Notes under the pieces: generated by a model
The model's database searches: none
What the model saw: the letters and a program-made list of their open reading frames with translations, nothing else
What the model was told of the DNA's origin: nothing
Position numbers and translations under genes: made by a program
DNA from: Candidatus Benthortus lauensis
GTDB taxonomy: Archaea > Thermoproteota > Nitrososphaeria_A > Caldarchaeales > Wolframiiraptoraceae
DNA length: 33,588 nt
Direction: 5' to 3'
Assembly (NCBI GenBank): GCA_021650775.1
Contig: JAHSRM010000024.1
Span: 1-33,588 of the forward strand
Part shown: positions 1-33,588 of the stretch, piece by piece
Position numbering within the stretch: position 1 is the first letter of the stretch
How the letters are laid out: each line of letters begins with the position of its first letter

Positions 1-1
1 G

Positions 2-1894
2 GTGGGGGAGGAGGTTGCCCTCAAGAGGGAGGTTGGGTGGTTCGGCTCCTTCTCACTCGGATACGCCGACGTGGGAGCAGACATCTTCATAGCCCTGGGA
101 CTCATAGCGGCATACGCAGCTGGAGTAACACCAATCGTCTTCCTGATAGTATCAATAATCTATGTTACCATAGGGTTGGCATACGCCGAGCTGGCCCCCT
201 CCTACCCCTACGCAGGAGGAGTCCATGTCTATGCCCTGAAGGGGTTCAACGACCTGGCAGGCTTCATAGCAGGATGGGCCCTCCTCATGAGCTACACCCT
301 CTGCATCACCCTCTTCGCCCTCGCCGCAGCCGGATACCTGCTCTACCTTGTCCCAGGCCTGGGGTTCCTAGGCTCCTTGACGGGTCTCCCCACCCTGGGC
401 CTGCTCTCAGCCATCCTGATAATGGGCCTCATCGTGGTGAACTACATCGGGATAAGATACTCGGTGGGCGCCCTGATAGCCCTCGTGGTGGTGGGGCTCC
501 TTATCCAGGGGGTCGTCCTCCTCCTCGGATACTCCCTCAGCTTCGACCCAGGCCTCTTCGTTGAGCAGTTGGGCGAGGTTGGTGCGCCCACGCCTAGGAG
601 GGAGGTTGGATACCTGCCCGGGATACCTCTGAATGAGCAGAACCTCCTCTACGCCCTCACCCTGGCCATGGCCTCGTTCATCGGGATAGAGTCTATAGCC
701 CAGGCAGCCGAGGAGACCAGGAGGCCTGCAAGATGGATTCCGAGGGCTGCGAAGCTCTCGGTCCTCGCAGTAGTAGTCTCGGTTATGGGTTTCTCGATTC
801 TGGCCCTGGGTGCGATGAGCTGGGAGGAGCTTGCGGCCAATATCGAGAACCCTATTGCGAGCCTTGTGAGCAGGTTTCCCCTGGTGGGCGGGGTTTTGAC
901 GCCTGTTGTGGCAGCCGCAGGCTTCGTCCTCTGCTATGCCTCATCCAACACGGGTGTGATAGGTGTATCGAGGCTCGTGGCCTCCATGGGCAGGTTCAAG
1001 CTCCTACCCTCATGGTTCTACCAGATACACCCCCTCTTCAGGACACCGACAAGGGCCATAGTCGTCTTCGGGATAATCGGCCTCCTAATAGCCTTCCCAG
1101 GAGACATACCCATGGTCGCCGAACTCTACAACTACGGCGCCCTAATCAGCTACCAGGTCCTCATGCTGAGCCTAATCAAGCTGAGGAACCTTGAGAAAGA
1201 CATCTATCGGCCGTGGAGGATGCCTGGAACCATAAGGGTGGGCGGGGGCCTCGAGGTCCCGCTTCTCGGAGCTGTGGGGCTTGCGGGAACCGTGTCCCTC
1301 TTCATCCTCACCCTCCTACTCCACCCAAGCGGACGGGTCTTCGGGACCCTCTGGATGATACTCGGAGTAATCCTCTACATCCTCTATAGGAGGAGGATAG
1401 GCCTGCCCCCAAATGCCGCCCTGATGAGGGACAAGGTGGCCGCAATCTCATACATATACGATGTCGGACTCCTAGTCCGCCCCATAGACGACGAGAAGAC
1501 CGTGGTAGGCTCGGTTCTCAGGGCCCTGGACCGCAGGTTCAGGATAACCCTGATGAGCGTAATCGAGCCGGGGAAGCTGGCCATAGACCCTGCGACGGCC
1601 TCGGGTAGCATAGAGTTGGAGAGGCTTAGCTCCGAGACCCTCAGGGACCTTGAGAGGATAGCCCAGATGCTTAGGAGGAGGGGATACCAGGTCGATGCAA
1701 GGGTCTATGTGGGGGACCTGGAGAAGGTCGTGGAGGCCCAGCTCGAGGGAGGCAGACTAGACTTCATAGCAGTGATTAGGAGGTTCACGGGGAAGGCGAG
1801 GGTCGAGAGGGCTGGGGAGAACGGGCTGCTCAAGATTATATCCAAGTATCCGGGAAGGGTTATGGTGCTGAGGAGGGTGAGTGAGGTTGGCTAA
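2..1894 (+). CDS. APC-superfamily amino-acid permease with C-terminal UspA-like domain
   Basis: Predicted secondary transporter of amino acids or related amines in the cytoplasmic membrane. The first ~450 residues form about twelve hydrophobic segments in the APC pattern, with an early glycine-rich stretch (SLGYADVGADIF) and a conserved segment near 230 (ASFIGIESIAQAAEETRRP) typical of the family. From ~480 to 630 the chain is soluble and alternates beta strands and helices as in universal stress proteins, so this is a permease-UspA fusion. The GTG at base 2 is the first possible start, but the window begins there, so the true start could lie upstream. The end overlaps the RAM gene by 14 bp, and a UspA gene follows, suggesting one operon in which the soluble domain and its neighbours regulate transport. 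Substrate cannot be deduced. Confidence 0.88.
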   Translation: MGEEVALKREVGWFGSFSLGYADVGADIFIALGLIAAYAAGVTPIVFLIVSIIYVTIGLAYAELAPSYPYAGGVHVYALKGFNDLAGFIAGWALLMSYTLCITLFALAAAGYLLYLVPGLGFLGSLTGLPTLGLLSAILIMGLIVVNYIGIRYSVGALIALVVVGLLIQGVVLLLGYSLSFDPGLFVEQLGEVGAPTPRREVGYLPGIPLNEQNLLYALTLAMASFIGIESIAQAAEETRRPARWIPRAAKLSVLAVVVSVMGFSILALGAMSWEELAANIENPIASLVSRFPLVGGVLTPVVAAAGFVLCYASSNTGVIGVSRLVASMGRFKLLPSWFYQIHPLFRTPTRAIVVFGIIGLLIAFPGDIPMVAELYNYGALISYQVLMLSLIKLRNLEKDIYRPWRMPGTIRVGGGLEVPLLGAVGLAGTVSLFILTLLLHPSGRVFGTLWMILGVILYILYRRRIGLPPNAALMRDKVAAISYIYDVGLLVRPIDDEKTVVGSVLRALDRRFRITLMSVIEPGKLAIDPATASGSIELERLSSETLRDLERIAQMLRRRGYQVDARVYVGDLEKVVEAQLEGGRLDFIAVIRRFTGKARVERAGENGLLKIISKYPGRVMVLRRVSEVG

Positions 1895-2159
1895 GGAGGT
1901 TCTCGCAATACTGAACATATTCGTGGACTCCTCCAAGCTCGAGGACGTGGCCAAGAAGGTTAGCGAGATGGAGGAGACCGTGGACGTATATGAGGTTACA
2001 GGCGAGTTCGATGTGGTGGCGGTGGTCAAGGCGAACGACGTAACCGAGTTCCGCAGGCTCCTTAAGGATAAGATACTGAAGATTGAGGGTGTGAAGAGCA
2101 CGGTTACCTCTATGGTTCTCTACACCCATAAGCGGGATGGGAGGCTGGTTGGAGAGTAG
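1881..2159 (+). CDS. Stand-alone RAM domain protein (Lrp/AsnC ligand-binding domain without HTH)
   Basis: A 92-residue protein matching only the C-terminal effector-binding (RAM) half of Lrp/AsnC regulators: a beta-alpha-beta-beta-alpha-beta ferredoxin-like fold with the characteristic segment VYEVTGEFDVVAVVKA and a late KIEGVKSTVTSMVL strand. There is no room for a helix-turn-helix. Family knowledge: such proteins bind amino acids and can oligomerise with full Lrp-type regulators. The GTG start sits just behind AGGAGGGTGA, overlaps the permease end by 14 bp, and is itself overlapped by the UspA gene. Its place behind an amino-acid permease suggests an amino-acid sensor for that transporter, which is inference. 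A TTG six bases later is an alternative start. Confidence 0.85.
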   Translation: MRLAKEVLAILNIFVDSSKLEDVAKKVSEMEETVDVYEVTGEFDVVAVVKANDVTEFRRLLKDKILKIEGVKSTVTSMVLYTHKRDGRLVGE

Positions 2160-2571
2160 CGGCGAGCCCCTCCACAAGGTATTGGTCGCCGTTAAGGATG
2201 AGATTAACCGTGAGGCGTTAATCCAGGCCCTCCACCCCCTGAGGGGTAAGGCCAGCATAGTGTTCTACCACGTGGTCCAGGTTCCCTTCACATCGGCCCT
2301 ATACGAGGAGGTTGTGAAGCCCATGGTCGAGGAGGCTGAGGAGAGGCTTAGGCCCCTGGTCGAGTGGGCTTCCGCCCAGGGGTTCGAGGCTGAGTCGAGG
2401 ATAGTGGTCTCGAGGGATGTCTCGGAGTCCATTAAGGAGGAGGCGGAGAAGCCCGGATACTTCATGGTGGTAATCCAGAGGGATGTTGGAGGCCTCAGGC
2501 TGAGGCCATCGCTATCCGCAAAGATTATCCAGTCCCTCAGGGTCCCCGTCCTAGTCCTTCCACCCGTGTGA
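2137..2571 (+). CDS. Universal stress protein (UspA) family protein
   Basis: A 144-residue single-domain UspA-like protein. The N-terminus (HKVLVAVKDEINREALIQAL) and the C-terminal strand VPVLVLPPV match the family's first and last beta strands. The usual ATP-binding pattern G-x2-G-x9-G-S/T is not intact: the corresponding stretch reads DVGGLRLRPSLSAK, so nucleotide binding is doubtful. It overlaps the end of the RAM gene by 23 bp and closes the permease operon; the permease itself carries a related domain, so the two Usp modules may interact (inference). The ATG is preceded by AGCGGG; a TTG at 2149 is a possible alternative start. Confidence 0.8.
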   Translation: MGGWLESSGEPLHKVLVAVKDEINREALIQALHPLRGKASIVFYHVVQVPFTSALYEEVVKPMVEEAEERLRPLVEWASAQGFEAESRIVVSRDVSESIKEEAEKPGYFMVVIQRDVGGLRLRPSLSAKIIQSLRVPVLVLPPV

Positions 2572-2591
2572 AAGAAAGGGGGAGGGAAGGG

Positions 2592-2696
2592 TTAGAACTC
2601 TTCCTCCTCTTCCTCCCACTCTTCCTCATCGAAGTCTTCCTCGAACTCCTCCCACTCCTCTTCCTCCTCTTCCATGAAGAGGACCCCGGGCTTCAT
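2592..2696 (-). CDS. Tiny, extremely acidic peptide (34 aa), not in ORF track
   Basis: An unlisted small ORF beginning MKPGVLFMEE. Of 34 residues 21 are Glu or Asp and only one is basic; five aromatic residues (W15, F18, F22, W27, F34) punctuate the acidic run. Support for being real: a TTTAAA box is centred 32 bp before the ATG, the same spacing class as other promoters here; the frame is free of stops; and it fills an otherwise unexplained gap. The second Met (residue 8) is an alternative start. I do not recognise a family. Such peptides can mimic nucleic acid or bind basic proteins such as chromatin or ribosomal proteins, but that is speculation. The converging UspA gene ends 20 bp away. 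Confidence 0.55.
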   Translation of the reverse strand: MKPGVLFMEEEEEEWEEFEEDFDEEEWEEEEEEF

Positions 2697-2725
2697 ATCC
2701 CAGCCCCACCTTACCGGAGCCGTGT

Positions 2726-2731
2726 TTTAAA
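2726..2731 (-). promoter_or_regulatory. TATA box for the acidic peptide
   Basis: TTTAAA, reading into the minus strand. Expected initiation about 26 bp downstream is near 2702, giving a leader of only about five bases before the ATG at 2696. Confidence 0.45.
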
Positions 2732-2742
2732 CGTTTAGCCCC

Positions 2743-2796
2743 TCAGGGACCCTATGGCTCATCACGGCTCAGGGTGAGCTTCGGGTTCTTCATCGG
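2743..2796 (-). ncRNA. Candidate C/D box (2'-O-methylation guide) sRNA
   Basis: In the gap between the nuclease gene and the acidic peptide the minus strand reads, in order: a C-like box CCGATGA (2796-2790), a 17-nt stretch, a perfect D' box CTGA (2772-2769), a 3-nt spacer, a perfect C' box GTGATGA (2765-2759), a 12-nt guide GCCATAGGGTCC, and a perfect D box CTGA (2746-2743). The 54-nt length, short D'-C' spacer and 12-nt guide are those of archaeal C/D sRNAs. A second perfect GTGATGA lies at 2816-2810 and could be the true C box of a longer RNA, overlapping the stop region of the upstream gene. The weak point is the C box. Guide target not identified. Both protein partners, fibrillarin and Nop5, are encoded in this window. 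Confidence 0.5.
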
Positions 2797-2824
2797 GCAT
2801 ATGTAAGGGTCATCACTCGGCTTT

Positions 2825-3490
2825 TTACCGTTTCCCCACAAGCTTGTCTAGGGTGGAGTTCCGGGGAACCCTAAGCTTGAGGTGCCTTACTTGGAAGTAT
2901 GATGCCTCGAGGTATTCTACCAGGCCCCTGACCCTGCTTAGGGGGGCTATCGGATGGCCCTCAACCATCATCTTGCTGGGCTGATAGAGGGTTAGGACCA
3001 CGGGTATCAGGTATAGCTCCGATTGGCCCGAGGACCCTGCCAGGCCCCCGAGAATCCTCATCCTCTTCTCCTGGGCCTCGACCATGACCTTCTCCTCCGA
3101 GGGGCTGGGAGGCTTCCTCCAGTGCTTGCAGTCTATTATTAGTAGGAGGGGGTGCCTGTAAGCGAGCAGGTCTATCTGGCATCTCTCGCCGCCGTGGGCT
3201 AGCTTGACGTCCCTCCTTACCTCGAAGCCCATCCTCTCGAAGAGCCTAGACGCCATCTCCTCGAACTCCCTCCAGTCAAGGTGCCTGGCAACCCTCTCAG
3301 CATCGACCCCAAGCTCCAGGGCCTTCAGGGCTGCCTCAACCCTCCCTAGGCCTCCGATGACCTGGGCCACGGCCGACCTCGGGACACGGGCCTCCTCAGC
3401 CACCTCCTCCACGCTTACCTCGACTCCGCCCTCGCTCAGCTTAAGGAAGGCTTGGAGTATCCTGGCCAGGGTCTCAGAGGAATATGTCAT
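2825..3490 (-). CDS. HTH plus PD-(D/E)XK nuclease-fold protein
   Basis: About 221 residues from the internal ATG (MTYSSETLARIL). Residues ~1-70 look like a winged-helix domain (VEEVAEEARVPRSAVAQVIGGL). Residues ~90-150 carry a restriction-endonuclease-like core: an ExMASRLFERMGFEV helix, then QIDLLAYRHPLLLIIDCKHW, which fits D-x(n)-D-x-K of the PD-(D/E)XK superfamily as in Mrr/archaeal Holliday-junction-like nucleases. The track's ORF starts at 3538, deep inside cofE; I prefer the ATG at 3490, preceded by GAGGAG and overlapping cofE by only 17 bp. Substrate is unknown; it could be a repair or DNA-surveillance nuclease. It is translationally coupled to cofE, with no obvious functional link. 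Confidence 0.7.
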   Translation of the reverse strand: MTYSSETLARILQAFLKLSEGGVEVSVEEVAEEARVPRSAVAQVIGGLGRVEAALKALELGVDAERVARHLDWREFEEMASRLFERMGFEVRRDVKLAHGGERCQIDLLAYRHPLLLIIDCKHWRKPPSPSEEKVMVEAQEKRMRILGGLAGSSGQSELYLIPVVLTLYQPSKMMVEGHPIAPLSRVRGLVEYLEASYFQVRHLKLRVPRNSTLDKLVGKR

Positions 3491-4226
3491 CCTCCTCGCT
3501 CCTGGGGATAACAGAGGCAGGCGACTCGCCCCTAACATACCTATAGCCCCTTATGATTGCGGCCGGGACACCCTCGTCGGCCTGGCCCATGACCAGCTCG
3601 GCTGCAGAGGCAAGCTCGTCGGCCACGCAGATAATCTTGGAGCGGAGAACCCTTCCATGGAGGTCTCTCCTACCCCTCAGGTCGAGTAAGGGCTCCAGGC
3701 CCGAGCAACCTATCGCCACGTTTATCGCACCCCTTCTAAGCGGCCTCCCATGGGTGTCCGAGATAATCACCGCAACATCCACGCCCGTAATCCTCCTAAC
3801 CGCCTCACGGAGCCTCCTAGCAGACCCGTCGGGGTCCCTGGGCAGGAGGGCGGCCAGCCCCGCTCCCACGTTGCTTAGGTCTACGCCCGAGTTTGCGCAG
3901 ATGTGGCCTCCATGGGTCTCGGTTATGATTATTCCACGGCTCATCCTCACAACCCTCCTCGCCTCCCTCAGGATTAGCTCCACGTGTCTCGGGTCCTTGC
4001 CGAACCGCTCCGCCACAGTGATGGCCAGCCTGGAGGGCTCTACTTCCTGTAGCCTGGCTACACGTCCCTCGGCCTTCGAGACGATTACCTGGGAGACGAC
4101 CAGGATGTCTCCCTCACGTATCCCTGCCCCAGCCTTGTTAGCCGCCGAGACTATCAGCTCCGCCAGGTCGTCGCCCTCCCTCACCACAGGAATCCCCCTG
4201 AGACCTATAACCTCGACTCTACACAT
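3474..4226 (-). CDS. cofE: Coenzyme F420-0:L-glutamate ligase
   Basis: Adds L-glutamate residues to F420-0 using GTP, the last step that gives F420 its glutamate tail; cytosolic. At 250 residues it has the length of the stand-alone archaeal enzymes. Family signatures are clear: an N-terminal VEVIGLRGIPVVREGDDL, EGDILVVSQVIVSKAEGR, ITETHGGHICANSGVD (metal and GTP-site region), and ISDTHGRPLRRGAINVAIG followed by LLDLRGRRDLHGR. No fused C-terminal oxidoreductase domain as in the actinobacterial FbiB. Its presence indicates that the host makes or modifies F420, although no other F420 gene lies in this window. The ATG (MCRVEV) fits the family N-terminus. Confidence 0.95.
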   Translation of the reverse strand: MCRVEVIGLRGIPVVREGDDLAELIVSAANKAGAGIREGDILVVSQVIVSKAEGRVARLQEVEPSRLAITVAERFGKDPRHVELILREARRVVRMSRGIIITETHGGHICANSGVDLSNVGAGLAALLPRDPDGSARRLREAVRRITGVDVAVIISDTHGRPLRRGAINVAIGCSGLEPLLDLRGRRDLHGRVLRSKIICVADELASAAELVMGQADEGVPAAIIRGYRYVRGESPASVIPRSEEDDIFL

Positions 4227-4263
4227 ACCAATCCTAACTATAGGGGAGGGTTGTTAAGGGGTT

Positions 4264-4437
4264 TTAGCCAGCGAGCCCGAGCAGGGGTCTTACCACCGCT
4301 ATCCCCAGCATCTCCCTCACGGTCGGCACCAGCTCCTTGAGCAGGTAGGCTAGGCCTACCGTGGCCATGACTATGGCGAAGAATGCTAGGAAGACCACGA
4401 CCAGCGAGGCCGCATCCCTCACGCTTATCCAGCTCAT
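4264..4437 (-). CDS. Small membrane protein, unknown
   Basis: A 57-residue protein with one strongly hydrophobic segment (residues ~10-36, AASLVVVFLAFFAIVMATVGLAY) and a second, weaker hydrophobic tail. The track begins at a TTG (4455), but a TTTAAA box at 4473-4478 would place transcription start near 4449, downstream of that TTG; the ATG at 4437 (MSWISV), preceded by GAGGAG, is therefore the better start. It sits between cofE and livF on the same strand with its own promoter. I do not recognise the family, and nothing links it to either neighbour. Confidence 0.6.
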   Translation of the reverse strand: MSWISVRDAASLVVVFLAFFAIVMATVGLAYLLKELVPTVREMLGIAVVRPLLGLAG

Positions 4438-4486
4438 CTCCTCTTCCAAGCTCAAGGCGTCTGGGAGGTTAATTTAAACCATGAGC

Positions 4487-5200
4487 CTAGGTCCCTATGC
4501 CTAGGTAGAGTTTTGCGAGCTCAGGGTGGCTTAGGAGCTCCTGAGGGTCTCCCTCGAACATGAGTCTCCCGGATACCAGGAGGTAGGATTTGTCGCCTAT
4601 CTCGAGGGCCCTGCGGGCGTTCTGCTCCACCAGGAGTATGGTCATCCCGAGGCTGTCCCTCAGCTCGACTATCTTGCCCAGGACCTCCTTAGCTATCTTG
4701 GGCGCCAGGTTGCCTGTGGGCTCGTCGAACATCATGACCTTGGGTCTCCTTATCAGGGCCATGGCCATGGCGACCATCTGCCTCTCCCCTCCGCTCAGGG
4801 TCCCGGCCTTCCTCTCCCAATACTTCCTGATTATGGGGAACATCTCCGAGACCTCCCTCACCCTCGACTCGACCTCGGCCTTGTCCCTTATCGTGTATCC
4901 AGCCATCATCATGTTCTCCCTAACGGTTAGGTTTGCGAAGACGTTGTCGACCTGGGGCAGGTAGGCCACACCCCTCTTGGCTATCTCGTGGCTCATGAGA
5001 CCCGTGAGCTCCACTCCATCCATGTCTATGGACCCAGAGTATATCTTGGTGAGCCCGAAGATGGATTTAAGGAGGGTGCTCTTCCCGCTCCCATTAGGCC
5101 CCACGATAACCGTGATCTCCCTATCCCTAACGTCCATGCTTACGTCGAAGAGGATGTGGAGCCTCCCATACCCTGCGTTCAGGTTCCTTATCCTTATCAT
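4487..5200 (-). CDS. livF: Branched-chain amino-acid ABC transporter ATPase LivF
   Basis: One of two ATPases powering the LivKHMGF importer at the inner face of the membrane. 237 residues, the normal LivF length. Walker A GPNGSGKST (~34-42), Q-loop region AYLPQVDNVFANLTVREN, signature LSGGERQ, Walker B VMMFDEPTGNLAP and switch histidine replaced by Gln in VEQNARRALE, as is usual for LivF. The C-terminus LLSHPELAKLYLGIG is the typical LivF ending. It follows livG by 2 bp, so the two are translated from one message. Confidence 0.95.
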   Translation of the reverse strand: MIRIRNLNAGYGRLHILFDVSMDVRDREITVIVGPNGSGKSTLLKSIFGLTKIYSGSIDMDGVELTGLMSHEIAKRGVAYLPQVDNVFANLTVRENMMMAGYTIRDKAEVESRVREVSEMFPIIRKYWERKAGTLSGGERQMVAMAMALIRRPKVMMFDEPTGNLAPKIAKEVLGKIVELRDSLGMTILLVEQNARRALEIGDKSYLLVSGRLMFEGDPQELLSHPELAKLYLGIGT

Positions 5201-5202
5201 GG

Positions 5203-5961
5203 CTACGCACCTAGGTAGGCCTCGATTACCTTCGGCTCCATCAGGACCTTCTCGGGCTTGCCCTCCGCTATAATCCTGCCCGAGGCCATGGCGAAGACGT
5301 GGTCCACGTATCTTAGGGCTATCTCCAGCCTATGCTCTATCAGGAAGAAGGTTATCCCCATGCTATCCCTCAGCCTCTGGAGCCTCCCGAAGACCTCGTG
5401 GGCCAGGACAGGGTTCACGCCGGCTATGGGCTCGTCCATCATAATCATCCTCGCACCGCTCATGAGGGCCCTCCCTATCTCGAGTAGCTTCATCTGGCCT
5501 CCGCTCAGGGCGTAGGAGGGCTGGTCCCATAGGTCCGCCAGCTTCAGCTCCTCCAGGATTCTGAACGCCTCCTCCACGGCCTCTATCTCCTCCATTAGCC
5601 AGGAGTTTCTCAGGGGGGCTTTGAGGAGGGCCTCGCCGCTCTGACCCCTTTTAGAGACCAGGAGGTTCTCCAAGACCGAGAGCTTGAGAAAGGGCTGGGG
5701 AATCTGGAAGGTTCTGACGAGCCCGAGGCGGTAAATCTCATGTGGGGGAAGACCCGTGATATCCCTCCCGTTAAAGGCCACCCTACCCGAGTCGGGCTTA
5801 TACACGCCCGTAACCACGTTTACCAGGGTCGTCTTGCCCGAGCCGTTAGGCCCTATCAGGATGTAGATTCTCCCCTCCTCCAGCTCCAGGTCGACGCCGT
5901 CGAGGGCCACGAGTCCCCCGAAGGTCTTCCTAACCCCCTTTATCTCCAATATGACCCCCAT
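5203..5961 (-). CDS. livG: Branched-chain amino-acid ABC transporter ATPase LivG
   Basis: Partner ATPase of LivF. 252 residues with Walker A GPNGSGKTT, the LivG-specific insert PHEIYRLGLVRTFQIPQPF, signature LSGGQMKLLEIGRALM, Walker B MIMMDEPIAGVNP, switch His in FLIEHRLEIA and the terminal EAYLGA. Long Gly/Asp-rich segment between Q-loop and signature is normal for the family. A TATA-like box (5995-6000) about 36 bp upstream of the ATG suggests livGF has its own promoter, separate from livK, which ends about 76 bp upstream on the same strand. Confidence 0.95.
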   Translation of the reverse strand: MGVILEIKGVRKTFGGLVALDGVDLELEEGRIYILIGPNGSGKTTLVNVVTGVYKPDSGRVAFNGRDITGLPPHEIYRLGLVRTFQIPQPFLKLSVLENLLVSKRGQSGEALLKAPLRNSWLMEEIEAVEEAFRILEELKLADLWDQPSYALSGGQMKLLEIGRALMSGARMIMMDEPIAGVNPVLAHEVFGRLQRLRDSMGITFFLIEHRLEIALRYVDHVFAMASGRIIAEGKPEKVLMEPKVIEAYLGA

Positions 5962-5994
5962 CTCTCGTTATACGTGCCTAACCCTAGGTCGCCT

Positions 5995-6000
5995 TATAAA
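5995..6000 (-). promoter_or_regulatory. TATA box for livGF
   Basis: TTTATA on the minus strand in the livK-livG gap, placing initiation near 5971 and leaving a leader of about ten bases. It indicates that the ATPases can be transcribed separately from the binding protein. Confidence 0.45.
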
Positions 6001-6037
6001 AGTTTCCAGAAAAAGAGTTTAGGGGGAGGAAGACGCT

Positions 6038-7465
6038 CTAGTGCTCCATAGTGTAGGTTACCGAGTCTGTCTCGAAGTCCCATCCGCCGACCTGGACCCA
6101 CTCGTATTCTCCGTCAACCTTCTTTATCTGCCATAGCTCGTAGTCGGACTTGGCTAGGTCCCCGCCCTCGTTGAGCTCGATCTTACCTATGGCGCCTGTG
6201 TAGAAGCTTAGGACGCCTGGCATGGCCTTGATGACGGCCTCTGCGTCGGTTGACTGGGCGGCCAGGACTGAGAGGGCGAGAACCCAGGTTATATCGTATG
6301 CAGAGTAGGCGTAGCTGTCAGGCAGCCTACCTAGCTTGGCGACAAGCTGCTCCCTTAGCTGGGACCTCTTGGGGTTGGGCTCGCCGAAGATGGGGTTTAG
6401 CCACTTGGTCTTGACGGCGAACTCGGCTGCCAGGGGCTCCTGGAGTATCTCTGCCAGCAGGGCTGTTCCGTCGCTTCCATACCACCTGACCTGACTCAGT
6501 ATCGGGTAGTCGTTGGCCTTGGTGAGCAGGTCCACGGACTCTGCGAAGGCTATCAAGAGGACTCCGACCTTATCTGCTCCATGCTCATCGACGGCGGCCT
6601 GAACTGCGTCGGCCAGCAGCCCTACCTCGGCTCCGAATCCCTTCTTCTCAACCTCCTCGGGCGCATACCTTATGCCCTCAAGGAACTGTCCGCCAAGCTT
6701 CTCGAAGGCCTCCTTGGATGCCTTGTGCAGCCCGTCTCCCCAGGCATCACCTCTCCATATCGGGACCACGACCCTTATCCCGTCCTCCCACATGGCCCTG
6801 GCTATCGCTGGACCCTGCTTGGTGTCGTCGGGGCAGAACCTGTAGATGAAGTCGTCGGGTATGCTTAGCTCGGGGGCGGTGGAGGACTGGCTTATCATGA
6901 GTATCTTGTTGGAGTCGGCGAAGCCCTTCAGGTTCCTGACCTCAGCGCTTGTCTGAGGCCCGATGACCAGCCTGATTCCCTTTGCGGCGAGGCTCTGGAG
7001 CTTCGTCAAGGCTACGTCGGGCTTCGTCTCAGTGTCCTCTATCAAGACCGTGAACCTGACCGGGCTTCCAGCCTTCTCAAGCCAGGAGTTAATCTCCTGT
7101 ATAGCTATCTCGATGGCCGCCTTACTGTTCTCGCCGTAGGAGGCTAGGGAGCCGCTGAGGGGTAGGAGAGCTCCCAGGGTTATCTCGCCTGAAAGCCCTC
7201 CGCCTCCAACCGTCTGGGTAACCGTAACCGTCCCGCCACCAACGGTCTCAGTCTTGGTAACCGTAACAGTCTCGGCTGCCGCCGTCTCGGTAACCGTTAC
7301 GGTTCCTCCTGCAGCGGTCTGGGTAACCGTCTGTGTTACTGTCTGGACTGCTGGTGGAGCGACCATGGGGCCTACTGCCACGCCTATTCCGACTCCCACC
7401 AGCAGGGCTACTATCGCTAGTGCGGCGGCTGCGGCTGAGGTTATTCCCGAGATTTTTCTACGCAT
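6038..7465 (-). CDS. livK: Branched-chain amino-acid ABC transporter substrate-binding protein LivK
   Basis: Extracytoplasmic binding protein of the Liv importer, of periplasmic-binding-protein type I fold. Residues ~8-34 are an uncleaved-looking signal/anchor helix with no lipobox cysteine. Residues ~40-92 are a Thr/Val-rich stalk (repeats like TVTVTET and TVTQT). The binding domain starts near 95 with ITLGALLPLSGSLASYGENSK, the classic LivK opening, and continues with a VIGPQTSAEVRN segment. The ligand could be Leu/Ile/Val or another amino acid, urea or a carboxylate; the family alone does not decide. Transcribed divergently from livHM, with a TATA box placing initiation about two bases from the ATG. 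Confidence 0.93.
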   Translation of the reverse strand: MRRKISGITSAAAAALAIVALLVGVGIGVAVGPMVAPPAVQTVTQTVTQTAAGGTVTVTETAAAETVTVTKTETVGGGTVTVTQTVGGGGLSGEITLGALLPLSGSLASYGENSKAAIEIAIQEINSWLEKAGSPVRFTVLIEDTETKPDVALTKLQSLAAKGIRLVIGPQTSAEVRNLKGFADSNKILMISQSSTAPELSIPDDFIYRFCPDDTKQGPAIARAMWEDGIRVVVPIWRGDAWGDGLHKASKEAFEKLGGQFLEGIRYAPEEVEKKGFGAEVGLLADAVQAAVDEHGADKVGVLLIAFAESVDLLTKANDYPILSQVRWYGSDGTALLAEILQEPLAAEFAVKTKWLNPIFGEPNPKRSQLREQLVAKLGRLPDSYAYSAYDITWVLALSVLAAQSTDAEAVIKAMPGVLSFYTGAIGKIELNEGGDLAKSDYELWQIKKVDGEYEWVQVGGWDFETDSVTYTMEH

Positions 7466-7480
7466 GTCTGTGTTTGGATT

Positions 7481-7520
7481 GATGCTCGCATATAAATTTT
7501 AACCGTGTTTGACGAGCATC
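7481..7520. promoter_or_regulatory. Candidate operator: long-spaced inverted repeat between livK and livH
   Basis: GATGCTCG (7481-7488) and CGAGCATC (7513-7520) are perfect 8-bp inverted arms whose centres are 32 bp apart, about three helical turns, and they bracket the livK TATA box. GTGTTTG also occurs twice, next to each arm (7470-7476 and 7505-7511). The layout fits a multimeric regulator such as an Lrp-family protein, but the regulator is not known. Confidence 0.45.
7491..7496 (-). promoter_or_regulatory. TATA box for livK
   Basis: TTTATA on the minus strand, centred 28 bp before the livK ATG, predicting an essentially leaderless transcript. It lies inside the spacer of the inverted repeat, so a bound regulator would block or bend this promoter. 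Confidence 0.55.
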
Positions 7521-7578
7521 GGATTATGGGCGAGTAAAAGTTAATTTCTACGCTTTTTCCTCGGGTTTTAGAACAGTT

Positions 7579-8517
7579 ATGGCACTACTCCCCCCGCTAT
7601 ACCAGGAGGCGTTAATTTTCTCGAGCTTATTGACGCTGCTTAGTGCGGGGCTAACCCTCACCTATCTTACGACCCGTGTCCCCAACTTCGCCCACGGCTC
7701 CTTCGCAACCATAGGGGCCTACGTTAGCTTGACGAGCTTCAGGGTTCTCCAGCTGACGCCCTACTATCTTATCCCACTAGCGTTTGTGCTGGCGGGTGCC
7801 GTGGCGTTAGCGTTATACAAGCTCGTCCTTAAGCCTCTGATGAATAGGGGCTCCTCCATAATCTTCCTCATGATAGCAACGATAGCATACGACATGATTC
7901 TACTCTCGGCCCTGAACATCTACGCAGACTATCTATCCGAGGGCCTCAAGGTAACCTCCAGATACTTCTCGCTTAAGGTGGCTGACATCAGGATTGGGGG
8001 GCCAACTGGAACGCCCATGGTGTTCTACGGCTCCCTGCTATCCGCAGTCGCGGTCATAGTCCTGCTCTACATACTGCTGACCAAGACTAGGTTTGGGGTC
8101 GCCATGAGGGCCACTATAGAGAACCCCATGCTGGCGGGAGTGGTGGGCATAAACACGGACCTGGTCTACACGGTCTCATGGTTCATGGCCGGGGGGCTTG
8201 CGGGGCTGGCAGGAGTCCTAATCTCCCTATGGTTCATAGGAAACCCCGACCTCGGCTCCATAATCCTAATCAGCATATTCGCAGCCAGCATAGTGGGCGG
8301 GTTCAACAACATCTACGGCGCATTTCTGGGAGGATACCTGGTGGGGTTCGCGGAGGTCTTCGGCCAATACCTCCTCGCAAGGAACATAGGGGCCTGGATA
8401 GTCCCGTATAGGCCCGTCATCCCCCTGATAATCATGGTCGCCACCCTCCTGATAGCCCCATATGGTTTGGCTGGGGTTAGGTGGAGGGAGCTGGGCAGGA
8501 GGTTTAGGAGGAGGTGA
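7579..8517 (+). CDS. livH: Branched-chain amino-acid ABC transporter permease LivH
   Basis: First membrane permease of the importer. 312 residues, about eight transmembrane helices. Family hallmarks: the opening LTLTYLTTRVPNFAHGSFATIGAYVSL, the loop RFGVAMRATIENPMLAGVVGINTDLVY that contacts the ATPases, and the C-terminal GGFNNIYGAFLGGYLVGFAE followed by PYGLAG. The ATG follows the divergent control region; a TTAATTT at about 7541-7547 is the best TATA candidate and would give a leader of roughly ten bases. livM follows after 7 bp. Confidence 0.95.
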   Translation: MALLPPLYQEALIFSSLLTLLSAGLTLTYLTTRVPNFAHGSFATIGAYVSLTSFRVLQLTPYYLIPLAFVLAGAVALALYKLVLKPLMNRGSSIIFLMIATIAYDMILLSALNIYADYLSEGLKVTSRYFSLKVADIRIGGPTGTPMVFYGSLLSAVAVIVLLYILLTKTRFGVAMRATIENPMLAGVVGINTDLVYTVSWFMAGGLAGLAGVLISLWFIGNPDLGSIILISIFAASIVGGFNNIYGAFLGGYLVGFAEVFGQYLLARNIGAWIVPYRPVIPLIIMVATLLIAPYGLAGVRWRELGRRFRRR

Positions 8518-8524
8518 GTGAGGG

Positions 8525-9613
8525 GTGGTGCTTCCCCCTGAGCTGACGCTCTTCCTCACGAGCATAGTTGCTTGGACGGCCCTCTACCTAATAGTCTCCC
8601 TAAGCCTCAACCTGGAGTTCGGCTTCACCGGGATACCCAACTTCGGTAAGGCATTGACCGTGATGGGCGGGGCATACGTGGCAGGATACCTCCCTGGGAG
8701 AATCATAGTCCAGCTAACAGGCATAGGAGGTGGAAAGGACTACATAGCGTATAATGCCGAGATAGTGAGGGAGGTGAACCTCTTCCTCTCCCAGAACCTG
8801 GGATACTCGGTGATGATATTCGCCGCCACCATACTTCTCGCCGCCGGAGTGGGGGCAGGCCTCGGCTTCATAGCGGCTTACCCTGCGATAAGGCTTAGGG
8901 AAGAGTATCTGGCCATGAGTCTGCTCGCCATGGCCGAGGTCGGGAAGGTGATAGGATACAACTATAAGGAGCTGGTGGGGGGGACCCTGGGCGTCCAGGT
9001 CCCAGACCCCCTGGCCTCAATAGAGCAAGGCCTCCTCAGATTCACCCTGATGAGCCTGATAATAATGGGGTTCGCAGTCGCCATACTCCTCTACCTCCAG
9101 AGGCTGGTCAAGTCCCCCCTTGGGAGAAGCCTCAGGGCTGTTAGGGATAGCGAGCTTGCAGCCGAGACACTTGGGAAAGACGTGGTCAGGATAAAGATGA
9201 AGGTGCTTGTCCTATCCTCGGTTCTGGGAGCGGTTGGAGGAGCCCTCCACGCATTCTACACGGGCGGGGTCATAGCAATATCCTATGATAGGGTTGTATG
9301 GACCTTCTGGCCCTGGGTTATGGTCTTGATGGGCGGAATGGCCAACAACATAGGGACGGCCCTTGGGGTCCTGATATTCGTGGTTGTCAGGCAGCTCATC
9401 ATATTCTACAAGGACACCCTAGCGCCCTTCATACCATTCGACGTCGTCTGGCTCGACTACCTCCTCCTAGGGGGAGTCCTGATAGCGATATTGATGCTCC
9501 GACCTGAGGGCGTGCTGCCCGAGAAGCCCACCTACCCCCTGAGCAAGAAGATTATCCGGGAGATTAGGGAGAGGGTTAGGGCGAGGATTAGCTCGGAGAC
9601 ATTGGAGGAGTAG
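8525..9613 (+). CDS. livM: Branched-chain amino-acid ABC transporter permease LivM
   Basis: Second membrane permease. 362 residues with about nine or ten hydrophobic segments. Recognisable by SLNLEFGFTGIPNFGKALTVMGGAYVAGYL near the N-terminus, the cytoplasmic coupling loop GRSLRAVRDSELAAETLGKDVVRIKM, and GGMANNIGTALGVLIFVVVRQ plus RPEGVLPEKP at the end. A soluble-looking segment at ~65-90 (GGGKDYIAYNAEIVREVN) between early helices is longer than I expect for LivM. GTG start preceded by a GGAGGAGGTGAG ribosome site lying across the livH stop. Its stop is 2 bp from that of the converging gene at 9616. Confidence 0.94.
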   Translation: MVLPPELTLFLTSIVAWTALYLIVSLSLNLEFGFTGIPNFGKALTVMGGAYVAGYLPGRIIVQLTGIGGGKDYIAYNAEIVREVNLFLSQNLGYSVMIFAATILLAAGVGAGLGFIAAYPAIRLREEYLAMSLLAMAEVGKVIGYNYKELVGGTLGVQVPDPLASIEQGLLRFTLMSLIIMGFAVAILLYLQRLVKSPLGRSLRAVRDSELAAETLGKDVVRIKMKVLVLSSVLGAVGGALHAFYTGGVIAISYDRVVWTFWPWVMVLMGGMANNIGTALGVLIFVVVRQLIIFYKDTLAPFIPFDVVWLDYLLLGGVLIAILMLRPEGVLPEKPTYPLSKKIIREIRERVRARISSETLEE

Positions 9614-9615
9614 GG

Positions 9616-10131
9616 TCAGGGCAGTAGAAACACTATCCTCTCCCTCCCCCCATAGTCCTCACCCCTCCTAACCCAAGCAACGAGGATACGCCCACCCAAG
9701 ACCTCGAACTCACCCGACATCTCAACACCAACAACCCTAGAGCCATGTGGAAAGAACCAGTAAACCTCATAATCATACTCGGCCCTACCCGGCTCATACA
9801 TGCAGAGGTATTCGTTCTCGCCCTTGTTTAGGGGTGCTTGGAACTCTATGTAGAAGGTTAGTGTGGGTAGCTCGGGGGCGCCCCTGAAGTCCAGGTTCAC
9901 CGTTAAGGCCTCTGCCTCCACCCTCTCTCCATTCACCCTGATTTCCTCCTCCCTTAGAAGGGTGTTCATTGATGCGAGAAGCCTCTCCAGCTCCTCCCGA
10001 TACCTCCCCTCATCCTCCAGCAAACCATAGTAGTAGTGCTTCCTGTCAAGGTAATCGTATACCAGTATTTGGTGGAAGACGCCGTTCAGCCCGAGTGTGA
10101 AGAAGGAGTGGGCGTGTATAGGCTCCACCAT
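9616..10131 (-). CDS. Uncharacterised archaeal protein (171 aa)
   Basis: Soluble, no signal or membrane segment, rich in aromatic residues, largely beta-strand predicted (TVNLDFRGAPELPTLTFYIEFQAPL; WFFPHGSRVVGVEMSGEFEVLGG). I do not recognise a family. The track starts at a GTG (10152), but a TATA-like TTTATG at 10157-10162 puts initiation near 10134, so the ATG at 10131 (MVEPIHAHSFF) is the likely start. It diverges from the gene at 10196 across a 64-bp gap. Confidence 0.6.
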   Translation of the reverse strand: MVEPIHAHSFFTLGLNGVFHQILVYDYLDRKHYYYGLLEDEGRYREELERLLASMNTLLREEEIRVNGERVEAEALTVNLDFRGAPELPTLTFYIEFQAPLNKGENEYLCMYEPGRAEYDYEVYWFFPHGSRVVGVEMSGEFEVLGGRILVAWVRRGEDYGGRERIVFLLP

Positions 10132-10136
10132 CGGTT

Positions 10137-10149
10137 CCAGGGTCCCTGG
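10137..10149. promoter_or_regulatory. 13-bp palindrome at predicted transcription start of the 171-aa gene
   Basis: CCAGGG-T-CCCTGG, perfect 6-bp arms, lying between the TATA-like element and the ATG at 10131. The position fits a repressor site, but GC-rich short palindromes can arise by chance. Confidence 0.25.
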
Positions 10150-10195
10150 CACCCGACATAAATCTTAATTCGGCCTCTGCCTTGATGCTCCTGAG

Positions 10196-10645
10196 TTGAG
10201 TAGGGAGAGGTTTGCGAGGGAGCTGGAGTTCGAGCCTGTGGAGGAGAGGTGGAATGAGTATGAGTTGCTGGACGAGAATGTGTATGTGAGGCTTAGGGGG
10301 AGGATTATACTCCTCAAGGTCCTGGAGCTTCCAGGCGAGTCGGGCCGGAGACTCAAGCTGCACAGGGTATTCGTGGTTAGCTCGCCCAAGAAGGGTAGGC
10401 CCATGCCTCCCCCAAGCCCCACAGAACTCAAGAGCCTGGACAAGTATCCGGTCGAGATAGTCTCGAGCAGGGAGCCCTGGAACATCTACAAGATAACCGA
10501 GACAGGCGAGATACTCAGGGTCAAGCTGATAGTAACCGATGTTTTCAGGGTCAGGGATAGATATGATGCGGACGGTGAACCGTATTACGTCATACAGTCA
10601 GGCTCCCTGGTGTCGAGGGGTAAGGGGAGGCTTCCCACGGCATAG
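10196..10645 (+). CDS. Uncharacterised archaeal protein (149 aa)
   Basis: A soluble alpha/beta protein without recognised motifs. Notable stretches are ENVYVRLRGRIILLKVLELPGES, a proline-rich loop PKKGRPMPPPSPTELK, and a C-terminal strand-rich part. The TTG start has no Shine-Dalgarno sequence; TTAATT at about 10166-10171 would place initiation on the TTG itself, a leaderless arrangement like its neighbours. Diverges from the 171-aa unknown; shared control is possible. The steady codon bias and long open frame support it as a real gene. Confidence 0.6.
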   Translation: MSRERFARELEFEPVEERWNEYELLDENVYVRLRGRIILLKVLELPGESGRRLKLHRVFVVSSPKKGRPMPPPSPTELKSLDKYPVEIVSSREPWNIYKITETGEILRVKLIVTDVFRVRDRYDADGEPYYVIQSGSLVSRGKGRLPTA

Positions 10646-10647
10646 CA

Positions 10648-10653
10648 TTTATA
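10648..10653 (+). promoter_or_regulatory. TATA box for the MscS-like gene
   Basis: TTTATA centred 29 bp before the ATG at 10680; it predicts initiation within about three bases of the start codon. Confidence 0.6.
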
Positions 10654-10679
10654 AGCTATAACAATATTGTCAAGAGGCG

Positions 10680-11381
10680 ATGATAACCTATCAGGTAGCA
10701 TTCATAAGAGGAATCATAGACTGGCTTGTTGCAACAATACCAAAGATAGTTGGCGCCATAGTAGTCCTCATCATCGGCTGGGCCATCGGGAGGCTGCTCG
10801 GGGCAGTGATAGCTAAGATACTCGACAAGGTGGGCGTGGACGACGCGCTTAGGAAGACCTCCATAGGCAAGGCGATAGAGAAGTCGGGCATCAGCATACC
10901 CAAGTTCTTCGACGTGATAGTAAGGATATTCATCTACCTGGTGGCCGTCCTAGCAGCAGCAAACATACTGGAGATAGCCATACTGAGCCAGTTCATGGCC
11001 AGGGTCGTGGAGTATCTTCCAAGCTTCATAGCGGGAATATTCATCCTAATCTTCGGCCTGATGGCCGCCGACTTCGTTGGAGACGCTATAACCGCTGTGG
11101 GAAGGGAGGCGAAGATAGAGTATGCTGGCCTGGCCTCGGCCGTGGTCAGGGGGATGCTCTACCTAGTAGTCATAATCGTCGGCCTCTCAACCATGAGGAT
11201 AGACGTAAGCATCCTCAACACGATAGTTACGGCCATGGCGTGGGGCCTTGCGGGAGCAGTTGCGATAGGCGGAGGTCTGGCGATAGGGTTCGGGCTGAGG
11301 GACTACGTGTCGAAGAGGGCGGAGGAGTGGATGAAGAAGGCCGAGGAGGCGGCCAAATCACTCGAGAAGAGGGAGAAGTAG
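10680..11381 (+). CDS. MscS-like / conserved TM-helix membrane protein
   Basis: 233 residues with four to five hydrophobic helices. The opening helix IPKIVGAIVVLIIGWAIGRLLGAVIAKILDKVGVDDAL is the 'conserved TM helix' module that precedes the pore in many small-conductance mechanosensitive channel relatives. A second copy-like unit (YLPSFIAGIFILIFGLMAADFVGDAITAVG) follows. The C-terminal AWGLAGAVAIGGGLAIGFGLRDYVSKRAEEW resembles the glycine/alanine-rich pore helix of MscS, but the large cytoplasmic vestibule domain is missing; the protein ends in a short charged helix. It probably forms a membrane channel or scaffold responding to tension, though this is inference. Single-gene unit, convergent with rbsK 5 bp away. 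Confidence 0.8.
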   Translation: MITYQVAFIRGIIDWLVATIPKIVGAIVVLIIGWAIGRLLGAVIAKILDKVGVDDALRKTSIGKAIEKSGISIPKFFDVIVRIFIYLVAVLAAANILEIAILSQFMARVVEYLPSFIAGIFILIFGLMAADFVGDAITAVGREAKIEYAGLASAVVRGMLYLVVIIVGLSTMRIDVSILNTIVTAMAWGLAGAVAIGGGLAIGFGLRDYVSKRAEEWMKKAEEAAKSLEKREK

Positions 11382-11386
11382 CGCCG

Positions 11387-12322
11387 TCACATCTTACCTC
11401 CAAATTTTTGTTCCCCGGCGAACCTCAAGACCTCATCCCTTGTCGGCAGAGCCTCCTGCGCCCCTACACGGGTTATCGAGAGGGCTGCAGCGTAGTTTGC
11501 TAGCTGGAGGGCCTCCTCGACTGGCTTGCCCTCTGAGAGGAAGGCTGTGAAGGCTCCGCAGAATGCGTCTCCGGCTCCCGTTGTGTCCACTGCCTCCACC
11601 TTTATCCCCCTCGCCCTCACAACCTCTCCATCGCCCTTGACGAGCATGGCCCCCATCCTTCCAAGGGTTATGACCACGTTCCCTACACCCATCTTGACAA
11701 GCCTCCTACCAGCCCTCTCGGCGGACCTCAGGTCCCTTACCCTCACCCGTGAGAGGAGCGAGGCCTCGACCTCATTCACCACAAGGTAGTCTATCTTTGG
11801 GAATACTTCCTGTGGAAGCCTCTGGGCAGGGGCTGCGTTCAGTATCACCCTCGTCCCCTTCCCGTGAGCCAGCTTAATCGCATGGACCACCGTCTCTATT
11901 GGTAGCTCGAGCTGGGCTAGCAGGTAGTCGGAGGAGGCTATGGCCCCTGCTGCGTCCTCTACATCACCCACGGATACATGCTCGTCGGCTCCACGGGCGA
12001 CCGCTATCATGTTCCTCCCACGTTTATCAACTATTATCAGGGCTAGGCCTGTGTGGGTCTCGGGGTCCCTCTTGACATGCGAGGTATCCACACCGTTTCT
12101 CTCCAAGTTGTCTAGGAGGTCTCTGCCAAGGAAGTCGTCCCCAACCCTCGACACCATGCCCGTCCTCACGTTAAGCTTCGATAACGCCACGGCCTGGTTC
12201 GCCCCCTTCCCTCCGGGAAGCATCTTGAACTCCCATCCGAGTATGGTCTCACCCGGCTTGGGCAGCCTATCAGACCTGACAATCATATCCATGTGGATGC
12301 TTCCCAAGACTATTGCGCTCAT
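11387..12322 (-). CDS. rbsK: Ribokinase-family (PfkB) sugar kinase
   Basis: Phosphorylates ribose or a related sugar or nucleoside at the expense of ATP; cytosolic. 311 residues, standard for ribokinase. N-terminal PfkB signature GGKGANQAVALSKL (~37-50), substrate-lid strands near VDTSHV, and the C-terminal signature VDTTGAGDAFCGAF with the catalytic Asp and anion hole. The opening IVLGSIHMDMIVRSDRLPKPGET favours ribokinase over other PfkB members, but archaeal members also include nucleoside and ADP-dependent-like sugar kinases, so the exact substrate is open. A TATA element centred 25 bp upstream gives a leaderless message. Confidence 0.85.
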   Translation of the reverse strand: MSAIVLGSIHMDMIVRSDRLPKPGETILGWEFKMLPGGKGANQAVALSKLNVRTGMVSRVGDDFLGRDLLDNLERNGVDTSHVKRDPETHTGLALIIVDKRGRNMIAVARGADEHVSVGDVEDAAGAIASSDYLLAQLELPIETVVHAIKLAHGKGTRVILNAAPAQRLPQEVFPKIDYLVVNEVEASLLSRVRVRDLRSAERAGRRLVKMGVGNVVITLGRMGAMLVKGDGEVVRARGIKVEAVDTTGAGDAFCGAFTAFLSEGKPVEEALQLANYAAALSITRVGAQEALPTRDEVLRFAGEQKFGGKM

Positions 12323-12344
12323 GGTGGTTTAACACGAGGTATGG

Positions 12345-12350
12345 TTTATA
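12345..12350. promoter_or_regulatory. Single TATA element shared by two divergent leaderless genes
   Basis: TTTATA on plus / TATAAA on minus. Its centre is about 25 bp from the rbsK ATG (12322) and about 27 bp from the cyclophilin-like ATG (12375). No second TATA candidate is seen in the 52-bp gap, so the one element probably serves both directions. Confidence 0.55.
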
Positions 12351-12374
12351 GCCATTAGCCCCTAGTCATTATTC

Positions 12375-12749
12375 ATGGCTATGAGTGAGCCGAGGGTGAG
12401 GGTCAGGATTCTGGTTGAGGGTGCGGGAGAGTTCCAGGGAGAGCTGATTAGGATACATGCACCCCTGACGGTTCAGGAGTTCTCGAGGAGGCTGCCCATA
12501 GAAGGCTTCGCAGCCAAGTGGGACTACGCAGTCTACATCCAGACCGAGGTTAGGAGGGGTGCGGAGAAAGCCATCAAGTCTATCAAGAAGGGGGACATAC
12601 TCTACTGGCCCATGGGCGGATACCTGGCCCTAGCCTTCAAGGACTATGGGGCTCCAGCCCAGATGGTTAAGATAGGTGAGTTTAGCGGCGAGTATGGGAG
12701 GCTTGAGGCCGTTAGGCCTGGGGCCAGGGTTAGGGTGGAGCGTGCATAG
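12375..12749 (+). CDS. Cyclophilin-like fold protein
   Basis: A 124-residue protein matching the archaeal/bacterial cyclophilin-like family (the former DUF369). The signature is GDILYWPMGGYLALAFKDYGAP, preceded by a strand carrying TEVRRGAEKAI. Members have a cyclophilin-like beta barrel but generally lack a demonstrated prolyl isomerase activity, so the role is unknown. Leaderless ATG (a second ATG two codons on), 2 bp from the converging eS25 stop. Confidence 0.7.
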   Translation: MAMSEPRVRVRILVEGAGEFQGELIRIHAPLTVQEFSRRLPIEGFAAKWDYAVYIQTEVRRGAEKAIKSIKKGDILYWPMGGYLALAFKDYGAPAQMVKIGEFSGEYGRLEAVRPGARVRVERA

Positions 12750-12750
12750 C

Positions 12751-13119
12751 CTACTTCTTCTTCCTCTTCCTCTGCTTCTCCTCCTGACGCTTCTCCTCAG
12801 CCTTCTGCAACTCGACCGGCGTGTAGATTCTAATCCTGTTGTCGCCTGCCACCAGCTTGAGAACCCTCCGCTCCGCAAGCTGATGTAGGATGTTCTTGGC
12901 TATGGAGAGCCTTATCCCGAACTTCTCCGAGAGGAGTGAGGGCGTGATGTATGGCTGGCTCCTGACGAACTGCTCCACCTCCTCGAGGCTGGGCGGGATA
13001 ACCCCCAGGAACCCCTTCTCAGACGCCTCGGACCTCCCTGCCTGCCTCTCCTGCTGCCTCTGCCTCGCAAGCCTCTTCTCGAGCTGGCTCAAGGTAGGCT
13101 TCTTAGGACCGCCGCCCAA
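12751..13119 (-). CDS. rps25e: Ribosomal protein eS25
   Basis: Small-subunit ribosomal protein. 122 residues: a basic N-terminal extension (GGGPKKPTLSQLEKR), a winged-helix core (VEQFVRSQPYITPSLLSEKFGIRLSIAKNILHQLAERRVLKLV) and a strongly basic C-terminal tail (EEKQRKRKKK). TTG start preceded by GGAGGAGG. eS25 is absent from euryarchaeal ribosomes as far as I know, which supports a TACK host. It stands apart from the other ribosomal genes in the window and diverges from the btu-like operon. Confidence 0.92.
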   Translation of the reverse strand: MGGGPKKPTLSQLEKRLARQRQQERQAGRSEASEKGFLGVIPPSLEEVEQFVRSQPYITPSLLSEKFGIRLSIAKNILHQLAERRVLKLVAGDNRIRIYTPVELQKAEEKRQEEKQRKRKKK

Positions 13120-13177
13120 TCTACGCCACCTCCTCCAAGGCCCACATGCCGGGAAATAAACTTAAGCTGGGAAACGC

Positions 13178-13183
13178 TTTTAT
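13178..13183 (+). promoter_or_regulatory. TATA box for the btuFCD-like operon
   Basis: TTTTAT centred 26 bp upstream of the ATG at 13207; this spacing is why 13207 rather than 13189 is taken as the start. The operator-like palindrome begins on the next base. Confidence 0.6.
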
Positions 13184-13202
13184 GTTGGATGAATCATCCA
13201 AC
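13184..13202. promoter_or_regulatory. 19-bp operator-like palindrome
   Basis: GTTGGATGA-A-TCATCCAAC, perfect 9-bp arms around one central base, lying directly between the TATA box and the leaderless start codon. A bound dimer would block preinitiation. Length and placement resemble DtxR/MntR-type metallorepressor sites, but the sequence is not one I can assign. Confidence 0.65.
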
Positions 13203-13206
13203 CTCC

Positions 13207-14373
13207 ATGCCGAAGAAAGCCCTGGCCGCACTCGCAGTCCTCCTAGCCATAAGCCTTGGCTTCAACGCCTATCTGGCGACCACGTCTCCCAGGACCCTGA
13301 CCATCACCGAGACCCTCACCTCCACGGTTCTGAGGACAGAGACAGTTGGCGGAGAGACCGTGACAGAGGTCGTGGAGAGGACCATCACGGCTACGGTCAC
13401 GGAGACCCTGGCCACAACATCGACCGTCTTTACAGAGCCTCCGAGGTATCCCATCACCCTGGTGGACTCACTTGGAAGGGAGGTGGTTATAGAGGGGCCT
13501 GTGGAGAGGATAGTCTCGACGGTCCCAAGCAACACCGAGATTATAGCGGCCCTGGGGGCCCTGGACCTCCTCGTAGGCGTGGACGACTTTAGCGACTACC
13601 CGCCCGAGCTGCTCGAATTAATAGAGCAGGGGAGGGTTGAGAGGATTGGGGGGAATATTCCCCTGAACGTGGAGAAGGTGGCCGAGCTGGAGCCGGACCT
13701 GGTGGTTATCAGTGCGGGTCTGCAGGGTGGGGCGATACCCAAGCTGGAGGAGCTGGGCCTCAGGGTCTTGGCGGTCAAGTCGGAGAGCCTCTCGGACATC
13801 TATCAGGCGATACTCCTCGTCGGGAAGGCCTTGGATAGGTGGAGTGAGGCGGTGAGCCTGGTCGAGGAGCTTAGGAGCAGGGTTCAAGAGGTTTGGATGA
13901 GGACCGGGGCGGTTGAAGTGAAGAGGAGGGTCATGGTGGCGGTCTGGCTCGAGCCTGTCTGGACCGCTGGAAACAACACATACATGAACGACCTCATAAC
14001 CTCGGCAGGAGGATACAACATCTTCCAAGACCTGCAGGGATGGGCCGAGGTGGGCGCAGAGGCCATAGTCGAGAGAAACCCCCAGGTCATAATAGTCACC
14101 ATGCATGGCCAGGACCTGAGCTATGAGGAGGTTGTGGAGAAGCTGAGGAGCATGCCTGGGCTAAGCGGGACCGACGCCCTGAAGAACGGCGAGGTCTACC
14201 TCCTAGTTGGTCAGGCCGCCGACATCCTTGAGAGGCCTGGGCCTAGGGTTGCCGATGGAGTGATGCTGCTCTCCATGATAATGTATCAGGAGCTCTATGG
14301 GGTGAGCCTGCCGAAGATGATTGGGGACGACTACCTGGACTACGTTAGGGGGCTGGAGGTGGCCGCCTCTTGA
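13207..14373 (+). CDS. ABC transporter substrate-binding protein, BtuF/FepB type
   Basis: Binds cobalamin, heme, or an iron chelate outside the cell (type III periplasmic-binding fold). 388 residues from the ATG at 13207. An N-terminal anchor helix (~5-24) is followed by a Thr/Val-rich stalk to ~75, then YPITLVDSLGREVVIEGPVERIVSTVPSNTEIIAALG, the classic opening. SDYPPEL resembles the YPPE element of BtuF, so cobalamin is my first guess, but siderophore binding cannot be excluded. The track's start (13189) lies inside the palindrome and upstream of the expected transcription start. First gene of a three-gene importer; TGATG overlap with the permease. Confidence 0.85.
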   Translation: MPKKALAALAVLLAISLGFNAYLATTSPRTLTITETLTSTVLRTETVGGETVTEVVERTITATVTETLATTSTVFTEPPRYPITLVDSLGREVVIEGPVERIVSTVPSNTEIIAALGALDLLVGVDDFSDYPPELLELIEQGRVERIGGNIPLNVEKVAELEPDLVVISAGLQGGAIPKLEELGLRVLAVKSESLSDIYQAILLVGKALDRWSEAVSLVEELRSRVQEVWMRTGAVEVKRRVMVAVWLEPVWTAGNNTYMNDLITSAGGYNIFQDLQGWAEVGAEAIVERNPQVIIVTMHGQDLSYEEVVEKLRSMPGLSGTDALKNGEVYLLVGQAADILERPGPRVADGVMLLSMIMYQELYGVSLPKMIGDDYLDYVRGLEVAAS

Positions 14374-15383
14374 TGACCCAGGCCAGGAGGCTCCGCCTCC
14401 TCTCCATAATCTTTCTGGGCATAATCCTCACGGTAATCCTCTCGCTAGCCTCACTCTCGCTCGGAGCAAGCAGGATAGGTTTAGGCGAGATAGTAGGGAT
14501 ACTTGTAGGAGAGAGGGTTGAGGGGGCCAGGATAATCCTAGACATACGTCTCCCCAGGCTGCTCTCGGCGATAGTGGTCGGGGCATCCCTCTCCGCTGCG
14601 GGGGCGGTTATGCAGGGCCTGTTCAGGAACCCGTTGGTGGACCCGTATATCGGGGGCGTGGCCTCTGGGGCAGCCTTCGGAGCCGTGGTCTCGATGGTCT
14701 TCGGCCTCTCCCTCTTCTCACCCTTCTCCACCTACGGGATACCGCTCTCAGCCTTCCTAGGCGCACTCACCGCATTATCCATGACCCTAATCTTCTCGAG
14801 GATGGGGGGTGGGTCGCCGCTCAGCCTAATTCTCTCCGGGATAGCGGTCAGCTTCCTCTTCTCGGCCGCCACGAGCCTCGCCCTGGTGATCGGGGGTGAG
14901 AAGAGCTTCGGAGCCTTCTTCTGGCTCTTCGGGAGCTTCGTGGCCTCCTCGTGGAGGCACCTGGCCTTCACCATACCAGCGTCCACGGTAACCCTCGGAT
15001 ACATACTGCTCCATGCAAGGAGGCTTAACGTAATCCTGCTGGGGGACGAGGAGGCGAGGCAGCTCGGCGTGAACGTGGCCTTGCTGAGATACGGTATGCT
15101 GGTCTCCCTCTCGCTTCTAACCGCCTTGGCCGTCTCCTTCAACGGCATAATAGGGTTCGTGGGCCTGGTCGCACCCCACATAGCGAGGCTCACGGTGGGC
15201 GAGGACTACAGGCTCCTACTCCCCCTAAGCATCCTCACGGGAAGCTGGCTCCTCCTGGCCTCAGACCTGGCGTCAAGGCTCCTCATGGCTCCAGCCGAGC
15301 TACCCGTGGGTGCGATAACGTCCCTTGCAGGCGCCCCAATCTTCCTCCACCTACTTGTTAGGAGGGCTGGGAGGTATGGGTAG
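14373..15383 (+). CDS. ABC transporter permease, BtuC/FecCD family
   Basis: Membrane permease for cobalamin or iron-chelate import. 336 residues and about ten hydrophobic helices. Family signatures: RLPRLLSAIVVGASLSAAGAVMQGLFRNPLVDPYIGG, LGDEEARQLGVNV (contact with the ATPase), and GIIGFVGLVAPHIARLTVGEDYRLLLP. The track includes a TTG one codon earlier; the ATG at 14373 overlaps the preceding stop (TGATG) and is preferred for coupling. Confidence 0.92.
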   Translation: MTQARRLRLLSIIFLGIILTVILSLASLSLGASRIGLGEIVGILVGERVEGARIILDIRLPRLLSAIVVGASLSAAGAVMQGLFRNPLVDPYIGGVASGAAFGAVVSMVFGLSLFSPFSTYGIPLSAFLGALTALSMTLIFSRMGGGSPLSLILSGIAVSFLFSAATSLALVIGGEKSFGAFFWLFGSFVASSWRHLAFTIPASTVTLGYILLHARRLNVILLGDEEARQLGVNVALLRYGMLVSLSLLTALAVSFNGIIGFVGLVAPHIARLTVGEDYRLLLPLSILTGSWLLLASDLASRLLMAPAELPVGAITSLAGAPIFLHLLVRRAGRYG

Positions 15384-16269
15384 GGTCGTCGTGAGGGTTG
15401 AGGGCGTCTCCTGGAGCTATGATGGGGTCGGGGGGATAAGGGATGTTAGCCTGGAGATAAGGGAGGGCGAGGTCCTCGGCGTAATAGGGCCTAACGGCTC
15501 GGGGAAGACCACGCTCCTAAGATGCCTGGCAAACCTCCTTAAACCCCATGGAGCAATTTACCTAGATGGGAGGAGCCTGGAGGGGATTAGGCCACGGGAG
15601 CTCGCCAAGACCCTCTCCTACATTCCCTCGGAGTATGAGGGCCAGCCCTCCCTCACCGTCTATGATGTTGTCTCGGCGGGTAGGACGCCGCATATGAGGG
15701 GGCTTTGGTGGGAGTCCAGGGAGGATGAGGAGATAGTCTGGGAGTCCATGAGGGTTATGGGCGTGGATGGGTTGGCGGGTAGGAGAGTCGGGGAGCTGAG
15801 CAGCGGTGAGAGGCAGAAGGTTAGGCTGGCCAGGGCATTGGCCCAGAGGCCCAGGATAATCCTCGTGGACGAGCCTACAAGCCACCTCGACCCCAGGAAC
15901 CAGATAGAGATTATGGAGGTCCTCAGGCTCATGGCCCTGAGAGGCGTCTCGGTAGTCGCAGTCCTACATGACCTGAACCTCGCCTCAGCCTACTCCGACC
16001 GGATACTCGTCCTGAAGGATGGGAGGGCTGTGGCCTGCGGGAAGCCCTCGGAGATACTCGGGGAGAGCCTCCTCAGGGATGTCTTCGGAATCGATGTCAG
16101 GATACTCGTGGACCCGGAGCTTGGCAGACCCATCATAATCCCCCTCATGGATAAGGAGCTTTTAGGAGCCGGCCTCAAGGAGTATTTGGATGGGGTTAAG
16201 GAGCTACCTCGCCTCAAGGATACCGCTCACCCCGGAGGCACTGCCAGGCAAGGCAAAGATAATCGATAG
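15376..16269 (+). CDS. ABC transporter ATPase, BtuD/FepC family
   Basis: ATPase of the cobalamin/iron-chelate importer. 297 residues from the ATG at 15376 (MGRVVVRVEG), which has GGGAGG just upstream and overlaps the permease end by 8 bp; the track start 51 bp earlier lies inside the permease gene. Walker A GPNGSGKTT, signature LSSGERQKVRLARAL, Walker B IILVDEPTSHLD, switch His in VLHDLNLA. After the ABC core there is a roughly 45-residue tail (from LGRPIIIPLMDKELL) whose last 80 bp are shared with taw2 in another frame. Confidence 0.92.
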   Translation: MGRVVVRVEGVSWSYDGVGGIRDVSLEIREGEVLGVIGPNGSGKTTLLRCLANLLKPHGAIYLDGRSLEGIRPRELAKTLSYIPSEYEGQPSLTVYDVVSAGRTPHMRGLWWESREDEEIVWESMRVMGVDGLAGRRVGELSSGERQKVRLARALAQRPRIILVDEPTSHLDPRNQIEIMEVLRLMALRGVSVVAVLHDLNLASAYSDRILVLKDGRAVACGKPSEILGESLLRDVFGIDVRILVDPELGRPIIIPLMDKELLGAGLKEYLDGVKELPRLKDTAHPGGTARQGKDNR

Positions 16270-17023
16270 GGTCGCCCTCGTCAGGCTTGAGCCGGAGGCC
16301 GAGCCATATGAGGAGGAGATAGGGAGGCTTGTCAAGGAATACTATGGGGTCAGGGCTGTCTATAGGGTCTATGGGGTCGGGGGCGTGGAGAGGAGGCCCA
16401 TGCTCAAGCACCTTGCGGGGGAGAGGGTGGCCGAGGTAACCCACAGGGAGTATGGCTACATGCTTAGACTCAACCTGGAGAGGCTTATGCTCAGCCTGGG
16501 GAACAGCCTCGAGAGGCTGAGGATGGCTGGGCTGACGGGCGGAGGCGAGACCGTGGTGGACATGTTCGCAGGGGTGGGGCAGTTCTCGATACCCGTCGCC
16601 GTCCTGGCCACGCCCAGGAAGATATTCTCGGTGGAGATAAACCCTGAGGCATACAGGTATCTCGTGTTGAACACCCGTCTGAACAGGGTTGAGGATATAG
16701 TGGAGCCGATACTCGGGGACTGTAGGGAGGTGGTGGAGGAGAGGCTCCAGGGCGTTGCCGACAGGGTAATCATGGGATACCTGATGGGGACCATGGAGGC
16801 CCTGCCCCAGGCTCTCAAGACCCTTAGGAGGGATGTGGGCGGCGTAATCCACTTCCACGAGCTCGTTAGGAGGAGTGAGGAGGAGGGGTTCGTTGAAGAG
16901 CTTCTCGGCAGGGTTGAGTCCGAGGGATACGAGGCGAGGCTACTGAGGTGGAGGAAGGTTAAGTCATACTCGAGGACCAGGAACCACATCGTGGTTGATT
17001 TCCTGGCGGTGAGGGGAGGGTGA
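16190..17023 (+). CDS. taw2: tRNA wybutosine-synthesising aminocarboxypropyltransferase, Taw2-like
   Basis: Predicted to transfer the 3-amino-3-carboxypropyl group of S-adenosylmethionine to 4-demethylwyosine at position 37 of tRNA-Phe. 277 residues in the Trm5/TYW2 class I fold: VVDMFAGVGQFSIPVA (SAM motif I), VEINPEAYRYLVLNTRLN (motif II) and GDCREVV. Where Trm5 methyltransferases have an N-x-P-like motif, this protein reads RVIMGYLMGTMEALPQAL then GGVIHFHE, which matches my recollection of Taw2 rather than Trm5. The 80-bp overlap with the upstream ATPase seems real, because N-terminal SRIPLTPEALPGKAKIIDRVALVRL already looks family-like. Trm5 itself remains the alternative. Confidence 0.75.
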   Translation: MGLRSYLASRIPLTPEALPGKAKIIDRVALVRLEPEAEPYEEEIGRLVKEYYGVRAVYRVYGVGGVERRPMLKHLAGERVAEVTHREYGYMLRLNLERLMLSLGNSLERLRMAGLTGGGETVVDMFAGVGQFSIPVAVLATPRKIFSVEINPEAYRYLVLNTRLNRVEDIVEPILGDCREVVEERLQGVADRVIMGYLMGTMEALPQALKTLRRDVGGVIHFHELVRRSEEEGFVEELLGRVESEGYEARLLRWRKVKSYSRTRNHIVVDFLAVRGG

Positions 17024-17358
17024 GCCTGAGGGAGACTATCGAGAGGCTCGTGGCCGAGGTCTCAAGGGACCCCAGGTTCAGGAGGGAGTTCAGGGGGGTC
17101 GAGGCCCTAATCGAGCTTAGGACGATTGAGGGCGAGGTAATCTACCTAAGAGTCCATGACGGAGCGGTCGAGATACAGGATAAGGTGGAGGGGAGGCCTA
17201 GCCTGACCCTTACGGCGAGCAGGGAGGTGTTCATGGACCTACTCGAGTCGAGGATTAGGGGCGAGGTCGCAGTCCTAACAGGGAGGCTGAGAATATCGGG
17301 GGACCTGGGGCTGGGCGAGAGGCTCTACAGGAGGATACTCAGGTTCGCTAAACGATGA
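17020..17358 (+). CDS. SCP2 sterol-carrier-domain protein
   Basis: 112 residues that make up a single SCP2-like alpha/beta domain: [24 protein letters not shown], then [45 protein letters not shown], the family's core pattern. Such domains bind lipids or other hydrophobic ligands; no archaeal substrate is established. GTG start overlaps the taw2 stop (GTGA), and the stop overlaps that of converging L14 by 11 bp. Confidence 0.82.
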
Positions 17359-17782
17359 TGCTCGCTGCGTTGGCTATCCTCGGCCACCTCTCGGCCGCCT
17401 CACGGGCCACAGGCCCCTTAATCTCCGTCCCCTTCATGTCTCCCTCAGGGGTCACGAGAACCGCCGCCGTGTCCTCGAAGCATATCCAGGTTCCATCAGG
17501 CCTCCTATACGGCTTCCTCTGACGGATAATCACGGCGTGCATAACCTTCTTCCTCAGGTCTATCGGCCCCTTCTTCACCGTAACCGAGACCAGGTCTCCC
17601 ACACCTGCGCATGGATGCCTCCTAAGCCTAGTCTTTATCCCGTGGACCTGGATTATCTTGAGTATCTGGGCCCCCGAGTTGTCTGCGCAGGGTATCTCGG
17701 AGCCCACGTTTATGGTTCTGGGTATGTTGGGCCTCCTCTCCAGGATTCCTACGGCGGCCACGGCCCTGCTACGCTTCGCCAA
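17348..17782 (-). CDS. rpl14: Ribosomal protein uL14
   Basis: Large-subunit protein at the subunit interface. 144 residues: [21 protein letters not shown] is the diagnostic uL14 opening, followed by [34 protein letters not shown] and the archaeal C-terminus [18 protein letters not shown] start with GGGGAGGGAG about 15 bp upstream is used. A TTTTAAAC box near 17826-17833 suggests its own promoter with a leader of about 20 bases. VapBC separates it from Rnp1, and L24 does not follow it. Confidence 0.95.
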
Positions 17783-17869
17783 CCCTCTTCTCCCTCCCCT
17801 AATCCATGGTTATGGTTTTCCCCAGGGTTTTAAACCTAAGCTGCCGAACAATATATAAGGCTTAAAGGC

Positions 17870-18280
17870 TCAAGAAATCTCCCCAGCTGAGACCACCTCC
17901 ACACCAAATTCTCCCGCCGCCCTCATCAGCCTCCTATCCTCTGTCACCAACCTGGCTCTGAGTTTCTTTGCAAAGTAGAGGTAGGCAGAATCATAGAATG
18001 TGGTTTTGAGGCGAGCTGCTACTCTCAAAATTTCGGCGAAGTCTTCTTTGGATTCTGGATGATAGACCCTCATAAGTTTAAAAAGTTCCTCAAGTCTAGC
18101 TAGCTTAGCTACTGCCTCTTCAAGACTTATCTCCGCCTTTAACACAGTCTTCCGCCAGACTGCATTTCCAATCTCATATGCAGCTAGAGTTAGGGTTGCT
18201 TGCTCCCTCAAGATATCTATGGCGTGTCTTCCATGGATTATGATGACTGCTATTAGGGAGCTGGCGTCGAACAGCATCAT
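17870..18280 (-). CDS. vapC: VapC-type PIN-domain toxin
   Basis: Predicted Mg-dependent endoribonuclease toxin. 136 residues with the PIN acidic set visible: D5 in LFDASSLI, E36 in AAYEIGNAVW, D97 in TTFYDSAYLYFA and D115 in LVTEDRRL. Start overlaps the antitoxin stop by 4 bp (ATGA type), typical for VapBC. Target RNA unknown. Codon use is less GC-biased than in the flanking ribosomal genes, consistent with acquisition. Confidence 0.92.
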   Translation of the reverse strand: MMLFDASSLIAVIIIHGRHAIDILREQATLTLAAYEIGNAVWRKTVLKAEISLEEAVAKLARLEELFKLMRVYHPESKEDFAEILRVAARLKTTFYDSAYLYFAKKLRARLVTEDRRLMRAAGEFGVEVVSAGEIS

Positions 18281-18504
18281 TCCTCTTCCCTAGCCTCTCG
18301 GATAACTCTCACCCATTCCTCCACCGATACATGGGAGAATAGCTCCCGAAGTTCTTCAGCCGCCTCCCCAGCTTTCTCAAGCTTCTTCCGCTTTACAGCT
18401 TCTTCCAACGCCTTTCTAGCAACCTCACTTATGCTTATCCCGAACTTCTCGGCCTCCTCCTTGAGCTTTCTCGGTATCCTTATGCTGACTACCGTGCTAC
18501 TCAT
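18277..18504 (-). CDS. vapB: VapB-type antitoxin, ribbon-helix-helix
   Basis: 75 residues. The N-terminal STVVSIRIPRKLKEEAEKFGISISEVARKALEEAV is a ribbon-helix-helix DNA-binding domain; the acidic, helical C-terminus should wrap the PIN toxin. Leaderless: a TTTATATA box centred 30 bp upstream. The pair probably represses its own promoter, as other VapBC modules do. Only 41 bp separate it from the Rnp1 stop. Confidence 0.92.
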   Translation of the reverse strand: MSSTVVSIRIPRKLKEEAEKFGISISEVARKALEEAVKRKKLEKAGEAAEELRELFSHVSVEEWVRVIREAREEE

Positions 18505-18530
18505 TCTGCAATACTGTTACAGAGCTACAT

Positions 18531-18538
18531 TATATAAA
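18531..18538 (-). promoter_or_regulatory. TATA box for vapBC
   Basis: TTTATATA on the minus strand, immediately downstream of the Rnp1 stop, giving initiation near 18508, four bases before the vapB ATG. It makes the module transcriptionally independent of the ribosomal operon. Confidence 0.6.
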
Positions 18539-18545
18539 TGCATGG

Positions 18546-18839
18546 CTACCATCGTCTGTATCTCTTCTTGAGTCTCTCCTCGGGTCTTCCGATTATGGCC
18601 CATCCTTCTACCTTTACTTTCTCGCCTCTCGGGAGGGTGAAGATGAATGTGTAGGAGTTCTTGGGGAGCATGATTATTCTTCCATCGTCCCTGAGTATCC
18701 TTAGCATGTTCCTTGTCTCGCCGACTACCTCGCCTTCATGAACCATCCCGCCTCCCCTCGGCTCGGCCCTGACCCTTAGGCCTAGAAACTCGTGCCTCAA
18801 TATGCTCTTGGCGGTCGGCCCCTTGACCATGTCTTCCAC
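18546..18839 (-). CDS. rnp1: RNase P protein component 1 (Rpp29/Pop4)
   Basis: Protein subunit of archaeal RNase P that processes tRNA 5' ends. 97 residues with the Sm-like barrel pattern: ILRHEFLGLRVRA, VVGETRNMLRILRDDGRIIMLPKNSYTFIFTLP and the terminal basic RPEERLKKRYRRW. Starts at a GTG (an ATG three codons on is an alternative). In archaeal clusters I know, rnp1 precedes rps17; here it follows it. Confidence 0.93.
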   Translation of the reverse strand: MEDMVKGPTAKSILRHEFLGLRVRAEPRGGGMVHEGEVVGETRNMLRILRDDGRIIMLPKNSYTFIFTLPRGEKVKVEGWAIIGRPEERLKKRYRRW

Positions 18840-18848
18840 GGGGTAGGG

Positions 18849-19175
18849 TTAGCTGAGCTTCTCTATGACGACGAATGCCACGGTCTTGCTTATGGGCCTG
18901 CACTCTGCTATCTTTACCTTGTCTCCCTCCTTGACCTCTATGCAGGGTGGAAGGTGGGCGGGTATGTTGCTCCTCCTCCTCTCATACCGCTTATACTTCC
19001 TGACGTAGTGTAGGTATTCCCTCCTCACTATCACGGTCTTGGGCATCTTCTTCTTGTAGACCTCTCCTGTCAGGATTATTCCCCTGACCTTTAGGTGGCC
19101 GTGGAATGGGCAGTGGGGGTCGTCGCACTCCTTCTGAGGCGGGTTCACAGGTATCCCTATGTTCCTTGCAGGCAT
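18849..19175 (-). CDS. rps17: Ribosomal protein uS17
   Basis: Primary 16S-binding small-subunit protein. 108 residues with the archaeal/eukaryotic N-terminus [24 protein letters not shown], then [39 protein letters not shown] and [24 protein letters not shown]. Two Cys and two His in [11 protein letters not shown] could bind zinc. Nine bases separate its stop from the Rnp1 start, so they are cotranscribed. Confidence 0.96.
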
Positions 19176-19210
19176 CCCGGCCTACACCTCCTCAGCTGGA
19201 ATAAAAACCC

Positions 19211-19438
19211 TCACGCCTTGACTCCACGCTCCCTGAGTATTGTGAGTATCCTCGCTATCCTCCTCCTCATGTTCCTTATCAGCGCCGTCTTCTCCAGCCC
19301 GCCTCCGGCCGTGGTCTTGCTCCTGGTGAGGATTAGCTCGCCCCTAAGCCTCTCAAGCTCCTCTAGCAGCTCCTCCGTGCTCTTCTCCCTAAGCTCCCTG
19401 ACCTCCCTCACCACCTTCGCCAGCCTCCTTGCCGACAA
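19211..19438 (-). CDS. rpl29: Ribosomal protein uL29
   Basis: Large-subunit protein near the exit tunnel. The family core is VRELREKSTEELLEELERLRGELILTRSKTTAGG, a long coiled helical hairpin. The TTG start at 19438 overlaps rps3 by 50 bp. GTG codons at 19414 or 19411 (starting KVVREVRELRE) have AAGGAGG upstream and would remove half of that overlap; the family N-terminus fits the shorter form at least as well. Confidence 0.9.
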   Translation of the reverse strand: MSARRLAKVVREVRELREKSTEELLEELERLRGELILTRSKTTAGGGLEKTALIRNMRRRIARILTILRERGVKA

Positions 19439-20036
19439 TCTTACTCACATCTATCTTAATCTCCTCGGGCATGGGTGCGTCGGGGGGATAGATCTTGACC
19501 TTGACTCCGTAGAGGCCTGTCTTGAGGAGGACCGAGGCCTTACCCACCTTGACATACTTTAGGGCGAGCTCCCCGGACTTCGGCATAATGCCTGCCGTGA
19601 ACTTCTCGGTTCTCGAGCGGGCCGAGGTAAGCTTCCCGCTAATCTCTATCTCGACCCCACGTGCACCTGCATCCATAATCCTCCTGAGGGCCCAGAATGC
19701 TACCCTCCTGTGCCTCACACCTCTCTCGATTGCCTGGGCGATTCTGAAGGCCATGACGTATGGGTTGAGTTCGGGGACCTCTATCTCGGCCACGGTTACG
19801 TTGGGGTTCTCCACCCCGAAGCGTTCCTCCAGGACCTGCGATATCTCCTTGATGGTTCTCCCACGGGTTCCTATCACCCTTCCAGGCCTCATGGCGTAGA
19901 TTGTTACCCTGGTCCCTATCGGTGTGAAGAAGATGTCCACGCCCCCGAACCCTGCGTCCCTGAGCCTCTCGGCCAGATACTCCTCTATCTCCGCCTTCTT
20001 CTTCTTGCTCTCGAGTATGTTCCTTATCACGGTCAT
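19389..20036 (-). CDS. rps3: Ribosomal protein uS3
   Basis: Small-subunit head protein at the mRNA entry. 215 residues: N-terminal ESKKKKAEIEEYLAERLRDAGF, a type II KH domain with the GRVIGTRGRTIKEISQVL loop, and the C-terminal RRIMDAGARGVEIEISGKL segment diagnostic of archaeal uS3. The Gly/Glu-rich tail (GEGGEGGQGA) is short. Start overlaps the L22 stop by 4 bp. Confidence 0.96.
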   Translation of the reverse strand: MTVIRNILESKKKKAEIEEYLAERLRDAGFGGVDIFFTPIGTRVTIYAMRPGRVIGTRGRTIKEISQVLEERFGVENPNVTVAEIEVPELNPYVMAFRIAQAIERGVRHRRVAFWALRRIMDAGARGVEIEISGKLTSARSRTEKFTAGIMPKSGELALKYVKVGKASVLLKTGLYGVKVKIYPPDAPMPEEIKIDVSKIVGKEAGEGGEGGQGA

Positions 20037-20491
20037 GCCCTCGCCTCACCCACCACCTCTATGTGGACGAGCTGCTTATCGTAGGGTGTAGCCCTACCAA
20101 AAGCCCTCTCAATAAACTTCCTGATTCTCCTGGCCTTATGGGCAGCTGCATGTATTATCACGACCTCGTCTGGGTCGAGTCCCTTGAACTCTGCGTTCGC
20201 CTCCAGGCTCTCCAGGAGCTTGAGCATGTGCCTGGCGACCTTGACCGGGTATCCGCCTGGGCCACGGGTCTGGGCGTGATGGGCCCTCTTCTTGTTATAC
20301 CTTCTATATGGAATCATCCTCCTCATCTCTATAACGTCCTCCATCAGCTTCTTTGCCTCGGGCAGCTTGAGGCCCACTATGGCCCGGCACACCTCCCTCG
20401 AGAACTTGGGGGAGACATCAACCTCCCTAAGGCTAGCCTTGACCGTCCTAGCGGGGTCAAGCTCCTGCAGCGAGTATCTCCAGGTCGGCAT
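20033..20491 (-). CDS. rpl22: Ribosomal protein uL22
   Basis: Lines the polypeptide exit tunnel. 152 residues: VKASLREVDVSPKFSREVCRAIVGLKLPEAKKLMEDVI, the basic hairpin IPYRRYNKKRAHHAQTRGPGGYPVKVARHMLKLL, and the C-terminal VIIHAAAHKARRIRKFIERAFGRATPYDKQLVHIEVV are typical archaeal uL22. Upstream there is fibrillarin rather than S19, so the S10-type cluster is broken here too. Confidence 0.96.
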   Translation of the reverse strand: MPTWRYSLQELDPARTVKASLREVDVSPKFSREVCRAIVGLKLPEAKKLMEDVIEMRRMIPYRRYNKKRAHHAQTRGPGGYPVKVARHMLKLLESLEANAEFKGLDPDEVVIIHAAAHKARRIRKFIERAFGRATPYDKQLVHIEVVGEARA

Positions 20492-20530
20492 CCTCCCCTT
20501 GCTCCGAGGCGGGTTTCCGGAGACCGCTAT

Positions 20531-21223
20531 TTATCCTTTGAACTCCGCTATGACTAGGACATGGTCCCTCTCATATGGCTCCAGGTTCACGGTCTCGAGG
20601 ACCTTGAAGCCGCTGCTCTCCAGGACCTCCACCTCCCTCTGGTAGACGACCTCAGGCTCCTCCACGCTGTCTATGCTCCTGGCCTTGACCGCTATTAGTC
20701 CGTGGCCACCCTTCCTAAGCATCAGGGAGGCGTTGTCGGCAAGTATCTTGGCCTGCTCAGGCTGGGCCACATCGCAGTAAATTACATCGACCTCGCCGAC
20801 TACGCCCGCATAGGTTCCAGGTCTCCTAGCGTCTCCGTATATTGCCACGACGTTGGGCCTGTGGTCTGCCACGTTCCTCTTGAACTGTATCATGACCCGT
20901 GGGGCGAAGTCCACGCCGTATAGTATTCCCTTTTTCTCTATTATGTCTGAGACGTGGCTGGCCGTGGTTCCTGTTGCTACGCCTAGGTAGAGGACCCTGC
21001 TCCCAGGCCTGATGAATATCTCTTTTGCTCCCTTCAGGATGGCTGCCGCAAGCTTGCTCCGATACGGTATCCAGACCCTATACTCCTCTCCCCCGACCCT
21101 GACCAGCCTCTCTCCGTAGACCTGGACCCCTGGTGCGAGGCTTCGGGTAGCGAGCATCCTCTCGCCGTCATCCTCCAGCCAGAAGACACCCTCGAACCTC
21201 TCATGAGACCTAACCTTAACCAA
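20531..21223 (-). CDS. flpA: Fibrillarin-like rRNA/tRNA 2'-O-methyltransferase
   Basis: Catalytic subunit of the C/D box sRNP; uses SAM to methylate ribose 2'-OH at positions chosen by the guide sRNA. 230 residues. RPGSRVLYLGVATGTTASHVSDII is the SAM motif I; GVDFAPRVMIQFKRNVADHRPNVVAIYGDARRP and IYCDVAQPEQAKIL are the fibrillarin signatures; AVKARSID carries the catalytic Lys. TTG start (MVKVRSHERFEGVFWLEDDG fits the family). Lies 45 bp after nop5 and 39 bp before L22, so it probably belongs to one long operon with ribosomal genes. Confidence 0.96.
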   Translation of the reverse strand: MVKVRSHERFEGVFWLEDDGERMLATRSLAPGVQVYGERLVRVGGEEYRVWIPYRSKLAAAILKGAKEIFIRPGSRVLYLGVATGTTASHVSDIIEKKGILYGVDFAPRVMIQFKRNVADHRPNVVAIYGDARRPGTYAGVVGEVDVIYCDVAQPEQAKILADNASLMLRKGGHGLIAVKARSIDSVEEPEVVYQREVEVLESSGFKVLETVNLEPYERDHVLVIAEFKG

Positions 21224-21268
21224 GCTTTGGCACCTGGGAAAGAGGGAGGGCTTCAGCCTATTGAGTGT

Positions 21269-22456
21269 TTAGGCCCGCTTACGCTTCTTCTTCCTCTTCT
21301 TCTGCCTCTTCTGGACAGGCTTCCTAGGCTTCTGGGCATACTTCCTCCTTATCTCGGCAAGCCTCTCCTCGAGGGCCTTCCTTAGCTCGGCGCTTCTATC
21401 CTCCCTCGAGAAGTAGTCTATCCTGGCGGCTATGGCTATCTTGGCTGCCAGGAGCCTCGCTATCTTCCCTCTCTGCCACCTGGGTGAGCCGTGGACGTAT
21501 GGGTGCTGGAAGATTACCCCATGCTTTGGTGCGCCTCTGCCTGTCCTGAAGAACCTGAAGAGGGCCTTCTCTGCGCCGAGGACCTGTATTGTGCTTGCGG
21601 GGAGCTTCGCCAGCTTCTCCAACCCGCCTGCCATGGAGATTAGCTTTGCTCCGAGGATTGGGCCTGCTATGGCTGAGAGGTTGGGGGCCTCGGCCTCCAT
21701 AAGCTCCCTTATGTAGCGCTCCTGCTCCCTCCTCATCTCTATGAGCCTCAGGCCCTGCCTCGCCACCTGCTTGACCTGCTCCTCATCCTCCTCGCTTATC
21801 TCGGCTCCCATGGATGACCTGGCCTTCTCGAGTATGTCCCTGGCCTTAGCCTCACTTCCAACAATCCTCCTGAGGGCCTCCAGGGTGAAGTTCTTCCTCG
21901 AGCCAAGCTCCGCCACAATCCTCATGTATTCCTCAGGCTCATCAACCAGCTCGGACAGCTCGGGGAAGTGGACCCCATACCACTCCCGGCACCTCGTGTA
22001 GAACATGTTTATCTGCTTGTCCAGGTCTTCGAGGACGTGGACTGCGTGGACGAGCATCATGTCCCTGCGTGCTACCGCCTCCCTCAGCTCCTGTGTCAGC
22101 ACCCTGTCCATTATCTTCCTGACCTTCTCCCTATACTCCTCCAGCCCCATGATACTCGACTCGGTTAGGAGCCTCTCTATGTCCAGGGAGCCCTCGGGTT
22201 CCTGGAAGACCAGCTGGGGGAATCTCCTGGAGAGCTGGGGGATGAGTTCAGGCGGCTCCACCATGAAGGTTCTCGCACCCTTGGCCTCGGCCTCCCTCAC
22301 AACCTCCTCAACCTCACCGACCACATCGCCCTCCATTATCTTGGAGAACTTCCCGGCAGCCTCCTCCTCAGACCCGAACATCCTATATGAGACAAGCCCC
22401 TCATCGGCTGCGAAGACCCCAAGCGGGTTCACGGCAAGCCTAACCGCCCCTCCCAT
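21269..22456 (-). CDS. nop5: Nop5 (Nop56/58-like) C/D box sRNP scaffold protein
   Basis: Bridges L7Ae-bound guide RNA to fibrillarin. 395 residues: an N-terminal fibrillarin-binding domain, a central coiled coil (~120-230), and the Nop domain with GPILGAKLISMAGGLEKLAKLPASTIQVLGAEKALFRF followed by PKHGVIFQHPYVHGSPRWQRGKIARLLAAKIAIAARID. The lysine/arginine-rich tail (QKKRKKKRKRA) resembles eukaryotic Nop56/58. Head gene of the nop5-flpA-L22-S3 block; divergent from eS30. Confidence 0.97.
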   Translation of the reverse strand: MGGAVRLAVNPLGVFAADEGLVSYRMFGSEEEAAGKFSKIMEGDVVGEVEEVVREAEAKGARTFMVEPPELIPQLSRRFPQLVFQEPEGSLDIERLLTESSIMGLEEYREKVRKIMDRVLTQELREAVARRDMMLVHAVHVLEDLDKQINMFYTRCREWYGVHFPELSELVDEPEEYMRIVAELGSRKNFTLEALRRIVGSEAKARDILEKARSSMGAEISEEDEEQVKQVARQGLRLIEMRREQERYIRELMEAEAPNLSAIAGPILGAKLISMAGGLEKLAKLPASTIQVLGAEKALFRFFRTGRGAPKHGVIFQHPYVHGSPRWQRGKIARLLAAKIAIAARIDYFSREDRSAELRKALEERLAEIRRKYAQKPRKPVQKRQKKRKKKRKRA

Positions 22457-22497
22457 GGCAGGTGTCCCCAGAGATAGCCCCCATGGAGCAATAAATG

Positions 22498-22503
22498 TTT
22501 AAA
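22498..22503 (+). promoter_or_regulatory. TATA box for rps30e
   Basis: TTTAAA in ATGTTTAAATG, centred 30 bp upstream of the eS30 ATG, predicting a leader of about four bases. An ATTTAT on the opposite strand (about 22491-22496) may serve nop5 in the same 74-bp gap. Confidence 0.55.
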
Positions 22504-22530
22504 TGAGGCTACAGAACAGTAAGGCCTGGT

Positions 22531-22695
22531 ATGCCGAGCCACGGGTCGATAACGAAGGCCGGGAAGGTCAGGTCCCAGACGCCTAAGATTGAGGCCAAGC
22601 CCCGTAAGGGCGTCATCCCGAGGCTTAGGAACAGGTATAACTTCGTGAAGAGGGTTCTGGAGGCACCTGAGGAGCAGCAGAGTAGGCGGGGTTAG
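22531..22695 (+). CDS. rps30e: Ribosomal protein eS30, not in ORF track
   Basis: A 54-residue ORF too short for the track. It begins MPSHGSITKAGKVRSQTPKIEA and continues KPRKGVIPRLRNRYNFVKRVL, which is the eS30 pattern (GSLTKAGKVR...TPKV, then R.RNR..F..RF). Strongly basic, no fused ubiquitin-like domain. Near-leaderless promoter; the stop overlaps that of converging argF by 4 bp. Confidence 0.93.
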   Translation: MPSHGSITKAGKVRSQTPKIEAKPRKGVIPRLRNRYNFVKRVLEAPEEQQSRRG

Positions 22696-23678
22696 AGGAG
22701 TAGACTGAGAAGGGCCTTGGCTGTGTGAAGCCTGTTCTCCGCCTGGTCCCAGACCGCGGACTGAGGCCCATCTATAACCTCATCCGTCACCTCCTCGTTT
22801 CTGTGAGCCGGCAGGGGGTGCATGAATATGGCGGTGGGCTTGGCCTTGGCCATTAGGGCTTGGTTCACCTGGTAGGTTGGGTAGAATACCTCCATCCTCC
22901 TCTCCCGCTCCTCCTCCTGGCCCATACTCACGAACACGTCTGTCATCACCACGTCGGCATCCCTTACGGCCTCCTCAGGCTCCCTAAGTATCTCTATGCT
23001 TGAGCCTGTCTCCTCGGCGTTGGCCCTAGCCCACTCCAGGAACCTCTCGTCAGGCTCATAGCCCTCTGGGCAGGCAACCCTGACATTCACCCCCAGCTTC
23101 GAGGCACCCACCAGAATCGAGTTGCAGACATTGTTTCCATCGCCGACCCAAGCTATGGTAAGCCCCCTGAGCCTCCTAAACCTCTCCCAGATGGTCTGGA
23201 GGTCCGCCAGGGTCTGGAGCGGGTGGTTTATGTCTGAGAGGCCGTTCACCACGGGTATGCTGGCCGCCGAGGCAAGCCTCTCAAGGGTCTCGTATCGATA
23301 GACCCTCGCCATGACTAGGTGGACGTATCTGGAGAGGACGCGGGCCGTGTCTTCTATGGTCTCCCCCCTGCCAAGCTGCATCTCGGCCTTGCTCAGGTAG
23401 ATTGGTGTCCCACCCAGCTCCGCCACGGCAAGCTCGAAGGAGACCCTGGTCCTCGTGGAGTGTTTCTCGAAGATTAGGGCCACGTTCTTCCCTCTGAGGG
23501 GCTTCCCCGCAGCCCTCCTGCCCCTAGCAGACTTGAGCTTCTTGGAGAGCTTGAGGATAGACCATATCTCCTCGGCCGAGAAGTCCTGGAGCTTGAGGAA
23601 GTCCCTACCCCTAATCCTCACACGCCTCCTAGACGAATACCCAATCTCCCTAGCGGTCCCAGGCATATCGCCATCCAT
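22692..23678 (-). CDS. argF: Ornithine carbamoyltransferase (altered HCLP motif)
   Basis: Makes citrulline from ornithine and carbamoyl phosphate for arginine synthesis; cytosolic. 328 residues. Carbamoyl-phosphate site HSTRTRVSFELAV, then MQLGRGETIEDTARVLSRYV, SDINHPLQTLADL, the domain-2 signature TIAWVGDGNNVCNSIL, and the ornithine SMG loop DVFVSMGQEEE. The usual HCLP near the C-terminus reads FMHPLPAHRNEEVTDEVI, with Pro in place of the ornithine-contacting Cys. The SMG loop argues against aspartate carbamoyltransferase, which also has HPLP. The ATG at 23666 (MPGTAREIG) is an alternative start; 18 bp separate the track start from the sfsA stop. Confidence 0.88.
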   Translation of the reverse strand: MDGDMPGTAREIGYSSRRRVRIRGRDFLKLQDFSAEEIWSILKLSKKLKSARGRRAAGKPLRGKNVALIFEKHSTRTRVSFELAVAELGGTPIYLSKAEMQLGRGETIEDTARVLSRYVHLVMARVYRYETLERLASAASIPVVNGLSDINHPLQTLADLQTIWERFRRLRGLTIAWVGDGNNVCNSILVGASKLGVNVRVACPEGYEPDERFLEWARANAEETGSSIEILREPEEAVRDADVVMTDVFVSMGQEEERERRMEVFYPTYQVNQALMAKAKPTAIFMHPLPAHRNEEVTDEVIDGPQSAVWDQAENRLHTAKALLSLLL

Positions 23679-23696
23679 GGAGGCAGGCCGTGTATT

Positions 23697-24398
23697 TTAG
23701 TTAATCCTCACGGGAAGGTCTAGGTCGTCCAAGATTATCTCGCCGCTCCTAGTTAGGTGGAGTTTCATGGCCCTGACCTCAACCCCTGCCCTGACGGCCT
23801 CGGCCAGCGCATCGCTTATCCCGGGGTCTATCGCCCTGTTGGGCCTGAAGAACCTCACGTATGGGTGGCCTGAGATGAAGAGTATCCCTGTCCTGGCCCC
23901 GAGTTTCCTGAGCTTTGTGAGGACCCTTATCTGCCTCAACCCCCTAATCGATGGGGCGTCTGGATACGTGGCCGCTCCATCCTCCTCCAGCAACGTGGCC
24001 GACTTGACCTCTAGGAGCAGGTTCCCCTTCTCAGGGGAGCGGAGCAGGTAGTCTATCCTAGAGCCCATCCTCCTAACCTCCCTCGACCTCACCCTGTATC
24101 CCCTAAGCCATCGAATCATGTCCTTCTCCAATAGCTCCTCGAATATGCGTTGGTGTAGCTGGGTGTCTATGAGGGCTGCCTCATGGTTCAAGAGTATGCC
24201 AACGAGCCTTCCATGGGTTCTCGGCCCAGGCTTCTCCACGTATAGTGCCTTGGCTCCCCTCCAGATTAGGTCCCTGAGCCTGCCCGTGTTCGTTAGATGT
24301 AGTCGGAGTATCCTGCCGCCTGCCTCCACCTTCACGGTAACCCTGCTGTCCCGCTCGATTACCCTTGCTTCCCTCGTCTTAAGCCTCCCTAACCTCAT
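23697..24398 (-). CDS. sfsA: SfsA family protein (sugar fermentation stimulation homologue)
   Basis: 233 residues from the ATG at 24398 (MRLGRLKTREARVIERDSR). SfsA signatures: HLTNTGRLRDLIWRGAKALYVEKPGPRTHGRLVGILLNHEAALIDTQLHQRIF, RIDYLLRSPEKGNLLLEVKSATLLEEDGAATYPDAPSIRGLRQIRVL, and a DPGISDALAEAVRAGVEV segment. The E-V-K core resembles a PD-(D/E)XK nuclease fold; the biological role is unknown. The track's extra 48 N-terminal residues are low-quality sequence inside the upstream gene and are left out; the chosen start overlaps that gene by 20 bp. Confidence 0.9.
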   Translation of the reverse strand: MRLGRLKTREARVIERDSRVTVKVEAGGRILRLHLTNTGRLRDLIWRGAKALYVEKPGPRTHGRLVGILLNHEAALIDTQLHQRIFEELLEKDMIRWLRGYRVRSREVRRMGSRIDYLLRSPEKGNLLLEVKSATLLEEDGAATYPDAPSIRGLRQIRVLTKLRKLGARTGILFISGHPYVRFFRPNRAIDPGISDALAEAVRAGVEVRAMKLHLTRSGEIILDDLDLPVRIN

Positions 24399-25164
24399 CA
24401 CCAGCCCTTCCCGGCATCCAGTATAGCTTCTCGGCAACCCACTTCTCCACGGCCTCCGTGAAAGGCATGTAATAGACGTATTCACGTATGAATCTGATAT
24501 GCTCCTTGACGAGCTTCTCGGCCGTCTCGTCGTCCACCTCACCTTGCCTCCTTAGGATTCTCCTGAGTATCTCTAGGGGAGGGAAGTGGTATGGTTGGCC
24601 GAGATACTTTATCCATGTATCGTATAGGTCTTTGAGGTTCTCCTTCATTTCCTTGGCCTCGAACCCGGAGACGCAGAGTATCCTGCCGTATCCTGAGCCG
24701 TTCTCCGAGATGTAGTTTGCCTCCCTCTCCAAAGCCCTCTCCGAGGACTCAACACCACGCTTAACCACGTCAATCCACTCATCGACCTTAACCTCCCCCC
24801 TAACCGCATCCCTGACAGTCAGCAAGGCTATCTTCAGGGCAAACTCCGCATCCTCCCTGAATGACTCGTCATCCTGATAACAATATACGTCGATTTGCTC
24901 GGATATGTTTGGGAGATGTTTTAGGATAATCTCATGCTCTTTTATCCATGCTCCGCTCGGCTGGGGCAACCAAGGGTCCTCCATCACCTCCTCCATGAAC
25001 TCCTCGTAGCTCGCCTCCTCCCTCAGCTTCCGCACATACTTCTCCATCCGCTTGGGGAGGTTGAGGAACAGTGCCTCGGGCCTCAGCCTCCTTATACTCT
25101 TAACAGCCTCGATTGCCCCCCTCCTTGTCGGGGGCTTCACAACTATCCCCAAGCTCGGCCTCAT
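24379..25164 (-). CDS. Uncharacterised archaeal protein (261 aa)
   Basis: Soluble, mainly helical. The N-terminus RRGAIEAVKSIRRLRPEALFLNLPKRMEKYVRKL, then EEDPWLPQPSG-like and IKEHEIILKHLP, recalls TraB/erythromycin-esterase-like and DUF5682-type proteins, in which an early 'parent/child' strand is followed by lengthy helices, but I cannot confirm this. Remaining segments (DAEFALKIALLTVRDAVRGEVKVDEWIDVV; YVYYMPFTEAVEKWVAEKLYW) show no known active site. Translationally linked to sfsA and argF downstream. The TTATAT near 25195 on the minus strand would give a leader of a few bases. Confidence 0.6.
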   Translation of the reverse strand: MRPSLGIVVKPPTRRGAIEAVKSIRRLRPEALFLNLPKRMEKYVRKLREEASYEEFMEEVMEDPWLPQPSGAWIKEHEIILKHLPNISEQIDVYCYQDDESFREDAEFALKIALLTVRDAVRGEVKVDEWIDVVKRGVESSERALEREANYISENGSGYGRILCVSGFEAKEMKENLKDLYDTWIKYLGQPYHFPPLEILRRILRRQGEVDDETAEKLVKEHIRFIREYVYYMPFTEAVEKWVAEKLYWMPGRAGDEVREA

Positions 25165-25249
25165 GAAGCCTATGAAGAGAGGGCTTTAGGAGGAATATAA
25201 CCATGGCTCCCAGGAATTTTTTATTAATGGGTGTGAGATTGAGTTGCCT

Positions 25250-25792
25250 ATGAATCTAGGCCAGGAGCCGCCTATCAGCCCTCCTCTGCCACCTCCAGGA
25301 GACCCTGCAGTATTCCTCGCAGACCTTGCATGGACTCTTGCCAGAAGCCTGATAACCTTCGTTATCTGTTTCGTGTTGGGGCTGATTGGTATAAGGCTTC
25401 TCGACAAGATTACCCCTAGAATCAAGGAGATTGAGATGATTAGGGGTAAGCCTGTCCCAACGGCGCTCTACTCTTCAGGCTTCTTCATCTTCCTGGGCCT
25501 AATCTTCTACGCCTCCGTGGTCTCGCCGCTACCCATAGGGCTTGTGACGGGGGTGGGATACACTGTTACGCCTGTTCAGCTGGTGGCATATAAGCTGATA
25601 ACCATGCTGGCTGGACTCGGGTTCTCCCTCCTGTTCGCAGTAATCTTCTACAGGGTTATGGCCATAATCGAGCCGTTCGGGATAGACCTCGACGATGTCC
25701 AGAAGGAGCCGATAGCGGTAGGCGTATACGTCATGGGCTACCTAATCTTCCTAGGGCTGATATTCCTAACAGTCCTGACCCTACCCGTCTAG
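25250..25792 (+). CDS. DUF350-like membrane protein with internal duplication
   Basis: 180 residues from the ATG at 25250; a TTTTTATT box about 27 bp upstream favours this over the track's TTG at 25244. Proline-rich N-terminus (EPPISPPLPPPGDP), then four hydrophobic helices arranged as two similar halves: each has an amphipathic segment, a P-x-A motif, and the identical IFLGLIF (residues ~78-84 and ~168-174). Two-helix repeats of this kind are typical of DUF350 inner-membrane proteins, function unknown. Converges on the M6 protease gene with 3 bp between stops. Confidence 0.68.
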   Translation: MNLGQEPPISPPLPPPGDPAVFLADLAWTLARSLITFVICFVLGLIGIRLLDKITPRIKEIEMIRGKPVPTALYSSGFFIFLGLIFYASVVSPLPIGLVTGVGYTVTPVQLVAYKLITMLAGLGFSLLFAVIFYRVMAIIEPFGIDLDDVQKEPIAVGVYVMGYLIFLGLIFLTVLTLPV

Positions 25793-25795
25793 ACA

Positions 25796-27475
25796 TTACC
25801 TCAATCTTTTTCCACATCTCCAGCAGTAGAGTGAGTCCTCGTATACTTGCGCTCCACAGACAGGGCATGATGCTATCATAATCGGTGGGGGTGGTGGAGG
25901 CCTCCGCCGACGCATAGAGGCTATGAACCCGGCGGCCATCAACACGACTATTAGGACGAGGAGTAAGGTCCATAGATTGATTCCTCCTTCCGCCTCAACG
26001 GGAGCCTCGGCCTTCTTTGTAATAGTTGTTGTAAGAGTTATTGTCTGGGTTACAGTTCTTACCTCGCCCTCCACAGTGGTTGTCACAGTCTCTGTAACGG
26101 TTATTGTCGTGGTAGTTGCGGTTACTTCCTCTTCTTCCTCGCCTCCTGTCTCAGGCTGCTGGACAGGCTTCTCGCTGAATATCCTTATCCTGAACCTTCC
26201 TGAACCCTCATCATACGAGAGGACCTCCACGCCGAACTTGTCTTTATCGCTCCAGAACCTGGGGTTCTCGAAGTTTAGGGTAAACCTACCCCACTCATAG
26301 GTCTTTCCCAGATTATATGGTGCGTCAAGCTTTATGCAGACACTCCAAGTGGCGAAGTTGTCCTCGAACTGGGTGCAGTCGGGGGTCTGGGGATTAGCGT
26401 CATAGAGCCTGACCATAAAGTTGTCCTCGACTGTTCTTGGAAGCATCTTATTGACCTTGAATACTACCACGCCTTCTCCCGGTAGCTGGGCATCGATTAG
26501 GTTCCTCCTTCTAGCATGTATGAAGTAGTATTCCTCCTCGTTTTCGGGCATATTCACTTTTACGGCTTTCGGCTCGCCGTCCGAGTCGAGTGTATATATC
26601 TCGATTTCCTCGTCCACGGGTATGGTGTATTCCACCACATCTATCCATCCGAGTATGTATTTGCTCCACCCATCTATATCCGCTCCTATGAAGGCTCCAG
26701 CATCCATATTTGACCAGAACCCCACCTCCGAGCCCTTCGAGTATCCATCCTTGGCATAGATGTATTGGTCGGCTATACCCATGCTGTGTGTTAGCTCATG
26801 TATCATAACGTTCATGTCCTCTTCCTCGCTCACGGTCTCAATCCCGAATATGGCGTGCCACCCACCATCCCTGGTGGGCAGGTAAAGTATCCCGGCAAAC
26901 TGTCTTAGGGTGCTCTCGGGAAGGCTCCTTATAACAGGCCCTAGGCAGAGGCAGTGGCTCCAGATATCGTTAGGGTTCCCTGTAACAGCCTCATCTCCAC
27001 CCGCATGTATAACAATCACATGGTTATATTCTCCGAAGTCTATATCCGTCTTCCTCAAAACGTAATCCGTTATCGTTAGATAATATTCCGCTATTTTCTT
27101 GAAGTTGTCTCCCCTCTGGGCTCCGGGTTCAGGGGCTCCGTAGTATGAGTAGGTTCTGGGGAGGGTTATTGGCTCGGGGTAGATTGTGTATTCGATGGTC
27201 ATCCTTCCATAGGAGGAGGCCGTAAACCAGTTCTTCACTATCTCCATCATCTCCTCTATATCGGCCAAACTCCTCCTAAACTTCACATCACTGAACTCGA
27301 CCATCAGGACGAGTGTCCTCTGGACGCCTGTCACAGGCCTAGGCTTCCATGGAACCCAGGGATGCTCAACCTGCTTAACCTCATATTTGGGCAAGGGAGA
27401 GTAGGCGGCGACAACACCTAACGACACCAATGATATAACCAGTAATGTGATAAGTAGGGTCGGGAACCTGCCCAT
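25796..27475 (-). CDS. Membrane-anchored M6-type zinc metalloprotease with cytoplasmic zinc ribbon
   Basis: 559 residues. Signal peptide (~4-24). Residues ~50-260 match the M6 (immune-inhibitor-A-like) peptidase: VQRTLVLMVEFSDVKF, WFTASSYGRMTIEYTIYPE and the active site HELTHSMGIAD (H226, E227, H230, G233, D236). A beta-rich region follows, then a Thr/Val stalk (~455-505), a transmembrane helix (~513-535), a basic stop RRRRPPPPPP, and a C-terminal zinc ribbon CPVCG...CWRCG. The protease should act outside and the ribbon inside, which is unusual for the family. Last gene of the four-gene operon. The stalk runs in the GC-mixed region. Target unknown. Confidence 0.85.
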   Translation of the reverse strand: MGRFPTLLITLLVISLVSLGVVAAYSPLPKYEVKQVEHPWVPWKPRPVTGVQRTLVLMVEFSDVKFRRSLADIEEMMEIVKNWFTASSYGRMTIEYTIYPEPITLPRTYSYYGAPEPGAQRGDNFKKIAEYYLTITDYVLRKTDIDFGEYNHVIVIHAGGDEAVTGNPNDIWSHCLCLGPVIRSLPESTLRQFAGILYLPTRDGGWHAIFGIETVSEEEDMNVMIHELTHSMGIADQYIYAKDGYSKGSEVGFWSNMDAGAFIGADIDGWSKYILGWIDVVEYTIPVDEEIEIYTLDSDGEPKAVKVNMPENEEEYYFIHARRRNLIDAQLPGEGVVVFKVNKMLPRTVEDNFMVRLYDANPQTPDCTQFEDNFATWSVCIKLDAPYNLGKTYEWGRFTLNFENPRFWSDKDKFGVEVLSYDEGSGRFRIRIFSEKPVQQPETGGEEEEEVTATTTTITVTETVTTTVEGEVRTVTQTITLTTTITKKAEAPVEAEGGINLWTLLLVLIVVLMAAGFIASMRRRRPPPPPPIMIASCPVCGAQVYEDSLYCWRCGKRLR

Positions 27476-27490
27476 GGACGGGCACCCTAT

Positions 27491-27928
27491 CTAAACATAT
27501 TTTTCACATGAGTAGCAATACCATCTCTGATACTGTTCTATGAATGTTAGGGGTTTCCCGCATGAGGGGCAGAGGGGTTTCTCACCCGACTTCGGGATAA
27601 CCTTTGATATTATCCCCTTTATGCCTCCTAGCTTTGATTGCTGCTGTGTTTGTTGCTGTATCCGTGGGGCTTGGACTGCTGGCGAGGGTGCGGCGGCCTC
27701 CACCTCAGGCTCCTTCACCTCTATCTTCTCCTTGAGGATTACTATGTCTCCGACGGCGGATATCTTACTCCACTCTATCAGCTTTATTGACTTGTCCTTC
27801 GCCATCACCTGGATCGCCATCTCTCCCTCTCCAACCGGAAGGGCTATATCCTCAACAACACCCACATAGGTTCCATCAGGATTGTATACATGCATCCCGA
27901 TTAGCTTGCTGCGGGGGACGTGGCCCAA
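27491..27928 (-). CDS. PRC-barrel plus zinc-ribbon protein
   Basis: 145 residues. N-terminal ~75 residues are a PRC-barrel: KLIGMHVYNPDGTYVGVVEDIALPVGEGEMAIQV and KISAVGDIVILKEKI. A Pro/Gln-rich linker (AAAPSPAVQAPRIQQQTQQQ) leads to a C-terminal zinc ribbon CPSCG...CYSCEKYV. No signal or membrane helix, so cytosolic. PRC barrels usually mediate regulated assembly with a partner. TTG start; a TATA-like TTATAAAT overlaps the upstream gene's stop, so a second promoter is possible. 15 bp upstream of the M6 protease, whose own tail is also a zinc ribbon. Confidence 0.8.
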   Translation of the reverse strand: MGHVPRSKLIGMHVYNPDGTYVGVVEDIALPVGEGEMAIQVMAKDKSIKLIEWSKISAVGDIVILKEKIEVKEPEVEAAAPSPAVQAPRIQQQTQQQSKLGGIKGIISKVIPKSGEKPLCPSCGKPLTFIEQYQRWYCYSCEKYV

Positions 27929-27962
27929 GGAGCATTCACCCTTAATGGGTTTGCGTCCCGGT

Positions 27963-29162
27963 TTATTTATAAGTCTTCTCTAGTCTGGGCAGGGCCACTC
28001 CAAGCCTCCAGCACCTCTCGAGGAATCTCCGCACATTTGACTCGATTGAGAGGGCGTGATACAGTGTTGTTGCCAGGAAGGAGGCCAAGAATATTGTTGA
28101 GAGGATTAGGGCCAGGAGTATGGCTGAGAAAACCGGGTCTCGTTTGGCGGCAAGCAGCCCAAACCCTATTACCCCCTGGATTACTGAGTAAAGCTCTATG
28201 AATTGTCTTATGCTTGAGGGTAGCCTCACCCTCCATTCAAGGCCAGTCCTCCTATCATACGCCCTCACCCCAGAGGACCTTATCACCCAGAACACCGGCC
28301 CAACGAACACGGAGGCAAGGACCATGGCTATGAAGGAGAGGTTCACTAGCTCCGCCCCTGCGAGGATTGGGTCCAGCTCCTCTATCATCGGGGCAACCAA
28401 TTCACGCACGTTAAGGTATGTTAGGACTAGGCCGAGGCTGGCTGCCATAGGGTAATAGCTCCTATCTATCAGCATGCCTATGCTTGTCCCATCCTTCCTA
28501 ATGCCCATGAACCTGAATTCCATAGACTTCATCCTCTCCCCGAAAGTCTTGGCCGTAAAGCCGAGAAGAAATCCGGAGGCCAGCCACGGCGAAAATACGT
28601 GCCACACAATCCACACACCAATTGATATAAGAAGTATTTTCAGTAATGCTAGGGAGCCTAGCAGTAATCCGGCGGCATATGGGAGCATCAGCCCTCCTAT
28701 GATGCTTAAGCTAACCAGCTTGTCCATGGACGACCTATCAGGGCTGTAGTTGCTGAGCCGCCAATCCCTCAGAGCTAGGAAGAAGGCTAGGGTCCCGGAA
28801 GCTATCAGGGATGGGGAGACCGAGAAGAGCGTCATCTCCCACGCTATCAACAGCACCATGGGCACCGTGTATCCGCCCAGAAGTATTGGGAGGGTATAGA
28901 ATATGCTGGCGGCCCAGATACCTGCGGAGACAATCACCCCATATGTTAATGGATTGTAGAATGCTCTTCTCCCCGAGGCGAGGATAAATACGAGGGAGAA
29001 CACGAGCATCCCGGGCCCCACGTCCAGAAAGAGGGTGTCAGCCACGAAAAGCTCCTCGAGGGTTAACCCGGGGGCAAGGAACTCCAGATATGCGCCATAT
29101 ATCGTTGCGGCCAACCCTATTGGAAGCAACAACAGTCCAGCAAATCTAAGGAGCCTCCTCAC
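27963..29162 (-). CDS. Polytopic membrane protein, unknown (399 aa)
   Basis: About nine or ten hydrophobic helices with a cytoplasmic loop in the middle (TAKTFGERMKSMEFRFMGIRKDGTSIG) and a basic C-terminus. I do not recognise a transporter, protease or polymerase signature. Its GTG lies 2 bp after the preceding stop (TAGACGTG) with GGAGGCGAG upstream, so it is translated together with the exported protein before it. Operon position suggests a membrane partner of the M6 protease and PRC protein, by inference only. Confidence 0.75.
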   Translation of the reverse strand: MRRLLRFAGLLLLPIGLAATIYGAYLEFLAPGLTLEELFVADTLFLDVGPGMLVFSLVFILASGRRAFYNPLTYGVIVSAGIWAASIFYTLPILLGGYTVPMVLLIAWEMTLFSVSPSLIASGTLAFFLALRDWRLSNYSPDRSSMDKLVSLSIIGGLMLPYAAGLLLGSLALLKILLISIGVWIVWHVFSPWLASGFLLGFTAKTFGERMKSMEFRFMGIRKDGTSIGMLIDRSYYPMAASLGLVLTYLNVRELVAPMIEELDPILAGAELVNLSFIAMVLASVFVGPVFWVIRSSGVRAYDRRTGLEWRVRLPSSIRQFIELYSVIQGVIGFGLLAAKRDPVFSAILLALILSTIFLASFLATTLYHALSIESNVRRFLERCWRLGVALPRLEKTYK

Positions 29163-29164
29163 GT

Positions 29165-30481
29165 CTATAACTCGCCTCCCCTAATCCTAACTTTGTAATA
29201 TATTGCGAGGGAGACCATTATTATTGTGGAGGCAATCAATGTGTAGGGTAATCTTATGGGCGACCGTGGAGACTCCTCGCCCTGACGCTTATACTTACCC
29301 TTGATTAAAGCCAGCCAGGATGACAGGAGGGCGGCTGACTCCAATCTCCCCACATACTCACCTGCACCAACGTCATAGTAGCCCTCCGAGACCACCTGCT
29401 CGGAAACCTGCCTCACAACGTCATCAACAAGCCCACGAATCCATGAAGAAAACTCCTCATCCACATCCATGATGTAGGATGCAAGTAAGATTATGTTTGA
29501 TGGAAAAACCAAGTCCCTCTTCCACACAAACTCATTTACGAATAAGTCCTCCGGCTGTATCGTCGGGTCAAGCACATAGACGGAGATTTTAGGGAATGGG
29601 AGCTCCCTTATCTTGGAACCCCGTATCCACAGCTCGGAAACATCCCGGATTTTTTGCCTAAGTATTCCCAAGACTTCCTCGTTTCCACCGGCCAGATAAG
29701 ATGCTATCAACGCCTGAATCAGCGCCACATCCACCCAATACTCCTCCTCTCTTACATCCCTCTTCTCCAAGTCTATTAGGGTCTGGTTCTCCAAGGTCAT
29801 TCTCAGGGCCTCCAACTCTATTAACGGGCCCTCGACGCTCTTCGCCGCAACGGTATAATGGGATAGGATTGTGAGTGCTGTTAGCTGGGAATGGAGGGTC
29901 TGCGCTGAATAGTTTAGGAACTCCCTGTATCTGGATGATAGCTCATCCTCAATATCCCTTAGATCTTCTTCATTAGGGGTGAGGCCGAGGACAGTTCTCA
30001 CGAACAACGAGTATGATAGGAATCTGGAGTAGGAGATTTCAGGCCTCCAACCCAAGTTCTCCGCCAAGCTGTCTGCTAAATCCTTCATGCTTAGCCTTGT
30101 GTCGGGGTCGTTTCTCAGGGCATAATGTAGTGAGAGGAATTCGAGGGCTTGGATATGTTTGAGAAACTGTTCATAAGATTTCTCGGGGGGCCATGGACCG
30201 ATTATCAGCTCATCACCGGTCTTAACAGCCTCATTAACCCTCTTAGCGGCCGTGTCGAGATAACGGATAGACTCCTCATCACCCACTCCAACATATACAT
30301 AGTATGCTAGGACGCCTAGATACGACAGCCCCCTAACATCATCAACGGAGCCAAGCTTCCCGGCAACATACCTCCGAATAACAAGCAGAGACTCCTCCGC
30401 ATCATCGATAAGAGACCCTGAGACAGACGACAAGAGAAGCGAGAACACCATTAAGAGAACAATAAAATGCCTCCAACACAC
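29165..30481 (-). CDS. Exported, C-terminally anchored helical protein, unknown (438 aa)
   Basis: The track ORF begins at 30640, but TATATAAAA at 30505-30513 puts transcription start near 30483, two bases from a GTG at 30481. From there the N-terminus CWRHFIVLLMVFSLLLSSVSG is a good signal peptide, whereas the longer version is not. The exported part is mostly helical, reminiscent of alpha-alpha repeat proteins (YLGVLAYYVYVGVGDEESIRYL; LHSQLTALTILSHYTVAAK) without cysteines of note. A C-terminal helix (LIASTIIMVSLAIYYKV) anchors it. First gene of the four-gene protease operon. No family recognised. Confidence 0.72.
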   Translation of the reverse strand: MCWRHFIVLLMVFSLLLSSVSGSLIDDAEESLLVIRRYVAGKLGSVDDVRGLSYLGVLAYYVYVGVGDEESIRYLDTAAKRVNEAVKTGDELIIGPWPPEKSYEQFLKHIQALEFLSLHYALRNDPDTRLSMKDLADSLAENLGWRPEISYSRFLSYSLFVRTVLGLTPNEEDLRDIEDELSSRYREFLNYSAQTLHSQLTALTILSHYTVAAKSVEGPLIELEALRMTLENQTLIDLEKRDVREEEYWVDVALIQALIASYLAGGNEEVLGILRQKIRDVSELWIRGSKIRELPFPKISVYVLDPTIQPEDLFVNEFVWKRDLVFPSNIILLASYIMDVDEEFSSWIRGLVDDVVRQVSEQVVSEGYYDVGAGEYVGRLESAALLSSWLALIKGKYKRQGEESPRSPIRLPYTLIASTIIMVSLAIYYKVRIRGGEL

Positions 30482-30504
30482 GGTAGAAACGTCGAGAAAG
30501 AACG

Positions 30505-30513
30505 TATATAAAA
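30505..30513 (-). promoter_or_regulatory. TATA box of the four-gene protease operon
   Basis: TTTTATATA on the minus strand, centred about 28 bp before the GTG at 30481. It fixes the start of the exported protein and of the operon transcript. Confidence 0.6.
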
Positions 30514-30679
30514 CTTGAACCCTAAGAGCATATTTAAACTCAACTATCCAGGCCATGATTAAAATGCACTTCATAAACACTAAGGAGAATAAGCTTCTTA
30601 ATTCTGTAGAGGATAGATTTAGAAAGATTCGATTATGCAAAGAAAATGGATGAATTGTTGCTGAATGAATAAATGTGCG

Positions 30680-30687
30680 TTAAAATA
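30680..30687 (+). promoter_or_regulatory. TATA box for the Rieske-methyltransferase pair
   Basis: TTAAAATA centred about 27 bp upstream of the ATG at 30711; predicts a leaderless two-gene message. Confidence 0.5.
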
Positions 30688-30710
30688 CGTGTTGAGTTAA
30701 TGGTAATGCG

Positions 30711-31529
30711 ATGGGAAGCAGGAGATTTTTTCTTAAGCTTTTAGCCTTCTCAGCTCTCATAGCACCATTCATACCGATAGGCAGATATCTACAACGCAGG
30801 GAGAAGGTGGACCAGATTAAACAGAGGGTAGCAAACATTAACGAGCTTAAATCTCTAGGCGAGATTAACTTCGTCTTCCCAAGAACTGGAGACCCTGAGC
30901 AAGATATGGACCCCTTTAGACAATATGCCCTAATTCTTACGCCCACGGGGGAGGTCAGGGCCCTGAGCAGAGTCTGCGTCCATCTCTGGTGCCTATGGAA
31001 ATATGACCCGAACTTAGCAGAATGCATATGCCCATGCCATGGAAGCGTCTATAACCCGGACACAGGAGTGGCAACCAAAGGACCAGCATACTATCAACCC
31101 TATCCAACCAATGCTTTACCCATGCTTAAAGTAGAGCTAAATGAGGATGGTGACATATATGTATCCCAGCTTGATGGAATAGTAGGATATGGTCGTGAAT
31201 GGAAGAAAGACCTAGCAAACATACAATCAATGTTGAGGAAAGCCCCAGACAAAGAGATACGAGCATACACGCCGTTCTGGAAATCCATAACAATAACTGA
31301 GACGGAGAAATTAATTAGGCGGTATAATATAAAAGTTTTGAAAATTTATGGATATGTGAAAAGAGGTAAAGAGACTGAATGGCTTGTGGCTGGAAGTCTT
31401 GATGAAGCGAAAGAGAAGATGGAATGGGTGTATAGTATTGAAATCTTCGCTAAACCTGGTGAAATACTTAAAGTAGCGGATGATGATAGAGTTATAATCC
31501 CGATGATTAGAGGTAATGTGAAACCATGA
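30711..31529 (+). CDS. Tat-exported Rieske iron-sulfur protein
   Basis: 272 residues. A twin-arginine signal/anchor SRRFFLKLLAFSALIAPF opens the protein. The [2Fe-2S] ligands are C89 and H91 (CVH) with C107 and H110 (CPCH); C94 and C109 sit where bc-type Rieske proteins form the stabilising disulfide, and GPA after the second box matches the Pro loop. An extra C105 is unusual. After ~165 comes a roughly 100-residue soluble domain of unknown kind. Expected to carry electrons on the outer face of the membrane. No cytochrome b or other complex III gene is adjacent. AT-rich codon use differs from the ribosomal and transporter genes. Confidence 0.87.
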   Translation: MGSRRFFLKLLAFSALIAPFIPIGRYLQRREKVDQIKQRVANINELKSLGEINFVFPRTGDPEQDMDPFRQYALILTPTGEVRALSRVCVHLWCLWKYDPNLAECICPCHGSVYNPDTGVATKGPAYYQPYPTNALPMLKVELNEDGDIYVSQLDGIVGYGREWKKDLANIQSMLRKAPDKEIRAYTPFWKSITITETEKLIRRYNIKVLKIYGYVKRGKETEWLVAGSLDEAKEKMEWVYSIEIFAKPGEILKVADDDRVIIPMIRGNVKP

Positions 31530-32107
31530 ACATATTACTGCCTGTATTCTATGTCAGCACAACCCTAATAATCGTTTTTACAGCTACATCATACCTCCTT
31601 AAGATAGATTTATGGCCAACCCCCGATAAACCACTAAGAACAAGTCTATTCCTAATTCTTGGAAATTTATGGATCATCGCAAACCTCTATCTAGCATTCA
31701 TACTTAGTATTCAGCAGCCCTCATACCTAATATTCCAGAGCATCATATGGAAACTATTGGCAACCTTGATGATTTCATTATCAATTATATTGTCTCTCTG
31801 GGCCTGGAAGGTATTTGGCTTAAAGAGGATACTTGGATTTAAAATCAACAAGATTATCACAGATGGACCATACAGGTATATGAGGCATCCACAATACTTT
31901 GCCATAGCTTTAGCTACTTTAGGATTAGCCATCCTAATCAATACTTCATATATGTTAGTCTTCTCCATATCAACAATAATCACTTTCTACCTAATTGCAT
32001 TATTTGAGGAAAGAAAACTTTCAAGTATATTCGGTGAGGAATATATGAGGTATAGGAGGAAAACTTCGCTTATCTCTCTATTTATCAGAAAAAGAAAGAG
32101 AACATAA
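31526..32107 (+). CDS. Isoprenylcysteine O-methyltransferase-like membrane methyltransferase
   Basis: 193 residues, about five hydrophobic helices. The C-terminal block ITDGPYRYMRHPQYFAIAL...EERKLSSIFGEEYMRYRRKTS is the SAM-binding signature of the ICMT/PEMT family. Archaeal substrates are unknown; lipid, quinone or protein carboxyl/thiol methylation are possibilities. It overlaps the Rieske stop by 4 bp (ATGA), implying coupling. AT-rich like its partner. Confidence 0.82.
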   Translation: MNILLPVFYVSTTLIIVFTATSYLLKIDLWPTPDKPLRTSLFLILGNLWIIANLYLAFILSIQQPSYLIFQSIIWKLLATLMISLSIILSLWAWKVFGLKRILGFKINKIITDGPYRYMRHPQYFAIALATLGLAILINTSYMLVFSISTIITFYLIALFEERKLSSIFGEEYMRYRRKTSLISLFIRKRKRT

Positions 32108-32159
32108 CGATAAATCATCGGCCCGGATTGCTAATGTTTAAAATAATTGCCTAAGATTT

Positions 32160-32174
32160 TTTCATTTAATGAAA
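32160..32174. promoter_or_regulatory. 15-bp palindrome upstream of the YHS gene
   Basis: TTTCATT-T-AATGAAA, perfect 7-bp arms, 8 bp upstream of the TATA box (32182-32187). The position suits a regulator that assists or blocks initiation; the TRASH-domain regulator encoded next door is the obvious candidate. Confidence 0.4.
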
Positions 32175-32181
32175 GCGCATG

Positions 32182-32187
32182 TTTATA
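32182..32187 (+). promoter_or_regulatory. TATA box for the YHS gene
   Basis: TTTATA in GTTTATATTC, centred about 36 bp before the ATG; predicts a leader of around nine bases. Confidence 0.45.
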
Positions 32188-32220
32188 TTCACTTAGATGA
32201 TGATTTATTTGTGATTGGAT

Positions 32221-32376
32221 ATGGTTGAGAAGGTTAAAGATCCGGTATGCGGGATGGAGGTTGAGACGACAACTGAGTTTAGGTCCGAGCATATGGGAAA
32301 GACCTATTATTTCTGCTCTGAGAACTGTAAGAAAGAGTTTGAGAAAGACCCGCACAGATTTCTTCACGGCCACTAA
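32221..32376 (+). CDS. YHS-domain metal-binding protein (51 aa), not in ORF track
   Basis: Small ORF too short for the track. It reads MVEKVKDPVCGMEVETT, then GKTYYFCSENCKKEFEKDPHRF, the full YHS motif with C-G-M and C-x3-C metal ligands, and ends in a His-containing tail (FLHGH). YHS domains are usually attached to copper or heavy-metal P-type ATPases; a free one may act as a metallochaperone or sensor. Followed by a regulator with a related TRASH domain, in an arrangement recalling the small TRASH protein of archaeal copper clusters. No CopA-like ATPase lies in the window. Confidence 0.92.
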   Translation: MVEKVKDPVCGMEVETTTEFRSEHMGKTYYFCSENCKKEFEKDPHRFLHGH

Positions 32377-32398
32377 TCTCTTCAATTCCTTTTTAATC

Positions 32399-32420
32399 CT
32401 TAAGTAATAGTATACTTGAG
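32399..32420. promoter_or_regulatory. Imperfect inverted repeat before the TRASH regulator
   Basis: CTTAAGTA-atagta-TACTTGAG, seven of eight arm bases paired, between a TTTTTAAT box (32391-32398) and the TTG start at 32427. Probable autoregulatory site of the following gene. Confidence 0.4.
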
Positions 32421-32426
32421 ATTGTT

Positions 32427-33041
32427 TTGGCCTTGAAATTAGATTCTATCGATTATAGGATTCTTTTCATTTTGCAGAGTGAGGGGAGGATCTCTATACA
32501 AGAGTTGGCTCGTAGGGTTAGAGTGAGTGTTCCGACGATACGTCAGAGGTTGAGTAGGCTTTTGAGTGAGGGTGTTATTAGGGGGTTTACTGTTCTCCTG
32601 AATCCCAGATATATCTCCGGTTATCATGATGTTTTCATATGGATTAATGTTAAGCCGTCTGAGATAACTCAGGTAGTGAATAAATTGGTTGATATGGAAG
32701 AGGTTTTGGGGGTGTATCGTATTATTGGCGAGCATGACTTACTCGTAAGGGTGGTTGTCCAGAGCTACGCCGACCTCGACGAGTTTATATCTAGGAGGCT
32801 TTCCTCAATCAGGGGTATACTAAGTCTGAGAACCAACATGGTCATAAACGTCCTTAAGGATAACCCTGGGCCGAGGCTCATGCCCGGAATGGGTTTAAGG
32901 GTTTATTGCGCCGTATGTGGTAAGGAGATCGACGGCAGGCCTATTAAACGTAGAATTGATGAGAAGGAGTATTACTTGTGCTGCTCCACTTGTGCATCCT
33001 ACTTCGATAAGAAGACGGCCATGGGTAGGCTGATTAAGTGA
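32427..33041 (+). CDS. Lrp/AsnC-type regulator with C-terminal TRASH metal-sensing domain
   Basis: 204 residues. HTH at ~8-55 (LDSIDYRILFILQSEGRISIQELARRVRVSVPTIRQRL), a RAM-type ferredoxin-like domain ~60-145 (VLGVYRIIGEHDLLVRVVV), then a TRASH domain ~158-200 with CAVCGKEIDG...YYLCCSTCASYF, i.e. C-x2-C and C-x3-C ligands. Family knowledge: CopT/CopR-like archaeal proteins of this design sense copper or other soft metals. It starts at TTG (a second TTG two codons on). It probably controls the YHS gene 50 bp upstream and perhaps the Rieske pair. Confidence 0.92.
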   Translation: MALKLDSIDYRILFILQSEGRISIQELARRVRVSVPTIRQRLSRLLSEGVIRGFTVLLNPRYISGYHDVFIWINVKPSEITQVVNKLVDMEEVLGVYRIIGEHDLLVRVVVQSYADLDEFISRRLSSIRGILSLRTNMVINVLKDNPGPRLMPGMGLRVYCAVCGKEIDGRPIKRRIDEKEYYLCCSTCASYFDKKTAMGRLIK

Positions 33042-33081
33042 GCTTCTCCATATATCGGGTTCCGGGGTCCTGGGACTCATC

Positions 33082-33089
33082 TTTAAATA
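33082..33089 (+). promoter_or_regulatory. TATA box for rpl24-rps4e, with long leader
   Basis: TTTAAATA; initiation expected near 33112, which leaves about 56 bases before the L24 ATG. Unlike other promoters in this window, the leader is long, and it holds a 16-codon ORF (33125-33175) overlapping the L24 start. Confidence 0.45.
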
Positions 33090-33167
33090 GTCAAGGTGGG
33101 GGTGTGGTGGCAGGATTAGGGCGTATGACCTTGATGGTTCACGTGGGCTGCGGGGTGGCTGGGCGGC

Positions 33168-33542
33168 ATGGCTAGGGTGTCCTCTAAGCCTAGGAAGCAG
33201 AGGCGGAGGCTGTTCAACTCCCCCCTTCACAGGCTTTCCAAGCTTATGTCCGCTCACCTCTCACCTGAGCTTAGGGAGAAGTATGGGAGGAGGAGCTTCC
33301 CCGTCAGGGTCGGGGACACGGTGAAGATTATCTCGGGAGAGTTCAGGGGTGTGGAGGGGAAGGTCACGGGCGTGGACCGTGTGAATCAGAGGGTCTATGT
33401 CGAGAACATAACTATGAAGAAGGCCGACGGGACCACGGTTCCCCGCTCCATCCACGTCTCCAACGTCATGATAACCCAGCTCAAGCTAGACGACAAGTTT
33501 AGGGAGAAGGCCCTGATGAGGGGTAAGGAGGTGGCCGCCTGA
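33168..33542 (+). CDS. rpl24: Ribosomal protein uL24
   Basis: Early-assembly large-subunit protein. 124 residues: SSKPRKQRRRLFNSPLHRLSKLMSAHLSPELREKYGRRSFPVRVGDTVKIISGEFRGVEGKVTGVD is the archaeal uL24 N-terminus and KOW motif, then VYVENITMKKADGTTVPRSIHVSNVMITQL. First gene of a plus-strand ribosomal segment, overlapping S4e by one base (TGATG). In most archaea it directly follows L14, which here lies about 15 kb away on the opposite strand. Confidence 0.96.
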   Translation: MARVSSKPRKQRRRLFNSPLHRLSKLMSAHLSPELREKYGRRSFPVRVGDTVKIISGEFRGVEGKVTGVDRVNQRVYVENITMKKADGTTVPRSIHVSNVMITQLKLDDKFREKALMRGKEVAA

Positions 33543-33588
33543 TGGGGCATCTCAAGAGGCTTGCCGCCCCACCCCACCTCGACATACA
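33542..33588 (+). CDS. rps4e: Ribosomal protein eS4, 5' fragment
   Basis: Only the first 15 codons are inside the window (MGHLKRLAAPPHLDI), matching the eS4 opening HLKRLAAP. The ATG overlaps the L24 stop. The L24-S4e order is the conserved archaeal one and suggests that the rest of the spc-type cluster continues beyond the window. Confidence 0.85.
   Translation, partial: MGHLKRLAAPPHLDI

Follow-up and report, generated by a model that had tools for sequence, protein, structure and literature searches.

In this study, we asked whether four closely spaced genes of Candidatus Benthortus lauensis, an archaeon of the order Caldarchaeales, encode parts of one cell-envelope system, and whether this system connects a protease on the outside of the cell with partners on the inside, as had been proposed in an earlier note on this DNA. 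The stretch analysed, 33,588 nt in length and here called the window, comes from a genome of 1.47 Mb in 112 contigs. All four genes lie on the minus strand. HEL (29165-30481, GTG start) is predicted to encode a signal or N-terminal helix, an alpha/alpha-toroid ectodomain and a C-terminal TM helix; POLY (27963-29162, GTG start) a ten-helix membrane protein with both termini inside, as judged from the charge pattern; the PRC/ribbon gene (27491-27928) a PRC-barrel with a C-terminal zinc ribbon and no TM helix, its TTG start agreeing with the orthologues in an alignment; and M6 (25796-27475, ATG start) a signal peptide, a catalytic domain, a Thr-rich stalk, a TM helix, a Pro run and a zinc ribbon. 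The tight order that the note had described is present in full, with gaps of 2, 34 and 15 bp, and the profile searches that it had called for confirmed the M6 and PRC domains and returned no Pfam or NCBIfam family for HEL or POLY. Its further claim of one clear leaderless promoter holds in part. The TATA-like box TTTATATA (30505-30512, minus strand) ends 23 nt before the HEL GTG and suits a leaderless start of this gene; however, a second box, TTTAAATA, lies beside it at 30531-30538, and another TATA-like box, CTTATAAA (27966-27973, minus strand), overlaps the end of POLY, ahead of the PRC gene, and is a possible promoter of PRC and M6 alone. Because of TTTAAATA and, with more weight, CTTATAAA, the predicted single transcript from a single promoter is not established. 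In the whole window, the pattern YTTAWAWA was found nine times, with about three expected. Beyond HEL and divergent from it, positions 30711-33041 encode a Rieske protein, a PEMT/ICMT-type methyltransferase and an Lrp-type regulator with a TRASH domain.

Whether the grouping extends beyond one genome, which the note had set as a test, was addressed in a sample of 398 Thermoproteota genomes, with 44 searchable genomes of the order Caldarchaeales. Homologues of all four genes occur together in four other Caldarchaeales genomes (G033, G014, G011 and G025), and in a fifth (G037) no more than 3 kb separates M6, HEL and POLY. Since the four genes recur together in this way, their grouping goes beyond chance, and from sequence comparison we consider it very probable that they form a functional set, of which no description was found in the literature. 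The gene orders are informative in themselves. A gene for a four-TM protein of the YjfL type, DUF350 (25244-25792, plus strand; PF03994, E=2e-12), is convergent with M6 in the window at a distance of 3 bp, and in G033 the order is DUF350-M6-HEL-POLY-PRC, all in line. G014 and G011 have, likewise in line, DUF350-c5-c4-M6-HEL-POLY-PRC, with two additional genes, c5 and c4, before M6. In G025, DUF350-c5-c4-M6 faces a convergent HEL-POLY pair, with PRC divergent upstream of HEL, and in G037 HEL-POLY follows 2.9 kb further on from DUF350-c5-c4-M6, the contig ending after POLY. The set is made of two modules, HEL-POLY-PRC and DUF350(-c5-c4)-M6, which co-occur and are usually adjacent.

This arrangement raises the alternative that comes nearest to our best explanation, namely that two separate systems, a ribbon-linked envelope module (HEL-POLY-PRC) and a protease module (DUF350(-c5-c4)-M6), share a neighbourhood and each act alone. 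Such a separation is a possible, if somewhat doubtful, reading. It is suggested by G024 and G027, where DUF350-c5-c4-M6 and HEL-POLY-PRC are at separate loci, by G031, which has HEL-POLY-PRC without a member of this M6 clade, and by G008 and G039, which have M6 without POLY (in G039, DUF350 is followed by an M6 broken across contigs); the TATA-like box before PRC-M6 in the window points in the same direction. Against it stands the co-occurrence of the modules: the M6 clade is present in 10, POLY in 9 and both in 8 of the 44 genomes, for which Fisher's test gives p=2e-6, a value that overstates the surprise as the genomes are related and not independent. Counted by genus, 6 of 14 have POLY, and these include all 5 that have M6 (about 0.003, by hand arithmetic). 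In addition, the modules are adjacent in 6 of the 8 genomes that have both; these six include genera of three families and differ in gene order.

The protease itself matches Peptidase_M6 above the cut-off (PF05547, E=3e-7, 30.3 bits, cut-off 22) and TIGR03296 just below it (106 bits, cut-off 110.8). Its metzincin-type zinc motif, HELTHSMGIAD (residues 226-236; 26768-26800, minus strand), is intact: H226, E227, H230 and D236, as well as M257 of the Met-turn, are invariant in nine aligned orthologues. Nine further genomes of the order encode orthologues, in one case split over two contigs, and the eight complete ones show 42-46% identity in an alignment; no further close member of this clade was found in the sample. 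The one member from outside the order is on L069 (1-3528), a 3.5-kb contig binned as Terriglobia, where DUF350 lies beside an M6 protein ending in a CFI-box-CTERM domain; we suspect that this contig is mis-binned, and it may be archaeal. The earlier note had regarded an anchored M6 with a ribbon inside the cell as the key feature, and both the TM helix (about residues 501-521 by hydropathy; 25913-25975, minus strand) and the ribbon (residues 537-554, CxxC...CxxC; 25814-25867, minus strand) are there. However, the ribbon is a variant of the window genome, found in none of the eight complete Caldarchaeales orthologues, which stop soon after the Pro run apart from that of G025, which ends in an unrelated extension. 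The most constant partner of M6, missing from the note, is DUF350, which adjoins M6 or the c5-c4-M6 run in 10 of 10 genomes and also on L069; the c5-c4 pair of the sister type was likewise overlooked. On the far side of M6 in the window, a 261-aa ORF without a family match (24379-25164) overlaps an ORF holding SfsA.

M6 peptidases are commonly secreted degraders, and the same genomes encode other, longer M6 paralogues, so that the protease may be seen as an ordinary nutritional enzyme which digests environmental protein at the cell surface, the neighbours being bystanders or peptide-handling proteins. This is unlikely, in that no peptide transporter was recognised in the conserved set, which keeps DUF350 and HEL-POLY instead, and every complete orthologue from Caldarchaeales retains the stalk and TM anchor.

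Exactly the same 9 of the 398 Thermoproteota genomes have HEL and POLY of this type, as neighbours in all nine, and the two are an obligate pair. For both proteins, sequence and fold searches gave no clear relative in the PDB (sequence searches of the PDB with M6, HEL, POLY and c4 yielded nothing usable). The predicted structure of HEL (pLDDT 85) is largely helical, an alpha/alpha toroid, and its fold matches GH76, GH88 and GH105 enzymes and the complement TED with Foldseek probabilities near 1 but E-values of 0.009-0.2. Among nine HEL sequences, E222 is the only acidic residue that does not vary; glycosidase activity is not indicated, because a conserved pair of catalytic acids is missing. 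POLY was predicted with a pLDDT of 79, and a fold search with this model found no match in the PDB. According to the charge pattern, its positive loops and both termini are on one side of the membrane. This has a bearing on remote POLY relatives in other Thermoproteota, which have a zinc ribbon fused to one of their ends, the N- or the C-terminal one (L145:9818-11143, L146:758-2074, L147:9475-10254 and L149:3768-4526): since the termini and positive loops face one side, these ribbons should be located inside, and the fusions look like a cis version of the link that the PRC/ribbon protein would provide in trans. On L148, beside a remote POLY, a possible c4-like ectodomain was considered and discarded, as the match was not significant and a shuffled sequence scored higher.

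The c4 and c5 genes precede M6 in six loci that belong to a well-supported sister clade. Seven genomes group together in the M6 tree with 100/100 support, six with c5-c4 and the seventh, G008, with an apparent remnant; the window, G033 and L069 fall outside it. The G008 remnant is a 152-aa ORF between DUF350 and M6 (L040:10658-11116) and resembles the product of a deletion that joined c5 to the end of c4. c4 is by prediction a type I protein, made up of an ectodomain, a Thr-rich stalk, a TM helix, a Pro-rich linker and a ribbon. c5 aligns with the full-length DZR-PrsW proteins of L064 and L065; two of its members match NF033739 far below the cut-off (E=1.6e-5 and 1.4e-3), and the match to PF13367 is also below cut-off. 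The EExxK motif and the histidine(s), both present in L064 and L065, are absent from c5 in 6 of 6 cases, and c5 is best described as a probable PrsW relative without catalytic residues. The L064 and L065 proteins themselves (L064:2029-3159 and L065:1996-3189) are PrsW proteases that carry a double zinc ribbon at the N-terminus and have their motifs intact; within the order they were found in G031 and G033 only. We considered whether the window M6 took over the ribbon of c4 after c4 was lost, and found no support for this, because the tree sets the window apart from the c4-c5 clade, together with G033 and L069, and so generic a ribbon does not show descent.

These proteins bring to mind regulated intramembrane proteolysis, with M6 as the outside (site-1) protease and c4 or another ribbon protein as the cleaved transducer, whose ribbon tail would be freed inside the cell. 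A ribbon-tailed type I protein encoded before M6, together with a PrsW relative, would suit such a pathway; nevertheless it is improbable, as c5 lacks the catalytic motifs, the window genome has neither PrsW nor c5, and its match to c4, located elsewhere, is weak and confined to the Thr-rich stalk part. PrsW signalling in the window genome was accordingly dropped as a candidate.

The PRC-barrel domain of the remaining protein (residues 6-67; 27728-27913, minus strand; PF05239, E=8e-7) is followed by a ribbon with the cysteine pairs C120xxC123 and C138xxC141 (27506-27571, minus strand); like that of M6, this ribbon matches below the Pfam cut-off. The PRC/ribbon protein is present in 121 of the 398 Thermoproteota genomes, and because it is so common, it is a general protein recruited to the set; its neighbourhoods outside the set have no common partner. 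Within the set, its gene is next to HEL-POLY in 8 of 8 readable loci, and as it is so in three orientations, the link between the three genes is more than an inherited operon. A role of the protein as marker of a module for cell division or cell shape, at which M6 remodels the envelope, is highly improbable: in Haloferax, parts of the divisome are recruited by PRC-barrel proteins together with SepF, according to work cited in PMC11188069, and the PRC/ribbon protein itself is common across Thermoproteota, but neither ftsZ nor sepF nor any cdv gene was recognised in the loci read, and HEL-POLY-M6 is rare, unlike division genes. Ribbons recur on M6 in the window, on the PRC protein, on c4, on remote POLY relatives and, in G033, on two small membrane proteins encoded after PRC, whose ribbons resemble that of PRC. 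Binding of metal by them seems not to be strictly kept, because the PRC protein lacks some of its ribbon cysteines in G033 and G031, as does c4 in G025. The region after PRC in G033 (L034:13641-16355) encodes four more membrane proteins with cysteine pairs, at least two of which have PRC-like ribbons.

As the best explanation we tentatively favour, while stopping short of calling it probable, a conserved Caldarchaeales cell-envelope set centred on M6 as a membrane-anchored surface metzincin. The mechanism that we attach to it is possible, on a more guarded footing. POLY and DUF350 would form a membrane platform; the HEL toroid may present or bind a surface ligand or substrate beside M6, perhaps S-layer or glycan material; M6 would trim surface proteins; and the zinc ribbons may serve as docking sites on the inside through which the complex is coupled or positioned, hosted by M6 and the PRC protein in the window, by c4 in the sister type and by POLY fusions in distant relatives. 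In the sister type, c5, a dead relative of PrsW, may hold either M6 or c4 through a TM helix. The predicted topology fits the transmembrane assembly of outside protease and inside ribbons first proposed, but the emphasis of that proposal has to shift, with the M6 ribbon a single-genome feature, the PRC protein widespread and the modules apart in two genomes. What is at hand is a new conserved gene set made from known kinds of protein, with HEL and POLY as two membrane or exported families that have no database name. For surface proteolysis in an archaeal order that is almost uncultured, it provides a defined set of genes open to testing, and the ribbons on differing partners (M6, c4, PRC and POLY) point to a shared docking role inside the cell.

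Parts of the set resemble known systems in one respect and depart from them in others. M6 shares with the immune inhibitor A family and the TIGR03296 domain the HExxHxxGxxD-type motif, a Met after the domain core and a PF05547 match above cut-off; unlike known M6 peptidases, it has a stalk and C-terminal TM anchor, a fixed DUF350 neighbour and, in the window only, an inside ribbon. HEL may have its predicted fold in common with the alpha/alpha-toroid proteins named above, but shares no sequence signal with them and lacks a conserved glycosidase-type acid pair. Archaeal PRC-barrel division proteins have the PRC-barrel in common with the protein studied here, which is ribbon-tailed and encoded beside HEL-POLY with no division genes recognised in the loci read. 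A DUF350 membrane protein also occurs in the YjfL/DUF350 envelope operons near PspA (PMC11237479); in the M6 set, however, no PspA, CesT/Tir or polyamine genes were recognised, and M6, HEL, POLY and PRC are found instead. Finally, the sister-type loci recall ADAM17 and iRhom, as presented in PMC6451368 and PMC13277793, in that the gene of an anchored metzincin lies with one for an intramembrane-protease relative that is catalytically dead; the families are others (M6 and PrsW here), and the likeness is an analogy that applies to the sister type. By this analogy, the set could be a convergent archaeal counterpart of iRhom-ADAM17, in which a metzincin is governed by a dead intramembrane-protease relative in the sister type, or by HEL-POLY in the window type, and interchangeable cytosolic ribbons carry the inside signal. 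We regard this as a long shot, with the dead PrsW relative beside the anchored metzincin in six sister-type loci but c5 absent from the window genome; if true, physical control of an anchored metzincin in these archaea would parallel a regulatory principle known from animals.
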